Assembly (NCBI GenBank): GCA_015234045.1
Contig: JADFWU010000014.1
Span: forward strand, 1 to 64,000
Length of the DNA: 64,000 nucleotides
Direction of reading: 5' to 3'
Source of the DNA: Magnetococcales bacterium
GTDB taxonomy: Bacteria > Pseudomonadota > Magnetococcia > Magnetococcales > JADFWU01
Positions 1 to 64,000 of the stretch are shown here, piece after piece. The position numbers and the translations under genes were made by a program. How positions within the stretch are numbered: the first letter of the stretch is position 1; each line of letters begins with the position of its first letter. The notes beneath the pieces are model-generated. The model ran no database searches. It was not told the origin of the DNA and worked only from the letters and a program-made list of their open reading frames with translations.

Positions 1-62
1 TCACACTGCCGAAACGTGAAGATGCCAAACCAAGGCAGGTTGAGGTTAAAATCAACGGATGA
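1..62 (+). CDS. Small heat-shock protein (Hsp20 family), 3' end only
   Basis: Reading frame 3 is open from the left edge and ends in TGA at 60-62. It encodes the tail TLPKREDAKPRQVEVKING. The leucine-proline-lysine turn after the last beta strand, followed by a V-x-V/I tail motif, is the usual C-terminus of bacterial Hsp20 (alpha-crystallin) chaperones, where the tail docks neighbouring dimers into oligomers. Only 19 residues are visible, so the family call rests on this tail alone. The gene would be confirmed by the sequence left of the window. Confidence 0.6.
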   Translation, partial: TLPKREDAKPRQVEVKING

Positions 63-74
63 TACACTATGATT

Positions 75-106
75 TCATTGTCTAATTTCGGATCGAAATC
101 ACTATA
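75..106. repeat. Truncated right end of the 160-bp dispersed palindromic element
   Basis: These 32 bases match the right end of the copy at 14580-14740 (14709-14740), ending in the terminal sequence CGAAATCACTATA. They stand alone, 15 bases before a full copy that starts at about 122. This is therefore a remnant of a second element, left by deletion or nested insertion. Confidence 0.7.
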
Positions 107-121
107 AACGACTGCCCAGCA

Positions 122-282
122 TAGTTGTTTCGTCTAAATTTGAACAGTCAGTCGTTCCCGCCCTGGTGATGTTTTTGCTCTGATGATCTGATTTGCATAT
201 CAAAAGCGATGCAAAAACATCACCAGAGCTTCCACTCAGAGTGTGAATCATTGTTTTATTTTGGATTGTAGAAATCACGATA
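122..282. repeat. Dispersed palindromic element, copy A (MITE-like)
   Basis: About 160 bp with no coding capacity. The core has two arms, CCCTGGTGATGTTTTTGC (about 161-178) and its near-complement GCAAAAACATCACCAG (about 210-226), around a loop that contains the bases of TGATGATCTG. The left end resembles TATAGNGATTTCG and the right end (271-282) is its diverged complement. It lies between the hsp20 remnant and the sigma-54 activator. A long RNA hairpin would form on either strand, so it may also act as a terminator or RNA stabiliser. Confidence 0.8.
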
Positions 283-304
283 TCTGAAAAAAAAAACGCA
301 AGAT

Positions 305-399
305 GGCCGGAAAGTTAACGGCTTTCCGGCCACTGGAGAGAAGGAGTGGCCGTCATGGTGGCTGAGGTGAATCTCAGGTGACTGACGGCCAGAGTCACC
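305..399. other. Structured intergenic segment with alternative hairpins
   Basis: Three stems can be read directly. The first is GGCCGGAAAG (305-314) with CTTTCCGGCC (322-331). The second is GGCCGTCA (348-355) with TGACGGCC (383-390), enclosing CTGAG/CTCAG (362-366/373-377). The third is GGTGACT (377-383) with AGTCACC (393-399). The second and third stems share bases and cannot form together. This could be a regulatory RNA or the end of the hsp20 transcript. I do not recognise a known riboswitch class. The rest of the gap (400-660) shows nothing else I can name. Confidence 0.4.
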
Positions 400-661
400 A
401 TCGTAAAACGGTACATTCCACTTCATCGTGGATCAGGGTGTTACACGCTCTTAGTTCGGCAAGTCCCGTTGCCTGTTTGGTGATGGTTGGTTTCCTTTCC
501 TTGTGAAAGTGTGATGTATCCGTTTGTTTAAATATAATGGAATGTTCGTGCCAATGCGTGTAAGATATTGAATTTTTGTTGTTAATTGTGGTTGTGGTGA
601 GCCGTGCTGTTCAAAATGGTCTTCGATTAGCTGGTTTTGCAAACTATAATTTACAAATCGG

Positions 662-690
662 TTGGAATGAATGGCGGTTTGTGTTATATT
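662..690 (+). promoter_or_regulatory. Predicted sigma-70-type promoter of the sigma-54 activator gene
   Basis: TTGGAA (662-667) and TATATT (685-690) are separated by 17 bases. Transcription would start near 697. The ATG at 705 would then have almost no leader, while the ATG at 738 has a GAGG ribosome site at 729-732. This favours 738 as the translation start. Confidence 0.5.
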
Positions 691-737
691 GTTGTTGATT
701 TTCAATGAAATCCAATCTGTTTACATCCGAGGCGACA

Positions 738-2309
738 ATGCAACAAAAAGGCCTGAGCGCACTGAATCAAACCCTTGTTGATCTGGAATCCCGCCTGGAA
801 AAGGTCCATCGCTCCTGGACCAAGGATGAGTATGAAGCGCTGTTGCGACTCTATGTGGATATATTGCCCAAAGTGTTGGATGCCGAACGGTGTGGTATCT
901 TCTTTGTGGATATCAATGCGCGTCATGTCTGGCTGAAGATTGGAACAAGCTTGAAATGTCGGGAAATTGAAGCGCCATTGAGTGGCAGCATCGTTGGACG
1001 GGCAGTATCGGAAGGGATCTGTGTCATTGAAAATGATCTGCAACCAAAAAAAGGATTTCACGCCAAAACGGATGCCGAAACCGGATTTGTCACGCGGAGT
1101 CTGATTTGTGCGCCCATCAAAAGCCGTGTCGGTGAGGGTATTACTGCCGCAGTTGAGGTGCTCAATAAAAAAGAGGGTGGCTCCTTTGATATCGCAGATC
1201 GCCGATTGTTGACAGAAGTGGCGGAATACCTCTCCATGGTGATTGATAACATATTGATCAATGAAGATATTCTTTCAGTGTCACGCAAAGTCAATCGCCA
1301 CTTGAACCGCATGGAACATGTGGATGGTGAGCAGCCGATCATTGCTGAAAGTCAGAAAATGAAAGCCGTTCTGGAGTTGGCTAGAACGGTCAGTGCGTTG
1401 CCGGTAAATGTGTTTGTAAACGGTGAGAATGGTACTGGAAAAGAGGTGATTTCCCGCTATATTCATCAACTCAGTCCCGCACTGGATAAAAATTTTGTTC
1501 CGGTAAACTGCGCATCCATCCCCGAAAATCTGATGGAAAGTGAGTTCTTCGGCTACGAAAAAGGCGCATTTACCGGCGCGTTCGGCAGTCGGGTTGGCCG
1601 TTTCGAAGAGGCGGATGGTGGCACGTTGTTTCTTGATGAAATCGCAGATATGCCTCTCTCCATGCAGCCTAAGTTTCTACGTGCAGTTCAGGAAGGTGAG
1701 TGTAACAGATTAGGCAGTAATAAGCTGATTTCGTTTCAAGTACGTATCATCAGCGCCACCAATAAGGATATCCGTGAGGAGGTGGATTCAGGGCGGTTTC
1801 GTGAAGATCTTTTCTACCGTTTGTTTACCGTGGATATCACCATTCCACCACTGCGTGAACGGCCTGAAGATATCATGCCTCTGGCGCTCTCTTTCCTTGA
1901 GCATGTTACCCGGAAATTCAATAAGAAAGTCAGTGGGTTTGCACCCAATGTCATGCGTTTCTTCGAGTCCTATTCCTGGCCGGGCAATGTCCGCCAGTTA
2001 AAACGCGAAGTGGAACGCATGGTGGCTTTGACACCAGCTAATGAGGTTTTGGAAATCACCTCATGCAGTGCCGAGTTGCTGAATGCGTCAACGGATGATC
2101 AGAGCGGTGATGCCGTCTCCGCCGCCAATCGTGATGAGTGTCGCCCCACTGATGAGCCCCTGTCTGAACAGGTGCAGCGGTTTGAAACGCTTTGTATTAA
2201 AGATGCGTTGGAGAAAACAGAAGGCAATCGCGGTGAAGCCGCGCAAAGATTGGGTATTACCCGTCAGTGGCTGCATAAGCGGATGAAGAGCTATGGAATT
2301 ACAGCCTGA
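738..2309 (+). CDS. Sigma-54-dependent transcriptional activator with GAF sensor domain
   Basis: Bacterial enhancer-binding protein of 523 residues that opens RNA polymerase-sigma-54 promoters by ATP hydrolysis. An N-terminal GAF-like sensor spans about 28-175. The AAA+ domain spans about 200-430, with Walker A GENGTGKE (229-236), the sigma-54 contact loop GAFTGA (276-281), Walker B GGTLFLDE (294-301) and the SWPGNVRQL element (413-421). A Fis-type helix-turn-helix closes the protein (about 495-520, with RLGITRQWLHKR). There is no receiver domain, so the signal is probably a small ligand or redox cue sensed by GAF, as in NorR or NifA relatives. An in-frame ATG at 705 would add 11 residues, but 738 has the better ribosome site and promoter spacing. 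The target genes are unknown. Confidence 0.9.
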   Translation: MQQKGLSALNQTLVDLESRLEKVHRSWTKDEYEALLRLYVDILPKVLDAERCGIFFVDINARHVWLKIGTSLKCREIEAPLSGSIVGRAVSEGICVIENDLQPKKGFHAKTDAETGFVTRSLICAPIKSRVGEGITAAVEVLNKKEGGSFDIADRRLLTEVAEYLSMVIDNILINEDILSVSRKVNRHLNRMEHVDGEQPIIAESQKMKAVLELARTVSALPVNVFVNGENGTGKEVISRYIHQLSPALDKNFVPVNCASIPENLMESEFFGYEKGAFTGAFGSRVGRFEEADGGTLFLDEIADMPLSMQPKFLRAVQEGECNRLGSNKLISFQVRIISATNKDIREEVDSGRFREDLFYRLFTVDITIPPLRERPEDIMPLALSFLEHVTRKFNKKVSGFAPNVMRFFESYSWPGNVRQLKREVERMVALTPANEVLEITSCSAELLNASTDDQSGDAVSAANRDECRPTDEPLSEQVQRFETLCIKDALEKTEGNRGEAAQRLGITRQWLHKRMKSYGITA

Positions 2310-2330
2310 TTTTGGGTCGAAAGCGCTATA

Positions 2331-3299
2331 CTATCGAGATATTGCCAGTGTTCCGATGGTTTCTGACAGATTTTCGATATTTTGTTGCGTCATGATCTCG
2401 CGTAGTTCCCGATTGATGTCAGCGCTGATAAGTGGATTGCGAAACAGTGCTGTACCAACACCAATAGCAGAAGATCCGGCAATAAAAAACTCAAAAGCAT
2501 CGCTACCAGAAGTGATGCCGCCTTGACCAAGGATGGGTTTTTGATATTTTGCAACTGCTTGATAAACCAGCCATACCTTCAACAATGCTACCGGCTTGAT
2601 GGCCGGGCCAGACAGCCCACCCTGCGTGTTGCCAAGAACAGGCTTGCGCGTGCGGATATCAATGGCCATACCCATCAGTGTGTTGATCACACTGAAGGCA
2701 TCACTTCCTGCTTCCAGGGTCGCTTTGGCGATTTGGGTGATGTCGGTCACATTGGGTGAGAGTTTGGTGATGATCGGTTTGGATGTGGCTTTGCGGACTT
2801 CGGAAACCACGTCAGCCGCGATGATCGGATCAGAACCAAATGCGGCACCGCCTTTTTTTACATTGGGGCAGGAAATGTTGATCTCAATGGCATCAACAAA
2901 GCTATCATCAAAAATACGCGCCACCTCGCCGTAATCCTGCACAGTAGAGCCTGATATGTTGGCAAAAAGCCGGGTAGGCGGTCCATCTCCTTCCTTGAGT
3001 CGTGACTCTTTTTCCCAGCGGGGCAGGATATCGTCCACCACATGGCGGGCACCGGGATTTTGTAGGCCAATGGCGTTGAGTAGGCCAGCTGGTGTTTCAG
3101 CCAAGCGGTGTGGTTTGTTGCCGTGTCTGGGTTCCAGAGTCGTGCCTTTAAGGCAGATAGCACCGATATCCTTGAAACTGAAATCAGCAATATTGAGTAA
3201 CTCTTCACCAAAGCCAACACAGCCGGATAGCAGCGTAATGGGTGTTTTAAGAGTGATATTTGAGAAGGAGACCGAGAGATCAGGCGTGGGCATAAACAT
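2331..3299 (-). CDS. pyrD: Dihydroorotate dehydrogenase, class 1 type
   Basis: Flavoprotein of 322 residues with a TIM-barrel fold that oxidises dihydroorotate to orotate in pyrimidine synthesis. The active-site loop NISCPNVKKGG (141-151) has cysteine (C144) as catalytic base, which marks class 1 enzymes (class 2 uses serine). FMN-binding features are the KLSPNVTD segment and the glycine-rich GQGGITSGSDA and GVGTALF stretches near the end. Class 1B enzymes work with an electron-transfer subunit PyrK; no pyrK lies next to it, so it may be class 1A-like or a related dehydrogenase. The second ATG at 3293 is an equally good start; a GGAG lies just upstream. Its tail nearly meets the convergent activator gene. 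Confidence 0.8.
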   Translation of the reverse strand: MFMPTPDLSVSFSNITLKTPITLLSGCVGFGEELLNIADFSFKDIGAICLKGTTLEPRHGNKPHRLAETPAGLLNAIGLQNPGARHVVDDILPRWEKESRLKEGDGPPTRLFANISGSTVQDYGEVARIFDDSFVDAIEINISCPNVKKGGAAFGSDPIIAADVVSEVRKATSKPIITKLSPNVTDITQIAKATLEAGSDAFSVINTLMGMAIDIRTRKPVLGNTQGGLSGPAIKPVALLKVWLVYQAVAKYQKPILGQGGITSGSDAFEFFIAGSSAIGVGTALFRNPLISADINRELREIMTQQNIENLSETIGTLAISR

Positions 3300-3387
3300 G
3301 GGCTCCAGCTTTAGGAGGGATCTGGGCAGAGTCTAAAGTTGACATTTTGGTGGTTGAGTGCATTTTTGTAGCCGTCACTCCTGAGAA

Positions 3388-3428
3388 AGCGAGAATCCAG
3401 TTGTTTCTCCGTCTCCTGGATTCTCGCT
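3388..3428. terminator. Hairpin between pyrD and the phosphomannomutase gene
   Basis: A 13-base perfect inverted repeat, AGCGAGAATCCAG (3388-3400) and CTGGATTCTCGCT (3416-3428). It lies downstream of the phosphomannomutase gene on the minus strand. No clear T-run follows. Its sequence resembles the ATTCCCGC-type intergenic hairpins common in proteobacteria; a similar one lies near 14503-14522. Confidence 0.45.
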
Positions 3429-3492
3429 TCTGAGAAAATGATGAATTGCCCTATATGTATGCTTCAACGGGCAAACGCACCTCTCCGAGTCT

Positions 3493-4890
3493 CTAAGCTT
3501 CTTGCCAATCTGGGAATGCAACGCCTTCGGCATCCAAAATCTTGGCTACACCATCAACAATCTCATGGAGTTGTTCACGGCTATCCGATTCAGCACGCAC
3601 AACCAAGGCCGGTTGGGTGTTGGAAACACGCATCAACCACCAACCCGTGCCAATTTTAACCCGAACGCCATCAATGTCCGATAAATCCGATCCGGCAGCA
3701 CGCTGTCCTTCAACCACACGCGCCATGACTTGGAATTTCTTATCGTCTGGACATTCAATACGTAGTTCAGGGGTTGAGTAAATTTCAGGCAGATCAGCGA
3801 GACGGGAAGATAAAGCGTTCTCACCTGCGCCCAGCAATTCAACCAGACGCACCGCAGCATAAAGAGCATCATCAAAGCCGTAGTAGCGATCAGCAAAGAA
3901 CAGATGGCCACTCATTTCACCCGCCATGGCCGCGCCACTTTCACGCATTTTGGCTTTGACCAGTGAGTGACCGGTTTTCCACATAATCGATTCACCACCT
4001 GCTTCGGTGATGGCATCAAACAGCTGTTGGGAACATTTTACATCACCGATAATGGCCACACCGGGCTTTTCAGCCAAAATGGCACGAGAGAACAGAATCA
4101 TCAGTCTGTCGCCCCAGATAATCTGGCCGGTCTCATCCAACGCGCCAATACGGTCACCATCGCCATCAAAGGCAATGCCGACATCGGCATTGGTCTCTTT
4201 CATGCGTTGTTTCAGATCAACAAGGTTCTCCGGGATGGTTGGGTCAGGGTGATGGTTGGGAAACGTACCATCCACCTCACCAAACAGAACTTCACCGGTG
4301 ACATTCTCAAGCCGATCCAACAATTTTTGTGCAACAACACCCGCAGCACCGTTGCCGCAATCAAGGATCGCCTTGACCGGACGACCGGGCTTGTAATCCT
4401 CGACCAAACGGGCAAGGTAGATCTCAAGAATATCCTCAGTGCGGGTAGAACCGCCGTCAACATCCGCGTAATCTTCAGCGATAATACGCTCTTTAATGGC
4501 TTGAATTTCAGCACCAAAGACCGGTTTGTAGGCCCGAACCATTTTCAGACCATTGTAGTCTGGCGGATTGTGGCTTCCGGTAATCATAATGCCCGCATGG
4601 GCATCAAAATGGTGGTTGGCAAAATAGAGTTGCGGTGTGGGACCAAGGCCCACATGGATAACTTGTGCGCCACCCCGGCTGAGACCACGCCCGAGGGCTT
4701 TGCTCAAACCAGGTGACGAGGCGCGGCCATCCCGACCAGTCACCACAATGGGATTTTGAAGGCCGGACTCTGAACGAACATGAGCGGCAAAAGCCAAGCC
4801 GAGACGCTCAACAACCGATTCAGTCAGATCCTTGCCTGCAATGCCGCGAATATCATATTCGCGGAAGCTATAGGGATTGATATCACTCAT
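3493..4890 (-). CDS. Phosphomannomutase/phosphoglucomutase
   Basis: Alpha-D-phosphohexomutase of 465 residues, likely interconverting mannose or glucose 6-phosphate and 1-phosphate for surface polysaccharides. All four family loops are visible: phosphoserine loop TGSHNPPDYNG (S106), metal loop DGDGDR, sugar-specificity loop GEMSGHLFF, and phosphate loop RVSNTQPALVVRAES near the C-terminus. Length and order match the AlgC/ManB group. The start overlaps the ugd stop by four bases (ATGA), so the two are translationally coupled. With galU upstream this forms a nucleotide-sugar operon running galU-ugd-mutase. The choice between mannose and glucose substrate cannot be made from motifs alone. Confidence 0.92.
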   Translation of the reverse strand: MSDINPYSFREYDIRGIAGKDLTESVVERLGLAFAAHVRSESGLQNPIVVTGRDGRASSPGLSKALGRGLSRGGAQVIHVGLGPTPQLYFANHHFDAHAGIMITGSHNPPDYNGLKMVRAYKPVFGAEIQAIKERIIAEDYADVDGGSTRTEDILEIYLARLVEDYKPGRPVKAILDCGNGAAGVVAQKLLDRLENVTGEVLFGEVDGTFPNHHPDPTIPENLVDLKQRMKETNADVGIAFDGDGDRIGALDETGQIIWGDRLMILFSRAILAEKPGVAIIGDVKCSQQLFDAITEAGGESIMWKTGHSLVKAKMRESGAAMAGEMSGHLFFADRYYGFDDALYAAVRLVELLGAGENALSSRLADLPEIYSTPELRIECPDDKKFQVMARVVEGQRAAGSDLSDIDGVRVKIGTGWWLMRVSNTQPALVVRAESDSREQLHEIVDGVAKILDAEGVAFPDWQEA

Positions 4891-6203
4891 CGTCCAACAC
4901 TCACATAGTGGAAGCCAGCCTGTTGCATGGGGCCTGGCTCGTATATGTTACGAAAATCACAAAAAACATAACGTCCATCGCCGCGTGCCCGCATTACCTG
5001 TTTGAGGCGATCAAGATTAAGATTTCTAAATTGATTCCATTCAGTAAGAATGACCACCGCATTCGCATTTTCGCAAGCGGGATAGACATCATCCATGTAG
5101 GAGATATCCGGCATTTTTTTGCGTGCTTCTTCCATGCCTTCAGGATCAAAAGCACGAATACGGGCACCCATCTCCATCAAAGCAGGAATAATAGTCAAAG
5201 CAGGCGAGTCACGCATGTCGTCAGTATTGGGTTTGAATGTCAACCCTAATACCGTAATAATGCGTCCATTGACCTCACCGCTCATGGCTTTAACCACTTT
5301 GCGTACCATCCGCTCTTTTTGGCGGCGGTTGGCTTCAATAACTTGTTCTACAATGGTTATTGGTTCGCCACAGTCACGTGCTGTACGTGACAGAGCTTGT
5401 GTGTCTTTGGGAAAACAGGAACCGCCATAGCCAGGGCCTGGATGCAGGAATAGATTTCCGATGCGTTTATCCAAGCCCATTCCTTTTGCCACACCATGAA
5501 CATCTGCGCCCACTGCTTCGCACATGTTAGCAATTTGGTTGATAAAGGTGATCTTGGTGGCCAGAAAGGCGTTGGCTGCATATTTTGTGAGTTCAGCTGT
5601 TGGGACGTTGGTCACCAAAATAGGCGTTTCAATGAGATATAGAGGTCTGTACAGCGCTTTGAGAATCTCAATGGCACGGTCAGAATCACAGCCGATTACA
5701 ACGCGATTGGGTCGCATGAAATCTTCAATAGCGGCACCTTCCCGAAGAAATTCCGGGTTGGATGCAATGGCAAAATCAGCATCTGGATTGCTGTCACGGA
5801 TGAGGCCAGCCACTGTTGCGCCCGTACCAACAGGTACAGTTGATTTGTTAACAATAACAGTAAAACCAGATAAATGTTGGGCGATTGTTTTTGCAGCGCC
5901 AAATACATAATCGAGGTTGGCAGCGCCATCGCCACGTCGTTCCGGTGTGCCTACAGCGATAAATACCACATCGCTATCTGGAATGCAGGCGGCGGGATCC
6001 GTAGTAAACTCCAGACGACCCGCTGACATGTTACGTGTTACAAGGCGATCCAGACCGGGTTCAAAAATAGGAATTCTACCGGCCTTAAGATTTTCGACCT
6101 TCTTCTCGTCAGTGTCCAGACATGTGACATGGGTGCCAAATTCGGAGAAACAGGTTCCGGACACCAGGCCCACATAGCCCGCACCGACAACAGTAATGCG
6201 CAT
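4887..6203 (-). CDS. ugd: UDP-glucose 6-dehydrogenase
   Basis: NAD-dependent enzyme of 438 residues that oxidises UDP-glucose twice to UDP-glucuronate, a precursor of capsule, exopolysaccharide and modified LPS. The N-terminal dinucleotide fold starts with VGAGYVGLVSG. The catalytic cysteine is C263 in GPGYGGSCFPKDT, and the conserved lysine in ELTKYAAN is K207. The C-terminal UDP-binding domain contains GLTFKPNTDDMRDSPAL. GalU, encoded just upstream, makes its substrate. A clear ribosome site (AGGAGATAG) precedes the ATG at 6203. Confidence 0.95.
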   Translation of the reverse strand: MRITVVGAGYVGLVSGTCFSEFGTHVTCLDTDEKKVENLKAGRIPIFEPGLDRLVTRNMSAGRLEFTTDPAACIPDSDVVFIAVGTPERRGDGAANLDYVFGAAKTIAQHLSGFTVIVNKSTVPVGTGATVAGLIRDSNPDADFAIASNPEFLREGAAIEDFMRPNRVVIGCDSDRAIEILKALYRPLYLIETPILVTNVPTAELTKYAANAFLATKITFINQIANMCEAVGADVHGVAKGMGLDKRIGNLFLHPGPGYGGSCFPKDTQALSRTARDCGEPITIVEQVIEANRRQKERMVRKVVKAMSGEVNGRIITVLGLTFKPNTDDMRDSPALTIIPALMEMGARIRAFDPEGMEEARKKMPDISYMDDVYPACENANAVVILTEWNQFRNLNLDRLKQVMRARGDGRYVFCDFRNIYEPGPMQQAGFHYVSVGR

Positions 6204-6266
6204 TTCTATCTCCTGAGGCTTATATTTGTTTGGACTCGATTTTATTAATAATGGACGTAAATACTA

Positions 6267-7148
6267 CTACAAAGAAGCCGCTTGCGCCTTAATAAAAGGA
6301 GCCAGCCGATCACGCATGTCTTTTCGCTCAAGAGAGAGTGCCAAGTTGGCCATCTGAAAGCCAACTTTGTCACCACAATCATAGCGGATACCATTAAATG
6401 GTACGCCGTAGATAGGCTGCTCTGCGCGGAGTGCTTCCATGGCATCGGTCAGTTGAATTTCACCACCAGCTCCGCGTTTGCCTTCGCCTAGCAGGCGAAA
6501 AATCTCCGGTGACAATACATAACGTCCGATAATGGCCATGTTGGAAGGTGCTTCGGAAGGGTCTGGTTTTTCCACCAAGCCATGGCACTGCATCAGTGCC
6601 CCTTTTTGTGGGCCAGGGTCGAGGATTCCGTACTTGTTGGTTTGATCAGGATCGACCTCCATTACGGCAATCATCGAGGCGTTATGGGTTTCGTAATGAC
6701 GCACCATCTCGCCAAGAAATACCTGATCTTGAGTGTTGGAAACCATGATGTCATCGGGCAATAATACGGCAAACGGCTCATCGCCAACCAAATCACGCGC
6801 ACACCAGACAGCGTGCCCCAGTCCGAGCGGACGGCTCTGACGGGTTTGAACCAGGCGGCCATCCGCAAGATTAAGGGACTGGATCTCTTTGAGGTGGAGC
6901 TCTTTTCCCTTTTTCTTGAGTGATCGTTCCAACTCTGGCATCAGATCAAAATGATCGCCAAGGATTTCTTTGCCGCGACTGGTGACCAGAATAATCTGTT
7001 CAATGCCCGCGCCCCATGCCTCTTCAATGGCATATTGAATCAGCGGTTTATCTACCACGGTGAGCATCTCTTTCGGCATCACTTTGGTAGCGGGCAGAAA
7101 TCGGGTTCCCAATCCAGCTACGGGTAGAACTGCTTTGCGTACTTTCAT
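6267..7148 (-). CDS. galU: UTP-glucose-1-phosphate uridylyltransferase
   Basis: Nucleotidyltransferase making UDP-glucose from UTP and glucose 1-phosphate. The signature PVAGLGTRFLPATKVMPKEM lies at the N-terminus, followed by LIQYAIEEA and, further on, the VLLPDD segment that binds the metal and nucleotide. The protein is 293 residues from the ATG at 7148, a normal GalU length. That start has GGAGAG five bases upstream; the longer frame starting at 7211 would add 21 residues without family character. It is first in the galU-ugd-mutase gene set. Confidence 0.94.
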   Translation of the reverse strand: MKVRKAVLPVAGLGTRFLPATKVMPKEMLTVVDKPLIQYAIEEAWGAGIEQIILVTSRGKEILGDHFDLMPELERSLKKKGKELHLKEIQSLNLADGRLVQTRQSRPLGLGHAVWCARDLVGDEPFAVLLPDDIMVSNTQDQVFLGEMVRHYETHNASMIAVMEVDPDQTNKYGILDPGPQKGALMQCHGLVEKPDPSEAPSNMAIIGRYVLSPEIFRLLGEGKRGAGGEIQLTDAMEALRAEQPIYGVPFNGIRYDCGDKVGFQMANLALSLERKDMRDRLAPFIKAQAASL

Positions 7149-7260
7149 TGAGGCTCTCCGGTCATGCGCTGATTCACGTTGCATGAATGGGGAAACAGTC
7201 TTTGCATACATGCGGAGATAACATGCGGATTGCTAAGCTGATAGAGCAACCACAGACAAG

Positions 7261-7291
7261 CATCACCGGCACCTTGAAGGAGCCGGTGATG
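7261..7291. other. Short inverted repeat upstream of galU
   Basis: CATCACCGGC (7261-7270) and GCCGGTGATG (7282-7291) form a perfect 10-bp stem with an 11-base loop, in the gap between galU and the downstream end of the cytochrome gene. No T-run follows. It shares the CATCACC motif with the dispersed element, but not the rest. It could terminate cytochrome transcription or form part of the galU leader. Confidence 0.35.
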
Positions 7292-7407
7292 TGTTGTTGA
7301 AAATATCTCAACACGATAAAAAGTTAGATGGTCCTAAATCGTACCATTGAAAGCGTGTATACAGGCTTTCCAGAGGGTAAAACAAAACCGAGTCTACACT
7401 TGTTTGA

Positions 7408-7800
7408 TCAGTTGTTTTTTGCGCCTTGATTGACCCAGTCTCGCAGGATCTGGACTTCACATTTTGTCAGGCGCTTGCGGTTATGAGGCATGCGGATACC
7501 GGCGCGGCCTTCAACCAATACGTTGAGGTTGCTCACCATGGCGTTACCTGGTGTGATGATGGGACCATATTTGGTGCCTTTCATCAAACCTTCATAGGTT
7601 TCCAAGTCCAGGCCGCTTAATACGGTGCCTGGGCCGCCTGCCGCATGACACTCCAGGCAACGGTATTTCAAAATGGGAAATACATCCTCGCTGAAAGTGA
7701 CCTTGCCGGGCTGTTCAGCGTAACCGGTATTGGCGATCGCCATGAACAGAAATAAAGCAGCTCCCAGTAACCATCTACCGCTTTGAGTACGCTTATGCAT
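7408..7800 (-). CDS. Periplasmic c-type cytochrome, PSCyt1-like
   Basis: A 130-residue exported monohaem cytochrome. A Sec signal peptide (hydrophobic stretch about 10-25, likely cleaved after GYA near 28) precedes the haem site CLECH (48-52). A methionine in GIRMPHNRKRL (M104) is the probable distal ligand. The arrangement VFPILKYRCLECHA with a late RMPHN...LRDWVNQGA tail matches the short domain known as planctomycete cytochrome C (PSCyt1), which is also found in many proteobacteria. It stands alone between galU and trpB; its partner is unknown. Confidence 0.75.
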   Translation of the reverse strand: MHKRTQSGRWLLGAALFLFMAIANTGYAEQPGKVTFSEDVFPILKYRCLECHAAGGPGTVLSGLDLETYEGLMKGTKYGPIITPGNAMVSNLNVLVEGRAGIRMPHNRKRLTKCEVQILRDWVNQGAKNN

Positions 7801-8232
7801 TAGTGTTCCCCTTCTTTTCCCTTGCTATTGGAATGCTCTTCAGACCCATGGCATTCGTAAAGATGTCAAGTCTGAGAGGATTAAGGTCTTATCCATGCAA
7901 CACTGCACATGGCTATAATACAACGTTATACTTGATAATTTGAAAGGATACTCGGAATTGACACGAATTTCATCCTTTGATGGATAGGAAATTATCCGGC
8001 AACTCCTGGCAACGGGGATTAGAGCGGGATAAACTGCTCAATTCCTTGCATGGGTCAGAATTGCGGTTTCCAAACCATTTCGACCAACAGGGTATCCGTA
8101 TTTAAGAAAGTTTGTCCAGAATCTGTTCAAATTTTATCGGTATGAGAGTGGCTTTGTCCCCTCCATAATGCAGGAAAGTTTGAGAAAATTTTCCTGGTAT
8201 GTCACGAGTAAACACGCAGAGAGAACTAATTT
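7801..8232. other. Intergenic gap upstream of trpB, nothing recognised
   Basis: About 430 bases between the divergent cytochrome gene and trpB. I see no convincing ORF. I looked for a trp leader peptide with tandem TGG codons and for a terminator/antiterminator pair, and found neither. The trpB ribosome site (GAGAGAA) is weak. Promoters for both flanking genes must lie here. Confidence 0.4.
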
Positions 8233-9474
8233 ATGAGCACTGGTTACTACGGCCCGTTTGGTGGTGCCTTTATCCCGGAAATATTGCATGAGACCTTCCG
8301 AAGATTGACGGAAGAGTATGCGTCTGCGCGTTCTGATCCTGATTTCTGGCGTGACTATGAAAAATTAATGGAAAACTATTCCGGTCGTCCAACGCCGCTC
8401 TCTTTTGCTGAGAACTTGAGCAAACATTTCGGACGTAAGATCTATATCAAGCGAGAAGATTTGAATCAGACCGGTGCGCACAAGGCCAATAACGTCATGG
8501 GACAGGGGCTTTTGGTCCAACGTATGGGCAAGCGTCGTGTCATTGCCGAAACCGGCGCGGGTCAACATGGTGTGGCAACAGCCACCATGGCGGCGCGTTT
8601 GGGGCTGGACTGCGTTGTCTATATGGGCGCTAAAGATGTTGCCCGACAGCGGCCCAATGTGTTTTGGATGGAGCGGTTGGGTGCTACGGTGATACCGGTT
8701 ACCGCTGGTTCACAAACCTTGAAAGATGCCATTAACGAGGCCATGCGTGATTGGGTGGCCAGTATGGACGATACGCATTATGTATTGGGTACAGCCTGTG
8801 GGGCGCATCCCTTTCCAGAAATGGTGTCATGGTTTCAGTCCATCATCGGTGCGGAAGCGCATAAGCAGATTTTGGCGCAGGAAGGGCGCTTGCCTACACA
8901 TGTGTATGCCTGTGTGGGTGGTGGTTCCAATGCAATGGGCATTTTTCAGGGCTTTTTGGATAATCCTGAAGTGGAATTGATCGGTGTTGAGGCGGGTGGT
9001 GATGGTATTGATACCGGACGGCATGCCGCACGGATCGCTTCCAATGCAGCTGTGACGGGTGTTGCCCAGGGCTATAAGACCTATTTCCTTCAGGATGGTG
9101 ATGGTCAGATGAAGGAAACCAGCTCTGTTGCTGCGGGTTTGGATTATGTTGGTGTGTCGCCTATCTTGGCCAATTTGCATGAACAGAAGCGGGTACGTTT
9201 CGAAGCGGCTACCGACAGTGAAGTGATGGAAGCGCACGATCTTTTGATGCGTAAGGAAGGTTTGATTGCAGCGCTGGAGTCAAGTCATGCCGTGGCGCAG
9301 GCGTTCAAGGAATTGCCCAACCTGCCTGAAGATGCTGTGGTGGTGATTAACCTGTCTGGCCGTGGTGATAAGGATATCTTTACCATTGCTGATGCGTTGG
9401 ATGATCCTCAGTGGCGTGAATTTATTATCAAAAAAGGCAATGAATACGCTAAGGGTCAGGAGAAGGAATCATGA
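8233..9474 (+). CDS. trpB: Tryptophan synthase beta subunit (divergent type)
   Basis: PLP enzyme of 413 residues that joins indole and serine to form tryptophan. The PLP lysine is K84 in NQTGAHKANN. The catalytic glutamate lies in ETGAGQHG, and phosphate is held by CVGGGSNAMG. The protein differs from common TrpB in several conserved places: LGTACGAHPFP replaces LGTVAGPHPFP, and GLDYVGVSPILANLHEQ replaces the usual GLDYPGVGPEHA stretch. The N-terminus GYYGPFGGAFIPEILH resembles the type I recalled from Bacteroidetes. The stop codon overlaps the trpA ATG, so the two are coupled. No other trp genes are in the window. Confidence 0.92.
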   Translation: MSTGYYGPFGGAFIPEILHETFRRLTEEYASARSDPDFWRDYEKLMENYSGRPTPLSFAENLSKHFGRKIYIKREDLNQTGAHKANNVMGQGLLVQRMGKRRVIAETGAGQHGVATATMAARLGLDCVVYMGAKDVARQRPNVFWMERLGATVIPVTAGSQTLKDAINEAMRDWVASMDDTHYVLGTACGAHPFPEMVSWFQSIIGAEAHKQILAQEGRLPTHVYACVGGGSNAMGIFQGFLDNPEVELIGVEAGGDGIDTGRHAARIASNAAVTGVAQGYKTYFLQDGDGQMKETSSVAAGLDYVGVSPILANLHEQKRVRFEAATDSEVMEAHDLLMRKEGLIAALESSHAVAQAFKELPNLPEDAVVVINLSGRGDKDIFTIADALDDPQWREFIIKKGNEYAKGQEKES

Positions 9475-10247
9475 GTCAGAGCGCACTGAAAAGCCATATC
9501 ACCGAAACGCTGAAGCGCAAACCGATTCTTTTGATGTCACATCTTGTGTTGGGCTATCCTTCGGTGGCGGAGAATCACCGGGTCATTGATGCCATGGTTG
9601 CCAATGGTGTGGATATGATGGAGTTGCAGATCCCTTTTTCAGAGCCATCAGCGGATGGTGAGACGATTGCCAGGGCCAATCAATCGGCATTGGATCTGGG
9701 GTTTAAGGTGGATCAGGCCTTCGAGATGTTTTCTCAGGTGACGGCGCGTCATCAGATTCCCTTTTTGATCATGACCTACTTCAATATCATGTTGGCGCGT
9801 GGGATTGAACGCTTTATCGCTGATGCGGCATCCAGCGGTATTCGTGGATTGATTATTCCAGATCTGCCGCTGGAAGAAGCGGGCGAGGCGATGGCGCTGG
9901 CTAAAAAATATGGGCTGGACTGGATTCAGCTTTTAACGCCGACCACGCCTGTTGATCGCCTTGTGAAACTCGGTGCCGCTGCTGAGGGGTTTACATATTG
10001 TGTGGCGCGTAAGGGTGTGACAGGTAAAGAGACCAATTTTGATGAATTGGGCGCTTATTTGAAACAGTGTCGTAAAGCCGCGCCATCCTTGCCGCTGGCA
10101 TTAGGGTTTGGAGTGCGGCGTAAGGCGGACGTGGATGCGTTGGTTGGTCAGGCGGATATAGCGATTATCGGCACCGAAGGAATACGGATTCACGAAAACG
10201 AAGGCGCTGAGGCCGTTGGTGCGTTCTTCGGTGGATTGAGAGAGTAG
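9471..10247 (+). CDS. trpA: Tryptophan synthase alpha subunit (divergent type)
   Basis: TIM-barrel protein of 258 residues that cleaves indole-glycerol phosphate and channels indole to TrpB. The two catalytic acids appear to be E51 (MELQIPF) and D62 (SADGETI), in the places of E49 and D60 of the E. coli enzyme. IIPDLPLEEA and a late glycine-rich phosphate loop GFGVRRKADVDAL are present. The body is unusual for the family (for example FTYCVARKGVTGKE instead of the common YLVSRAGVTG), matching the divergence of its partner. It overlaps trpB by four bases and is followed by a hairpin. Confidence 0.88.
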   Translation: MSQSALKSHITETLKRKPILLMSHLVLGYPSVAENHRVIDAMVANGVDMMELQIPFSEPSADGETIARANQSALDLGFKVDQAFEMFSQVTARHQIPFLIMTYFNIMLARGIERFIADAASSGIRGLIIPDLPLEEAGEAMALAKKYGLDWIQLLTPTTPVDRLVKLGAAAEGFTYCVARKGVTGKETNFDELGAYLKQCRKAAPSLPLALGFGVRRKADVDALVGQADIAIIGTEGIRIHENEGAEAVGAFFGGLRE

Positions 10248-10258
10248 GCTTCTGATCT

Positions 10259-10289
10259 GGATGATGTGCGGAGGTGTTGCACATCATCC
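10259..10289. terminator. Bidirectional hairpin between trpA and the TRAP gene
   Basis: GGATGATGTGC (10259-10269) and GCACATCATCC (10279-10289) form an 11-bp perfect stem with a nine-base loop. GGTTTT and then TTTTT follow on the plus strand. It sits between convergent genes and overlaps the last codons of the TRAP permease, so it can end both transcripts. Confidence 0.65.
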
Positions 10290-12281
10290 GGTTTTACACG
10301 TTTTTCTTCGCCACGCCATAAAACCAGCCAGTATGATTAACGCCGTACCTGCCACCAAATAGTTCTCTTCAATGCCAACAAGGTTCCCGAGTAATTCTGG
10401 TCTGAACAGACCCAGACACAGCCCCAGCAATCCAATGCGCCATGGCCAATTCAGCGGACCATTCATCCAACCCATGATACCGTGAATAAAGGCGAACATG
10501 GCACCAAGGGCTTGAATGAAAATAAAGCCGGCAAGCCACCAATCACTGATCCAAATCCAGTCGCCTGGTGAGAGTGGCGAGCCGCCAACGCGCACCCCCT
10601 GGATTAATATCAGATCTGTGTTAAACAAGAACATGAATGGCAAGATGGCGGTGCGTAGGTCATAGGTAAAGCCCTGAATTCCGGTTTTTATGGGGTCAGA
10701 TTTGGCGATGCCTGCCGCAGCGTAGGCAGCCAGTCCAACAGGTGGCGTATCATCCGCCAGGATACCAAAATAGAACACGAACAGATGTGCCGCCAAAGCA
10801 GGCACCAATAAGCCGGAAGCCTGTCCCAACTCAACAATAATCGGTGCGGTAAGTGAGGCCATGACAATGTAATTGGCGGTGGTTGGCAGGCCCATGCCCA
10901 GAATCAGACTGGTTAACGCGGTCAGTAACAGCACAAGGGAGAGGTGGCCCATGGCCAATGTCTCGACAACTTCCAACAGGCGCTGACCAAGTCCGGTCAA
11001 GGTGATTGCGCCGACGACAATACCCGCTGATGCCGTGGCAACAGCGACTGGAATCATCTGTTTGGCACCACTGATCAAGCCTTGGATCAGGGATGTTAAC
11101 CCCTCTTTGAGACCGATAAAAACAGAATTACCGCTACGCAGTGCGCCAATGGTCGATTGAATCAACACCATGATCATGACCAGAATACAGGCGTTGAAAG
11201 CCGCCAACGTGGCCGAATAGTGAAAGAGTGCCAGAGAGAGAATCAACACCAATACAGGCAGAAGATGGTGTAAACCTGAGAATAGAGTAGCGCGAAAGGG
11301 CGGTAGATCGGCTTTATCCATGGGTTTGAGCTTTAAACGCTCGGATTCCAGATGAACAACCAGAAAAAGACCGAGATAGGAGATCACTGCCGGAATCAAG
11401 GCCGCTTTGACCACATCCAGATAGGCGATACCGAGAAATTCGGCAATGATGAACGCCGCAGCACCCATGATTGGTGGCATGAGTTGACCGTTGGTGGAGG
11501 CGGCCACTTCAACGGCGGCGGCTTTTTCTGCTGGAAAGCCGACTTTTTTCATCAATGGGATGGTGAAAGCGCCGGTGGTGACGGTGTTGGCAATGGAGGA
11601 GCCGGAAACCATGCCTGTCAGGCCGGATGCCGCGACCGCCGCTTTGGCCGGACCGCCACGGAATCGACCGAGCAGTGAGATGGAAATCTGAATGAAATAC
11701 CGACCAGCACCTGCTTTGTCCAGCAGAGCGCCAAACAGAACAAACAAAAAAACAAAACTGGCTGAGACGCGCAAAGGCACACCAAAAATGCCTTCGGTAG
11801 TCAAATACATATGGCTGACCAATTTATTGATGGATGCGCCGCGATGGGCGATTAGATCCGGCAGATAGGGACCAAACAGGCAGTAGGCAAGGAATACCGA
11901 AGCGATGACAGCCAGTGCAGGACCGAGTGTCCGGCGGGTTGCTTCCAGCAGTAGAATGACCGTCAATACGCCCATGACAATATCGCGTTGTAGCGGTAAA
12001 CCAGGGCGTAGGGCGATGCCATTGTAGTCGAATAAAAGATATAACGCACCACAGCCAGCGAGCACCGATAACATGTTGCTGATCAAGGAAGTCGTGCGGG
12101 ATGTGTGCCGCTTTCTGCCGGGAAACAGCAAAAAAGTCAACACCAGTGCAAAAGCGAGATGGATGCTTCTGACCAGAGTGTCATTGATGGCCAATTGCGT
12201 GATGCCTAGCTGAAAAAGCGACCAAAGCAAGGCAATACCTGCGGGAAGCTGATTTGAGAGCCTGAAATGTACGCTATTCAT
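10284..12281 (-). CDS. TRAP transporter fused permease (4TM-12TM, TAXI type)
   Basis: Integral membrane protein of 665 residues with about 17 hydrophobic segments. The N-terminal quarter corresponds to the small DctQ subunit and the rest to the large DctM subunit. Conserved DctM features include ASGLTGMVSGSSIANTVTTG (about 215-235), EVAASTNGQLMPPIMGAAAF, and the late GMGLPTTANYIVMA and ADDTPPVGLAAYAAAGIA segments. Fused permeases of this kind use TAXI-type periplasmic receptors and Na+ or H+ gradients to import organic anions. No receptor gene adjoins it, so the substrate cannot be stated. Confidence 0.9.
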   Translation of the reverse strand: MNSVHFRLSNQLPAGIALLWSLFQLGITQLAINDTLVRSIHLAFALVLTFLLFPGRKRHTSRTTSLISNMLSVLAGCGALYLLFDYNGIALRPGLPLQRDIVMGVLTVILLLEATRRTLGPALAVIASVFLAYCLFGPYLPDLIAHRGASINKLVSHMYLTTEGIFGVPLRVSASFVFLFVLFGALLDKAGAGRYFIQISISLLGRFRGGPAKAAVAASGLTGMVSGSSIANTVTTGAFTIPLMKKVGFPAEKAAAVEVAASTNGQLMPPIMGAAAFIIAEFLGIAYLDVVKAALIPAVISYLGLFLVVHLESERLKLKPMDKADLPPFRATLFSGLHHLLPVLVLILSLALFHYSATLAAFNACILVMIMVLIQSTIGALRSGNSVFIGLKEGLTSLIQGLISGAKQMIPVAVATASAGIVVGAITLTGLGQRLLEVVETLAMGHLSLVLLLTALTSLILGMGLPTTANYIVMASLTAPIIVELGQASGLLVPALAAHLFVFYFGILADDTPPVGLAAYAAAGIAKSDPIKTGIQGFTYDLRTAILPFMFLFNTDLILIQGVRVGGSPLSPGDWIWISDWWLAGFIFIQALGAMFAFIHGIMGWMNGPLNWPWRIGLLGLCLGLFRPELLGNLVGIEENYLVAGTALIILAGFMAWRRKTCKTG

Positions 12282-12400
12282 AGTCGTTTTTGGCCAGTCT
12301 TAACATATTGAAAGTCATTTGCATTTATTGTCCTTACGCGATTTTTTTTTCTGTGAATCGCATATATGGAGTGTGCTAGTATATGGCCTGCATTGGCATA

Positions 12401-12406
12401 TATAAT
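12401..12406 (+). promoter_or_regulatory. Possible -10 element upstream of the chemoreceptor
   Basis: A perfect TATAAT inside CATATATAATGAT, about 160 bases before the chemoreceptor ATG. No good -35 lies 16-18 bases upstream, so the promoter is uncertain. Confidence 0.3.
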
Positions 12407-12566
12407 GATTTTTCGATTCCTTGGTTAGTAAAAAGACATCCTCGTCCAGCGCATATTGACAGATATGCATGGATTCGTGTGTGCTCTCAGGGATGGATAT
12501 CTGCATTTGTCCAGTGTGGTCAAGAACAACAGAGGCAGGAAAACCAGGCAAAAGGAATGGTATCTA

Positions 12567-14414
12567 ATGGATAGCATACGCAACATGAACTTTGGGACCA
12601 AGATTATTCTGACCACCATTATCTTTCTGATAATAGGATTTATGGCGGTTTTCGTCTTTGTCAAGAATCAGATTGAAACCGATGCCATGGATGCCATTGT
12701 AAGGCAGGCACGTTCAGTGACGGTTCAGGCGGAAAGTGCGCGGAACTATGTTGCCAAGCTTGGGTCGGGCGGTAATTTTGATCCAGAATTGCTGGGTGAA
12801 GCCAAAGAGGCTCTGAAAGCCAGCGGTGCGCGCAGCCAGGAAGACATCATTAAAGCAGCACGTAAGACACGCTTTTATGAAACCATTCCCATTGTTGCGG
12901 GTTGGACTATTGGTCAGAAGAAGGCGCGGGATGCCAGTTATGATTTCCGGGTCACACGTATTGGGGCGCGTAATAAAGATAACGAAGCCACGCCATTCGA
13001 ACGTGAAATGCTTGAAAAAATGTCCCGTGAAAATCTGGATGAGCTTTGGTCCATTGATGAGGAAGATAACAGCCTGCGTTACATGCGGCCTGTTGTGTTG
13101 GATAAAGCGTGTATGGTTTGTCACGGCACCGAGCGGGATTATCCAGAGGGCAAGGGCTACGATCCGTTGGGCATCCGCATGGAAGGCTGGAGCTATGGCG
13201 AGCAGCGTGGCGCTTTTGAGGTGATTGCTGATCTGACACCTATGCAGGATTCGGTTCATTCAGTTGTTTTCCAAATCCTTGGGTTGGGTGTGCTGATTCT
13301 ACTGTTGATCGGTGGTACGGTTTACTACATGGTGAACACGCTGGCCATTGGTCCGGTGCAGACCATTCGTGATCTGTTGGTTCGGGTAAGCCAAGGTGAT
13401 TTGACTGTTCAGGTGCCTGAAGCAAAAACCAAGGACGATATCGGACAGGCTGTGAAGGCAACCGGTGAAATGGTTACCAGCCTGCGAGAGATTGTCGGGC
13501 AGGTTCAAGAGACCAACGAACAGGTGCGTGCGCACAGTAGTTCGATGAGTTCCAGTTCTGCGGAGTTGTCAGAAGGTGCCACCAGACAGGCGGCCTCTAT
13601 TGAAGAAACCTCTTCAGCCATGGAAGAGATGAACGCCAATATTCAGCAAAATACTGAGAACGCACAACAGACAGAAGGGCTGTCTAAAAAAGCGTCTCAA
13701 GATGCAGTCGAGACAGGCCAATCGGTGGATGAGGCGGTCAACGCCATGAAACAGATTGCCGAGAAGATCACCATTATCGAAGAGATCGCCCGTCAAACCA
13801 ACTTGTTGGCTTTGAACGCAGCCATTGAAGCGGCACGTGCGGGTGAGCATGGTAAAGGGTTTGCCGTTGTGGCGGCTGAGGTGCGTAAGTTGGCGGAACG
13901 TAGCCAAAGTGCGGCGGGTGAGATTGGTCAACTCTCTTCATCCAGTACGGCCATTTCTGAGCAGGCTGGTGAAAAGCTCTCCAGACTGGTTCCAGACATT
14001 CAGCGTACGGCTGAGTTGGTTCAGGAGATTACCGCAGCGTCAACCGAGCAGTCACATGGTGCGGATCAGATCAACAGTGCCATTCAGCAGTTGGATCAGG
14101 TGATTCAACAGAATGCTGGTGCATCGGAAGAGATCGCAGCGGCAGCCACTGAGCTGTCAGGCATGGCCAATCAGTTGGGTGATGCCATTGGTTTCTTCAA
14201 TCTTGGCAATGCGCCAGCTGGTCGCCGTGCGGCACCAGCCGCCGCAGCACCGGCTCGCCGTCCTACGGCTACAGCAACACCGGCACCGAGGAGGCCTGCA
14301 CCTAAGCCATCCGCAGCGCCGAAAGCACTGCCTGCACCTACACGATCAGCACCAGCCAGCAGCAGTGGTGGTGTTGACCTGAATATGGATGATGATGAGT
14401 TCGAGCGGTTCTAA
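12567..14414 (+). CDS. Methyl-accepting chemotaxis protein with a haem-binding (Tll0287-like/DUF3365) sensor
   Basis: Chemoreceptor of 615 residues. A first membrane segment (about 11-32) leads to a periplasmic domain with a c-type haem motif CMVCH (182-186); the flanking [13 protein letters not shown] and [19 protein letters not shown] match the Tll0287-like (DUF3365) fold. A second membrane segment (about 243-267) is followed by HAMP and a signalling coiled coil with the hairpin tip [30 protein letters not shown]. The C-terminus is an Ala/Pro-rich linker ending DDDEFERF, which looks like a degenerate CheR/CheB docking pentapeptide. It probably senses redox state or a gas. The start at 12567 is chosen because the frame's earlier 37 residues lack family character and AAGGA lies 10 bases upstream. 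Confidence 0.9.
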
Positions 14415-14457
14415 GCCGCTTTTAAAAATGGGAAAGCGCGTCTTTTCCTGAATGAAT

Positions 14458-14496
14458 AAAAAAGACCAGTTTCGGTAACGGAGCTGGTCTTTTTTG
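14458..14496 (+). terminator. Rho-independent terminator of the chemoreceptor gene
   Basis: AAAAAAGACCAG (14458-14469) pairs with CTGGTCTTTTTT (14484-14495) around a 14-base loop, ending in a T-run. It works on the plus strand and possibly on both. Confidence 0.85.
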
Positions 14497-14502
14497 ACAT
14501 GG

Positions 14503-14522
14503 ATTCCCGCTTTAGCAGGAAT
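14503..14522. repeat. Small intergenic hairpin of the ATTCCCGC type
   Basis: ATTCCCGC, four to five bases, then an almost complementary GCAGGAAT followed by GACGAC. This kind of short hairpin is widespread between proteobacterial genes. A related stem is present near 3388-3428. Confidence 0.4.
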
Positions 14523-14579
14523 GACGACTTTTTCAGTGCGGTAAATCCTGTCATTATTTGTACATTTCTGAATTAGAGT

Positions 14580-14740
14580 TATGGAGATTTCGTCTAAAAT
14601 TTGAACAGTCAGCCGTTCCAGCCCTGGTGATATTTTTGCTCTGATGATCTGCTTCGCATATCAAAAGCGGCGCAAAAACATCACCAGGGCTTCCACTCAG
14701 TTTGTAATTCATTGTCTAATTTCGGATCGAAATCACTATA
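14580..14740. repeat. Dispersed palindromic element, copy B (most intact ends)
   Basis: A 161-bp element with both ends preserved: TATGGAGATTTCG (14580-14592) at the left and CGAAATCACTATA (14728-14740) at the right. These are inverted repeats matching at 11 of 13 positions, each beginning with TA. The core arms, GCCCTGGTGAT (about 14621-14631) and ATCACCAGGGC (about 14680-14690), enclose the same loop as in the other copies. It lies four bases past the stop of the last DAB-operon gene, between convergent genes. No ORF is present. The structure fits a non-autonomous MITE; TA ends would fit an IS630/mariner-type mobiliser, which is inference. Confidence 0.85.
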
Positions 14741-14744
14741 GATT

Positions 14745-16256
14745 CTAGCCGCCGTTAACCCGAGCCACCCAGGCTTCGGCAGATACCTTCATCAGATCAA
14801 GAACCAATCCTGGAAAGAGTCCCAAAACCAGCACGAAAACAGCCAGTGAAATCGCTATGGCCAACTCACGAGGTCGGAGATCTTCAGCCTGGATGATCAA
14901 TCCATAACGTGCGGGTCCCAAAAAAGCCTTTCTGAATAAATTCAACACATAGGCCGCACTGATTACCATGATGCCCAGTGCGGCGAGTCCTGCGCCGGTG
15001 TGGGTCTCCAATGCACTGACAATCATTAGAAATTCAGCCGGAAAACCATTGGTGCCGGGGATGCCTAATCCGGCGATGCAAAGCAGGAAGAAAAATGCCG
15101 AAAACAGCGGTTTGGTAGTGGCCAGTCCGCCAAGGCTGAGAGATTCTGTAGAGCCGGTACGATGGTGTAGAAATCCACTGAGCAGATAGAGCCCGCCCGC
15201 CACAATGGTGAAGTTGACCAACTGAAACAGCGAGCCCTGTATGCCTGACAGTGTAAGAGACGCAAGACTCAAAACTACAAGCCCTACATGGCTGACACTG
15301 GCGTAGGCGAGCATGCTGCGAAGGTTGGTTTGTGCCAAGGCCATCAGGGCACCGTAGATCATGCCTAGTGTGCCTAATCCAGCCAGCAGCCAGTGAAAAT
15401 TGACCGTGGCATCAGGTGTGAGTGGAACCAGATAGCGGATCAATCCATAGACACCCAGCTTCAGACCCGTTACCCACGCAGCGGTGGTTCCACTGCCATC
15501 AATGGCGATGGTGGGTAGCCAGGAGTGGAACGGAAACAGCGGAACTTTGGGTGCAAATCCCAGTAGAAATAGAAAGAACAGCGCGGTTTGCAGCGTAGCG
15601 CTTACCGGTGTGTCGATCAGGGTTGGATAATCAAAATTGAGAAGATAGTCCTGGCCAGAGGCGGTGATGTCTGCATGATTGATAGCCAGCAGTACAAATG
15701 CCAACAGTAATGGAATTCCGCTGGCCAACATATGCAGGGTATATTTGCTGGCCGCATAGCGCCGCCGTGGACCGTGACCCCAGTGACTGACCAGGAAATA
15801 GACCGGTATCAACGTGGTTTCCCAAAATAGAAAAAACAGTATGGTATCCAGGGCGCAAAAGGTGCCCAGCGTGGCTGCGAGCAGGACAAGCAGTAAGCTG
15901 AAATAGAGTCTGGGCATGGCCCGAATACGGGTCCATGAAGAGAGAATAATACCAAGAAACAGCAGGCTGGTCAGTGGCAGGAAAAGCACTGAAATACCAT
16001 CTACACCAACGAAGTAATTGATCTGAAGGGTTGGAATCCAACTGTGTTTTTCAACAAATTGGAATGCGCTGGTCGAGGGATCGAATCCAGCCAGAATCGC
16101 CAGGGTAAAGGCGAGAGTGATCAGCACGGAGATCAGGGCGAGGTGCCGTGCTTTGAATCGGTGCGGCGCAATCCAGATCAGCAGTGTGCCAATGGCCAGA
16201 GTAGACAGCATCATGCTGATCAATGGTAAGCCGTTTTCAATAGGTGTTTCAATCAT
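14745..16256 (-). CDS. NuoM-like proton-channel subunit, last gene of the DAB operon
   Basis: Membrane protein of 503 residues of the NuoL/M/N-MrpA/D antiporter-like family, with about 14 hydrophobic segments. The family's ion-path residues are present: glutamate in LFFLFWETTLIPVYFL, lysine in GFAPKVPLFPFHSWLP, and lysine in TGLKLGVYGLIRY. It lacks the long lateral helix of NuoL. It is the fifth gene of an operon with dabA and dabB, with no complex I peripheral-arm genes nearby, so it is probably part of the inorganic-carbon uptake machine rather than respiratory complex I. Confidence 0.85.
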   Translation of the reverse strand: MIETPIENGLPLISMMLSTLAIGTLLIWIAPHRFKARHLALISVLITLAFTLAILAGFDPSTSAFQFVEKHSWIPTLQINYFVGVDGISVLFLPLTSLLFLGIILSSWTRIRAMPRLYFSLLLVLLAATLGTFCALDTILFFLFWETTLIPVYFLVSHWGHGPRRRYAASKYTLHMLASGIPLLLAFVLLAINHADITASGQDYLLNFDYPTLIDTPVSATLQTALFFLFLLGFAPKVPLFPFHSWLPTIAIDGSGTTAAWVTGLKLGVYGLIRYLVPLTPDATVNFHWLLAGLGTLGMIYGALMALAQTNLRSMLAYASVSHVGLVVLSLASLTLSGIQGSLFQLVNFTIVAGGLYLLSGFLHHRTGSTESLSLGGLATTKPLFSAFFFLLCIAGLGIPGTNGFPAEFLMIVSALETHTGAGLAALGIMVISAAYVLNLFRKAFLGPARYGLIIQAEDLRPRELAIAISLAVFVLVLGLFPGLVLDLMKVSAEAWVARVNGG

Positions 16257-16278
16257 TCAAACTGCTCCTGAGCACCAT

Positions 16279-17793
16279 TCAATGGGTCAGCTGATAGAGA
16301 TTGCCCAGCTCAACCAGGGAGCCATCAGTTAAATGGAACCAGGGCGTGGAGTAGAATCCGGTCACCAGTAGAACCGCGATAACAACGATAGATAAAAGTC
16401 GCTCCAAGGTTCGAACCGGAACCGGATTGACGAATGGTTTATCCGGCTTTTCGCCCATGAACGCCCGTTGAAATGCCCAGAGCAGAAAGCCCGCAGCCGC
16501 CACATTGCCCAGCGCTGCCGGAATGGTTACCACCGCGCCGAACCGCTCAATAGCGGCTTCCAGAATCAGATGAATCGCATCAAAACCGGGCGTGCCCGGC
16601 ATGCCGATGATGGACAGTCCCGCGATGATAAACACTGATCCGATAATCGGAAAAGATTCATACAGTCCACCCAGTCGGGAAATGATCATGGTTCGGGTTC
16701 GGTTCTGAATAAATCCCAAGGTGAAAAACAGACAGGCTACAGCCAGTCCGAAATTGATTGAGAGCATCACCCCGCCTTGAAATGCAGCATGGCCCAGACT
16801 AAATAGTCCGATAATCAAAATACTGGTGTGACTGATCACCGCAAAAGCCAACAGAGAGCGCAAATTCTTCTGAATCAGGGCCAACAGCGTTGCGTAAAAC
16901 ACACCCACAACGGCTATGGTCACCACAGCTGTGTGCCAATGTGTGATCCCTTCGGGGGTGAGTGGAAATACAAATCGGACAAGGCCAAAAATGCCGACCT
17001 TCAAACTCAGTAGGAAGATCGGCGCGACGGCAACGGTGCCATGTTGAATGATTGGTGCCAGCCAGCCGTGAAACGGAAATACCGGAATTCGGATTGATAG
17101 ACCGTAAAAGATCACGAAGAAAAGAATGGATTGATCAACCAGTGGTGCAGGGGTTTTGACCAGATCAAACAGATCAAAGCTCCATGTGCCGCCGGTCATA
17201 TTGCTATGGTTCAGACCGAGCATGATGGTGCCGACAAACAGCAGTACGCCACTGACAAACATAAACTGCATGTAGCGCACAAACGATGCGTTAATCTCCG
17301 GTGATGTGGCCCAATACCAGATCAGATAGCCAACCAGCATCAACTGAAGCCCGGAAACCATCGTGAACCAGAGCAGATCAACCGTAACGAATTGGCTGAT
17401 CAAAGTGGATTCAATGGTTAGTGTCAGTGCCAGGAAACGCCAAGAGGGTTCCATGGGGCGAAGCCGGCCATAGGGAATCAGAATCAGAGTCAGAAAGGAG
17501 GTCAACAGCAGAAAAATAACCGAAACGCCATCAATAGCCGCATGGTATTGGATGGGGCCATAGAGTGTGACCTGTTCGGCAAACTGCATGGCCGGGTTGT
17601 CGGGTTCGTAAAGGCTATACAGCACCACAGTCATCAGAAATACTGACAATGTGCCCATCAATGCCGCTGAAAAGGCGATCTGATAGCGACGCGCATAGGT
17701 GATCAGAATAGCCAGCAACAACGGTACAAGTTGCAGCAGGGCTAAGATCGGTACGCCCAATTGATCAGACCAGAGTAGTTCCTGATAGCTCAT
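16279..17793 (-). CDS. NuoM-like subunit lacking key proton-path residues
   Basis: Antiporter-like membrane protein of about 504 residues, clearly homologous to its neighbours (RIPVFPFHGWLAPI, SLKVGIFGLVRF, GLSIIGMPGTPGF). Where NuoM has the essential transmembrane-5 glutamate (FWE), this protein reads LLWFTMVSGLQLML with no acid. The transmembrane-7 lysine before the FPFHGWL motif is replaced by arginine (GLSIRIP). The later lysine (SLKVG) is kept. This suggests a structural or regulatory subunit with an altered half-channel. The ATG at 17793 is chosen; two in-frame GTG codons lie just upstream (17805, 17802). It begins at the dabB stop. Confidence 0.82.
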   Translation of the reverse strand: MSYQELLWSDQLGVPILALLQLVPLLLAILITYARRYQIAFSAALMGTLSVFLMTVVLYSLYEPDNPAMQFAEQVTLYGPIQYHAAIDGVSVIFLLLTSFLTLILIPYGRLRPMEPSWRFLALTLTIESTLISQFVTVDLLWFTMVSGLQLMLVGYLIWYWATSPEINASFVRYMQFMFVSGVLLFVGTIMLGLNHSNMTGGTWSFDLFDLVKTPAPLVDQSILFFVIFYGLSIRIPVFPFHGWLAPIIQHGTVAVAPIFLLSLKVGIFGLVRFVFPLTPEGITHWHTAVVTIAVVGVFYATLLALIQKNLRSLLAFAVISHTSILIIGLFSLGHAAFQGGVMLSINFGLAVACLFFTLGFIQNRTRTMIISRLGGLYESFPIIGSVFIIAGLSIIGMPGTPGFDAIHLILEAAIERFGAVVTIPAALGNVAAAGFLLWAFQRAFMGEKPDKPFVNPVPVRTLERLLSIVVIAVLLVTGFYSTPWFHLTDGSLVELGNLYQLTH

Positions 17794-17804
17794 ATGGCTC
17801 ACCA

Positions 17805-19358
17805 CTAGAGAATGATCACAAAGGTGATGACAATCATAAAGATCAGATAGCGTGGCCGACTGAGAATCAGATCAATGCGTAACAGTTGATTGCCCAGCAT
17901 TTGCAAACCAGAGAGAAAGTTTTCACCAGTACCTTTCAAAACCATGTGTTTTTCAACCCAGTGTAACAGTGTGGCCACGGTTTGAATCAATTTACCAAAT
18001 ACGCCTTGGCCATAGCCGATATGGCCTTTACGATGGTCGCCGCCCTCAAATTTCATAGCTTGCCACCGTACCAGAGACGAGATGGTGTCCGATTCGCCGG
18101 ACGGAACACCGATGAGTCGATCCACAACCCGTTCTTCGAACATTCTGGTATCCTGAGCCATTTTTCTGGCCGAGTGGGTGAACAGCATATCGCCGATCTG
18201 TTCCAGCCAGAAGCGTTGCTGTGCAGCTGTGTAGAGCCAATGCTGATTGGATAGCCACCTCGGTACGGGTTGGGCAGGTTTGCTGGTCATAAATCCCAGG
18301 GATGGCGCGTGAAACAGCTGCCATGCACGCCAACTGGCATGGGCGGCCATTGCCCAGGCTGCCAGGGTAAACCAACCCATACCACACATGAAAAACATCA
18401 AACCAACCTGTGAAATGGTCGAGAAAATTAAAGCGCTTTTGACATCGCTCTGTACCAGTCCAGAGATCCAACCATAAAACGCTGTTAACAGACCAACGAT
18501 GACCAGTAGGGTCATGATCCAAGGTTCCTGCACCAACAGCGGTGCTAATCGTAGGGTTAGATAGAGTCCGGCATGTACCATTAGAGCGCCATAAAAGATG
18601 GCGCTGGAGGGGGTTGGGCCATCCAAAGCACGTGAAATCCAGGGTGAAAAAGGGAATTGTGCAGATTTGGCCAATGCGGCCAGCATAAATCCGCAGGCAA
18701 TCAGGCTTGTCTGAGAAATAAGGTCATTGCCCAGTTCCAAGGTATGAATCTGATCCCAGGAGACGGATCCCATCCACTTGTATGCCAGAAAAATTCCCAG
18801 AATAAAACCCGCATCCCCAATCCGGTTGGTCACCATGGCGCGTTGGGCGTTGCGGGTGGCTATCGGTCGATCCAACGCATAACCGATCAGTAAAAACGAG
18901 CTCACGCCTGCCAACTCCCAGCCTACAAAAGTCAACACCGCGTTGCCGGATAGGATAATCAACATCATGCTGCCGGCAAACAGGTTCATCACCATCATAA
19001 AGCGCATCATGCCGGCTTCATGGTGTAGATAATTGGTGGAAAAACGCATGGAAATGGTCATGAGTAGCGCAACCAATGTACCGTGCCCAAGGCTCAACCA
19101 ATCCAGCGTAAAGCTGATGGGTACATGATATATGTCGCTTTCAAACCAAGTGCCGACGTCAACTTGACCGGGCAGACCCTGGATAAGGGCGATTACGTCC
19201 AATCCCAGTATAAGTAACAGCACAACAAGCGCACTCAGTGTAGAGAGATGGCCGATTTTTCGTTCATTTATGGAAAATCGACCCACCCGAGCCACAGCAA
19301 TCCAGCCGCCAACCAACCAGGGTAGCAGTGGTATCAAAGCAACCAGAGTCTTAATCAT
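17805..19358 (-). CDS. dabB: DabB-like inorganic-carbon transporter subunit (NuoL family)
   Basis: Membrane protein of 517 residues of the proton-conducting antiporter family. The transmembrane-5 acid is in FVGWELAGVSSFLLIGY, the transmembrane-7 lysine in ALAKSAQFPFSPWISRALDGPTPSS, and a late segment SGLVQSDVKSALIFSTISQVG is typical of the group. The shortened C-terminal half, with a soluble stretch (about 345-470) and a final membrane helix, matches DabB rather than true NuoL. In DAB complexes DabB is thought to supply ion flux that drives one-way CO2 hydration by DabA. It overlaps dabA by eight bases. Confidence 0.88.
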   Translation of the reverse strand: MIKTLVALIPLLPWLVGGWIAVARVGRFSINERKIGHLSTLSALVVLLLILGLDVIALIQGLPGQVDVGTWFESDIYHVPISFTLDWLSLGHGTLVALLMTISMRFSTNYLHHEAGMMRFMMVMNLFAGSMMLIILSGNAVLTFVGWELAGVSSFLLIGYALDRPIATRNAQRAMVTNRIGDAGFILGIFLAYKWMGSVSWDQIHTLELGNDLISQTSLIACGFMLAALAKSAQFPFSPWISRALDGPTPSSAIFYGALMVHAGLYLTLRLAPLLVQEPWIMTLLVIVGLLTAFYGWISGLVQSDVKSALIFSTISQVGLMFFMCGMGWFTLAAWAMAAHASWRAWQLFHAPSLGFMTSKPAQPVPRWLSNQHWLYTAAQQRFWLEQIGDMLFTHSARKMAQDTRMFEERVVDRLIGVPSGESDTISSLVRWQAMKFEGGDHRKGHIGYGQGVFGKLIQTVATLLHWVEKHMVLKGTGENFLSGLQMLGNQLLRIDLILSRPRYLIFMIVITFVIIL

Positions 19359-22300
19359 GGCATACCGCCTCGGGGTGTTGAATCAAGGCGGGCGGTAGAG
19401 GTTGTCGATTACCGCGATACCATTCGGTTGAGTTTTTTACCAAGGGCAGGGTATCGTGGTCGTCTTGCCAGTCAATCCAACCTTTATCTGGTTGAAATGT
19501 TTTTATTTTCGCTGAATCAGGATCTTTGGCTGCCAATAACAGCCAGCCATTGCCCACAAGTTCTTGTAAGGAGGGTTGGCGTTGATAGATGGTGGTAAGT
19601 AGCTCGGTTTTAGCTTCTATCAGAACCAACAGGCGCATGGCTTCATGAATCTCCACCATCTGTTTTGGCAATCCCGTACGTAGATCTGACTCCGTACCAT
19701 CCATCACGCCAAACAGTCCTGTAACGTTATGGGTAATCTTGGAACTGCTGCCCAGATTCTGGTTATCAACGGTGGAGAAATAGTACTCCAGATTAATGCC
19801 TGCGCCTACCGGAGCGGAACTGAGTAGAATTTTCTCTAAAATTGTGCCGTCAGGGTCTTGATCAGGATTGTAGGAGATCAGAAACGCACGACGATCAAAA
19901 AAAACGCCTTGGCTTAATGACCGGCGACCAATAAACGCAGAGGCGTTGGTGGCGTGACCAAACTCTGGTTGCACTTGGCTGATATCATAACATCTGGCTC
20001 GAACATGATTCATCGCCTGTTTCAAGGTCGGATTGTCTGGTGCGGATGGAAATTTCCGACACCGTTCATGGGCCGAGCCATGGGCGGCGACATCCAGATC
20101 TTTCAATAGTTTTTTAAAATTGTCTGCCAATGTGGTGGGAATCAGGTTGGTGTCATACCAGTCAAAGGTTTCATCACCGGTATTGTGTTGGGCACCGATA
20201 AAGCGGGTCGAGTTTGGGATTTCAATCCCTTCTTCACGCAATAATGCCCGTACAACAGAACGATTGGCCATGGCGGCAAACGCCCGCGCATTGGGTCCGC
20301 CGTGACGGCCTGAGCAGGCACCACACTCATAGGCGGCGACATGGGGATTGTTTTGACTGAGGGAACGATGTCCCATGATTACCACCAAAGGGGCAAACTC
20401 GCTGGTGAGTCCAATGGTTCGCAGGACGTTTTCGATGTGATCTGCCTGTTCACGGTCGGTAAAGCCCTTGCGGTTGTTTTCCGGGGTGGCATCAGTGGTG
20501 TCGTCGTTAGCGTTGAGTGTCAACTCAGTGGGCAAGGGCTTTTCTATCCGATTATGGATGGTGCGCACCATCTTCTCATGGGTAAGAGGATTAAAAACCC
20601 GATGGGCAAGTGCTGTCAGCGCAGTTGGCGCGGCCAAAAGTGTTCCCGCTGTTCCGGTCAATAGTTTATGACGGTTTTCGGTCAGTAAAAACGTTTGCAA
20701 ACGCTGCCGCCAGTTACGTCTGGCATCATTGATACGCTTCTGAGCTGCGCCTACAGGTTTGACGGTTTCGCGTACTGTGTGGGATGGTTTTACCACCACC
20801 GGACACAGCGGTGTCGGTGTGGTGTCGTTCAATCCAAACCAGTTGATGGGTAAGCCAAAAAAACCCGATGCGCCCAATGTTTCAATGGCCGGGTTTTGTT
20901 CCTCCAAATGACGGCGGATACCCTCTTCACGGTCATCCATACAGAACACGATCTGTGCTATTGGTGTCTGCGTTCTTGTTTCCCAGTGTCCTCTGTCATG
21001 GTTCTGAATTACGGCGTGAAAAATCTGGTCTCGATAGTGCATTTCATAGGCTTGAAGCCAGATATAGCCGCTTTTCTCTGTGGAAAATGTGTTCAGACAA
21101 TCGAACAGTGCGTTGGTATCCTTGCGGGTTATCTGTCGTACTTGATCACCAGTCAATCCGAGATGTTGAACCAGGCGAAACAGCCGCCATCCCAGACGAT
21201 AGACCAGATCTCCTTTTGGTCCATCCGCTGCGGGTGAGTGACGCCATGTCCAGATCTCATAGGCCATGCTGCGCCACTCTTCCTGGCTGGGTTGGTGTTC
21301 TTTGCGGCGATTGATTAATCCATGGGCGCGATTGATGGCGTATTCTGGCAGGCGATGGTTGAATAGCGTGTAGCGCACCAGAAATTCTTTTCGATTATGG
21401 TGAAAATAGTCGCTCAATAGATCAAGATCAGGTCCAACATCCCATGTTTCACGGCACAGACGAAGTGCAAAAATGCGTTCCAGAATCAATCGAACAGCCA
21501 GATAGTCCATTATGTCGATGGATGCATCTTGTCCCTGATAATTGGGTTTGCCCTGACGCCACATGAACATGCCGGAGAAGCCGGGTAACTCCAGTGCGAT
21601 ACGTTCCAGGTAGCTGACCCAAAGATCACGCGGTAGCGCCCGGTGTTCCAACTCAGAAACCACCACGCTCAAAGCGTCTTCAGGTAAGGCATCAAGGAGT
21701 TCCCACCAATCTGATAACGCTTCAAAGATCCAGGCTAGATCCCGTTTCGCGCTCTCTTTCCAGTTGGCAAGAAATCCTTTGTCACGTGATTGGGCGTGCC
21801 AAGCAGCAATACCGAGATCCATATGATTGGAGAGTTGCCGCGTCAATAATGGGCGGATCTCATCCATGATGTCTTCGCCAGTCAAGGCGATCAGCATGCC
21901 GCGAAGCGTGAGGTTTGGTCCTACCTGTTCCATAAGAGAGTTGATCAGCGCGCGGGCTTCCCGTTTCATTTGACGCTGGACGTGAAATTCCTGGTTTTGC
22001 GTCTGTGCTGACTGTTCGGCATAAATCTCAATAAAGGCTTCCGCTTGATCGGGTGACAGATCAAGCAACTCTTCGGGATGCAGGCTATGATGCTTTATGT
22101 CGAGCGCATCCAAACAGGCGGACCAAAGATCCCGGGTGATCTCTGCTTCAGAATCTTCATTGCCACCGCCAAGCAGTTGCTGGCGGACCTCCTGTGGTAG
22201 ATCGCTTTGTAATCTGTCCAGTGCGCCCATTTCCTCTATCTGCCAATTCAACTGACTGGCGGTGACGGATTTAAAGGGAAAACGCAGACTGCATAGATAG

Positions 22301-22650
22301 ATTTCGCGCTGAAGAATCTGTCTATCTCCGATGGTAATAACCGGTTTGTCTGGTTCGAGTGCTGGGCTGTTGTCAAGAGTGTCGGTGAGATCTTTTAGGG
22401 TGATACGGCCTTGGTTAAATAGGGTGCGAAAGTGCGTTTTTGGGAGATAGGCGGAGATGCCGGTGCGCTTTTTAAGTTCTTCCAGTGCTTTTTCAAAATG
22501 AAGATGTTGGTAGCCGTGCAACGTGTTGTGATGGACAAAATCCCGCAATGGTGCTTGAGCAGGCAATATATGCTCAAAATGGGCCACCGCTTCACGCAAC
22601 CACTGGTGGTTGTGTTTATGAATTTTGGGTGTCTCTGTTACAGGAATCAT
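19351..22650 (-). CDS. dabA: DabA, DUF2309 carbonic-anhydrase-like subunit (long form)
   Basis: Large soluble or peripheral protein of 1099 residues. DabA proteins bind zinc and are distantly like beta-carbonic anhydrases; with DabB they form an energy-coupled CO2-to-bicarbonate converter. The proposed zinc site is complete: C570 and D572 in IVFCMDDREEGIRR, H761 in MGHRSLSQN, and C776 in AAYECGACSGRHGGPNAR. The C-x-D spacing and the 15-residue H-to-C spacing equal those I recall for the Halothiobacillus protein. The N-terminal PLRDFVHHNTLHGYQH signature is also present. The protein is longer than the ~830-residue Halothiobacillus form. It sits second in a five-gene operon with four membrane subunits. 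No Rubisco or carboxysome genes are in the window. Confidence 0.93.
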   Translation of the reverse strand: MIPVTETPKIHKHNHQWLREAVAHFEHILPAQAPLRDFVHHNTLHGYQHLHFEKALEELKKRTGISAYLPKTHFRTLFNQGRITLKDLTDTLDNSPALEPDKPVITIGDRQILQREIYLCSLRFPFKSVTASQLNWQIEEMGALDRLQSDLPQEVRQQLLGGGNEDSEAEITRDLWSACLDALDIKHHSLHPEELLDLSPDQAEAFIEIYAEQSAQTQNQEFHVQRQMKREARALINSLMEQVGPNLTLRGMLIALTGEDIMDEIRPLLTRQLSNHMDLGIAAWHAQSRDKGFLANWKESAKRDLAWIFEALSDWWELLDALPEDALSVVVSELEHRALPRDLWVSYLERIALELPGFSGMFMWRQGKPNYQGQDASIDIMDYLAVRLILERIFALRLCRETWDVGPDLDLLSDYFHHNRKEFLVRYTLFNHRLPEYAINRAHGLINRRKEHQPSQEEWRSMAYEIWTWRHSPAADGPKGDLVYRLGWRLFRLVQHLGLTGDQVRQITRKDTNALFDCLNTFSTEKSGYIWLQAYEMHYRDQIFHAVIQNHDRGHWETRTQTPIAQIVFCMDDREEGIRRHLEEQNPAIETLGASGFFGLPINWFGLNDTTPTPLCPVVVKPSHTVRETVKPVGAAQKRINDARRNWRQRLQTFLLTENRHKLLTGTAGTLLAAPTALTALAHRVFNPLTHEKMVRTIHNRIEKPLPTELTLNANDDTTDATPENNRKGFTDREQADHIENVLRTIGLTSEFAPLVVIMGHRSLSQNNPHVAAYECGACSGRHGGPNARAFAAMANRSVVRALLREEGIEIPNSTRFIGAQHNTGDETFDWYDTNLIPTTLADNFKKLLKDLDVAAHGSAHERCRKFPSAPDNPTLKQAMNHVRARCYDISQVQPEFGHATNASAFIGRRSLSQGVFFDRRAFLISYNPDQDPDGTILEKILLSSAPVGAGINLEYYFSTVDNQNLGSSSKITHNVTGLFGVMDGTESDLRTGLPKQMVEIHEAMRLLVLIEAKTELLTTIYQRQPSLQELVGNGWLLLAAKDPDSAKIKTFQPDKGWIDWQDDHDTLPLVKNSTEWYRGNRQPLPPALIQHPEAVCHD

Positions 22651-22707
22651 AATCGGTTTCTGTCTCAGGGGCTGAAGGGGTGACTTGTCTGTCTTAGGTG
22701 TTTGCCT

Positions 22708-24168
22708 CTATTGAATAAATAAAGTGCTGAATTGTGTCACAGACGCAGTGAATAACGATACTGTCGGTGCCGGATAAATCCCAATAACGATAATACTCAC
22801 AGCTAACGTCCCAACAGCGATAAGTTCATGTGGTCTAAGATCATCAATATTCCGAATGGATGGTCGTACCGGACCGGTAAAAAGGCGGCCAATCGTACGC
22901 AGTGCATAGGCTGCACTGATGATTACACCCAGTGCCAGAATTGATGCAGACCATCCCCATTGCTGAAACCCACCGATCAACGTGTGCAATTCGGCAATAA
23001 AGCCTGCTGTACCCGGTAGGCCCGTGCCTGCAACCAGTGCCAACACGGTAAACAGTGCAAAACGCGGTGTGATCAGTACCAGGGAGCTATAGTCACCAAT
23101 GTCACGCGTATGTGTGCGTTCATAAAGCAGACCAATCAGCAAAAAAAGGCTGCCCGCCACCAATCCATGGGCAACCATCTGCAATACCGCACCCGTCATG
23201 CCGATGAGATTGAACGAGGCAATTCCCATCAGAACCACGCCCATATGACTGACTGAAGCGTAGGCAATCATCCGTTTAAGGTCTCGTTGTCGCCAAGCCA
23301 GCAGACCACCGTAAATCAATCCGATCAGTGCCAGTGCATAGAGCATATCCTGAAATGCTAATGCTGCTGTTGGCAGTGTCCCAGAGATTCGGATCAATCC
23401 ATAGGCCCCCATTTTTAACAGGATGCCGGAGAGCAGGATACTGACAGGACTCGGTGCTTCCACATGGGCCAAGGGTAACCAGCCATGAATCGGAAAAACA
23501 GGCATTTTGACACCAAATCCGATTAAAAAACCTAAAAAGACCAATATCTGTGTATCCAATGGCAGAGTCTTAGCACCCAAGGCGATAGCGGACATCTCGA
23601 AACTACGGTTTGGTGAAGCATCAAAAAGAACCAATAGGCTGATCAGCATGAATACCGAACCGCCCAGAGTGTAGAGCATGAAGTTGATGGATGCGCCGTG
23701 TCGATTGGGTCCGCCCCAAAAGTTGATCAGGAAAAACAGCGGAATCAGCGTCACTTCCCAGAACAGGTAGAATATGGCCCAATCCCGCGCCATAAACACA
23801 CCAAGGGTCGCGGTCTCAAGCACCAACATCAGCATGTAATAGCCTTTGATCGGCCTGCGAACGCCTTTGGATGCTAACAAGGAGACAAAGCATAACAGTG
23901 CGGTCAGTAGCACCATTGGGTAGGAAAAACCATCAATGCCCAGGGCATAGGATGTGCCCAAATGGGTGTTCCATTGAAGGTGTTCAACGAATTGAAGCGT
24001 GGCAACGGTGGTATCAAACAGAAACCAAAGCCATCCTGCCAAACCCAGTGCAAGCCCGCTGTGTAGGAGGGCAATTCGACGGATTAGCGTATACTGTCTT
24101 GGAGAGAGTAAAAAAATAATACCCATGCCGAACAGTGGAATGCCCAACAATAGGGAAAGATAACTCAT
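22708..24168 (-). CDS. NuoM-like proton-channel subunit, first gene of the DAB operon
   Basis: Membrane protein of 486 residues from the ATG at 24168, which has AAGGA five bases upstream; the longer frame to 24348 has no family character. Path residues are intact: FYLFWEVTLIPLFFL (Glu), GVKMPVFPIHGWLPLAHVEAP (Lys), LLKMGAYGLIRI (Lys). The PVSILLSGILLKMG stretch is the NuoM/NdhD signature, and this protein is the most canonical of the three NuoM-like subunits. It lies 57 bases upstream of dabA on the same strand. Without peripheral-arm genes it probably serves the DAB complex. Confidence 0.86.
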   Translation of the reverse strand: MSYLSLLLGIPLFGMGIIFLLSPRQYTLIRRIALLHSGLALGLAGWLWFLFDTTVATLQFVEHLQWNTHLGTSYALGIDGFSYPMVLLTALLCFVSLLASKGVRRPIKGYYMLMLVLETATLGVFMARDWAIFYLFWEVTLIPLFFLINFWGGPNRHGASINFMLYTLGGSVFMLISLLVLFDASPNRSFEMSAIALGAKTLPLDTQILVFLGFLIGFGVKMPVFPIHGWLPLAHVEAPSPVSILLSGILLKMGAYGLIRISGTLPTAALAFQDMLYALALIGLIYGGLLAWRQRDLKRMIAYASVSHMGVVLMGIASFNLIGMTGAVLQMVAHGLVAGSLFLLIGLLYERTHTRDIGDYSSLVLITPRFALFTVLALVAGTGLPGTAGFIAELHTLIGGFQQWGWSASILALGVIISAAYALRTIGRLFTGPVRPSIRNIDDLRPHELIAVGTLAVSIIVIGIYPAPTVSLFTASVTQFSTLFIQ

Positions 24169-24492
24169 GCTGATCCTTATGGTTCTATCTTCATAGAGGG
24201 GCTTCCTATGGTACGAAATTCTGGATGTTGAACCAATGGTTGGAAAGCGTGGTTGGCAAAACAGGGTGTTTGGTCTGCTGGGTGCATTGCGTGGATAATT
24301 ACGCTGCCATTGACGGTTAGTTGATGGGTAAGCTATCCTGAAACGCACTCTTTCGACTCAGAGAATCAGTCTGTTAATGAGCTATTTTAACGCGATAGTA
24401 TAATCCAATTAAGGATGACCTCATCATCACTATTTTGGAGAGGCGCTTGTGCCTGTCGTACTAGGATTGCTACAACATAGATATTGAATAAA
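24169..24492. promoter_or_regulatory. Divergent control region between the DAB operon and the vWA lipoprotein gene
   Basis: A 324-base gap between genes pointing away from each other, so it should hold both promoters. On the plus strand TATAAT occurs at 24399-24404, with only a weak TTAATG 19 bases upstream. I could not find a convincing LysR-type (T-N11-A) operator pair or a clear minus-strand promoter by eye. Confidence 0.35.
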
Positions 24493-27400
24493 ATGATCAA
24501 AATCAAACCTCTTTTAACTACGTTGCTGCTTTCGCTTTCCCTGTCTGGATGCGGCGCAGGTGAGATCAACCAGCTATTGTGTGAGAAATTTGGCAATAGC
24601 AGTAGCTGTCCCGTGGAATACACCACAGGCGTGTTTATTGACTCTGCCGTGTCCGGTTTGACGTATAAAAGCGTTGAAGTCAGTGGAACCACAGATGAAA
24701 ATGGCACTTTTCGATATGCGAAAAAAGGTGAGGTGACCTTTTCAGTAGGTGGCGTTGACCTGGGAACCGTGGATGGTGCGGCCATGCTTACGCCGCTGGA
24801 TCTGGCAGGCAGTGACGATGTCCACAACAATCAGGTGGTTAATACGGTGCGTCTGTTGCAGAGTTTGGACAGCGATGGCGACCCGGATAATGGTATCACC
24901 ATTGAGATTCCCGATGATGCTGATACCTCCGCTATCGCGGATTCCATTGATGTTACGGCATCGACTGCGGTTTTTGAATCCAATGCCAATCTGACTACCT
25001 TGATTGCCGCTTTGCGTGAAGATGGTGATGGCAGTGTAGTGGATCTTGATACCGCAGTGACGCACCTACAGGAGTCTCTCAATACAGAGCTTGATCTGGA
25101 GATTACCTACAGCATTGGTGGTACGTTAACCGGTCTTGATGATGGCTTGAGTCTAATCCTGTCCCATGATGATGGTACCACTGTAACGCTTTCCGATAAT
25201 GGTTCGTTTCTGTTTCCCAATGGCTGGAGCACCGATGATAGCTATACGTTGTCCATCAGCCAGCAACCGGACTTTCCTCTCAATGGTCACTACTGCCAGT
25301 TTGCCGATAGCTCGAATAGTGGCACCATTGAGAGCAGTAATGTCAGCGATGTAACCATCGAGTGCGGTATCCATATCGCCTTGCAGCAAGAGTATTTCCA
25401 GACCGCCGCACCGTCATCTGTCACCATGGTGGTCAAAGCGTATAACGCACAAACTGGGGCGAATATCGAAAATCTCGCACTCTCCACCGACGATGATGAG
25501 AACAGCTATGCTTTGGATGTTCAAGAAGACAGCGGTACTCTACAAACCACAGAAACTTTTCCTCTGCTGACATCCATTGATGAGATCAATCAAACCATTC
25601 GCAGTGTTCTGGTGCTGGATATTTCCACAAGCCTGACACAGGATGATCTGGATGATCTGAAAACATCTGCCATCAGCTTCATTGAAAAACATTTCTCCGA
25701 CACACTCACCGCTGTCAACCGAGAGATGGCGATCTACACCTTTGATGATACGGTTTATCTGACAGCGGATTTCAGTTCAGATGCCGATTCACTTACCGAT
25801 GCGGTCAATGGTATCAGTCGAGGCATGTCTTCTACCAATCTTTATGGCGCACTTGAAACCGCGCTGGATAGCTTTGATAACATGTTGGAGCCGAATGATA
25901 CCGGTTCTTACGACCTGGAATACGGATTTGTAATTCTGATCACCGATGGTGTTGATAATACCGATCTCACCACGCTTTCTGATGTGATTACCGCGCGTGG
26001 TGATAAAGAGGTGTTTACAATTGGGGTGGGCGATGATGTGGATGAGACGGTTCTTTCCCAAATCGCACAGACATCGGATCAGGCGGAATTAACCGGTGAA
26101 GAGTCGGTCTTCTCTTTGACTGATTATACTGATCTGGATACCGCTCTTGATACCATCTACAGCCGTATCAACAACTATGCTGATGGTATGTATCTTCTCA
26201 ATTATCAGAGTCCAAAACGCGACAGTAGCCATACCCTTTCTCTCGCTATTACAGACAATGAATACACCGGTACAGATGCCGAATTGAGTGATAGCTTTGA
26301 TGCTGATTCGTTCTATAGTCAGTTGGTGGTCAGCGGATTGGTAACTGGGCTCAGTGATCGTACGGTAACGCTGAAAAATACCCTGGACGATGATACGCCC
26401 TATGACACACGCGATGATGTGTCTTACACCGTGGAAATCAGTCGGGATGGTGCTTTCCTGTTTACTCAGACTCTGGAAGATGCACAAGGTTATACCGTTA
26501 CCGTGGATACCCAGCCCACTGGGCAAGCGGTTGGTCAGAGTTGTTCTGTGACTAACGGTTCCGGCTCTGTTGATGGTCAAGCCGTGACTGATGTGCTGAT
26601 AGATTGTTCTGAATCAACCCGCATGGTACTCACCAGCTATAAAGTTCTTTCAACCGATAAGCTGGATACCGACTCTCCCTCTATCGTCACTGTCATTCTA
26701 CGTGCTCAAGATGCCAATACCGGTGAAACAGTCACCAATGTGAGCTTTGATGATGCCACCAGTGCGAGTAACTATATCCTTGATCTGTCTGAAGGTGCTC
26801 AGAGCTTGGACAGTATGGATCCTGAGTATTCCATCACGCTGGAACCGGTAAGTATCTACTCTCTCTATACGGTTCTGATGCTGGATATCAGCGGCAGTAT
26901 TGCCAGTCAGGGAACGGATGAATGGACAGCAATCAAGTCCGCAGCCATTGAGGCGATCTCTTCTTTGAAAAGCGGTGCGGATTCCACCGCTACGCCCAGT
27001 GTTGATACGCGGGATTCCCGTTTGTTGACCAATCAGTGGGTAGCGGTCTACACCTTTGATGATGATTTGGTGCTGCAACAGACGTTTACCAACGATCTGG
27101 CTACTCTGCTGGATGTGTTGAATAATTTGGAACAGTCTGACACTGATGAGCCTTCCACGGATCTGTTGTGTCACCTGATCACCGGTCTTGGCAGTTTGGA
27201 TGCGGAGGATGAAACCGCCAATACGCCGTCCTGGGATGAAATGTATACCGCCAATGACATCACCACCGGATTTGTCATGTTGTTCACCGATGGTGTGGAT
27301 ACCGCGAAGAACTGTACAACGACTGAAGTCCAAACCGCCATTACCGGCCACAAAAATGTGATCTCCATCATGGTCGGTGATGATGCCGATACTGACACGC

Positions 27401-27945
27401 TGGCCGCGATATCCACAACGAATTTCTTCGATGTGCCGTATATCATTCCGGTAGACGATACCGACAGAATCGTTGATACCCTGGATTCGATCTATGGTGA
27501 TTTCATGGTCGGCCTGAATCGTGTTCTCTATGCCAGTCCTGCCCGTGAAGATGAAGCGAGCAATACAAATGATCTGTTGATAGAAGTGGTGGACAATACC
27601 GATACCAGCGACAATGCCACGGTGGAGGAGGTGTTCTCTTCACAGGGCTTCTCCGATTTTCTCGGTACGGTTCAGTCTGTGATATTCGCCCCTGCTTCAA
27701 CGCGATTGGATCAGGAAATTACTCTGAAAGGAACGCTGCGCTGGTGGGATGGTGATCCAGAAACCTTCAGCTGGGCAATTTTGCCGGAAACCTGGAATGC
27801 CACCATAACTGTCGATGACACGGATGACTCTTTGGCTGTGTTGGTCGCCTCTGAAGCGCCTGCCGAAGATGAAACCGCCATTATTCGGCTTTCTGGTGCG
27901 AATTCAGGTAAAGCAGCGCAGTGGGAAATCGAGGTTAAGGAGTAG
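24493..27945 (+). CDS. Large lipoprotein with two von Willebrand factor A domains
   Basis: Exported protein of 1150 residues. A short lipoprotein signal ends in LSGC (hydrophobic stretch about 8-21), so it is lipid-anchored. Two vWA domains carry MIDAS metal motifs, DISTS (D376) and DISGS (D798), each followed later by FVILITDGVDN or FVMLFTDGVDT. Each vWA domain is preceded by a beta-rich segment of the G-x-V-x-G-L-x-x-x-x-V-x-L type with a paired-cysteine loop. The protein is thus an internal duplication of one ~420-residue module. It is acidic and Asp/Thr-rich, typical of a calcium-binding surface adhesin. The ATG at 24493 is preferred over the TTG at 24484. The ligand is unknown. Confidence 0.8.
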   Translation: MIKIKPLLTTLLLSLSLSGCGAGEINQLLCEKFGNSSSCPVEYTTGVFIDSAVSGLTYKSVEVSGTTDENGTFRYAKKGEVTFSVGGVDLGTVDGAAMLTPLDLAGSDDVHNNQVVNTVRLLQSLDSDGDPDNGITIEIPDDADTSAIADSIDVTASTAVFESNANLTTLIAALREDGDGSVVDLDTAVTHLQESLNTELDLEITYSIGGTLTGLDDGLSLILSHDDGTTVTLSDNGSFLFPNGWSTDDSYTLSISQQPDFPLNGHYCQFADSSNSGTIESSNVSDVTIECGIHIALQQEYFQTAAPSSVTMVVKAYNAQTGANIENLALSTDDDENSYALDVQEDSGTLQTTETFPLLTSIDEINQTIRSVLVLDISTSLTQDDLDDLKTSAISFIEKHFSDTLTAVNREMAIYTFDDTVYLTADFSSDADSLTDAVNGISRGMSSTNLYGALETALDSFDNMLEPNDTGSYDLEYGFVILITDGVDNTDLTTLSDVITARGDKEVFTIGVGDDVDETVLSQIAQTSDQAELTGEESVFSLTDYTDLDTALDTIYSRINNYADGMYLLNYQSPKRDSSHTLSLAITDNEYTGTDAELSDSFDADSFYSQLVVSGLVTGLSDRTVTLKNTLDDDTPYDTRDDVSYTVEISRDGAFLFTQTLEDAQGYTVTVDTQPTGQAVGQSCSVTNGSGSVDGQAVTDVLIDCSESTRMVLTSYKVLSTDKLDTDSPSIVTVILRAQDANTGETVTNVSFDDATSASNYILDLSEGAQSLDSMDPEYSITLEPVSIYSLYTVLMLDISGSIASQGTDEWTAIKSAAIEAISSLKSGADSTATPSVDTRDSRLLTNQWVAVYTFDDDLVLQQTFTNDLATLLDVLNNLEQSDTDEPSTDLLCHLITGLGSLDAEDETANTPSWDEMYTANDITTGFVMLFTDGVDTAKNCTTTEVQTAITGHKNVISIMVGDDADTDTLAAISTTNFFDVPYIIPVDDTDRIVDTLDSIYGDFMVGLNRVLYASPAREDEASNTNDLLIEVVDNTDTSDNATVEEVFSSQGFSDFLGTVQSVIFAPASTRLDQEITLKGTLRWWDGDPETFSWAILPETWNATITVDDTDDSLAVLVASEAPAEDETAIIRLSGANSGKAAQWEIEVKE

Positions 27946-28040
27946 GGCGGAGAAATGACTCTGTTTATTGTGCCTTGCGTATGAATCAAAGATAACGCGG
28001 TGTCTTTGATTTATGAACTGTTCGGGCTAGGAGACAGTGT

Positions 28041-28823
28041 GTGTTGCCTCAACGTATTCAGCCTGCGGCTCTGAGGCTTTGGTGTCGCTGTTTGAATTTG
28101 ATGTTTCCGCCGGTGTGTCCATTTTGTGATGCTCAAGTGGCGCAAAACGGGCGGCTTTGTGAAGTCTGTCGTTCAGCGTTACCCAAACAGCCGGATCACT
28201 ATTGTCTGCGTTGTGGACAACGGGCTTACGGTGGCCCTGATGGTTGTTTGCGCTGTCTCAATAAAGCCCATGCACCGAATCGGTTTGTGGTCGGGTATCT
28301 CTATCAGTCACCGCTCAGAGAGCAGATACACCGGTTTAAATATCGTGATACACCCGAATTGTCAAAACAGCTGGGCGCACTGGGTTGGACGCGGATGGCC
28401 AGTCAGTTACGCAGCATACCGTTGGATATCGTTGTGCCGTTGCCTTTGCATAATACCAAGTTGATTCAAAGACGTTTCAATCAGTCAGCGCTGTTGGCGG
28501 GGTGTTGGGCGAAAAATCTGAAAATACCGATGGTGACAAATGGCCTCCAACGGTTCAAAATGACACAGTCACAGGCCAGTCTGACTGCCCGGCAGCGACG
28601 TGACAATGTGCGCGGCGCTTTTCGGGCCGATTCAAAACAGGTGAGTCAACGTCGTATTCTATTGGTTGATGATGTGATGACTACCGGTGCTACCGCGCTT
28701 GCAGCGGTGCAGGCATTGAAGCGGGCTGGTGCTTGTTCGGTCACTATTGCCTGTTTAGCGTTAGCTATTCCAGATCGTGCGGATGATGCTGTTCAAGGAG
28801 GAAAACACCATGCCAAACATTGA
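28041..28823 (+). CDS. comF: ComF family phosphoribosyltransferase-like protein
   Basis: A 260-residue protein with an N-terminal double zinc-finger (CPFC, CEVC, CLRCG, CLRC; about 30-80) and a phosphoribosyltransferase fold whose PRPP loop is ILLVDDVMTTGATA (about 212-225). ComF proteins take part in DNA uptake during transformation in several bacteria, in an energy or handling step that is poorly defined; many genomes carry them without known competence. The start is a GTG with AGGAG eight bases upstream. Its 3' end overlaps grxC by 14 bases. Confidence 0.87.
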   Translation: MLPQRIQPAALRLWCRCLNLMFPPVCPFCDAQVAQNGRLCEVCRSALPKQPDHYCLRCGQRAYGGPDGCLRCLNKAHAPNRFVVGYLYQSPLREQIHRFKYRDTPELSKQLGALGWTRMASQLRSIPLDIVVPLPLHNTKLIQRRFNQSALLAGCWAKNLKIPMVTNGLQRFKMTQSQASLTARQRRDNVRGAFRADSKQVSQRRILLVDDVMTTGATALAAVQALKRAGACSVTIACLALAIPDRADDAVQGGKHHAKH

Positions 28824-29067
28824 TATCTATTCCACAACTGTCTGTCCTTTCTGTGTTCGCGCCAAGATGTTATTGGATAAGAAAGGGGCCAGCTATACTG
28901 AAATTAACCTGAATAAGGAACCAGACCGTCGGGATGAGATGCTCACCCGCTCAGGTGGTCGCCGTACGGTGCCTCAGATATTCATCGGTGATGTCCATGT
29001 GGGCGGTTGCGATGATCTCTATGAGCTGGAGTTTGACGGAAAATTGGAACCTATGTTGGCGGATTAG
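28810..29067 (+). CDS. grxC: Glutaredoxin 3
   Basis: Dithiol glutaredoxin of 85 residues that reduces disulfides with glutathione. The active site is CPFC (C12 and C15), slightly different from the common CPYC. RRTVPQIFIGDVHVGGCDDLYEL is the cis-proline and glutathione-binding region. A strong ribosome site (AAGGAGG) lies seven bases before the ATG at 28810; the longer frame beginning at 28777 is inside comF. The next gene, a Nit1-type amidase, also deals with glutathione chemistry, and the pair is a common proteobacterial neighbourhood. Confidence 0.93.
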   Translation: MPNIDIYSTTVCPFCVRAKMLLDKKGASYTEINLNKEPDRRDEMLTRSGGRRTVPQIFIGDVHVGGCDDLYELEFDGKLEPMLAD

Positions 29068-29073
29068 CCCAAA

Positions 29074-29898
29074 ATGGCTTTTCGAACAGGTGTGATACAG
29101 CTCAATTCTGGAGCGGACCGGCAGAAGAATCTCACGGATGCCGCCTTGTTGATGCAGCAAGCCGTTGAACGTGGCGCTCAGATGCTGGTTTTGCCAGAGA
29201 ACTTCTCGTTCCAAGGGCAGAGTGAGGCAGATAAACGTCATCATGCTGAGACGCTGGAGGATAGTCCAAGTCTCGACTTTTTGCGTGATTTTTCCAGTCA
29301 GCAGGGGGTGTGGATTGTAGGTGGTTCCATTCCGCTGGTTGCTGATGATGCCCATCTGGTCACCAATAGCTGTTTCGTTGTTGATAACCAGGGCGCGATT
29401 CAGGGTCGATACGACAAGATCCATCTGTTTGATGTCAATTTGGGCGGTCGTCCTTTTCGTGAGTCTTCGGTAATTCAGCCCGGCAATCAGGTAGTGGTGG
29501 TGGATACGCCTTGGGGAAAATTAGGGCTGACCATCTGTTATGATTTGCGTTTTCCCGAGCTGTTTCGTGCGCTGGTTGATGCTGGTGCCCAGATGATTGC
29601 CGTGCCAGCGGCGTTTACACTGAATACTGGGCGAGACCATTGGGAATTGCTGTTGCGTGCCAGAGCTGTGGAAAACCTGGCTTGGGTTTTCGCATCCGAT
29701 CAATGGGGAAAACATCCTGGAGGACGCAGTACCTACGGCCACTCCATGGTCGTTGAGCCTTGGGGAACCGTGGTCGGACGCTGTTCGGATGGGGTTGGGA
29801 TAACCGTGGTGGATGTGGATCTGGGCGTTTGTGAGGTCAGTAGAAAGAAAATTCCCTGTCTGGATCATCGGGTTGGATTTTTGTCAGGTAAGCAATAA
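29074..29898 (+). CDS. Carbon-nitrogen hydrolase, Nit1-type (deaminated glutathione amidase)
   Basis: Nitrilase-superfamily protein of 274 residues with the Glu-Lys-Cys triad: E42 in LVLPENFSFQ, K115 in GRYDKIHLFD and C155 in LTICYDLRFPELFR. The FDV and GGRPFRES stretch and the adjacency to grxC fit the Nit1 branch, which repairs deaminated glutathione formed by transaminase side reactions. The start codon is six bases past the grxC stop, so the two are co-transcribed. The exact substrate is inferred from the family. Confidence 0.87.
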   Translation: MAFRTGVIQLNSGADRQKNLTDAALLMQQAVERGAQMLVLPENFSFQGQSEADKRHHAETLEDSPSLDFLRDFSSQQGVWIVGGSIPLVADDAHLVTNSCFVVDNQGAIQGRYDKIHLFDVNLGGRPFRESSVIQPGNQVVVVDTPWGKLGLTICYDLRFPELFRALVDAGAQMIAVPAAFTLNTGRDHWELLLRARAVENLAWVFASDQWGKHPGGRSTYGHSMVVEPWGTVVGRCSDGVGITVVDVDLGVCEVSRKKIPCLDHRVGFLSGKQ

Positions 29899-29912
29899 GG
29901 TTTGCAGTGTGG

Positions 29913-30746
29913 TTAGGGCCAGTATTTAAGGATGGCAATAATAGTGCCGCTGCTCGCAATTGTGAGACCGAAAGACCAAATCATAAAGCGGTCGATACGC
30001 CTGTTTAGCTCGAAAAAGCGTTTATCCATAGCAGCTTGAGTGCTTTCAAAGCGCTTATCCATAGCAACCAGGCTACTTTCAAAGCGCTTATCTACTTGGT
30101 TAAAGCGCTTATCCATAGCAACCAGGCCACTTTCAAAGCGCTTATCTACTTGGTCAAAGCGCTTATCCATAGCAACCAGGCTACTTTCAAAGCGCTTATC
30201 TACTTGGTCAAAGCGCTTATCCATGGCAGCTTGAATGCTTTTAAAGCGCTGATCCATGGTCGCTAGAGTGCTTTCAAAGCGCTTGTCCATAGCAACTTGG
30301 TTGCTTTCAAAGCGTTTATCTACTTGGTCAAAGCGCTTATCCACAGCAACCTGGTTGCTTTCAGAGGATTTGTCCACTTTGTCAAAGCGCTGATCCATAG
30401 CAATCTGGTTGCTTTCAGAGGATTTGTCCACTTTGTCAAAGCGCTGATCCATAGCAACCTGGTTGCTTTCAAAGCGCTTGTTTATATCTTTTTGCAAGAG
30501 CTCAAGACGTTTTTCTGTCTGTCCAATATGCTTTTCTGTTTGTTCAATACGTCTCTCAACCAGCGCAAAGCCCTGCTGCATCAACTCTCGGTGATGCTTC
30601 ATCTCGATCTCGACTTGGACGATGCGTTCGCGGATTTCTAAGGCGTAGATGTCTCGTGAAGACGCAACGGTCGTTTCCCCGAAGAGTTCTCCACGGTGAT
30701 TTTTGATGGTTTCAATAATCAGTTGTTCAATCTCAACACGTTCCAT
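29913..30746 (-). CDS. Repeat-built coiled-coil protein with C-terminal membrane anchor
   Basis: A 277-residue protein of unknown role. After an ~85-residue N-terminal region comes a long array of units such as MDKRFDQVDKRFESSLVA (18 residues), mixed with 11-residue units such as MDKRFESTQAA. Lengths of 11 and 18 (7+11) are those of hendecad/heptad coiled coils, so the array should form one continuous rod. A single hydrophobic helix near the end (FMIWSFGLTIASSGTIIAI) would anchor it. It resembles the DUF1640-type coiled-coil proteins; this is a weak match by eye. The DNA repeat (about 30010-30480) is nearly identical between units, so copy number can vary. Confidence 0.7.
   Translation of the reverse strand: MERVEIEQLIIETIKNHRGELFGETTVASSRDIYALEIRERIVQVEIEMKHHRELMQQGFALVERRIEQTEKHIGQTEKRLELLQKDINKRFESNQVAMDQRFDKVDKSSESNQIAMDQRFDKVDKSSESNQVAVDKRFDQVDKRFESNQVAMDKRFESTLATMDQRFKSIQAAMDKRFDQVDKRFESSLVAMDKRFDQVDKRFESGLVAMDKRFNQVDKRFESSLVAMDKRFESTQAAMDKRFFELNRRIDRFMIWSFGLTIASSGTIIAILKYWP
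30010..30480. repeat. Coding tandem repeat array (54-bp and 33-bp units)
   Basis: The plus strand repeats phrases such as CTTTCAAAGCGCTTATC and CCATAGCAACCAGG about every 54 bases, interrupted by shorter 33-base units. It lies wholly inside the coiled-coil gene. All unit lengths are multiples of three, so gain or loss of units keeps the frame. Confidence 0.85.
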
Positions 30747-30814
30747 AAGAATCCGCTTTCGAGGTCCTTCAATGACTGGACTAAACGCGCATGTATAATC
30801 CCGACACTACTATC

Positions 30815-32116
30815 CTACCTCTTTCGGCGTTGAAAAGCAGCTAGAAAGAAGCCATCCGTACCATGGCGGTCCGGTGTCAAGGTTAGCCAGGGGGTGTTGC
30901 TGTCCTGTTCGGGAAGGGGGATGCCTTGGGCGTTTAGGGCAGCGTGAACGGGGATGGGGTTGAACGCACTGTTTTCGTTTAGGAATGACTCCACGGTGTC
31001 ACGGTTTTCCCGTTCAAACAGGGAGCATGTGACATAGACTAAACGGCCATTGGGACGCACCAGTCGGGAGCCGGCTGAGAGTAGGGCGCATTGACGTTGG
31101 TGGAAGGCTTCCACCTTTTCCGGTGTGATGGACCATTTCAGTGCCGGATCACGCCTCAGTGTGCCTGAACCGCTGCACGGAGCATCTACCAGAACCCGGT
31201 CTGCTTTGTTGGTGAATTGTCTCAGTTTTGTATCCCCTTCGTGGCGGATAGATTGGCATTTGATGATGCGTGTGCCTGAGGCGCGAAAGCGAGGTTGGGC
31301 CTGTTTGAGGCGTTTTGGGTCATTGTCCAAGGCGAGAAGTTTTCCACGACCTGCCATCAATGCGGCGATATGTAGGCTTTTTCCGCCCGCACCTGCACAG
31401 AAATCCACTACAAATTCATTTGGTTTAGGATCAAGAAGTCGGGATGCCAGTTGGCTTCCCTGGTCCTGAATAGCGGCAAGTCCGTCTCGGATGATTTTAT
31501 CCAATACCGGATGGCGCACGCGCTCCAGGATCAGTGCATCTTGTGACACCGTACCATTTGTGACAGCAAGTCCGGCTTCTTGCAGGCGTTGGGCGACATG
31601 TTGGCGCGTGGTGCGTAGCGTGTTGACACGCAGGGTTGTTGGTGCGTTTTCCAGCAGGGCGCGAGCAAGGTGGGTGGTGCGCTCTTCGGACCATTGTTGA
31701 CACCATCTCTGCCAGATCCACTCGGGAATTGAGTGGCGGCACGGCGCGGATAACGTTTTTTCAGCGTGTTGCCACTGTTGATCCCAGATTTCCGGGGATT
31801 GAGTGTTCCAAACCGGATGTTGGGCATCAAACAGTGCCAGTACATCGGTAAGCGGATACGCACTGACCACGCGTAAGGCGGACAGAATGAGCGCTTCGGC
31901 AGGGTGTGTTTTTATGCCGGTTGGAGCCAGTTGTGTAAGACGACATCGGTGGCGAACAATGGCAAACAGGGTGTTGGAGAGAAAACGGCGATCTCGTCCA
32001 CCCAGTTCCGGGTGGTTACGGGTCAGTTTGTTCAGCGCGTGGGCAGGTTTTATGGTGTCGCTTTTCTCAATAAGACCAACCAATTGGTTGAGTAGAAGAG
32101 GTGGAATCCGCATCAT
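30815..32116 (-). CDS. rsmB: RsmB-like rRNA (cytosine-5) methyltransferase
   Basis: Nol1/Nop2/Sun-family enzyme of 433 residues, likely acting on 16S rRNA. An N-terminal NusB-like RNA-binding segment precedes the methyltransferase. The SAM site is VVDFCAGAGGKSLHIA, and the two cysteines of the m5C mechanism lie in VDAPCSGSGTLRRDP and VYVTCSLFERENRD. The C-terminal HGTDGFFLAAFQRR is the usual family ending. Its start overlaps the stop of the AI-2E family permease gene by four bases. The exact target cytosine (C967 for E. coli RsmB) is assumed from the family. Confidence 0.85.
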   Translation of the reverse strand: MMRIPPLLLNQLVGLIEKSDTIKPAHALNKLTRNHPELGGRDRRFLSNTLFAIVRHRCRLTQLAPTGIKTHPAEALILSALRVVSAYPLTDVLALFDAQHPVWNTQSPEIWDQQWQHAEKTLSAPCRHSIPEWIWQRWCQQWSEERTTHLARALLENAPTTLRVNTLRTTRQHVAQRLQEAGLAVTNGTVSQDALILERVRHPVLDKIIRDGLAAIQDQGSQLASRLLDPKPNEFVVDFCAGAGGKSLHIAALMAGRGKLLALDNDPKRLKQAQPRFRASGTRIIKCQSIRHEGDTKLRQFTNKADRVLVDAPCSGSGTLRRDPALKWSITPEKVEAFHQRQCALLSAGSRLVRPNGRLVYVTCSLFERENRDTVESFLNENSAFNPIPVHAALNAQGIPLPEQDSNTPWLTLTPDRHGTDGFFLAAFQRRKR

Positions 32117-33183
32117 GATACGGATTCAGAACCAACCGGTTCTTCAGGCAGAATGGCTTCAAAGATACTTTTGATCAACACGGCTAACGGTACGGCAAAG
32201 AAGACACCAAGAATGCCCCAAATCGTCCCAAACATAAGAATGGCCAACATAATCATGGTGGGGTGGACCTTGACGGTCTCGCCCAGGATAAGCGGGGTTA
32301 GCACGCTGCCATCGATCATATTGATCACGCCCCAGGCGATAATGGGTTTGGCGGCTTCAAAAGTGAAACCCCATTGGAAGATACACAGGATAACAACCGG
32401 CAATGCAACGGTTGCGATGCCGAGAAAGGGGATCAGCACCGATAGCCCGGTGAGCAGGCTCAGCAGAAAAGCGTAACGGACACCCATGAAGGAGAATACC
32501 AAATAGGTCGCAACGGCCAGGATAAGCATTTCCCAGAATTTACCACGGATATAGCCGCCAACGCCTTTATCGGCATCGCTGAGTACTTTATTGAGCATGG
32601 CGCGATCTTTGGGCAGAAAGCGGTTTACGTTGTTCATTAAAGGGGCTTTATCCCAAAGGAAGAAAAAGACCAGAAAGGGCACCAAAACCAGATAGACCGC
32701 CAAAGAGAGCAGGCCGGGCAAACTTTTCAGAACGACAGAGACCGAGTTTGCGGCCATATCCTGAGAGCTTTCTACCAGGGTGATCATCATATCCTGAACA
32801 AGTTGTGGATTGATCACCCCTGAACTAACATCCACCAAGCGGTGGATCATGGCTTTGAGGGTTTCGATGATACTGGGAATTTCACCGGCCAGTCTGGTGA
32901 GTTGTTGCGCCAGAAGCGGCGTTAATACGAATAGAAGTACAATCAACATGATCAGAAACAGTCCAAACACCACCATGACCGAAATGGAGCGCGGGATTTT
33001 AAAGTTGATCAATCCGCGTACCATGCCTTCGAGAAGATAGGCCACCACCAGAGATGTGATGAACGGGGCCAGAGCATCGCCAAAAAAGACGATGACCAGC
33101 CCGGAAACGGTCAGTACCAGCGTCATGGTCATGAGCTGGTTATCCTGGAAGGGGGCTAGAAGTGTGGATAAGGGATTGCTCAT
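32113..33183 (-). CDS. AI-2E family transporter (PerM/YhhT-type permease)
   Basis: Inner-membrane protein of 356 residues with about eight hydrophobic segments. The late GVRYAFLLSLLTGLSVLIPFLGIATVALPVVI region and the following GSVLTPLILGETVKVHPTMIMLAILMFG segment are the family signature. Members include the AI-2 exporter TqsA and Na+/H+ antiporters, so substrate cannot be inferred. It overlaps rsmB at its 3' end and the transpeptidase stop at its 5' end, so the three genes form one transcription unit. Confidence 0.88.
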   Translation of the reverse strand: MSNPLSTLLAPFQDNQLMTMTLVLTVSGLVIVFFGDALAPFITSLVVAYLLEGMVRGLINFKIPRSISVMVVFGLFLIMLIVLLFVLTPLLAQQLTRLAGEIPSIIETLKAMIHRLVDVSSGVINPQLVQDMMITLVESSQDMAANSVSVVLKSLPGLLSLAVYLVLVPFLVFFFLWDKAPLMNNVNRFLPKDRAMLNKVLSDADKGVGGYIRGKFWEMLILAVATYLVFSFMGVRYAFLLSLLTGLSVLIPFLGIATVALPVVILCIFQWGFTFEAAKPIIAWGVINMIDGSVLTPLILGETVKVHPTMIMLAILMFGTIWGILGVFFAVPLAVLIKSIFEAILPEEPVGSESVS

Positions 33184-33752
33184 GATCTGTTTGACTCGGT
33201 GTTCTGTGTGGTGTTGTCTGTAGCCATGATCAGTACCATGGTGTCGATTCCAACACGATGAAATAGATTAATTATATGTGCATCTCGCATGCGAATACAG
33301 CCTGCGGAGACAGGTTGACCAAGTTGTTTGACATGGGGTGTGCCGTGGATGTAGATGTATCGATCAAAACTGTCTACACCACTACCTTGGTTAAGTGCTG
33401 GCTCAATGCCACTGAGTCGGAGTATGCGACTGGTGATGAAATCGCCGGTTTGGGTGGTGTTTTCCGGGATGATTTCATGGGTGGGTTGACGGCTTATGAA
33501 GCGTCGATGCAGCGGTTGCCCATCACCAATTTTATCACTGATGCGATGCAGTCCAACCGGAGTGCATCCGCTATTTTCCCGGCAACCGAAACCGTTAAGG
33601 GCGGTGGAAACAGGCCAGGATCCACGGCAACTGTTTTGTTCAAGGCAGTAAATCCGTTGTCGCTGCCCGAGGATGACCAGCGCTGTTTGCTGGTCATCCC
33701 AGCCGCCCGAGACCAGAGTCCGGGCGGCTTGGAATAACGCGTGATCAGTCAT
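33180..33752 (-). CDS. L,D-transpeptidase (YkuD domain)
   Basis: A 190-residue protein with the YkuD active site: H136 in YIYIHGTPH and the cysteine motif SAGCIRM (C152), 16 residues apart, which is the catalytic spacing. Such enzymes make 3-3 peptidoglycan cross-links or attach lipoproteins to peptides. No N-terminal signal peptide is visible (MTDHALFQAARTLVSGG is not hydrophobic), which is odd for a periplasmic enzyme; related short forms without a signal occur in proteobacteria. It overlaps both neighbours by a few bases. Confidence 0.8.
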   Translation of the reverse strand: MTDHALFQAARTLVSGGWDDQQTALVILGQRQRIYCLEQNSCRGSWPVSTALNGFGCRENSGCTPVGLHRISDKIGDGQPLHRRFISRQPTHEIIPENTTQTGDFITSRILRLSGIEPALNQGSGVDSFDRYIYIHGTPHVKQLGQPVSAGCIRMRDAHIINLFHRVGIDTMVLIMATDNTTQNTESNRS

Positions 33753-34509
33753 CGCCTCCCAAAAACCCCATAAGCTGAAGCAGGAAGATGAACAGGTTGA
33801 TGATGTTCAAATAGAGGGTCAACGCACCCACGGTGGGCGGAATCGCCCAGGGATTGTTGCGGAGTTGTTGGGTGTCAAACAGGATCAGTGCGGAGAAAAT
33901 CACCGAGCCCGCAGCGGACATGGCGAACATCAAGGCTGAAGATTGCAGAAACATGTTGACCACACCGCCAACCAGTACCGCGATGACACCGGCGAACAGG
34001 ATGCCGCCCCAGCGGCTGAAATCCTTTTTTGTAGTCATGGCATAGGCGCTTAGACCGAGGAATCCACCAGCAGTCATGAAGGCGGCTTGTCCCACAACGG
34101 CGGACATGCCTGCGTTAACGTACACGGCAATCAGTGGTCCCAAAGCGAAGCCGCTCAATCCAGTAAACAGAAACAGCGTAGCTGGATGAGGCACTTTCAT
34201 GGCGAGGAATACAGCGCCAAGCTGCATGAACATAAGGACAAAGGGATGTTCATGGGCAAATGATGCCTGCATGCCGACCCAGCCAGCAGCAACGGCGAGA
34301 AACAGGCTGGCACCCAATAGGACATATACCTGTTTCAGATAGGCGATGGCTTGTTCAGCGCTGAACGCAGGGGCAAAAGCTTGATCTGTTGGGTTTTGAA
34401 AGCCTTGAAGTCGTCCTGTAGATCGTTGAGCAGCGGCCTGTTGAGCAGCGGCCTGTTGGGCCGCTGCGGCAAACGGATTTTGATTGGGAGAGTTATCCTG
34501 TTGTCTCAT
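33745..34509 (-). CDS. Bax inhibitor-1/YccA family membrane protein
   Basis: A 254-residue protein with seven hydrophobic segments and the family's final helix region (IINLFIFLLQLMGFLGG). A Gln/Ala-rich stretch (about 14-30) precedes the first helix. Members act as pH-sensitive calcium leak channels or FtsH modulators; the function here is not known. It is the first gene of the four-gene set running down to rsmB. Confidence 0.87.
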   Translation of the reverse strand: MRQQDNSPNQNPFAAAAQQAAAQQAAAQRSTGRLQGFQNPTDQAFAPAFSAEQAIAYLKQVYVLLGASLFLAVAAGWVGMQASFAHEHPFVLMFMQLGAVFLAMKVPHPATLFLFTGLSGFALGPLIAVYVNAGMSAVVGQAAFMTAGGFLGLSAYAMTTKKDFSRWGGILFAGVIAVLVGGVVNMFLQSSALMFAMSAAGSVIFSALILFDTQQLRNNPWAIPPTVGALTLYLNIINLFIFLLQLMGFLGGDD

Positions 34510-34573
34510 GGTGTTTTTTCTCCTACATCTCGATATATAGTTCGAGTATCATTAACTCTGTATTGGGTTGAGT

Positions 34574-34604
34574 GAACAAAAGCCTCAGCCCTCCGCTTTT
34601 GTTC
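34574..34604. promoter_or_regulatory. Perfect inverted repeat, possible operator upstream of the TetR gene
   Basis: GAACAAAAGC (34574-34583) and GCTTTTGTTC (34595-34604) form a perfect 10-bp inverted repeat, 11 bases apart. The right half is then repeated directly (CTCCGCTTTTGT again about 34610-34621). It lies in the 376-base gap between the divergent Bax-inhibitor and TetR genes, where an autoregulatory TetR operator would be expected. Another short pair, GTGAC and GTCAC, lies near 34630-34655. Confidence 0.4.
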
Positions 34605-34885
34605 TCTGCCTCCGCTTTTGTCCTTTGGCTGTGACAGGCGTGAAAGCAGGTCACAGTAGGAGCATCCTGATCCGAGTCAATGGATGAGGACTGCGGTTGT
34701 TGCGAAGGGACGCGCAGGGCTTAAAGGGGGCATGAAGCACCCGACCTAACCACTATATAAGCACGAAATCTGATTTTTCAATAGATCAGACTTCCAAAAG
34801 CGCCTCTCTTACGCCATTTTGAGCAAACATGTTGGACAGTGCAATGTGTTTGAAAAGAATTTTTCTGAAAAGTTCCTGAAAAGTC

Positions 34886-35548
34886 ATGGCTGAGAAGAAA
34901 AAGAAGTCTAAAAAAAACACCAAAAACACACTGCGTAAAAAGAGAGGTCCTAAAACGGGCTATCGCGCTCTTGAGCGTAAGATTGATGTGCTCAAGGCGA
35001 TGATGACATTGCTGGAGCAGGGGAACGATCAAATTAAATTTGATGCGCTGGCCAAGGCGGTGGGGCTTTCTGTTCGGGAGTTGCGTTACTCCTTCGACAG
35101 TCGCAAATCAGTATTTCTTGCGTTGGTGGAATATATTGAAGACCATTTGATGAAACCCGTGACACAAGTTGGCTTGAGTGAGGATAATGGCCTGCTAAAG
35201 TTACGGCGTTTATTGGCGTATCATTTGCGTTTTTTGGCGGAGCATCCGGGGTTATGTCGGGTGTTTTTAGTAGATTCAGTGGTGCCCGATGTGGCGGCAG
35301 AGCGATTGCGGCTGATGTTGCGCAACTATGAACGTGATGTCGAGCAGATTGTAAAGGCAGCGCAAGCGCGTGGTGAGGTCTCTTCTGAGGTGCCGGCGGT
35401 ATCGGTGGCGCGGATGTTTGTGTCGATTCTACATTCCCGCGCACTCTGGATTGTTCATCATGATCATCGTGTGCCGCCCGCGCAGGAGTGGCATGGCTTG
35501 TGGGTGGTTTTCAGCCGTGCGTTGCAGTTTGGTGTTGCTGGTAGCTAG
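34886..35548 (+). CDS. TetR/AcrR family transcriptional regulator
   Basis: A 220-residue protein. It begins with a very basic tail (about 1-25, mostly lysine and arginine), followed by a TetR-type DNA-binding domain (about 33-80) with the helix-turn-helix FDALAKAVGLSVRELRYSFDSRKSVFLALVEYIEDH. The rest is the helical ligand and dimer domain. SVRELRYSF is a variant of the usual family turn. The ligand and targets are unknown; it may control the divergent Bax-inhibitor operon through the inverted repeat at 34574-34604. Confidence 0.8.
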   Translation: MAEKKKKSKKNTKNTLRKKRGPKTGYRALERKIDVLKAMMTLLEQGNDQIKFDALAKAVGLSVRELRYSFDSRKSVFLALVEYIEDHLMKPVTQVGLSEDNGLLKLRRLLAYHLRFLAEHPGLCRVFLVDSVVPDVAAERLRLMLRNYERDVEQIVKAAQARGEVSSEVPAVSVARMFVSILHSRALWIVHHDHRVPPAQEWHGLWVVFSRALQFGVAGS

Positions 35549-35665
35549 TCTGTTGCGGAACTGTTGTCGTCTTTGTTTTGTCATACTTGTGAAACAGTGG
35601 AAAATCCGGTAATCTGTCGGAAAAAATAAACTGTTATCCTCAGATATCAATGTGAGGCTTTAACC

Positions 35666-36538
35666 ATGTTTGAGGGTGTTTTATCAGCTCTGATCACCCC
35701 TTTTAAGGAAGATCGTCTGGATGTAGAGGCGCTTGAGCGCCTGATTGAGTTCCAGATTGATGGCGGTATTCATGGCATTGTTCCTTGTGGAACAACCGGT
35801 GAATCGGCCACGCTGACCCATGCTGAACATAAGGATGTGATTGGCCGCACCGTGGAGATCGTAAACGGGCGTGTGCCTGTGATCGCGGGAACCGGTTCCA
35901 ATTCGGTGGCTGAGTCTATTGAACTGACTCGGGCTGCCAAAGAGTTGGGAGCAGATGGTGCGTTGCTCATAACGCCATACTATAATAAGCCCACTCAGGA
36001 AGGCCTGTTTCAGCATTACCAGGCCGTATCGGCTGCGGTTGATATTCCTCTGGTGCTCTATAATGTCCCCGGTCGGACCGCTGTGGATATGCAGGCGCAT
36101 ACTGTGGCGCGACTTTGTGGTATCGACAATATCGTTGGTGTGAAGGAAGCGACTGCCAGTATGGAACGGGCCTCCGAGATCCGTATTCTGTGCGGTAAAG
36201 AGTTTGCTCTGATCTCTGGTGATGATGCGACGTTCCTGCCTTTTCTTTCGGTAGGTGGCACGGGTGTTATCTCCGTATCGGCCAATGTGGCACCGAAACA
36301 GATGGTTTCAATTTGGGATCACTGGCATGCCGGGCGTTTGGATGAGGCGCGGTTGGCTCACGAGACGCTGTTGGAATTGAATCAGCGTCTGTTTTGCGAA
36401 ACCAGTCCGATTCCGGTCAAATCCGTAGCCAGTTGGATGGGGCTGTGTGATGGTTCATTACGACTGCCTTTGACAACGCTTTCGGAAGAGCATTTTGAGC
36501 CGCTTCGTCGCACGGTGACACGGTTAGGGCTTTTATGA
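35666..36538 (+). CDS. dapA: 4-hydroxy-tetrahydrodipicolinate synthase
   Basis: Class I aldolase of 290 residues that condenses pyruvate with aspartate semialdehyde, the first step of the lysine and diaminopimelate branch. The Schiff-base lysine is K160 in GVKEAT. The proton-relay residues are T43/T44 (CGTTGES), Y132 (LYNVPGRT) and the tyrosine of PYYNKPTQEG. Length and order are standard. A GAGG ribosome site precedes the ATG. Confidence 0.96.
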   Translation: MFEGVLSALITPFKEDRLDVEALERLIEFQIDGGIHGIVPCGTTGESATLTHAEHKDVIGRTVEIVNGRVPVIAGTGSNSVAESIELTRAAKELGADGALLITPYYNKPTQEGLFQHYQAVSAAVDIPLVLYNVPGRTAVDMQAHTVARLCGIDNIVGVKEATASMERASEIRILCGKEFALISGDDATFLPFLSVGGTGVISVSANVAPKQMVSIWDHWHAGRLDEARLAHETLLELNQRLFCETSPIPVKSVASWMGLCDGSLRLPLTTLSEEHFEPLRRTVTRLGLL

Positions 36539-36703
36539 TCCACTTGATCACAGAAATCTGATATGATTCTGTGTGAGCGTTGTATCATGAGAAAATGATT
36601 GGGACGGTGGAAGCGCTTTTTCCACTTGGATGATGTTTAGGTGCATACTGTATCTTTTTGGACGAAATCGTCTATATTTTCTTCTGCATAGGAGACACTT
36701 TCA

Positions 36704-37066
36704 ATGAAGAAAACCCTGATGTTGGCTGTGGCTTTAGCGTTTACAATGTCTGCTGGCTACTCCCATGCGGATGGTGCCAAACTGGCCAAGCGTAAATGCG
36801 GTACTTGTCATGATCTGAGTGACAAACAAAAGAAAAAAGTTGGTCCGCCTCTGTGGGGTGTGGCTGGTCGTCCTGTCGCTTCGGTTGAAGGCTTCAAGTA
36901 TTCAGGCCCTATGCAGGACAAGGGCGGCGTTTGGGATGATGCTAATCTGGATGCGTTCCTGACAAAGCCAGCTACGGCTGTACGTAAGACCAAAATGAAA
37001 TTCGCCGGTCTTAAAAAGGATGATGAGCGTGCTGCGGTAATCGAATATCTGCACACACTCAAGTAG
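36704..37066 (+). CDS. Soluble class I cytochrome c
   Basis: A 120-residue periplasmic monohaem cytochrome. The signal peptide (hydrophobic about 6-17) likely ends after SHA (residue 22). The haem motif is CGTCH (32-36), VGPPLWGVAGRP follows as in cytochrome c2/c550 proteins, and the methionine ligand is in KTKMKFAGL. It is paralogous to each half of the dihaem protein encoded 320 bases downstream. AGGAG precedes the ATG, and a strong terminator follows. Confidence 0.9.
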   Translation: MKKTLMLAVALAFTMSAGYSHADGAKLAKRKCGTCHDLSDKQKKKVGPPLWGVAGRPVASVEGFKYSGPMQDKGGVWDDANLDAFLTKPATAVRKTKMKFAGLKKDDERAAVIEYLHTLK

Positions 37067-37084
37067 ATTGCTTTGATGTTATGG

Positions 37085-37110
37085 AAAAGGCGGCCTTGGC
37101 CGCCTTTTTT
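37085..37110 (+). terminator. Rho-independent terminator of the cytochrome c gene
   Basis: AAAAGGCGGCC (37085-37095), two bases, then GGCCGCCTTTTTT (37098-37110). A GC-rich stem with a T-run, 19 bases after the stop codon. Confidence 0.92.
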
Positions 37111-37161
37111 GTTTCTGATTATGAAAAGTTACTGAGAGAGTTTTTATGGTTAAGGGTGTTC

Positions 37162-37322
37162 TGTAACGGATTCGCCTAAGAATTGAATGGTCAGTTGTTC
37201 CGGTCCTGGTGATGTTTTTGCTCTGATGATCTGTTTCGCCTATCAAAAGTGGTGCAAGAACATCACCAGGACCACCATTCAGATGGGTAGAGATTGTCTG
37301 GTTTTGAGCCGAAATGACGATA
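37162..37322. repeat. Dispersed palindromic element, copy C (diverged)
   Basis: About 161 bp between the two cytochrome genes. The core arms are TCCTGGTGATGTTTTTGC (37204-37221) and GCAAGAACATCACCAGGA (37254-37271). The left end reads TGTAACGGATTCGCC and the right end GAAATGACGATAC, both diverged forms of the terminal repeats of copy B. Its length is the same as copy B, which supports one discrete element. Confidence 0.78.
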
Positions 37323-37386
37323 CTGCAAGAGTGGGCGAGTCTTATGTCAAGTCTAGCTTGAGAAGTTATAAATTCAGGGGTGCAGA

Positions 37387-38235
37387 TTGAAACGCCGGAA
37401 TAAAAACTTCATACTTCTGTTTGGGGTCGTGGTTGCATTGATCTTTTTCTTTTTTACTCAAGGAAGAGATCTGCTTAATCCGAAAGCCCAAAAATCAGAC
37501 ACACATCAGCGACAGAGCGAAGAGAATTCTCTTGTAGCTCAAGGACGTCAGTTGGCGCGGGCCTGTATGGCTTGTCATGATTTCAAGTCATCCAAGAGGA
37601 TGATGGTGGGGCCGCCATTGTGGAATATCTATCACATGCCTGCCGCCCAAGTGCCGGATTTTGTATATTCCCGTGCCCATAAAGATAAAGCGAAAAGCGG
37701 TTGCCTTGTGTGGAATGAGTCCAATCTGGATCGTTACCTGGATAGCCCCAGGACATTTATTCCTGGTAATCGGATGGCTTTCTCCGGTATGCACAATAAG
37801 ACAGACCGGCGTGCGCTGATCGCATTTATCAAAACCATGCGTGATGATCGGGGTATGTTGGCTTCATTGCCGCCTGAATCAGAACAGATGAATATTTTGC
37901 GTATGAGTGCCTCTGAGCCTGCTTTGATGGCTCAAGGTGCAGCGGAGAGCAGGCGTTGTGTGGCGTGCCATGATCTCAGCCAAGCTAAGAAAAATGGTGT
38001 TGGGCCGCATCTTTGGGGCATTGTCGGACGCGGTGTTGCCAATGTTGATGGATTTTGTTACTCCAAACCACTGTTGAAAAAGGCAGCTGTCAATCACGTT
38101 TGGGATGATGCGGCGCTGTTTGTTTTTCTAAAAGAGGCGCATGCGTATCAGCCGGGAAGTGGGTTGCGGTTTGAAGGTATTGAAAACAAAGAAGTGCGTG
38201 CAGGATTGGTTGGCTACTTGAGGACACTGCAATAG
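37387..38235 (+). CDS. Membrane-anchored dihaem cytochrome c, second haem lacks the Met ligand
   Basis: A 282-residue protein: an N-terminal membrane segment (about 8-24), then two cytochrome c domains, each like the preceding gene product. Haem motifs are CMACH (60-64) and CVACH (191-195). Domain 1 keeps the distal methionine (GNRMAFSGM); at the same place domain 2 has leucine (GSGLRFEGI). The second haem may thus be high-spin or use another ligand. The start is a TTG with AGGGG six bases upstream. Its stop abuts the smpB ATG, so they are co-transcribed. Confidence 0.82.
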   Translation: MKRRNKNFILLFGVVVALIFFFFTQGRDLLNPKAQKSDTHQRQSEENSLVAQGRQLARACMACHDFKSSKRMMVGPPLWNIYHMPAAQVPDFVYSRAHKDKAKSGCLVWNESNLDRYLDSPRTFIPGNRMAFSGMHNKTDRRALIAFIKTMRDDRGMLASLPPESEQMNILRMSASEPALMAQGAAESRRCVACHDLSQAKKNGVGPHLWGIVGRGVANVDGFCYSKPLLKKAAVNHVWDDAALFVFLKEAHAYQPGSGLRFEGIENKEVRAGLVGYLRTLQ

Positions 38236-38691
38236 ATGTCTATTAAAATCATTACAAAAAATCGCAAAGCGCGATACAACTACGAGATTATCGAGAAGAT
38301 AGAGGCTGGTGTGCAGTTGTATGGCACTGAAGTCAAATCTATTCGTACCGGACGCATGAGTGTGAATGAGGCGTACGCGGTGGTGACGCGCAATGAGTTG
38401 TTTCTGCTCAATGCCAATATTCCCGAGTACAATTTCGGCAATATCAATAACCATGATGCGTTTCGTTCGCGTAAGTTGCTGGTTCATAAGGGTGAATTGC
38501 GTCGGTTGATCGGTATTACCAAAGAGAAGGGGATGGCGTTGATTCCCATGGCTGTTTATTGGAAAGGGCCATGGGTGAAGGTGGAAGTTGGTATTGGTAA
38601 AGGTAAAAAACTGTTCGATAAACGCCAGTCCACCAAGGATCGTGAGTGGGGTCGAGAAAAACAACGCCTGATGAAACAGGATTTTTCGTAG
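38236..38691 (+). CDS. smpB: SsrA-binding protein
   Basis: A 151-residue RNA-binding protein that works with tmRNA to rescue stalled ribosomes. The family core ARYNYEIIEKIEAGVQLYGTEVKSIR lies near the start, and the C-terminal basic tail (FDKRQSTKDREWGREKQRLMKQ) is the part that enters the ribosomal mRNA channel. Length is standard. Its ATG directly follows the stop of the dihaem cytochrome gene. The tmRNA gene itself was not seen in the window. Confidence 0.95.
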   Translation: MSIKIITKNRKARYNYEIIEKIEAGVQLYGTEVKSIRTGRMSVNEAYAVVTRNELFLLNANIPEYNFGNINNHDAFRSRKLLVHKGELRRLIGITKEKGMALIPMAVYWKGPWVKVEVGIGKGKKLFDKRQSTKDREWGREKQRLMKQDFS

Positions 38692-38702
38692 AGGGTGAGC
38701 GG

Positions 38703-39638
38703 ATGCGGGTCGTCCTGGCTGAACCAAGAGGATTTTGTGCGGGTGTGGATCGCGCCATTGCTATTGTGGATCGTGCGTTAGAGAAGTTTGGTGCGCCCAT
38801 CTATGTACGCCATGAGATTGTTCACAACCGCCATGTGGTAGAAGGGTTGCGTGTAAAAGGTGCTGTATTTGTTGATGAATTGGATGATGTGCCGGATGGT
38901 GAGACGGTGATCTACTCTGCACATGGTGTTTCCAAAGCGGTTCAGGAGGAGGGCGCATCGCGTCCGTTGCGGGTATTGGATGCTACCTGTCCGTTGGTTT
39001 CCAAGGTGCATCGTGAGGCGATTCGTTTGGATCAGGAAGGGTATCAGGTGATCCTGATTGGTCATAAGGGACACCCTGAGGTTGAGGGAACCATCGGGCA
39101 CCTACCTCAAGGGCGGGTTGCCGTGGTGTCGGATGGAGATGAAGTTGCGGTATTGCCAGACGCTTCAAGTGATTTGGTGGCATATATTACCCAGACCACC
39201 TTATCCGTTGATGAAACGGCGGAGACTGTGTCCGCTTTGGGAAAACGTTTTCCAGGTATTCGCGGACCGGATCGTGAGGATATCTGCTATGCCACTCAAA
39301 ACCGTCAAAATGCGGTAAAGGCGCTGGCTGAGCAGTGTGATTTGATTTTAGTCTTGGGTGCGCCCAACTCCAGCAACTCCAATCGCCTGCGTGAAGTTGC
39401 CGAACGGGCCGGAACGGATGCCAAGTTGATTGAGTCGGCAGCGGATGTGGAAACGGCTTGGCTGACCGGTGTAAACTGCCTGGGCATCACGGCTGGAGCT
39501 TCCGCGCCGGAGAATCTGGTCAATGAGTTGTTGGACTTTCTCAAAGATCGTATCAGTGCAACCGAGGTGCTTTCTGTCAGTCAGGAGTTGATGAGTTTCC
39601 CGCTACCAAAAGAGTTGCAGGATTGGGCTGAGTTCTGA
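38703..39638 (+). CDS. ispH: 4-hydroxy-3-methylbut-2-enyl diphosphate reductase
   Basis: Iron-sulfur enzyme of 311 residues, the last step of the non-mevalonate isoprenoid pathway. The three cluster cysteines are C12 (RGFCAGV), C96 (DATCPLVSK) and C195 (EDICYATQNRQ). NSSNSNRL and GITAGASAPE complete the substrate site. The ATG at 38703 has GAGGGTGAG upstream; the longer frame from 38646 runs into smpB. It starts 11 bases after smpB ends. Confidence 0.95.
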   Translation: MRVVLAEPRGFCAGVDRAIAIVDRALEKFGAPIYVRHEIVHNRHVVEGLRVKGAVFVDELDDVPDGETVIYSAHGVSKAVQEEGASRPLRVLDATCPLVSKVHREAIRLDQEGYQVILIGHKGHPEVEGTIGHLPQGRVAVVSDGDEVAVLPDASSDLVAYITQTTLSVDETAETVSALGKRFPGIRGPDREDICYATQNRQNAVKALAEQCDLILVLGAPNSSNSNRLREVAERAGTDAKLIESAADVETAWLTGVNCLGITAGASAPENLVNELLDFLKDRISATEVLSVSQELMSFPLPKELQDWAEF

Positions 39639-39753
39639 TTTATATATGAATTACGCAATTGTCAGTTGAAACAGCCATCAAAGTGTGCAATGTCATTCCC
39701 GCCTCCTATCCCTGCCGAATATCCAATCCGTCCATGTTTTTGACTATGCCTCT

Positions 39754-39785
39754 TTTGCCCTTTTGCCCTTTTGCCCTTTTGCAGT
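39754..39785. repeat. Octamer tandem repeat CTTTTGCC x4
   Basis: Four consecutive 8-base units, the last with one mismatch, in the gap between ispH and the flagellin cluster. It is not in a gene and lies just outside the flagellin terminator, so its effect is probably small. Confidence 0.85.
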
Positions 39786-39790
39786 ATGTG

Positions 39791-39832
39791 TAAAAACAAA
39801 AAAACCGCCCCTCATCCATGAGGTGGCGGTTA
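39791..39832 (-). terminator. Rho-independent terminator of the flagellin cluster
   Basis: Read on the minus strand, AACCGCC, an inner CCTCAT/ATGAGG stem, GGCGGTT and then TTTTTTTGTTTTT. The stem lies at 39803-39831. A second perfect 11-bp hairpin (39842-39852 with 39862-39872) lies between it and the flagellin stop codon. Confidence 0.88.
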
Positions 39833-39905
39833 TAAAGGCCGCTGATCTGAACGGGGAAGATGTTCAGATCAGGTACAGCAAGCTCGTGAACTATCAGCGC
39901 CCTGA

Positions 39906-40724
39906 TTAGTTCAACAAGAGAAGAGCAAGTTGCGGTTGCTGATTGGCTTGAGCCAAAACAGCGGTGCCCGCTTGCTGGAGAATCGCATTCCTGGTCAGGT
40001 TGCTTGTCTCCGTAGCAATATCAGCATCCATGATCCGGGAACGCGCAGCTTCAGTGTTCTCGGAAATGTTGCTCAAACTGGCAATGGCCGATTCCATGCG
40101 GTTCTGAACCGCACCCAACGTGGCGCGAATGTCAGAAACGCTGGCAATAGCAGAGTCCAGCGTGGTGATTGCAGTATTAGCTACCGTTTGTTGGGAAATG
40201 TTAACCGCGTTAACGCCAAGATCCGTTGCTGACGCACTGTCGATTGTCATGGCAATGGTTTGGCCAGCGTCTGGGCCGACCTGGATCTTGTTTGCGTTAA
40301 TGCCACCGAGCAACAACGTTTTGTCGTTGAATTCGGTGTCACTGGCAATACGGGCCACTTCGGAAATCAGCTCGTCCAGTTCCGTCTGGAGATCTTGCCG
40401 ATCACTGGTGGTATAGGTGTCACTGGCAGCTTGCACAGCCAGTTCACGCATCCGCTGCAAGGCGCTTTCGGTCTCATCCAGAGCACCGTCAGCAACTTGA
40501 ACCAGAGAAATCGCGTCATTAGCGTTGCGAATCGCCTGGTTGGTGCCACGAATTTGAGCGGTCATCTTGCCAGCGATGGAAAGACCAGCCGCATCATCCG
40601 CAGCAGAGTTCACGCGCAGACCAGAGGAGAGACGCGCAAACGTCTTGCCCAGCTGGTTGGTGGACTCATTGAGATGACGACGCGCGGTTAGGGCGGCGAT
40701 ATTACCATTGATTGAGAGAGCCAT
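39906..40724 (-). CDS. fliC: Flagellin (copy 3 of three tandem genes)
   Basis: Short flagellin of 272 residues forming the flagellar filament. The conserved N-terminal D0/D1 part (LGKTFARLSSGLRVNSAADDAAGLSIAG) and C-terminal D1/D0 part (ESAIASLSNISENTEAARSRIMDADIA, then ILQQAGTAVLAQANQQPQLALLLLN) flank a short central region. It is exported unprocessed through the type III flagellar system. AGGAGAAT precedes the start. It is the last gene of three and is followed by the terminator at 39791-39832. Confidence 0.95.
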   Translation of the reverse strand: MALSINGNIAALTARRHLNESTNQLGKTFARLSSGLRVNSAADDAAGLSIAGKMTAQIRGTNQAIRNANDAISLVQVADGALDETESALQRMRELAVQAASDTYTTSDRQDLQTELDELISEVARIASDTEFNDKTLLLGGINANKIQVGPDAGQTIAMTIDSASATDLGVNAVNISQQTVANTAITTLDSAIASVSDIRATLGAVQNRMESAIASLSNISENTEAARSRIMDADIATETSNLTRNAILQQAGTAVLAQANQQPQLALLLLN

Positions 40725-40785
40725 CTTTATTCTCCTGAAACAATTTGTTTCCTGTTTCTAAACTGTTGACCATCAAGCCTGTCAG

Positions 40786-41661
40786 TTACCGCAATAGCAT
40801 GAGTGCCAATTGAGGTTGCTGATTGGCTTGAGCCAGAACCGCTGTGCCTGCTTGTTGCAGGATAGAGTTTCTGGTCAAATTGCTGGTCTCTTCAGCAATA
40901 TCTGCATCCATAATCCGGGAACGCGCTGATTCAGTGTTTTCAGACATGTTGGTCAAGCTGGAAGCAGCTGATTCCAATCGATTTTGGGTCGCGCCAAGCG
41001 TGGCCCGAATGTCCGAAATACTCGCGATAGCTGTATCCAGAGTCGTGATGGCTGAGGCGGCAAATGAAGCGCCGGTCTCCGCACCCGTAGCACTGAAATG
41101 TAGATTCGTTCCGTCGAGTAGAATGCCTACTGTTGAGGCCGCAGCTGCATTGATGGTCAAATCAATGGTTTGCCCTGCGTCCGCACCGATCATGAACTTG
41201 AAGGCTGTTGTGCCAGCGGTGCTGTATCCACCTGCCGCACTGCCGCCAAGTAAATTTTGTCCGTTGAACTCCGTGTCTGCCGAAATCCGGTTGATCTCGG
41301 AGATGAGCTGATGAAGCTCTGTCTGGAGGTCTGAACGGTCACTTGTTGTCAACGTGTCGCTGGCCGCCTGAACGGACAGTTCCCGCATGCGCTGAAGCGC
41401 ACTCGTGGTCTCTTCCAGAGCACCATCCGCAACTTGAATCAATGAAATCGCATCATTGGTGTTGCGAACAGCCTGGTTGGCACCGCGAATTTGGGCAGTC
41501 ATCTTGGAGGCGATGGACAGTCCTGCCGCATCGTCCGCCGCTGAATTGACCCGAAGCCCGGACGAAAGCCGTGCAAAGGTCTTGCCCAAGGAACTGGTAG
41601 CATTGCTCAGATTGCGCCGTGCGGAGAGCGACGTGATATTTGAATTAATGGAGAGAGACAT
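40786..41661 (-). CDS. fliC: Flagellin (copy 2 of three tandem genes)
   Basis: A 291-residue flagellin, the longest of the three because of a larger central region (about residues 150-210, with GGYSTAGTTAFKFMIGADAG and NLHFSATGAETGASF). Ends are nearly the same as in the flanking copies, with differences such as ELSVQAASDTLTTSDRSDLQTE and a final LALMLLR. AGGAGAA precedes the ATG. Three similar but not identical flagellins suggest a filament of mixed or stage-specific composition. Confidence 0.95.
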   Translation of the reverse strand: MSLSINSNITSLSARRNLSNATSSLGKTFARLSSGLRVNSAADDAAGLSIASKMTAQIRGANQAVRNTNDAISLIQVADGALEETTSALQRMRELSVQAASDTLTTSDRSDLQTELHQLISEINRISADTEFNGQNLLGGSAAGGYSTAGTTAFKFMIGADAGQTIDLTINAAAASTVGILLDGTNLHFSATGAETGASFAASAITTLDTAIASISDIRATLGATQNRLESAASSLTNMSENTESARSRIMDADIAEETSNLTRNSILQQAGTAVLAQANQQPQLALMLLR

Positions 41662-41693
41662 ACTGTTCTCCTGTCACCTTATCGCTAAACCGC

Positions 41694-42554
41694 TCAGTTC
41701 AAAAGAAGCAGAGCCAGCTGTGGTTGTTGATTAGCTTGAGCCAATACCGCTGTGCCTGCTTGTTGCAGGATGGCGTTTCTGGTCAGATTGCTTGTTTCCG
41801 AAGCGATGTCCGCATCCATGATGCGTCCACGTGCTGCCTCGGTGTTTTCTGACAGATTGCTCAAACTCGCTATTGCTGATTCCAGACGGTTCTGAACCGC
41901 GCCCAGTGTGGCACGAATATCAGAAACACTATCCAGAGCCGTATCCACCGCTGTAATCACCGAACCCGCTCTGAGTTGAGCAGATGTGGTGGTCATGGCC
42001 GTGATGTCCGCTGCACTGCCCATGTTGGATGCAATTACACCGATAGCCGATGTGCCCGCATGTTTGATGGCCAGATCAATGGTTTTTCCAGCATCGTGAC
42101 CGATGTGGAATTTCACCTCAAAACTGCCGTTGGTTCCAGCCAGAAGATTCTGATCATTAAACTCGGTATCTGATGAGATACGGTCGATTTCAGACAGAAG
42201 TTCTGTCACCTCTTCCCAAAGATCGGATCGATCTGAAGTGGTGTATGTGTCGCTGGAAGCTTGAACTGCCAGCTCTCGCATCCGCTGCAAGGCATTTTCG
42301 GTCTCAGCGAGGGCGCCTTCCGCTACCTGAGCCAGAGAAATGGCATCATTGGCATTGCGGATGGCTTGGTTTGTTCCCCGAATTTGAGCCGTCATTCCTG
42401 TGGCAATCGAGAGTCCTGCTGCGTCGTCCGCTGCGGAATTAACCCGCAATCCAGACGACAAGCGGGCAAAAGTCTTACCGAGCCTGTCTGATGCACTGTT
42501 CAAGTGCCGACGGGCGGTAAGTGCCGCTATGTTGCTATTAATCGTGAGAGACAT
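41694..42554 (-). CDS. fliC: Flagellin (copy 1 of three tandem genes)
   Basis: A 286-residue flagellin and first of the tandem set. The D0/D1 ends are conserved (LNSASDRLGKTFARLSSGLR; QQAGTAVLAQANQQPQ). The central part differs from both others (NGSFEVKFHIGHDAGKTIDL, then SNMGSAADITAMTTTSAQ). It faces a ~650-base AT-rich region that must carry the promoter; 32 bases separate it from copy 2. Confidence 0.95.
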   Translation of the reverse strand: MSLTINSNIAALTARRHLNSASDRLGKTFARLSSGLRVNSAADDAAGLSIATGMTAQIRGTNQAIRNANDAISLAQVAEGALAETENALQRMRELAVQASSDTYTTSDRSDLWEEVTELLSEIDRISSDTEFNDQNLLAGTNGSFEVKFHIGHDAGKTIDLAIKHAGTSAIGVIASNMGSAADITAMTTTSAQLRAGSVITAVDTALDSVSDIRATLGAVQNRLESAIASLSNLSENTEAARGRIMDADIASETSNLTRNAILQQAGTAVLAQANQQPQLALLLLN

Positions 42555-43239
42555 GGTTCCTTACCTCAAACTCCTTGATTGAAACGATCCCCTACGAAAC
42601 GTTTCAAAAAGGCTCCCATCCTTGGTTGTCATTGGGCTGTTCGTTTAATCGGGCCAACCCAACCCGAATATTTCCAAATTATTTCTTTCCTTGAGTCCTC
42701 AGTGAGTGCCTCCTTTCGATCCTATATTACTTATAAATAAATCATAGTTGGCGTTTGCGCCGATTCTCTGGAACAAATCAACCATTATTTTTTTCAACTA
42801 TTTGATTGAACGAGTAAAAAATCGCTAAAGTCGATAGTTGGTTTTTTCCAGGTTGATTACTCCCTAGTCCACTTATCGGAATTCTCTTAACGGGACTTGA
42901 GTGAAAAATTGCCCCTTTTTCAAAAAAAAGCGATTTTTTCTTCTGGTTGGAAAAATCGCGCCTATGTCGGAAAAACGGCTGCTTTAGACCATGTGTTTGT
43001 GGTGTTCTGTTTTTAACGTATTGATAATGAATGCTTTTTGTTGGCAGGGTGAGTTTTTGGGCTATAGTTGTTTTGTTCGAAATGTTGACTGATGTTGCGT
43101 GATATAATTGGAAACCATATTGTTGAGGAGTGTGGAATAAATCGAGTGTCTCAATTTCACGGTTGGAAGGGCGCTTTTACTGTTCATCACTGTCAGCAAG
43201 GATATGATCCGGCGGCTTTTGCAAGGAGCGATACAAAGC
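42555..43239. promoter_or_regulatory. AT-rich divergent control region upstream of the flagellins
   Basis: About 685 bases without a gene, between the flagellins (minus) and the hybrid kinase (plus). I searched for flagellar sigma-28 (TAAA-N15-GCCGATAA) and sigma-54 (TGGCAC-N5-TTGC) promoters. I found only fragments, such as TTATCGGA near 42873-42880, which is the complement of a partial sigma-28 -10 without its -35. The clearest structure is the hairpin listed separately at 42930-42959. Confidence 0.4.
42922..42959 (-). terminator. Terminator-like hairpin in the flagellin leader region
   Basis: GCGATTTTT (42930-42938) and AAAAATCGC (42951-42959) pair over nine bases. On the minus strand the stem is followed by eight T residues, giving an intrinsic terminator shape. 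It faces the flagellin genes from about 370 bases upstream, so it would act on a long flagellin leader or on transcripts entering from the kinase side. Confidence 0.55.
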
Positions 43240-45645
43240 ATGATGAATCGAGGTCATCTGATCTGCGTATGCGTCAACGATACCGCAACCCCCGATTGGT
43301 CATTACGACTGGCTGAGGAGGGCTGGTCTGTGATTACGCTCACTCCTGAACAATTGGATAGTGAACGGATTGAGGTTGAAACCGCTGCTATGGTGGTAGT
43401 CAACAATGCCAAGGGTTGGCTGGACAGTGACTTTGCCACCGAGTCACATGCGCGACATGGTCTGTCGTGGTTGCTGCTTTTTGATGCGTGGAACCAGGAC
43501 TATCTTGCTCGTGCTTTGGCTTTGGGTCATTCGCACTGGCTTGTGCGTGACATGGCAGGGCAGTGGTTGGATATGTTGCCAGGTATGGTCGCTCGACTGG
43601 TGGGTACGTCACATCGCTCTCTACGCCGGCATGTGCGGCTACTGCTGAACTCTCTTGATGAGGGTGTCGTTGGGCTGCGTCCCAGAGGTGAAATCGCCTG
43701 GATTAACAGTGCCGCGCTACGCATCATCGGCATGAGCGCGGATGATGTGTTGGAAAATAGGCAGGAAGATGTTCTCCAGCTGTATGAACAACCAAGACAA
43801 GAAAATAGTGATATGCCTGAGTCGTTGGCATGGTCTGTCAGTCGGGATGGTTTTGATATTCTCTCTTTGGATTGTTGGTGTCAGAGCGGTGGTGATAACC
43901 GAGTGCCTGTCTCTTTTTCACTGACACCAATCTCCGGCGATCCAGGCTTGGCAGGCGTGGCGATCCTTCAGGACATCAGTGAGCGAAAGGATATGGAACG
44001 TGTGCTGAGAAAGGTGCGTAAAGAGGCGCAAACCGCCACGCGGGCCAAGACCGAATTCCTAGCCACAATGAGCCACGAAATCCGCACGCCAATGAATGCC
44101 ATCATCGGCATGTCAGAGCTATTGGGACAAACCCGACTCACTGCCGAGCAGGAGCGGTATATCAATATTTTTCGTCACTCCGGTGAAGTCTTGTTGGATC
44201 TGATTAACGATATTCTTGATCTGTCCAATGTTGAGGCAGGTTTGCTGGAGGTGGATCACACGCCATTTGATCTGATCGAATTGGTGGACAGTATTGCCGA
44301 TATCATGGGGCTACGTGCTCTGGATAAGGAACTATACATGTTGACCCATTTTAGCCCCTCTGTGCCGTGTGATGTGGTGGGCGACCCTGCACGGCTCAGG
44401 CAGATTTTGGTGAATCTGGTCGGTAATGCTATTAAGTTTACCGAGCGTGGTGAGGTTGGTATTCGGATCAGTTGGGAATCCACTGATGAGAGGATGGGGC
44501 TGTTTCGCTTTGCGGTGTCGGATACCGGAATTGGTATCTCTCAAGAGAAACAGAAATCCATTTTTCAGCCCTTTACTCAAGCGGACTCCTCGGTAACGCG
44601 TACTCATGGCGGTACCGGGTTGGGTTTGACAATTTGTCACCGTCTTGTGGATCTCATGGGCGGTTCCATACATGTGAAAAGCCGACCTGGGCGTGGCAGT
44701 ACTTTCTGGTTTGAGGTGCCTTTGGAGTATCGGCATCAGTCCAAACAGGTGGAGCATCGTGGTTTGCCAGATTTTACTGGCTGTCGGATGTTGCTCCACT
44801 CGGACAGCTATGCCTCAAAATTGGCACTGCGTGAGATGCTTGGTGTGGTGAATATGGAGGTCAAGACCGTGGGCAACCATGATGCCCTGGTGCGTGAAAT
44901 AGAAGTTGCTTGGGCACGTGGTGCGCCGTATCACGTCATTGGGCTTGATTCTCAAACGCCATTTCCTGGGATGGATAAATTCATCTATGCCAGCCGCCTG
45001 CGCGGGCGACAACAGTGTGGTACTACGCCGATTTTGATCTTTTCTCTGCCTGGTCCACGTCGAGATCCAGAAAAACTCAGTCGTTTGGGGGTTACTCAAA
45101 TTATCAAGCCCATCCGCCGCAATGAACTCATTGCCACGGTTGCTCAGTTGCTCAATATCGTATGGGATCAGCATGATGCCGAATCAGATCAACATGATGA
45201 GCGTTATCTGACGGATAGTGCCAGACCAATGAAAATCTTATTGGCAGAGGATTCAGTTGATAATGCTCTGCTTATCCGTGCTTACCTGGAAAAAACGCCC
45301 CATAAGGTTGACGTGGCGGAAAATGGGCGGTTGGCTACTGAAATGTTTATACAGAATGAGTACGACTTGGTGTTGATGGATGTTCAAATGCCCATTCTGG
45401 ATGGATACAGCGCCACACGGGAGATTCGTGCCTGGGAGGTGGAAAATAATCAACCCCCCACTAAAATCCTCGCCCTTACTGCCAACGTGCTGCAAGAGCA
45501 CCGTCGTCGAAGTATCGCGAGTGGGTGTGATGGTCATCTCACAAAACCCATAAAAAAACGTGAGCTTATGCGTGAGATACATCGATTCAGCAAAGAGGAT
45601 ACTCTGGAGGATGTTGAACAGATCCCGATTCCGCTACCAGAGTAG
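43240..45645 (+). CDS. Hybrid sensor histidine kinase with C-terminal receiver
   Basis: A cytoplasmic kinase of 801 residues with no membrane segments. An N-terminal unassigned domain (about 1-130) is followed by a PAS domain (about 135-250), a HisKA dimer domain with H279 in TMSHEIRTPMNAI, and the ATPase domain (NLVGNAIKF, SDTGIGIS, GGTGLGLTI). A first receiver-like domain (about 510-635) is degenerate, with LLHSDS in place of the acidic pair. The C-terminal receiver is complete, with D714 in VLMDVQMPILDGYSA and the TKP lysine. The ATG at 43240 has AAGGAG 11 bases upstream; an ATG at 43204 has only a crowded site. It is divergent from the flagellins. Confidence 0.9.
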   Translation: MMNRGHLICVCVNDTATPDWSLRLAEEGWSVITLTPEQLDSERIEVETAAMVVVNNAKGWLDSDFATESHARHGLSWLLLFDAWNQDYLARALALGHSHWLVRDMAGQWLDMLPGMVARLVGTSHRSLRRHVRLLLNSLDEGVVGLRPRGEIAWINSAALRIIGMSADDVLENRQEDVLQLYEQPRQENSDMPESLAWSVSRDGFDILSLDCWCQSGGDNRVPVSFSLTPISGDPGLAGVAILQDISERKDMERVLRKVRKEAQTATRAKTEFLATMSHEIRTPMNAIIGMSELLGQTRLTAEQERYINIFRHSGEVLLDLINDILDLSNVEAGLLEVDHTPFDLIELVDSIADIMGLRALDKELYMLTHFSPSVPCDVVGDPARLRQILVNLVGNAIKFTERGEVGIRISWESTDERMGLFRFAVSDTGIGISQEKQKSIFQPFTQADSSVTRTHGGTGLGLTICHRLVDLMGGSIHVKSRPGRGSTFWFEVPLEYRHQSKQVEHRGLPDFTGCRMLLHSDSYASKLALREMLGVVNMEVKTVGNHDALVREIEVAWARGAPYHVIGLDSQTPFPGMDKFIYASRLRGRQQCGTTPILIFSLPGPRRDPEKLSRLGVTQIIKPIRRNELIATVAQLLNIVWDQHDAESDQHDERYLTDSARPMKILLAEDSVDNALLIRAYLEKTPHKVDVAENGRLATEMFIQNEYDLVLMDVQMPILDGYSATREIRAWEVENNQPPTKILALTANVLQEHRRRSIASGCDGHLTKPIKKRELMREIHRFSKEDTLEDVEQIPIPLPE

Positions 45646-45664
45646 CCTAGGCTATAAGTATGCC

Positions 45665-48600
45665 CTATAAGCTGAGAGAAACCGTCTGAGTCGGTTGTTC
45701 TATCGTGAGTGTGATGTCCGATTGTGCGGCCTCAACGGTAGAATAATCCTCATCACTGTCTATTGTGATTCTGTAAGTCTTTTCGACCTGTAGACCGGAG
45801 ACGCGGTAGTTGCCATCTTTATCGGTCACGACATTCGCCACAAAGCTACTGCTTTCAGAATCAAATACTGTCACCAAAGCACGTGCTGCATCAACGCCAC
45901 TTAATGTACCGCTGATCTCACCCTGATGATCAGATAGTGTGAGGATCGTATAGGCCAGGTCGGAGTCTGTCAGATCAATACCGGATTGATAGGCCACACC
46001 TTCCTGAGTCCATACCTTGAGTTGATAGTCAGACATTGGTGACAGGTCGGTGATTTCAAAACTGCCATCTGATTGGGTCGTGGCTTGACTGCCATACTCG
46101 CCGATTTTGTTCCAAGCCAACACAATCACATCGGAGAGGGCGTTTCCATCCAAATCCTGAAGCGTGCCGGAAATGCTTCGACCTGGGATCAGTTCGATAT
46201 TCATATCACTAACGTCACTGTTGACTGTGAGAGTGTCTGCTTCAGACCACGAAGCGCTCCAACCCGATGCCGAACCGCTGGCGTAATACATGACAGGAAA
46301 GCCGCTGGCAGAGAAGGAGATGAAATAATCACCAGGTGGTAGATCAGTAATGGTTAATGTGCCATCTCCACGCCGGAAGTCTGCTTCATAGAGCTCTTTC
46401 TCCGTACTCCATAGATCCATGGCGACCACCAGATCGTCATTTTCGGTGCCCAAACCGGATATGGTCGTTTCAACTGAATAGGTGATGGAGCCACCAAGGA
46501 TGAAGTTGACTCCTGTTGAGGATAAACCATTCTCAGTGGTTAGGGTTGTGGCATCTTTTGGTGAAGGTACGCTCTCACCGTTTCCAGCATAAAAATAACG
46601 GCGCTCATTCCGTTCAATAGAGATCTGATAATCAAAGGCTGACTCAAGTCCTTCCAGTGTATAGGGCTGGTCTGAACCATCATCACTGATCACCACAACA
46701 GAAGCAAAACGTCCAAGGCTTGGAGAAAACGCTTCCACGGTGACCACATCACCTTCAACCAGACCGGAAATTTCACCAGAGATGGACGCGCCGCTTTGAA
46801 GGGTGAAATCCACGCTGTCCTTGCTGCTGCTGGATATGTCTACATGAATCGGCTCTGAATCCTGGCGGCCTTGGACAAACAGTTTGACCTGATAATCGGA
46901 TAAAGGACGCAAGCCTTTCATCATATAGACACCAGTATCAGGATCAATCAAAGCAACGGTATTTTCACCAGTGGAAGGGGAGGATGCTCCAATCCAAGCG
47001 TCAACCTGATCGGGCAGTCCCTGAACTGTTCCGCTGATGGAAAAACCGGTGGAAACCACCAGGTCGATATCATCTCTGTCGCTGTCTTTAAGCAAAATAG
47101 GCTTGGCAAGATCAAAAGGCTTCAGCGAACCTCCAACCACATAGCATCCGGGAGTCATGGTTTGAGTCTTAAGGCAGACGCGATAGTCATTGGCTGGAGG
47201 TAGACCATGTATCTCATAATCAACGCTGCTGGATGTGCCGGTAACCTTAACATATTGACCCAAACGTAGATTTGTAGACCAGGCGCTTATTTCAGCTTTC
47301 TCGCCTGAGGGCAGGCCGGAGATCGTTCCACCAATGGACAGTGCTGAACTGAGATTAACCGCTAAGGAGATACCGCCAACGCCTTCGGAGAGGTCCAAAA
47401 TCCGTGCCTGATTGGGGTCTGGGCGCAATTTATTGTCGGCATCCAAAAAACCGCCAAGCACATTGCCGGATAGGGGATTGATGTGAACCGTATAGTCCGG
47501 TGCTGGTCTGAGATTGGTAAAAGAGACCAATAGATCACTACCGGTTCCGTTGACCTGTTCCCAAGCACCTAATCCGCTGCTGTTGGAGGAGATGTCAATC
47601 TCAATGCTGGCTCCGACAGGTGCGCCAGTGATGGTTAGATTCAGTGATTGGGCAACCTTAAGTTCAATACCAATATTATCCTTGTCAGTCTGAGTCAGAT
47701 CTATAATGGATGCCTTGTCCCAAGTGACGCCGCTGGATGTGGTGTTGCTGGAACTGCCGCCCCAAAAACCACTGGGATAGCTGGTTGAGAACCACTGAAG
47801 CCGGTAATCATCCACTCTTTTCAATCCGCCGATGGAAAAATCAATGGGCTGTCCATCGCCAATAATGTTGGTTTGAGTATAGTGGCCCACCGAAGGCGCG
47901 TAGAGTGATATCGTCAACGATGTGCCTGTGGCAAGACCGTTGATTGTCCCGGAGATGCTGCGCTCTGGTTGCTCGACATTAATGATAAAATTCTGAACAA
48001 TATCAGCCTGATTTGAAATGAGCTCTACGGTGAACGTTGCTGTGTAGGTGCCGGGCTGGTTGAAGATATGTTCGGCTTCATTGCCTTCTTTAACTGTGCC
48101 ATCACTGAATGACCAATAGGCCCGTTTGACCTGCTCATCCAAAGAGGTTGTGGTGGCTTGGAAGTTGAATGTGTCTCCAGAGCGCAATCCCGGTTCAGGC
48201 AGTTTTACCGAATCAACACCATGATGAGTGGATTGTGTTGAATCGAAAGGAAATTGATCCAGATCATCGGTGACACCATCGTTATCGTCATCATCGTCAC
48301 ACAGATCACCTTGGGCATCATTATCGTTGTTGGCTTGGTCACTATTAGCGACATCAGGGCAGTTATCCAAGTCGTGAACGATGCCGTCTCCGTCCAAATC
48401 AACGACAGCGGGATCAGCGAGATGAACAGGAACGAGGGAATCGGTTCTGGAACCATTGCCTAGCTGACCATCACTGTTATTGCCCCAACTCCAGACAGAA
48501 CCATCGGATTTTTGCGCCATGCCATGAGTAAATCCAGCGCTGATGGCGGATGCATTGGTCAGGTTGGTTACTTTGACCGGATAGGGCGAGGCGTTAGTGC

Positions 48601-51600
48601 TGTTATTGCCCAGTTGGCCTTTGTCATTTTTACCCCAACTCCACACTGTGCCATCTGAGGCAAGCGCCAAGTTGAAAGAGGTCTTGGTGCTGATGGCGAC
48701 AATGGTTTGATTTCCAAAGCCGGTGACCTGAATCGGTTGGTTTGACTGCTGAATCAGACCGTCACCATCGCCTAATTGATTAAAGGAGTTGCTGCCCCAA
48801 GTCCAGACTGTTCCGTTGGAACGCAGCACCATGGAGTGTGAATCGCCTGCTGCAACGGCAATGATATCGTACAGATCAGGCACCTGAATCGGAGAGAGCC
48901 TGGTGGTGTCGGTACCATCACCAAGTTGACCGCTGGCATTGTTGCCCCAAGCCCACACGGTTCCATCATAAGCCAGTGCCAAAGAGTGAGAACCGCCGCC
49001 GGAAACAGTGGCGATGTTGGATAAGCCGATCGTTTGAACCGGTATGTCACGGTCATTATAGGTGCCATCACCCAGTCGGCCATTGTTGACACCCCAACCC
49101 CACACCGTGCCATCTTTTCGCACGGCCAGAGAGTGGGATGTCGCTGCCGAAGCGTAGGTAACGCCGGTCATGTTGGTTACTTGAACAGGGCTAAGGCGCA
49201 TGGCGACTTGTGATGCACCATCACCTAACCGCCCACCATTATTGCTACCCCAGGACCAGAGAGAGCCATCGGTGAGTACCGCCATGCTGTGGACTTCGCC
49301 AGCGGTGACTAGTGCAGGCGAGCTGAGATTAACCACATCTTTCCGGGTCTCACTCTGAGCGCCCGTACCACTGCCTAGCTGACCATTGTTGTTCTTACCC
49401 CAAGCCCAAGCGCCATTTTCCGCTGTAATGGCCAAGCTGTGTGAACTGCCTGCGGAAATTACGCTGGATTGACTAAATTTGGGAGTGCTTTGTGGGGCGA
49501 GATTGGCCAGGAAAATTTGTTGAGGATCATCGGTGCCATAAACAGCGCCTGCTAAGGCATTGGTCTGCGGAAAATCATCAGAAAGGGTTGTGCCAACGAC
49601 CCAGACCGTACCCTGACTATTGACGGCAATGCCTTGGCCGGAATCGTTACTTGTGCCGCCGAGCAGGGCGGTGTAAACGATGCTTGAGCCATCGGAAGTC
49701 ATTTTGATCACAAAGGCATCTTTGTCGGTTCTCTCCTCATTTTTGCCTTGTGTTTCGTAGAGAGGGCTGACATGTGGGAAGCCATCATCCGCCGTGTCAC
49801 CAGTCAGATAGATATCGTTACGGCCATCTATCTGGATATCTCTACCCAAATCTGCACTTTCACCACCAATATAGGTGGAGGCGGCTATGGCGGACAGTTC
49901 ACGATCGGCAAACAGAACAACAAACGCATCGGATGTGCCTCCCAAGGATGTATCCAGCGCATTGAGAACCGGAAAGTCCGTTGATTTGGTATAACCGGTC
50001 AACACGGGCACGCCATTGCCATTAACAGCAAGTCCATATACACCATCATTCAGAGTGCCGCCAATGTAGGTGGACATCAGGATTTCTGAGCCATCACTAT
50101 TGAGCTTGATCAGGAAACCATCCCGATCACCGCTGAGATCGGCATCCAATGGATTTTTTGTTGGTAGATCATTTGAGTAGGTTTCGCCAGCGATGAAAAT
50201 ATGATTATCGGAATTGATATCCAACGCATAGGGATAATCGTGACCAGATCCACCGATCAGAGAGCTGTATTGCAGGGTGTATTCATCCTCATCCAATTGG
50301 GCGAGTTCAGTAAGAAAAATGTCTGAATTGCCGGCATGGCTGAGTCCCAATCCGTTGGCTGTTGGAAAATCACTGGACAGTGTATTGCCGGTGATTAGCG
50401 CATTACCGTTGCTCTGCCAGCGCACAGCACGTGCTATATCTTTTGCATTTCCGCCCAGGTAGGTAGCGTAAGTGAGGGTGCCATCGGTTTTTGACAAGGT
50501 GATAATAACGGCATCCCGTCCAACACTTTTGGTTGGTTGGATGGCATTTGCAGTTACAGGGAAATCACTGGATTCGGTGTATCCAGCCAGCACGAGCGTA
50601 CCATTTGGGCGTACATCCAAGGCTAATCCAGCATCATTAGACGATCCGCCAAGATATGTTACATAGGCCAGTGCGCCGCTATCTCCATCATACTTGGCTA
50701 CAAAGAAATCACTGTTACCGTCCAGTTGGTCATCCACAGCGCCGGGCGTTATTGGAAAATCCACCGAGCGCGTATTTCCCGTGAAGTAGACATCACCAGA
50801 AGCGTCAATCGCAACAGCGCTACTGGTGTCCTGTCCAGCACCGCCGATGAATGTGGAAAACTGAAGAACAGGATCAATCACGAGTGTCTTGTCGTGATCA
50901 TAATCAGAGATCTCAAAAGCGATCTGTACGCCATTATCATGAGAATCAATAACAAAGCGTCCCTCAACCGACATTCGTCCACTTTGGCTATGCTGATAGA
51001 TAACAGGTGCTTGTTGAATAAAATGGCTACCACCAGCTTGAAGAACAAGATTGCCGTCATCATCCAGTGTCGCGCTATCAATACCTTGAATCAGAAAACG
51101 AATCGCGCTCGGATCAGCGCCGGGATTGACTATGAAGTCATACTCCAGCAATCCGGGATTGCCATAAAATACCAGGTCAATGCCAGGATAGGCGGCGTTA
51201 TAGCGTACTTTTTCGAAGCTTGAGACCTCTTCTTGCCACTGGTTCGGATCATTACCGACAAAGTAGTGAACATGACTGTTTAGTGGGTTCTCACCTTGGA
51301 TCGTGTTGGTGGTTTGGTTGTTGGTATCCAACAGGGTGAGTGATATTGCTCGGCGTTTTCCATTGATATCAGAATGGATAGCGGTTGCGCCACGCTCGGA
51401 CATCAGTAGAGAAAAACCGGGAGCGCGGGCAATAAATCGCGCATCAGGCGATGCCTGACCTCGATTTTTTTCAAAATGGAGTGGAAAGTTTCCTGGGGCA
51501 ATTTGTGCCGAACTCGTGGCATGCCATGAGAGCAACACCGCAAGAGTGGCGGCGAATACCAGGGATAACCTACTGGAAAAATTTAACAATTCCGACATAT

Positions 51601-51613
51601 TCATAAATCTCAA
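45665..51613 (-). CDS. Giant secreted mosaic protein: SBBP, RCC1, calcium-repeat, PKD and carboxypeptidase-regulatory-like domains
   Basis: A 1982-residue exported protein. A signal peptide (about 13-36, ending SSAQ) leads to an N-terminal domain of the kind found before SBBP repeats (about 40-250, starting LHFEKNRGQ). Beta-propeller SBBP repeats follow (about 255-705, each with YLGG or YIGG, then TGYT/TSDFP). Next are about seven RCC1-like repeats (715-1045; GGGSHSLALAYDGTVWAWGN), a thrombospondin type 3-like calcium segment (about 1070-1130), a PKD domain (about 1130-1211) and roughly eight carboxypeptidase-regulatory or Cna-B-like units (1215-1978; SISGTIxGL). No sortase motif is visible and the end lacks a clear anchor. 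A role in adhesion or biofilm is likely but not shown. Confidence 0.82.
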   Translation of the reverse strand: MRFMNMSELLNFSSRLSLVFAATLAVLLSWHATSSAQIAPGNFPLHFEKNRGQASPDARFIARAPGFSLLMSERGATAIHSDINGKRRAISLTLLDTNNQTTNTIQGENPLNSHVHYFVGNDPNQWQEEVSSFEKVRYNAAYPGIDLVFYGNPGLLEYDFIVNPGADPSAIRFLIQGIDSATLDDDGNLVLQAGGSHFIQQAPVIYQHSQSGRMSVEGRFVIDSHDNGVQIAFEISDYDHDKTLVIDPVLQFSTFIGGAGQDTSSAVAIDASGDVYFTGNTRSVDFPITPGAVDDQLDGNSDFFVAKYDGDSGALAYVTYLGGSSNDAGLALDVRPNGTLVLAGYTESSDFPVTANAIQPTKSVGRDAVIITLSKTDGTLTYATYLGGNAKDIARAVRWQSNGNALITGNTLSSDFPTANGLGLSHAGNSDIFLTELAQLDEDEYTLQYSSLIGGSGHDYPYALDINSDNHIFIAGETYSNDLPTKNPLDADLSGDRDGFLIKLNSDGSEILMSTYIGGTLNDGVYGLAVNGNGVPVLTGYTKSTDFPVLNALDTSLGGTSDAFVVLFADRELSAIAASTYIGGESADLGRDIQIDGRNDIYLTGDTADDGFPHVSPLYETQGKNEERTDKDAFVIKMTSDGSSIVYTALLGGTSNDSGQGIAVNSQGTVWVVGTTLSDDFPQTNALAGAVYGTDDPQQIFLANLAPQSTPKFSQSSVISAGSSHSLAITAENGAWAWGKNNNGQLGSGTGAQSETRKDVVNLSSPALVTAGEVHSMAVLTDGSLWSWGSNNGGRLGDGASQVAMRLSPVQVTNMTGVTYASAATSHSLAVRKDGTVWGWGVNNGRLGDGTYNDRDIPVQTIGLSNIATVSGGGSHSLALAYDGTVWAWGNNASGQLGDGTDTTRLSPIQVPDLYDIIAVAAGDSHSMVLRSNGTVWTWGSNSFNQLGDGDGLIQQSNQPIQVTGFGNQTIVAISTKTSFNLALASDGTVWSWGKNDKGQLGNNSTNASPYPVKVTNLTNASAISAGFTHGMAQKSDGSVWSWGNNSDGQLGNGSRTDSLVPVHLADPAVVDLDGDGIVHDLDNCPDVANSDQANNDNDAQGDLCDDDDDNDGVTDDLDQFPFDSTQSTHHGVDSVKLPEPGLRSGDTFNFQATTTSLDEQVKRAYWSFSDGTVKEGNEAEHIFNQPGTYTATFTVELISNQADIVQNFIINVEQPERSISGTINGLATGTSLTISLYAPSVGHYTQTNIIGDGQPIDFSIGGLKRVDDYRLQWFSTSYPSGFWGGSSSNTTSSGVTWDKASIIDLTQTDKDNIGIELKVAQSLNLTITGAPVGASIEIDISSNSSGLGAWEQVNGTGSDLLVSFTNLRPAPDYTVHINPLSGNVLGGFLDADNKLRPDPNQARILDLSEGVGGISLAVNLSSALSIGGTISGLPSGEKAEISAWSTNLRLGQYVKVTGTSSSVDYEIHGLPPANDYRVCLKTQTMTPGCYVVGGSLKPFDLAKPILLKDSDRDDIDLVVSTGFSISGTVQGLPDQVDAWIGASSPSTGENTVALIDPDTGVYMMKGLRPLSDYQVKLFVQGRQDSEPIHVDISSSSKDSVDFTLQSGASISGEISGLVEGDVVTVEAFSPSLGRFASVVVISDDGSDQPYTLEGLESAFDYQISIERNERRYFYAGNGESVPSPKDATTLTTENGLSSTGVNFILGGSITYSVETTISGLGTENDDLVVAMDLWSTEKELYEADFRRGDGTLTITDLPPGDYFISFSASGFPVMYYASGSASGWSASWSEADTLTVNSDVSDMNIELIPGRSISGTLQDLDGNALSDVIVLAWNKIGEYGSQATTQSDGSFEITDLSPMSDYQLKVWTQEGVAYQSGIDLTDSDLAYTILTLSDHQGEISGTLSGVDAARALVTVFDSESSSFVANVVTDKDGNYRVSGLQVEKTYRITIDSDEDYSTVEAAQSDITLTIEQPTQTVSLSL

Positions 51614-51743
51614 CTATCCGGGCGCATGGGCGACGGGTTGTCTGATTTGAATGGAAAACAGCCTTATCCTCTATTGTATCGGTTTTTCAGGCGAATTTGT
51701 TAAAGGATTTTATGTAGAATGGGTAGTTTGAGGTGGAATCGGG

Positions 51744-51786
51744 AAAAACAAACAAGGCTGTCAATGAAATTGACAGCCTTGTTTGT
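51744..51786 (-). terminator. Terminator of the small two-gene module
   Basis: A perfect 16-bp stem, AAACAAGGCTGTCAAT (51750-51765) and its complement (51769-51784), with a three-base loop. On the minus strand it is followed by TGTTTTT. It separates the two small genes from the giant secreted-protein gene. Confidence 0.9.
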
Positions 51787-51809
51787 TGCGTAAGCGAGCT
51801 GGATTAAAA

Positions 51810-52001
51810 TCAAGCAGCCTTGTTGCCTTTTGTTTGATTCTTCCAGTAAAGCTCAGGGCGTCCGCCAAACCATTCAACGCCCTTCATGTCTTCACCGAAG
51901 ACTTTGGCAGTCTCCAGAAAAGCTTGCGTGAGCTCTTCGATAAGCTTTGGTTTGATTTCTTGAAATTTCTCAACTGACGAGAGATATGGAGAGTGTGACA
52001 T
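51810..52001 (-). CDS. Small hypothetical protein, 63 residues
   Basis: Not recognised. The protein is amphipathic and probably helical (about 8-38, SSVEKFQEIKPKLIEELTQA), with an aromatic patch FGGRPELYW near the end. AGAGGTG lies five bases before the ATG, and a strong terminator follows, so it is very likely a real gene. It lies 58 bases downstream of the 190-residue ORF on the same strand, in an AT-rich patch. The two may form a functional pair. Confidence 0.6.
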   Translation of the reverse strand: MSHSPYLSSVEKFQEIKPKLIEELTQAFLETAKVFGEDMKGVEWFGGRPELYWKNQTKGNKAA

Positions 52002-52040
52002 TTTACACCTCTTGCTTTGAGGTTAACGAAAATAAAATCT

Positions 52041-52068
52041 TTTCGTTAAGTGTTTTTCGTTAAGTGTG
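52041..52068. repeat. Short direct repeat between the two small genes
   Basis: TTTTCGTTAAGTGT occurs twice in immediate succession (about 52041-52054 and 52055-52068), at the end of the 190-residue ORF. It could be a slipped duplication or a protein-binding site. Confidence 0.5.
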
Positions 52069-52632
52069 TTTCTCTTTGCCTGGACGAATAACGATCCAGT
52101 TTCCGTGCGACGATACATCAATTTCATGCACGCCAAGTGCCAAGGCTAACTGTTTCTTTCTGAGCCTTGCACTGTACAGGATAAATTCCCTACTCATGTT
52201 CTGTCGAGGATATATCTTCAACTCTTTAGATGGGTATTCGCTGATGGAAAGTTCCAAGCAATGCACAATTGCATGGGAAAGAATGTCCGCATGCGCTTCG
52301 TCAAACTCGACCAGATATTGATCAAGATCTGGTTTTGCGTGGATTTGCATTAGCTTAAGCCAGTTGTTTTCTCTGAGGCTCCCACGTTTGGCATGCAGCA
52401 CTTCCAAAAGCGCGATAACTTCTTGGTTGTTTCTAGAAATTAAAGCATAAGCATAGCTGTCTTTTTCGCCCTTTCCATTGGCAATTTTTTCTGCCCAGTC
52501 CAGAGCCATTAGATAGGGGGTATGATAAATGTCTTCGCTGTGCGCCTCAATTTGTTTTTCCCACTGTTTTCTTGTTGATGATATGATTTTATTGTCAACT
52601 TTTTTGCAATATATATCTTTTTTGTGAGACAT
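52060..52632 (-). CDS. Hypothetical protein, 190 residues
   Basis: Not recognised. There is no signal or membrane segment. It is basic at the N-terminus, with a central region (ALISRNNQEVIALLEVLHAKRGSLRENNWLKLMQI) and a later SISEYPSKELKIYPRQNMSREFILYSARLRK that loosely recall an acetyltransferase-like fold; this is only a weak impression. Base composition is lower in GC than its neighbours. It is first in a two-gene unit with the 63-residue protein. A toxin-antitoxin or phage-defence accessory pair is conceivable, but nothing in the sequence proves it. Confidence 0.6.
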   Translation of the reverse strand: MSHKKDIYCKKVDNKIISSTRKQWEKQIEAHSEDIYHTPYLMALDWAEKIANGKGEKDSYAYALISRNNQEVIALLEVLHAKRGSLRENNWLKLMQIHAKPDLDQYLVEFDEAHADILSHAIVHCLELSISEYPSKELKIYPRQNMSREFILYSARLRKKQLALALGVHEIDVSSHGNWIVIRPGKEKHT

Positions 52633-52751
52633 GCACTTTCCCTAGTTTACGATTGATCAAGTCTTGGGCATAAAATAGCATGCATATCTAAAATATCAAA
52701 TCGCTATTTTCAATATTAGCATTCGTGTCATGATGAGAACGTTGGGTGTTG

Positions 52752-53831
52752 TTATGCAGCGGGCTGTCGTCCTTTGAGATTATAGACATAGGCGAGCACT
52801 TCAGCGACCGCTTTAAACAGATCCGGCGGCACGGATTGATCCAGTTCAACATCCCGGTAGAGGACACGCGCCAGGGGTGGGTTTTCTACCAGGGGAACAC
52901 CGCTTTCCTTAGCGCGTTCACGGATACGGCCAGCAACGGGGCCGCGTCCTTTGGCGGTGACTTTTGGGGCGCTCATCTCTCCGGGGGTGTATTTGATGGC
53001 GATGGAGAAATGGGTCGGGTTGGTGATGACTACATCGGCTTCAGGAACTTCCTGCATCATGCGCCGTTGGGCCATTTCCCGTTGAATTTGTCGGATTCGG
53101 CCTTTGAGTAGTGGATCGCCTTCCATCTGTTTCATTTCATCTTTTACTTCCTGTTTGGTCATGCGTAGGCCTTTTATATATTCCCATTTCTGGTAGAGGA
53201 AATCCAGAATGGCAATAAGTACAAACGCCATGGTGACGTTCCAGATCACTTTCATGGAGTCATTGCCCAGCATGCTTACGATTTCCATGATAGTGGTATC
53301 AGTCAGTACCAAGGCCTGCATGGCGCTATCTTCAATGGCCCACCAGACCACAACGCCAATGATAGTCATTTTGATAACGGATTTAATCATCTCCACCAGA
53401 GAGCGCATGGAGAAGAGGCGTTTCAATCCAGAGAGGGGATTGACTTTGGAAAATTTCGGTGCAACGGCTTCCCAACTGACCATGAAACCGTGCTGGACCA
53501 ATGCCGCCAGGATGGCTAGAACCATAAGGGTCATGAAAAAGGGCAGTAGGTCTTTCATGACTTCGATGACAAGTTCTTCAAACAGTAATTCAACGCCTTC
53601 ACGGGTGAGATCATCGGTGATCTGACCACTGAGCAGAAAGCGCATTTTATTTTGCAGGGATTGCCACAAGGCTTGGCCTTGAAAGAAGAACAGCAGTACC
53701 GTGCCCAGAAATAGGAAGGCGGTAGAGACTTCACGTGACGTGGCAACCTGGCCTTTTTTGCGCGACTCTTCCAACCGTTTTGGGGTTGGTTCTTCTGTTT
53801 TAGAGTCTTTGTCAGAATCTTCTGCCATCAC
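52752..53831 (-). CDS. flhB: Flagellar export protein FlhB
   Basis: Inner-membrane protein of 359 residues that sets substrate order in flagellar type III export. Four membrane segments lie in the first ~210 residues, after a charged N-terminus (EEPTPKRLEESRKKGQVATSREV). The cytoplasmic part carries the autocleavage site NPTH (in VVITNPTHFSIAIKY). It is the third gene of fliQ-fliR-flhB and the last before the AT-rich module. flhA is not in the window. Confidence 0.96.
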   Translation of the reverse strand: MMAEDSDKDSKTEEPTPKRLEESRKKGQVATSREVSTAFLFLGTVLLFFFQGQALWQSLQNKMRFLLSGQITDDLTREGVELLFEELVIEVMKDLLPFFMTLMVLAILAALVQHGFMVSWEAVAPKFSKVNPLSGLKRLFSMRSLVEMIKSVIKMTIIGVVVWWAIEDSAMQALVLTDTTIMEIVSMLGNDSMKVIWNVTMAFVLIAILDFLYQKWEYIKGLRMTKQEVKDEMKQMEGDPLLKGRIRQIQREMAQRRMMQEVPEADVVITNPTHFSIAIKYTPGEMSAPKVTAKGRGPVAGRIRERAKESGVPLVENPPLARVLYRDVELDQSVPPDLFKAVAEVLAYVYNLKGRQPAA

Positions 53832-53843
53832 CAGCTACCAGAA

Positions 53844-54638
53844 TCAGAGGTTAACGACTTTGAAGGCGAGGGAGAAAAAGGCGTCCACTTCGCGCACTAT
53901 TACTTGTCCAAACACCACCATGGAAATGCCGACCACGACAAAGCCGATCATCTGTGCAAGCGGCATAGCCAAAAAGAATACCTGAATTTGAGGTGATGCT
54001 CGGTTGATTAAGCCCATGCCAAGGTAGAGCAATTTTGTTGCGACGATGACTGGTGCAGCAATCAGGATGGAGAGTCTAAACAGGCGACTCAACGCAGCTA
54101 CACCGGATTGTAACATGTGGTCACTGGGCGGTAGTCCACCACCCAGGGGCAGTGATACAAACGACCGGGCCAGACCTTCCACCAGCAGGTGATGGCCATC
54201 CATAATCAGAAAGAGCATCAATCCAGTCAGATAGAGCAGGTTGGAGAGCACGCTTTCTTGCAGTCCAGAGGTTGGGTCCAGCACCATGGCCATGGAGAGG
54301 CCCATGTGGAAGCCGATAATGCCGCCAGCCACCTGCGTTGAAACCAGCACCCAGTGAACCAGCATGCCGATCATGGCACCGATCAGCAGTTCAGTGAATC
54401 CGGCAAACACCATTGCAGGCACAACACCTTCTCCCTCACCCTTCCAGGGTGGTACAACGGGAAAGATGATGATGGTCAAGAAGAAGATCAGAACGACCCG
54501 AATACGCATGGGACCGACCGCACGGGAAAAGAAGGGCGCGGAGAGAAATAGCCCACTCAGCCGGGCCATGATCAGGCCCATACGCTCTATCTCCTGTATG
54601 GAGAAACCCAGAAAATCGAGCAGCGCAGCGGGATCCAA
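53844..54638 (-). CDS. fliR: Flagellar export protein FliR
   Basis: Membrane subunit of the flagellar export gate, 264 residues with about six hydrophobic segments. The LSGLFLSAPFFSRAVGPMRIRV start and the VAGGIIGFHMGLSMAMVLDPTSG central motif are typical. It lies 12 bases before flhB and 16 bases after fliQ, so the three are co-transcribed. Confidence 0.95.
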   Translation of the reverse strand: MDPAALLDFLGFSIQEIERMGLIMARLSGLFLSAPFFSRAVGPMRIRVVLIFFLTIIIFPVVPPWKGEGEGVVPAMVFAGFTELLIGAMIGMLVHWVLVSTQVAGGIIGFHMGLSMAMVLDPTSGLQESVLSNLLYLTGLMLFLIMDGHHLLVEGLARSFVSLPLGGGLPPSDHMLQSGVAALSRLFRLSILIAAPVIVATKLLYLGMGLINRASPQIQVFFLAMPLAQMIGFVVVGISMVVFGQVIVREVDAFFSLAFKVVNL

Positions 54639-54654
54639 GGTTCAGCCTCCAAAG

Positions 54655-54924
54655 TCAGCCGATCAGTGTGGGAATGGTATCGAACAGTTTTCGAAAGTAA
54701 TCAATCAGGTTTTGCAACATCCAGGGCAGGGCGAGAATCAAGGCGGTGAATGTCGCCAGAATCTTAGGAATGAATGTCAGGGTCATTTCCTGAATCTGTG
54801 TTACCGCTTGGAATAGAGACACCAGCAAGCCAACCGCAAGTGCGGTCAACAGCATGGGCGCAGAAATAAGCAGCGCCAGCCGGACTGCTTCAGCTACCAG
54901 TTCCAATACTACTTCCATCGTCAT
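54655..54924 (-). CDS. fliQ: Flagellar export protein FliQ
   Basis: Small gate subunit of 89 residues with two membrane helices (LLISAPMLLTALAVGLLVSLFQAVTQIQEMTL and the later ATFTALILALPWMLQNLIDY). Length and motif are standard. fliP, usually directly upstream, is absent; the 5' neighbour is a 359-base gap. Confidence 0.94.
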   Translation of the reverse strand: MTMEVVLELVAEAVRLALLISAPMLLTALAVGLLVSLFQAVTQIQEMTLTFIPKILATFTALILALPWMLQNLIDYFRKLFDTIPTLIG

Positions 54925-55283
54925 AATCTTAGGTACTCCACCCTCTGAGGATTGGCGATTTAATTGTACCTGAGTGTCAACTGTGGCGAAAGCTTCTGTT
55001 TGTCATTCTGTGGGCATTTTTGCTAAATTCATTCGAAATTTCAACAATGGATGCCGTGGCGCTCTATTTGTTGTTGGTTAAAAATAGGGGCGTATGTTCG
55101 GGGTTTCTCGGTTTTGGCACCAGCTTTGCTTTATTATTTTTGGATCTTAAGATTGTTTTGGATCTTAAGATTGTTTTGGATCTGAGCAGGATCTGAATGC
55201 GAGCCTAAATATTTCATAATCCTCATAAGTGTTTCAAACACGTAACCTGTTGACAGATTAAATCGGAATTAGTGGAGACAGCC
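54925..55283. repeat. Intergenic gap with an 18-bp tandem repeat
   Basis: Between divergent fliQ and the coiled-coil gene. TTTTGGATCTTAAGATTG occurs at 55138-55155 and 55156-55173, followed by a partial third unit (to 55183). Each unit contains the palindrome ATCTTAAGAT. I saw no gene or clear terminator; promoters for both sides should lie here. Confidence 0.65.
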
Positions 55284-55871
55284 ATGCATCGCCCCGCTCT
55301 GCCGTCATTGACCATACTGGTGATTTTTATCCTGTCAGGTATCTATTTCCTGTTGGAGCCAGCCATCAGTACCGCCAATCCGGTACGAGATTTTCATCGT
55401 GCCCGTACTTCTCAGGAGTTACAGGCCCAGGTTAATGCCCTGGAAAAAAAGATTAACGGTATTCGTCAGCGTCTGACCACGCAGCAGGAAAAGGTCGCTG
55501 AAATCCAACAGCGCAGACAGGGTGCTGAAAAACAGATCTGGGCAGCCATCCAAGGTCTGGAAGATGAGAAACGACCGGTTCGCAATGCCATGGAATCATT
55601 TAACCATGTCCATCAACAAGCCCTTGTAGATCCTGCTATCTCTACGGAAGATGCACGGCTGGTCTATCTTGCTGTAAAGACCAGAACCGAGGCGGCTATC
55701 CAAGAGAGAGAGGATAAACTTGATCAATTAAAGAACATTCTTGCTCAGGTGGATGAAGAGCTTGGTTCGGCACAGCTTCGGGTGGATGAGACCAAAAGTG
55801 AAATTGAGTCGTTGAAACGGACATTGCACCGCGCTAATGAAGTGACTTTCATGGGTGTGTCGAAGGATTGA
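55284..55871 (+). CDS. Membrane-anchored coiled-coil protein
   Basis: A 195-residue protein of unknown function. One N-terminal hydrophobic segment (about 6-26) acts as an uncleaved anchor or signal. The rest is almost all charged helix with heptad pattern (QAQVNALEKKINGIRQRL; QLRVDETKSEIESLKRTL). The ATG at 55284 has GGAGA upstream; an upstream GTG at 55272 is less likely. The stop overlaps the recX start, so the two are made together. Confidence 0.68.
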   Translation: MHRPALPSLTILVIFILSGIYFLLEPAISTANPVRDFHRARTSQELQAQVNALEKKINGIRQRLTTQQEKVAEIQQRRQGAEKQIWAAIQGLEDEKRPVRNAMESFNHVHQQALVDPAISTEDARLVYLAVKTRTEAAIQEREDKLDQLKNILAQVDEELGSAQLRVDETKSEIESLKRTLHRANEVTFMGVSKD

Positions 55872-56443
55872 TGACTAGTTTGGAAGTGTTGGAAGATGAC
55901 CACGAAGACGAAGAGGCCTACCAAAGAGTGTATGAACAGGCCATTCGTTGGTTGGGGCAACGTCCTTATGGCACAGAGGAGCTGACCCGGCGATTGGAGA
56001 ATAAAGTACCTGATGAAGATCACGTACATATCGCGCGGGTTGTTGACCGATGTGTGTCGTTAGGGTATTTGGATGATTATGAGTTTGCGTTGGGCCGTAT
56101 TCGGAACCGGATGATTTCCCGTGGTTATGGACCTGCATGGGTTCAGATGGATCTGCGTTCCCGGGGAGTGGATGATACGGTTGTTCGATCCGCTTTGCGT
56201 GAGGTGTTGGCTGAGGTAAACTTGGTGGAATTGGCTTCTGATGTGTTGAAGCGCCGGTTTAGTTCTGCGGGTAGTCGGTTTGTGTTGCCATCGGAGAGAG
56301 AAGACGCGGAAAAAAAGCCGCGTATGGATCGGAAAGAGAAGAAGCGCCGCTATGATTTTCTGATGCGCCGAGGGTTTGATTCTGACATCGTTTGGACGGC
56401 AATGGAAAGGTCGTTTGGGCGGGATGATGACGATGTTTATTGA
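55871..56443 (+). CDS. recX: RecX family regulatory protein
   Basis: A 190-residue helical protein that limits RecA filament growth. The family start motif AIRWLGQRPYGTEELTRRLENK and CVSLGYLDDYEFALGRIRNR are clear. A charged insert (about 135-160, SEREDAEKKPRMDRKEKKRR) interrupts the last repeat before the closing RRGFDSDIVWTAME, which makes it somewhat longer than usual. recA is not adjacent in this window, but alaS follows, as in the common recA-recX-alaS order. Confidence 0.88.
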   Translation: MTSLEVLEDDHEDEEAYQRVYEQAIRWLGQRPYGTEELTRRLENKVPDEDHVHIARVVDRCVSLGYLDDYEFALGRIRNRMISRGYGPAWVQMDLRSRGVDDTVVRSALREVLAEVNLVELASDVLKRRFSSAGSRFVLPSEREDAEKKPRMDRKEKKRRYDFLMRRGFDSDIVWTAMERSFGRDDDDVY

Positions 56444-56493
56444 AGGGTAGTCCCTATTTTTGATGTGTTTTTTAGCTGTTTTTAGCAGTGTGG

Positions 56494-56526
56494 GCACAGC
56501 CTTCCCTGCATTCCAAGCCGTTTTAG
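56494..56526. repeat. Diverged relative of the 75-bp tandem repeat, upstream of alaS
   Basis: These 33 bases match 59936-59968 at about 28 positions, including the shared GCACAGCC start and GTTTTAG end. The fragment lies in the 117-base gap between recX and alaS, so the same intergenic repeat family occurs twice within 4 kb. Confidence 0.55.
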
Positions 56527-56560
56527 TCGTTTTATATTCACCATCGCCGCCGAGGACCAC

Positions 56561-59185
56561 ATGACTGGCAACGAGATTCGTAAAATATTTATCGATTTTT
56601 TCGAAAAAAATGATCACACCCATGTGGATTCCTCCGGTCTGATCCCTCAAAACGATCCAACTCTGCTATTTATCAATGCAGGCATGGCTCAATTCAAATC
56701 CGTTTTTCTTGGAGATGAACAGCGTCCTTATACGCGGGCGGTAACGTCGCAAAAATGCGTTCGTGCGGGTGGAAAGCACAACGATCTTGAAAATGTGGGA
56801 CGCACTGCCCGTCATCACACCTTTTTCGAGATGCTCGGTAATTTCTCTTTTGGTGACTATTTTAAGGAAAAAGCCATTCCCATGGCTTGGGATCTGGTTA
56901 CCAAGGAGTACGGCCTTCCCGAAGATAAACTACTGGTAACCGTCTATTCGGAAGATGACGAAGCCTACGATATCTGGCACAAAACTGTCGGATTGCCCAA
57001 AGAGAAAATTATCCGCATTTCAACCAGTGATAATTTTTGGTCGATGGGTAATACCGGTCCGTGTGGTCCCTGTTCGGAAATATTTTATGATAATGGTGAC
57101 CATATTGACGGTGGTCCTCCTGGTTCGGAAAATGAAGATGGTGATCGATTCGTAGAGATCTGGAATCTGGTTTTCATGCAGTACAACAGGGATGAGGCGG
57201 GTACGCTTCATCCACTGCCCAGTCCGTGTATTGATACCGGTGCAGGTCTGGAACGTATCACTGCGATTTTGCAAGGTAAGACCAATAACTATGATAGTGA
57301 TCTGTTTCAGCCGTTGATTCAGAACGCTGCCAAGATTTGTGGAAAGCCTTATGGTGAAACGGATGCACACGATGTCTCATTGCGCGTCATTGCCGACCAT
57401 ATACGAGCGGTCAGTTTTCTGATTGCTGATGGCGTATTGCCGTCTAATGAAGGGCGCGGTTATGTGCTGCGCCGTATCATGCGCCGGGCTATGCGACATG
57501 GTCGTTTGTTGGGTATGAAACAGCCGTTTTTGTATAAGTTGGTGGCCACGCTGACCGCGTTGATGGGGGAGACCTATCCTGAATTGAGCGCTCAACAAAA
57601 ACTCCTTGCCATGATTATTGAAAACGAGGAAAAGCGCTTTATTACCACGCTTGATGCAGGTTTGAAGATTTTGGAAGATGCGGTTGCTGATTTCGAAGAG
57701 GGTGATGTTGTAGACGGTAAGACAGTTTTTACCCTTTATGACACCTTCGGATTTCCAGTGGATCTCACGGCGGATATCACGCGAGATCGTGGTATTACGC
57801 TGGATCTGGAAGGTTTCGAAGCCCATATGGCCGAGCAACGGGCGCGAGCGCGTGCGGCTTGGGCGGGGTCTGGTGATGAGGCGGTTTCAGGGCTTTATCA
57901 TGAGTTGCTTGATCAACATGGTGCCACTGAGTTTATGGGTTATGTAACCGAATCAGCTCATGGTGCGCTTCAGGCGATTTTAAAGGACGGTTCGCCGGTC
58001 GATAAGATCGAAAAGGGCGATAAAGCTCAACTGATTGTTAATCAAACGCCTTTCTATGGTGAGTCCGGTGGTCAGGTGGGTGATGCCGGTATTATCACAA
58101 CAGACAGTGCAAAATTCATTGTCAGCGATACTCAAAAACCACTTCCTGGCCTGACAGTCCATCATGGTCGTGTGGCCAATGGTTCATTGGCAATAAACGA
58201 CCCTCTGACCCTTGATGTGGATCACGAATGGCGCTCGGGTGTGCGTATGCATCACTCTGCAACCCATTATCTGCATCATGCTTTGCGTTCTGTGATTGGT
58301 GATCACGTCAAACAAGCGGGGTCATTGGTTGAGTCAGCGCGCCTGCGTTTTGACTTCAACCATTTCCAAGGCATGACACATGAAGAGGTCACCGAGGTTG
58401 AAAATCGGGTCAACGCTGCGATTTTGGATAATGAGCGCCAACAGACCACAGTCATGACACCCGAAGAGGCGGTGGAAGCGGGCGCTATGGCGCTGTTTGG
58501 TGAGAAGTATGGCGATGAAGTGCGCGTTGTCCGCATGGGTCCAACCATGGAGTTGTGCGGCGGCACACATGTGAATCGTTCCGGTGATATTGGTATCTTC
58601 AGGATTATCTCAGAAAGCGCGGTTGCTGCGGGTGTACGCCGTATTGAAGCGGTTTGCGGTCCTGAAGCACGCCGATCCTTCCAGCAGGAGAGCGCCGTAC
58701 TCAGACAAGCCGCCCAAATGCTCAAAGCCCAGCCTCACGCCCTTACCCAAGGCATCGAACGACTTTTGAATCGTCAAAAGGAGTTGGAAAAAGAGCTGGA
58801 AAAAGCGAAATCTGCCATGTCTGGCAATTTAGTGGATGAGTTGTTGGACAAAAAGAGTGCTATTAACGGCGTAGATGTTATCGCCGAGATCATTACCGAT
58901 CAAGACCCCAAAGGGCTGCGTGATCTCATTGATCGTCTTAAGGATAAGCTGGGCAGTGGTTTGATTTTCCTAGCCATGGGCAACGCTGGCAAGGTCAATC
59001 TCATTGCCGGCGTAACAAAAGACCTGATCGGACGCTTCAGAGCAGGCGACATCATCAAACACGCTGCACCCATCGTCGGCGGACGTGGCGGCGGACGACC
59101 TGACATGGCCCAAGGAGGCGGAAGCCAACCTGAAAACATGGCAGAAGCCATGAATGTGGTCAAAGTTTGGGTTGCTGATCAGTAA
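56561..59185 (+). CDS. alaS: Alanyl-tRNA synthetase
   Basis: Class II synthetase of 874 residues charging tRNA-Ala. Motif 1 region (TFFEMLGNFSFGDYFKEKA), motif 3 (GLERITAILQG), the editing-domain zinc motif HHSATHYLHHAL (HxxxH) and CGGTHV are all present. The C-terminal oligomer domain ends in GGGRPDMAQGGG. Length is normal for the full-length enzyme. It is the third gene after the coiled-coil protein and recX. Confidence 0.97.
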   Translation: MTGNEIRKIFIDFFEKNDHTHVDSSGLIPQNDPTLLFINAGMAQFKSVFLGDEQRPYTRAVTSQKCVRAGGKHNDLENVGRTARHHTFFEMLGNFSFGDYFKEKAIPMAWDLVTKEYGLPEDKLLVTVYSEDDEAYDIWHKTVGLPKEKIIRISTSDNFWSMGNTGPCGPCSEIFYDNGDHIDGGPPGSENEDGDRFVEIWNLVFMQYNRDEAGTLHPLPSPCIDTGAGLERITAILQGKTNNYDSDLFQPLIQNAAKICGKPYGETDAHDVSLRVIADHIRAVSFLIADGVLPSNEGRGYVLRRIMRRAMRHGRLLGMKQPFLYKLVATLTALMGETYPELSAQQKLLAMIIENEEKRFITTLDAGLKILEDAVADFEEGDVVDGKTVFTLYDTFGFPVDLTADITRDRGITLDLEGFEAHMAEQRARARAAWAGSGDEAVSGLYHELLDQHGATEFMGYVTESAHGALQAILKDGSPVDKIEKGDKAQLIVNQTPFYGESGGQVGDAGIITTDSAKFIVSDTQKPLPGLTVHHGRVANGSLAINDPLTLDVDHEWRSGVRMHHSATHYLHHALRSVIGDHVKQAGSLVESARLRFDFNHFQGMTHEEVTEVENRVNAAILDNERQQTTVMTPEEAVEAGAMALFGEKYGDEVRVVRMGPTMELCGGTHVNRSGDIGIFRIISESAVAAGVRRIEAVCGPEARRSFQQESAVLRQAAQMLKAQPHALTQGIERLLNRQKELEKELEKAKSAMSGNLVDELLDKKSAINGVDVIAEIITDQDPKGLRDLIDRLKDKLGSGLIFLAMGNAGKVNLIAGVTKDLIGRFRAGDIIKHAAPIVGGRGGGRPDMAQGGGSQPENMAEAMNVVKVWVADQ

Positions 59186-59209
59186 AAGAGTCTGTAATTC
59201 ATAAAAAAA

Positions 59210-59243
59210 GGCGGGAACAGAGCACTCTGTTCCCGCCTTTTTT
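59210..59243 (+). terminator. Rho-independent terminator of alaS
   Basis: GGCGGGAACAGAG (59210-59222) and CTCTGTTCCCGCC (59225-59237) with TTTTTT after it and AAAAAA before it. It may work on both strands. Confidence 0.95.
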
Positions 59244-59278
59244 GATTGGGTGAAAATTACGCTGTTGACGCGCCTGAT

Positions 59279-59709
59279 TATAGCGATTTCGTCTAAAGTT
59301 TGAACTTACGCAGTTGACTGCGTCAGAGGCCCAAAGGGCCGACTTCTACAGGGGGCTGGGGACCGAAGGTCCCCAGCGGGTTTGGGCAGCGCCCAAATTA
59401 ATGTAATGCGGGGCGTTTACGTCCCGAGCATATTTTGCGTGCAGCGCGAAATATGCGTCAGCCCCGCGTGGCCCAAAGGGCCACACAATTAATAGGCTGC
59501 GTAGCAGCCGTCCCAGCCCAAAGGGCTGGCATGCCGAAGGCATAGCCGCGAAGCGGCGCAAAACACAGACAGGCCACCAGCTGCGTAACTCATAACAATA
59601 AGCCGTTCCAGACCTGGTGATGTTTTTGCTCTGATGATCTGCTTCGCATATCAAAAGCGGTGCAAAAACATCACCAGGGCTTCCACTCAGGTTGTGAATC
59701 ATTGTCTAA
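59279..59709. repeat. Dispersed palindromic element, copy D, split by an insertion
   Basis: The left end TATAGCGATTTCG with TCTAAAGTTTGAAC (59279-59305) matches copy B. The match stops, then resumes at AGCCGTTCCA (59601) and runs through the palindromic core (about 59612-59690) to ATTGTCTAA (59701-59709). The last ~30 bases of the element, including the right terminal repeat, are missing. The element was interrupted by the hairpin array at 59304-59590. Confidence 0.82.
59304..59590. mobile_element. Insertion made of short perfect hairpins, with inverted ends
   Basis: A 287-bp non-coding block inside copy D. The ends ACTTACGCAGTTG (59304-59316) and CAGCTGCGTAACT (59578-59590) are inverted repeats matching at 11 of 13 positions. 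Between them are about ten perfect stems with three-base loops, such as GGCCC-AAA-GGGCC (59328-59340), GCTGGGGACC-GAA-GGTCCCCAGC (59355-59377) and TTTGGGC-AGC-GCCCAAA (59381-59397), then GTGGCCC/GGGCCAC, GGCTGC/GCAGCC, CAGCCC/GGGCTG, ATGCC/GGCAT and GCCGC/GCGGC. No transposase or known IS is present. It may be a non-autonomous mobile or structural element; the class is not one I recognise. Confidence 0.6.
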
Positions 59710-59751
59710 ACCGCATCCAGTTTGAAAAGTGTAATTTGTGACTCCGAATAC

Positions 59752-60050
59752 GCCCCTGCGGGGCTATAATAAACAACGAAATTGGCCCGCACATAAAGTC
59801 GGCCCTACGAGCCTCCAATTGTGTGGCTCTTCGAGCCACGGCGCTACGCATTTTCCGCGCTTTGCGCAAAAAATGCTCCGTATGCTAACGCGCCATTTCG
59901 TTTAATGTGGGCGTTGCCCACACCCAGCAGAGGCGGCACAGCCTCCTCTGCACTCCAACCAGTTTTAGAATTTCGTTTAATGTGGGCGTTGCCCACACCC
60001 GGCAGAGGCGGCACAGCCACCTCTGCACGCCAACCCGTTTTAGAAATTTC
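59752..60050. repeat. Second hairpin-rich block with a 75-bp tandem duplication
   Basis: Between copy D and the copper receptor gene. Palindromes include GCCCC-TGC-GGGGC (59752-59764) and GTGGCTC-TTC-GAGCCAC (59823-59839), and a compound palindrome with outer arms GCATTTT/AAAATGC and inner GCGC-TTT-GCGC near 59848-59876. A 75-bp unit starting ATTTCGTTTAATGTGGGC occurs at 59895-59969 and 59970-60044, each with GTGGGC-GTT-GCCCAC and GCAGAGG/CCTCTGC stems. With the array at 59304-59590 it fills the 900-base gap after alaS. No gene is supported here. Confidence 0.75.
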
Positions 60051-60092
60051 TTGTCCTAAATAGGGCTGTGGGTTTGCAGGCAGTCGCTTTCA

Positions 60093-62180
60093 TCAAAACT
60101 TATACACACCAGAAAGCCAAATACTCCGCCCAGGTTCGTTTACCTGAACCTGTGTTGGATCAAACGAGCTACTCCTGTTCAAATGCTCCGCATACGCCCG
60201 ATCAAACAGATTGTTAACGCCAAGCTTGATCTTAAAGTCTTTGATAGGTGTCACACTGCCATACATGTCAAACACGCCAAAACCCGGTGTTTCACCAGAA
60301 TCCAAACCACTACCAACCGCAGTATCATCATCCACACGTGTTTGTTTGGATGTCAGGCGCAATTTACCTCCAACGCTCCATTTGTCAGCTGTGTAATCAC
60401 TGGTGAGTCCCATCTCAAGTGGTGGAATCTGTGCCAATGGACGGTTGTCCGTTTCATTCTCAGCCCAGGTGTAGGCGATAGTGAGGCCGCTGGTGAATTG
60501 ATCATTCCAGCGATAGTTTACCGCCGCTTCACCGCCTAAAAATAGCGCGTCAACGTTGCGGTAAATCGTGGCGTTGCCAGCGGCATCAGCCCGATGCGCA
60601 CGATCACGAAGAATATAATCGCTCACTTTGTTGGCCATAACGCTGAAATCCCAAGACCAAGCGGCCATCTCGCCCTGAATGCCCACTTCAACTTGGTGAT
60701 TCTGTTCAGGATCAAGATGGGGATTGCCAACCCAACGCATAGCCGCGGTCATATTGTTGGCAGCTAAATAGCGCTCAGTGGCATCAGCGGTGCGTACGGT
60801 TCTGCTGATAGAGGCGTGCAGTGTCGCATCGCCATCCATAATATCTTGTTCCAACCGCAACAGGCCGCCAATATTGTTCTCGCTACTGCTTTCATAGCCT
60901 GTACCATAATAAATCGCGTAAATCGCGTCAGGGCTATAGTTCATGGCTCCGGCTGGATCTTCATCAGCCCGGTCAGCTTCTGCGCTGACATGGTCCCAAC
61001 GTAAGGCGGCTTTAAGGGATCGGCTTTCAGTCCAATTCCAGTTGGCTTCAGCAAAAATGCCGGAGGTGCTGATAGACACATCAGGCCATAGAACTGATTG
61101 AAGCGTATTGACCATGGCGGCGCTCATGCCGGTATATCGGCTGGCATCCCTTTGATTGTTTTGATGGTCAACGCCAATGGTATAGCTGATGGCTTCGTTT
61201 GGTTTAAGCGTGGCTTTAATACGACCGCCCCAGGTGTCCGAAGTGCTTGGTGCGCTCATGTACATGGCACCTACCGGACGCAGGGAGTAGTTGTCCATCA
61301 AATGGGCAACCTGACTACCATACAACTCAGCCCGAATCGCTGAGACCAGACTGCCTGGACGATCAAGCTTCCATTTTAAACGCAACGTGTCATTGTCGGT
61401 ATAAGGTGTGTCCATGCCAGCACCGGCATAGGTAAGGTCACGGGCGCGAGTGGCTTCATAACTTAGTTGAATCAACTGATTGGCAGAAGGTGTCAACCCA
61501 AGCATGATGTTGCCAGTGCTCTCTTTAAACGCGGCGCGGACGCTGTTGCCATCGCCATCCTCGTAATCATTACCCTGACTGAGATTGCCAATTGCACGGA
61601 TAAAGGCGCGATCATTGCCTGTAGCCAGATCGAGAAAGCCTTGTTTCGTGTCCGAATTGCCAGTGTATCCGCCGCCAGCTTTGCCAGAAAAACCCCAATC
61701 CGGACCAAATTCAGGGGCGGTACGCTCAAACTGTACCGTGCCACCGCCGCCGCCGCCTCCATGTGAGAGGGATTGAACGCCTTTGGTAATGGTGACCTGA
61801 TCGTAGGTCTCTGAAGCGGCATAAGAGCTGGGAGGGTCCATTCGATTCGGACAACCGCCCATGACATAAGCGCCATCGAGCATAATATTAAGGCGATTGC
61901 CGGTTTGACCACGGATCACCGGATCAGTCCCATGACCGCCAATGCGAATGGTGGAAATGCCTGGAACAGTTTTCAGAAGGTCGCCACCATCGGTAACGGG
62001 CCCTTGGTCTCTCTGTTCCATCTCTACGCTGGCTGTGGCAGGCGCGGCAATGCGGGTATCCTCAACAATCAATACCCGTTCAGATTCTGCATAAGCCGAA
62101 CTGGAACAGGCCAGTAATCCGACTAATAGGCTTAAAACAGGGGGAAAGTTGCCCATACTGGGAAGGTGTTTATTGTCCAT
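60093..62180 (-). CDS. TonB-dependent outer-membrane receptor, OprC-like (copper)
   Basis: A 695-residue outer-membrane protein. A signal peptide (about 10-31, ending SSAYA) precedes a plug domain (about 35-165) with GGHGTDPVIRGQTGNRLNIM and GGCPNRMDPPSSYAASETYD, a stretch that marks the TonB-dependent copper-receptor group (OprC/NosA). A run of glycines (SLSHGGGGGGGT) follows. The rest is a 22-strand-type barrel ending in the aromatic strand SIWLSGVYKF. The classic TonB box is not obvious; the segment RVLIVEDTRI may serve. AGGAG precedes the ATG. Copper uptake is inferred from the motif. Confidence 0.85.
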   Translation of the reverse strand: MDNKHLPSMGNFPPVLSLLVGLLACSSSAYAESERVLIVEDTRIAAPATASVEMEQRDQGPVTDGGDLLKTVPGISTIRIGGHGTDPVIRGQTGNRLNIMLDGAYVMGGCPNRMDPPSSYAASETYDQVTITKGVQSLSHGGGGGGGTVQFERTAPEFGPDWGFSGKAGGGYTGNSDTKQGFLDLATGNDRAFIRAIGNLSQGNDYEDGDGNSVRAAFKESTGNIMLGLTPSANQLIQLSYEATRARDLTYAGAGMDTPYTDNDTLRLKWKLDRPGSLVSAIRAELYGSQVAHLMDNYSLRPVGAMYMSAPSTSDTWGGRIKATLKPNEAISYTIGVDHQNNQRDASRYTGMSAAMVNTLQSVLWPDVSISTSGIFAEANWNWTESRSLKAALRWDHVSAEADRADEDPAGAMNYSPDAIYAIYYGTGYESSSENNIGGLLRLEQDIMDGDATLHASISRTVRTADATERYLAANNMTAAMRWVGNPHLDPEQNHQVEVGIQGEMAAWSWDFSVMANKVSDYILRDRAHRADAAGNATIYRNVDALFLGGEAAVNYRWNDQFTSGLTIAYTWAENETDNRPLAQIPPLEMGLTSDYTADKWSVGGKLRLTSKQTRVDDDTAVGSGLDSGETPGFGVFDMYGSVTPIKDFKIKLGVNNLFDRAYAEHLNRSSSFDPTQVQVNEPGRSIWLSGVYKF

Positions 62181-62322
62181 GCTTACTCCTAAATGTTGAA
62201 AAGAAACATTAAAGGAGTTGGCAAGGGATGGGCCAGGACGAGTTGTTTGTGTTATCAGTTAGATGGGGGTGTTACGGTTGTGCGCGGTGTAGGGGAAATC
62301 ACCTGGTTTGGGTGAAATGACA

Positions 62323-62362
62323 CACAATCCCGGATGGCAAATAAAAGCCATCCGGGATTGTG
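62323..62362. terminator. Long hairpin downstream of the right-edge surface-protein gene
   Basis: A 16-bp perfect stem, CACAATCCCGGATGGC (62323-62338) and GCCATCCGGGATTGTG (62347-62362), with an eight-base loop. It lies 24 bases past the stop of the gene at 62386. No strong T-run follows on the minus strand, so it may be a Rho-assisted or stabilising hairpin. Confidence 0.65.
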
Positions 62363-62385
62363 GTCGGCACTAAAAAAGCAACTTG

Positions 62386-64000
62386 TTACTGTCTTGGTGT
62401 TGGACGGACCGTTACCAGCACTCTTCTTCCTGAACTATCCAAATAGTGGAGATTAGGCAATCCGCCGGGTATCAATAGTGAGTTGACCGGCCTGTCTTCT
62501 AAGATATCCTGATCATTGATCCTATAGAGTCGGATGGCAAAATCCGTTGGCTCGGTCACCTCAGGGAACGTCACTGTGTGGGTGAATTCAAAGGAAGTCG
62601 ATTCTTCGCCTTTATAGGCCCATGGTGTCCAGTCTGTTTTTTCAGAAGTGAGTCGATTTGACGCGTATATGACCTGTTCAAATTTTTGGCCACAGGCTGC
62701 CAGATTTTCCGGGTCACAGGCAAACAAGGCAATCTGGGATTGGTAATCCATATGGTATCCCAGAAGTTCCCAGCGAATTTCATAGCTTTCACCACCAATG
62801 ATCTGTTCTGGAATATCAAAATCTGTCAAAACAGGTGGCATGCGGCGGGCGGCTTGTTCTCTTGATGATTCATCCGTAAACGGATTGGTTTCAATGCGTG
62901 ACCAAGCGTCTGCAAGAATATTCGCTTTCGTCTGGTCAAGCGCTGGATCATCCTCGTTGTTTACTGTTGGTTCATTAGCTGTTGGATTTTCTCCAGTATT
63001 GGCGGGAAGCACCATGAGACGCAATCGGCGTCCGGTTGTACCATAGTACTCTCCTTCTTGCAGGCCACCCGGAATCAAGAGTGATATGGCCTGATGATCA
63101 GCTGCGTTGTCCAGATCATTGATTCTATAGAAACGCAATACCATCTCAGTGGGTTGGCTGACATCTGGGACCATTAGCTGATCTTCAAACAGTGACTTCC
63201 TTGCGGGAATGGTGCCATAGCTCCACTGACTGCTTATATTTCCTACAGAGTTGATTTTACCGGTTGTAGCCACATTATCGTTGTAGAATAGACCGCATTC
63301 TCCTTCAGCATGTTGATCACAATCAAACAGTGCGACAGCCGATTGATAGGATGCATGATAGCCGACCATTGACCATTTGACCGTCATTGCCTCTCCGCCA
63401 TATACCTTGACAGGCAGGTCCACATCAAACAGAACCGGCGGCATGCGTCGTGCCGCTTCAATTAGTTCCTGGTTGTCCAATGGTGGATTAAACCAAGCGG
63501 TAATCGTCGTGTCCTCAGTGATTGTGACAGAGCATGTAGTAGCAAAGCCACATGTCGGCTCACTCCAACCGACAAAATGGCCTTGATTGGCATCCGTGCC
63601 GAGATCTACTGTCAATTCAATTGCAGATCCATTATCCATTGTGACAGAACACTCGGTAGCGCCAAGGCCGCAATCCAAACCATTATTCAGATTGAATACA
63701 CGTCCAATATTCTCGTCTGACAATTGAATGGTTACTCGTGCAACCCCCGTTTTCTGTGGGTTCCAAGGTGCGAGATCATTCAGATTATTTACGCCATCGC
63801 CATCTATGTCGTCATCACACTTATTGCCGACACCATCCTGATCCATGTCATACTGATTGGTGTTGCTTTCTGTTGGGCAATTGTCGAATGAATCGAGTGT
63901 GCCATCGTCATCAATGTCGGCTTTGATATTCAAAGGTACTTGAATGGGTTCTGAGCTATCAAGTATTGAACCATTTCCCATAATCTCATAACTACTCATA
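62386..64000 (-). CDS. Surface protein with calcium-type repeats and two ~150-residue unknown repeats (5' end outside window)
   Basis: At least 537 residues are visible, with no signal peptide, so the true start probably lies beyond the right edge. In order: a thrombospondin type 3-like calcium segment (about 25-75, with DIDDDGTLDSFDNCP and DGVGNKCDDDIDGDGV), an InlB-B-repeat-like domain (about 88-170, ending TITAWF), then two copies of a domain of about 150 residues (about 183-335 and 385-537), each beginning RRMPPVL and holding YRIND and SLLIPGGL near its end. That domain is not one I recognise. A four-gene-apart relative is the giant mosaic protein, which also has the calcium segment. Confidence 0.72.
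   Translation of the reverse strand, partial: MSSYEIMGNGSILDSSEPIQVPLNIKADIDDDGTLDSFDNCPTESNTNQYDMDQDGVGNKCDDDIDGDGVNNLNDLAPWNPQKTGVARVTIQLSDENIGRVFNLNNGLDCGLGATECSVTMDNGSAIELTVDLGTDANQGHFVGWSEPTCGFATTCSVTITEDTTITAWFNPPLDNQELIEAARRMPPVLFDVDLPVKVYGGEAMTVKWSMVGYHASYQSAVALFDCDQHAEGECGLFYNDNVATTGKINSVGNISSQWSYGTIPARKSLFEDQLMVPDVSQPTEMVLRFYRINDLDNAADHQAISLLIPGGLQEGEYYGTTGRRLRLMVLPANTGENPTANEPTVNNEDDPALDQTKANILADAWSRIETNPFTDESSREQAARRMPPVLTDFDIPEQIIGGESYEIRWELLGYHMDYQSQIALFACDPENLAACGQKFEQVIYASNRLTSEKTDWTPWAYKGEESTSFEFTHTVTFPEVTEPTDFAIRLYRINDQDILEDRPVNSLLIPGGLPNLHYLDSSGRRVLVTVRPTPRQ

Follow-up and report, generated by a model that had tools for sequence, protein, structure and literature searches.

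Five consecutive genes on the minus strand of the window, i.e. the 64,000-nucleotide stretch of Magnetococcales contig JADFWU010000014.1 that was analysed, probably encode a single membrane complex. We read it, with a probability of about two in three, as an extended DAB/DAC inorganic-carbon pump, in which ions passing through a redox-less, complex I-like array would power vectorial CO2 hydration. The five-gene set represents a little-studied form of a known CO2 pump and not a new kind of system, and it was partly noticed before. New here are a wide, fixed cassette with co-retention of the genes after break-up, a fusion of DabB with one of the NuoM-like subunits (M4), the specialisation of this M4, and a coupling path that is known from DAB2 but not conserved in the five-gene type. 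A published account of these four points was not found in the literature searched, which leaves out most subscription journals and bioRxiv.

The operon and its inheritance

The ORF list with translations showed that positions 14745-24168 of the minus strand are a tight and complete operon of five ORFs, transcribed in the order M1, DabA, DabB, M4, M5. All features below lie on this strand. M1 (22708-24168, 486 aa) is NuoM-like by ORF, Pfam and NCBIfam. DabA of the extended type (19351-22650, 1099 aa) matched PF10070 with 777.6 bits over residues 23-1037 and was assigned as a cytoplasmic zinc subunit similar to β-carbonic anhydrases (β-CAs). DabB of the extended type (17805-19358, 517 aa) is NuoL-like by NCBIfam; it adjoins dabA and overlaps it by 8 nt, and thus is the adjacent NuoL/MrpA-like PF00361 subunit of the DAB/DAC pair. 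M4 (16279-17805, 508 aa) and M5 (14745-16256, 503 aa) are again NuoM-like, M4 in an altered form. The intergenic distances were +57 nt (M1/DabA), -8 nt (DabA/DabB), -1 nt (DabB/M4) and +22 nt (M4/M5). PF00361 was present in M1, DabB, M4 and M5 with 230, 135, 121 and 175 bits, respectively, and the cut-off of the NuoM model TIGR01972, 264 bits, was passed by M1 (488 bits), M4 (271 bits) and M5 (419 bits). ORFs, Pfam and NCBIfam thereby confirmed the co-directional run of a NuoM-like protein, DabA, DabB and two further NuoM-like proteins that had been described in a sequence-only reading of this DNA.

Neither the operon nor the neighbours scanned contained genes for the peripheral arm or the quinone module of complex I, in agreement with the same reading; the NuoL/M/N genes of the genome are located on a separate contig (C33). 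The small Mrp subunits MrpB/C/E/F/G were absent from the operon, and no co-directional gene of at least 90 aa fits between the five ORFs. The flanking genes scanned were unrelated (a TRAP transporter, a heme-sensor-like MCP, a VWA protein, tryptophan synthase and others). A promoter and terminator scan of the locus yielded counts not above those of shuffles.

The same five genes were found in the same order, that of the window, in Magnetococcales, the order to which the window belongs, in Methylococcales, in Nitrosomonadaceae and in sulphur oxidisers. The 80 best named relatives belong to Magnetococcales, Methylococcales, Nitrosomonadaceae, Nitrotoga, Thiothrix, Thiodiazotropha, Competibacteraceae and Gammaproteobacteria, and 50 of them have exactly M1-DabA-DabB-M4-M5. 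Others carry an additional copy, a split frame or a fusion, and contig ends cut most of the remainder. A second DabA-DabB pair is located within the cassette of Thiothrix. Nearly all Magnetococcales clusters that were inspected over a longer stretch, drawn from many families, run M1-DabA-DabB-M4-M5; the genome of the window has relatives at order level only in the genome set compared. Thus the search for a dabA-dabB pair with three nuoM homologues in fixed order, suggested along with the sequence-only reading, returned dozens of genomes. Among about 350 sampled genomes of Pseudomonadota outside Magnetococcales, about 33 carried dabA and only one of these the extended set, so the five-gene form is a minority type. 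Relatives of the system were not found on viral contigs, and plasmids yielded DabA relatives only, with less than 80% query coverage. As an aside, the five-gene set was found in autotroph-rich bacterial groups.

Phylogenetic analysis placed M1, M4, M5 and the extended DabB in one clade each, with SH-aLRT values of 100, 100, 98 and 100. M4 and M5 are sisters (SH-aLRT 92), and NuoM of the same genome branches with the three M groups (99), while the extended DabB groups with NuoL and with the DabBs of two-gene systems. The extended DabA is likewise monophyletic (97); its sister group (97) is the two-gene type found in Nitrosomonas mobilis, Methylomicrobium and one further genome; the remaining short DabAs of the sample form a group separate from both. 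In the simplest reading of these trees, three NuoM-derived subunits would have joined a DabAB-like pair, and the set would have travelled together since. Given the fixed order in dozens of genomes and the one clade per subunit, the five-gene run is far beyond chance.

M4, scored as present above 380 bits, occurred in 34/34 dabA-positive and in 0/14 dabA-negative genomes among 48 Magnetococcales. Because related genomes are not independent and co-inheritance partly reflects shared ancestry, the cases of a broken operon weigh more. In nine genomes the gene set was retained after the operon had broken up. In one family (f4) dabA stands alone behind a chemotaxis-like gene, and M1-M5-DabB-M4 form one run on another contig. 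Seven further genomes have dabA apart from some or all of its partners and still carry DabB and M4 elsewhere. In several of the broken-operon genomes M5-like and M1-like copies lie on still other contigs, where they were assigned by score only. In the six Competibacteraceae among the broken-operon genomes, a single reading frame of about 1045-1069 codons covers DabB and M4; in one of the six this frame is interrupted. Both halves were matched in the four genomes checked. Scattering of the NuoM genes in relatives, which had been named as an observation that would speak against a common machine, was thus seen in a physical sense only, and the genes checked were still retained. Retention after break-up and the fusion strongly suggest joint action of the proteins and a contact between DabB and M4. 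The larger ion-driven machine put forward earlier from the letters of the sequence is therefore well supported as a five-subunit machine by gene order, co-occurrence with dabA, retention and fusion, while the complex itself is inferred.

The neighbours of the cassette fit inorganic-carbon metabolism. A gene of the SulP family, which has bicarbonate transporters among its members (PMC10880623), lies immediately upstream in the same orientation in at least 16 distinct clusters of relatives, and was not found among the scanned flanking genes of the window. In five Nitrosomonadaceae a CsoSCA-like gene is located just downstream of M5. RuBisCO (PF00016) was not found in any of the 48 Magnetococcales genomes, and an association of the system with RuBisCO was dropped for this reason. 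Bicarbonate would then have to feed another route in this order. The reductive TCA cycle is known from Magnetococcus and possibly is that route. β-CA (PF00484) was also discarded as a complementary marker: it is absent from the genome of the window and common in dabA-positive relatives, with no clean either/or.

DabA and DabB in comparison with DAB2

The DAB2 system (DabA2-DabB2; PDB 9rd0) of Halothiobacillus neapolitanus has been found to bind CO2 and is regarded as a CO2 hydratase driven by the pmf (PMC13144422). It shares with the window the operon pairing, a PF10070 zinc subunit in which ligands and dyad are identical, and a NuoL-like partner with a conserved TM7 Lys, the R/D ion-pair residues and S256. 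On the other hand, DAB2 consists of two subunits and not five, its DabA has 870 aa compared to 1099 aa here, and the extended type is a separate, deep clade.

The zinc site proposed earlier for DabA, i.e. C570, D572, H761 and C776, is intact and aligns with C351, D353, H524 and C539 of DAB2, the roles of which have been described (PMC13144422). The ligand codons C570 (20941-20943), H761 (20368-20370) and C776 (20323-20325) were invariant in 104 homologues. The codon of D572 (20935-20937), the Asp of an Asp-Arg dyad, was conserved in 103/104, and R574 (20929-20931), aligned to R355 of DAB2, is present as well. Thus the site Cys-Asp-Arg-His-Cys is kept in 103-104 of the 104 homologues. At the position of DAB2 L658 the extended DabAs have a His instead (H899, codon 19954-19956; 103/103 sequences). 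Canonical β-CAs carry Gln or His at this position, and Leu658 has been linked by the DAB2 authors to low basal activity (PMC13144422).

The AF2 model of DabA (pLDDT 84.1) had the β-carbonic anhydrase CsoSCA as its best PDB match (Z 10.3, rmsd 4.6, 312 aa), and other β-CAs scored with Z 5-8. By its predicted structure DabA thus has a fold like that of β-carbonic anhydrases. DAB2 (9rd0) did not appear among the matches of the DabA model in the fold library, which ends in April 2026. Alignment, hydropathy and the AF2 model indicate a hydrophobic helix at residues 663-686 (20593-20664), which is the probable membrane finger. In DAB2 the finger residue Glu444 is essential (PMC13144422). A conserved acid at this position was not seen in the aligned region of 103 DabA sequences, where the alignment is loose.

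The AF2 model of DabB (pLDDT 85.7, residues 2-420) aligned with residues 1-574 of E. coli NuoL over 412 aa with a Z of about 45 at 3.1 Å. About 150 NuoL residues are skipped in this alignment, and the hydropathy profile assigns the skipped part to TM12-15. DabB thus is predicted to lack TM12-15 of NuoL, which sets it apart from DAB2, and to consist of NuoL-like TM1-11, a segment like the lateral helix and the last TM. In the model, residues 385-416 (18111-18206) form a helix that coincides with the lateral helix HL of NuoL. The match of this helix by hhalign was weak, with an E of 0.07 and a single template row, so its assignment rests on the predicted structure.

The residues of the DAB2 partner differ, too. 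E148 of DabB (codon 18915-18917) is the equivalent of NuoL E144 and was a Glu in 92/93 sequences, where DabB2 of DAB2 has Ile151. The DAB2 authors link this Ile, in place of the ion-pair Glu, to a stabilised open state (PMC13144422). A residue census showed that Tyr replaces H260 and Arg replaces K347 of DAB2 throughout the homologues of the extended DabB. At one position DabB of the window has an Ala where, of 93 homologues, 83 have His and 9 have Tyr.

Channel residues, working model and alternatives

In M1 the TM5 Glu, TM7 Lys, TM8 Lys and TM12 Glu of NuoM are all present (E138, K221, K252 and E393) and were kept wherever the residue aligns in 93 homologues. The same applied to M5 (E146, K237, K266 and E408; 77 homologues). 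In M4 of the window the TM5 Glu is replaced by S151, the TM7 Lys by R239 and the TM12 Glu by I411. Among 82 M4 homologues the TM5 position was Ser, Cys, Ala or Thr in nearly all, and the TM12 position mostly Val, Ala or Ile; the TM7 position was Arg in 81/81, and the TM8 Lys was invariant. A new His beside the TM12 position (H412) was invariant and an Asp two residues before it (D409) near-invariant. Because the replacements are themselves conserved, M4 is under selection and specialised, not decaying, and a pseudogene or an assembly artefact was dropped as an explanation. Judged by residue conservation, only M1 and M5 keep the full NuoM channel.

In our model DabA would be a buried, zinc-dependent enzyme of the β-CA type, which converts CO2 to bicarbonate at the cytoplasmic face. 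DabB, as a truncated NuoL, would carry DabA, and the three NuoM-derived subunits would lengthen the membrane part into a row similar to the complex I membrane arm but with no redox arm. Ions, most likely protons, would enter down the membrane potential via DabB, M1 and M5 and so make the hydration one-way, while M4 beside DabB would most likely serve as a coupling or transmission subunit and not as an ordinary channel. We predict the row M1-M5-M4-DabB, with DabA placed on DabB, from the DabB-M4 fusion, the adjacency of M1 and M5 in f4 and the sister relation of M4 and M5. We infer the single complex, CO2 hydration, its direction and the subunit order; that more than one ion enters per CO2 is the least certain part. 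Biochemistry of the five-gene type was not found in the literature searched.

Counter-evidence to this explanation comes from the proton path of DAB2 (Glu444, H260, K347, TM12-15), which is not conserved. The Ala in the window's own DabB and the absence of PF00016 RuBisCO from the 48 Magnetococcales genomes also count against it. With a DabB that lacks TM12-15 and a DabA that lacks the finger glutamate, the coupling must differ from that in the DAB2 structure. One may picture the redox-less row M1-M5-M4-DabB as a multi-ion, membrane-potential-driven carbonic anhydrase, where at least two full NuoM channels plus DabB drive each hydration at DabA and M4 is a coupling module that replaces the finger glutamate. 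We offer this version tentatively, at somewhat less than even odds. The earlier suggestion of several proton channels per CO2 is borne out in part only: M1 and M5 keep their channel residues, M4 is altered and DabB is shortened.

The NuoM-like subunits could instead act as a scaffold or gate within the complex, with one proton per CO2 taking the route via DabB, as is the case in DAB2, and with additional subunits that tune the opening or sense the potential. One membrane subunit suffices for DAB2 (PMC13144422), and both the loss of canonical channel residues in M4 and the missing NuoL-type second half-channel of DabB would agree with such a role. Yet pure scaffolds have no need for the four ionisable channel residues that are kept in M1 (93 homologues) and M5 (77 homologues), and we regard this alternative as unlikely. 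Still less probable is a division of labour in which DabA-DabB is the CO2 pump and M1, M4 and M5 are a separate, co-expressed Mrp-like antiporter that balances pH or sodium during carbon uptake. The homology of the M subunits to antiporter subunits and the physical distance of dabA from the M genes in f4 are compatible with it, but DabB remains with the M genes precisely where dabA has moved, DabB and M4 are fused in Competibacteraceae, the operon has no small Mrp subunit, and M4 never occurs without dabA within the 48 Magnetococcales genomes.

A reverse direction, where an exergonic reaction of DabA expels ions and builds the membrane potential, is highly improbable, since a β-CA-like reaction yields little free energy. 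This direction was proposed in 2017 from gene neighbourhoods (COGNAT, PMC5700660), and M1 and M5 do resemble intact pump subunits; DAB2 (PMC13144422) and MpsAB (PMC6689103) act in DIC supply, however, and can replace carbonic anhydrase. We give the least credence to the idea that DabA of the extended clade acts on a substrate other than CO2, e.g. COS or another carboxyl group. β-CA folds have been reused for COS and CS2, and RuBisCO was not found in the 48 Magnetococcales genomes, but the zinc ligands, the Asp-Arg dyad and the His at the transition-state position show practically no variation, and SulP and CsoSCA-like genes are among the neighbours. Thus we favor the extended, pmf-driven CO2 pump.

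Related systems and significance

The five-gene operon most likely is the same gene cluster as clade C of ybcC/COG3002 in the COGNAT study (PMC5700660), where ybcC/dabA lies upstream of a nuoL homologue with COG1008 (NuoM) and COG0659 (SulP) neighbours. In M1-DabA-DabB-M4-M5, too, ybcC is upstream of nuoL with a COG1008 neighbour. The guess in the sequence-only reading that extended clusters might already be catalogued was therefore correct, as NuoM neighbours of ybcC/dabA were published in 2017. Clade C was a short application example, and the main text is without subunit roles or an analysis of channel residues; it linked more membrane genes to more ions, in the opposite energetic direction (PMC5700660). 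The later work on DAB2 and MpsAB favours the uptake direction.

MpsAB of Staphylococcus aureus (PMC6689103, PMC8552792) is a related two-gene system with an identical pair of domains; it differs by having no NuoM-like subunits, and a coupling to sodium has been argued. In cyanobacterial NDH-1MS (CupA on NdhF3/NdhD3/NdhB) an antiporter-like row also serves a CO2-hydrating zinc subunit, which sits on the NuoL-type subunit that terminates that row (PMC6981117). Yet CupA is α-helical and unlike β-CAs, while the zinc subunit here is a PF10070 protein with a β-CA-like model, and NDH-1MS is driven by plastoquinone reduction with a full complex I core that is absent here. A row of homologous antiporter-like subunits is shared with Mrp antiporters and with the membrane arm of complex I, M1, M4 and M5 grouping with NuoM and DabB with NuoL; the five-gene operon differs in that it is without small Mrp subunits, NuoA/H/J/K and a peripheral arm.

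Should the five subunits work as one machine, the antiporter block of complex I would be coupled to hydration without electron transfer. This would provide an independent system for the number of ions per antiporter-like subunit and for the cross-talk of distant subunits, both long argued for complex I, and it would mean an extra CO2-concentrating route in ammonia oxidisers, methanotrophs and Magnetococcales.

Variation within the extended cluster

The codon of DabB residue 336 (18351-18353 of the window) encodes alanine and is aligned with H339 of DAB2, the two-subunit relative from Halothiobacillus neapolitanus. The equivalent position was occupied by histidine in 83 and by tyrosine in 9 of 93 homologues. 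In Competibacteraceae DabB is fused to the NuoM-like subunit M4 in a single frame of 1000-1045 codons, as seen at four loci of relatives (L122:13317-16436, L124:14415-17552, L125:10577-13708 and L109:11566-14565). One M4 copy (genome G043, contig C259, 34384-35868) is interrupted by an in-frame TAA, which may be due to an assembly error or mark a decaying copy.

A Thiothrix cluster (L106:9935-21894) carries a tandem second DabA-DabB pair within the cassette, and this second DabA sits on a longer branch of the DabA tree. A sister type was found at L191:110-5719, where DabA of 995 aa, DabB of 440 aa and a 433-aa protein form a single run.

PF00361 subunits and chemoreceptor gene in the window's genome

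Besides those of the extended cluster, PF00361 subunits are encoded at three loci of the window's genome (G000). Two of these are similar with three subunits each (C51:100286-104279 and C95:2487-6499), and the third has two (C27:22275-24772). In the window, the gene at 12456-14414, convergent with the operon, encodes a methyl-accepting chemotaxis protein whose sensor domain is Tll0287-like.

Genes adjoining the cluster in relatives

At least 16 distinct clusters have a co-directional gene for a SulP-family transporter (PF00916 plus STAS) directly upstream of the NuoM-like M1, among them L107, L123, L097, L104, L066, L072, L057, L059, L070, L060, L139, L117, L113, L127 and L165; no such gene was seen in the window.

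In Nitrosomonadaceae and Thiodiazotropha, the extended cluster is adjoined by a free-standing protein of 350-374 aa, which matched the catalytic domain of the beta-carbonic anhydrase CsoSCA (PF20686) weakly, yet above the cut-off. The CsoSCA-like gene is located just downstream of M5 (L157:10094-11155, L142:10393-11463, also L155, L149 and L162) or in convergent orientation (L113, L117, L127 and L111). The protein may be a relative of CsoSCA that falls outside the usual family.
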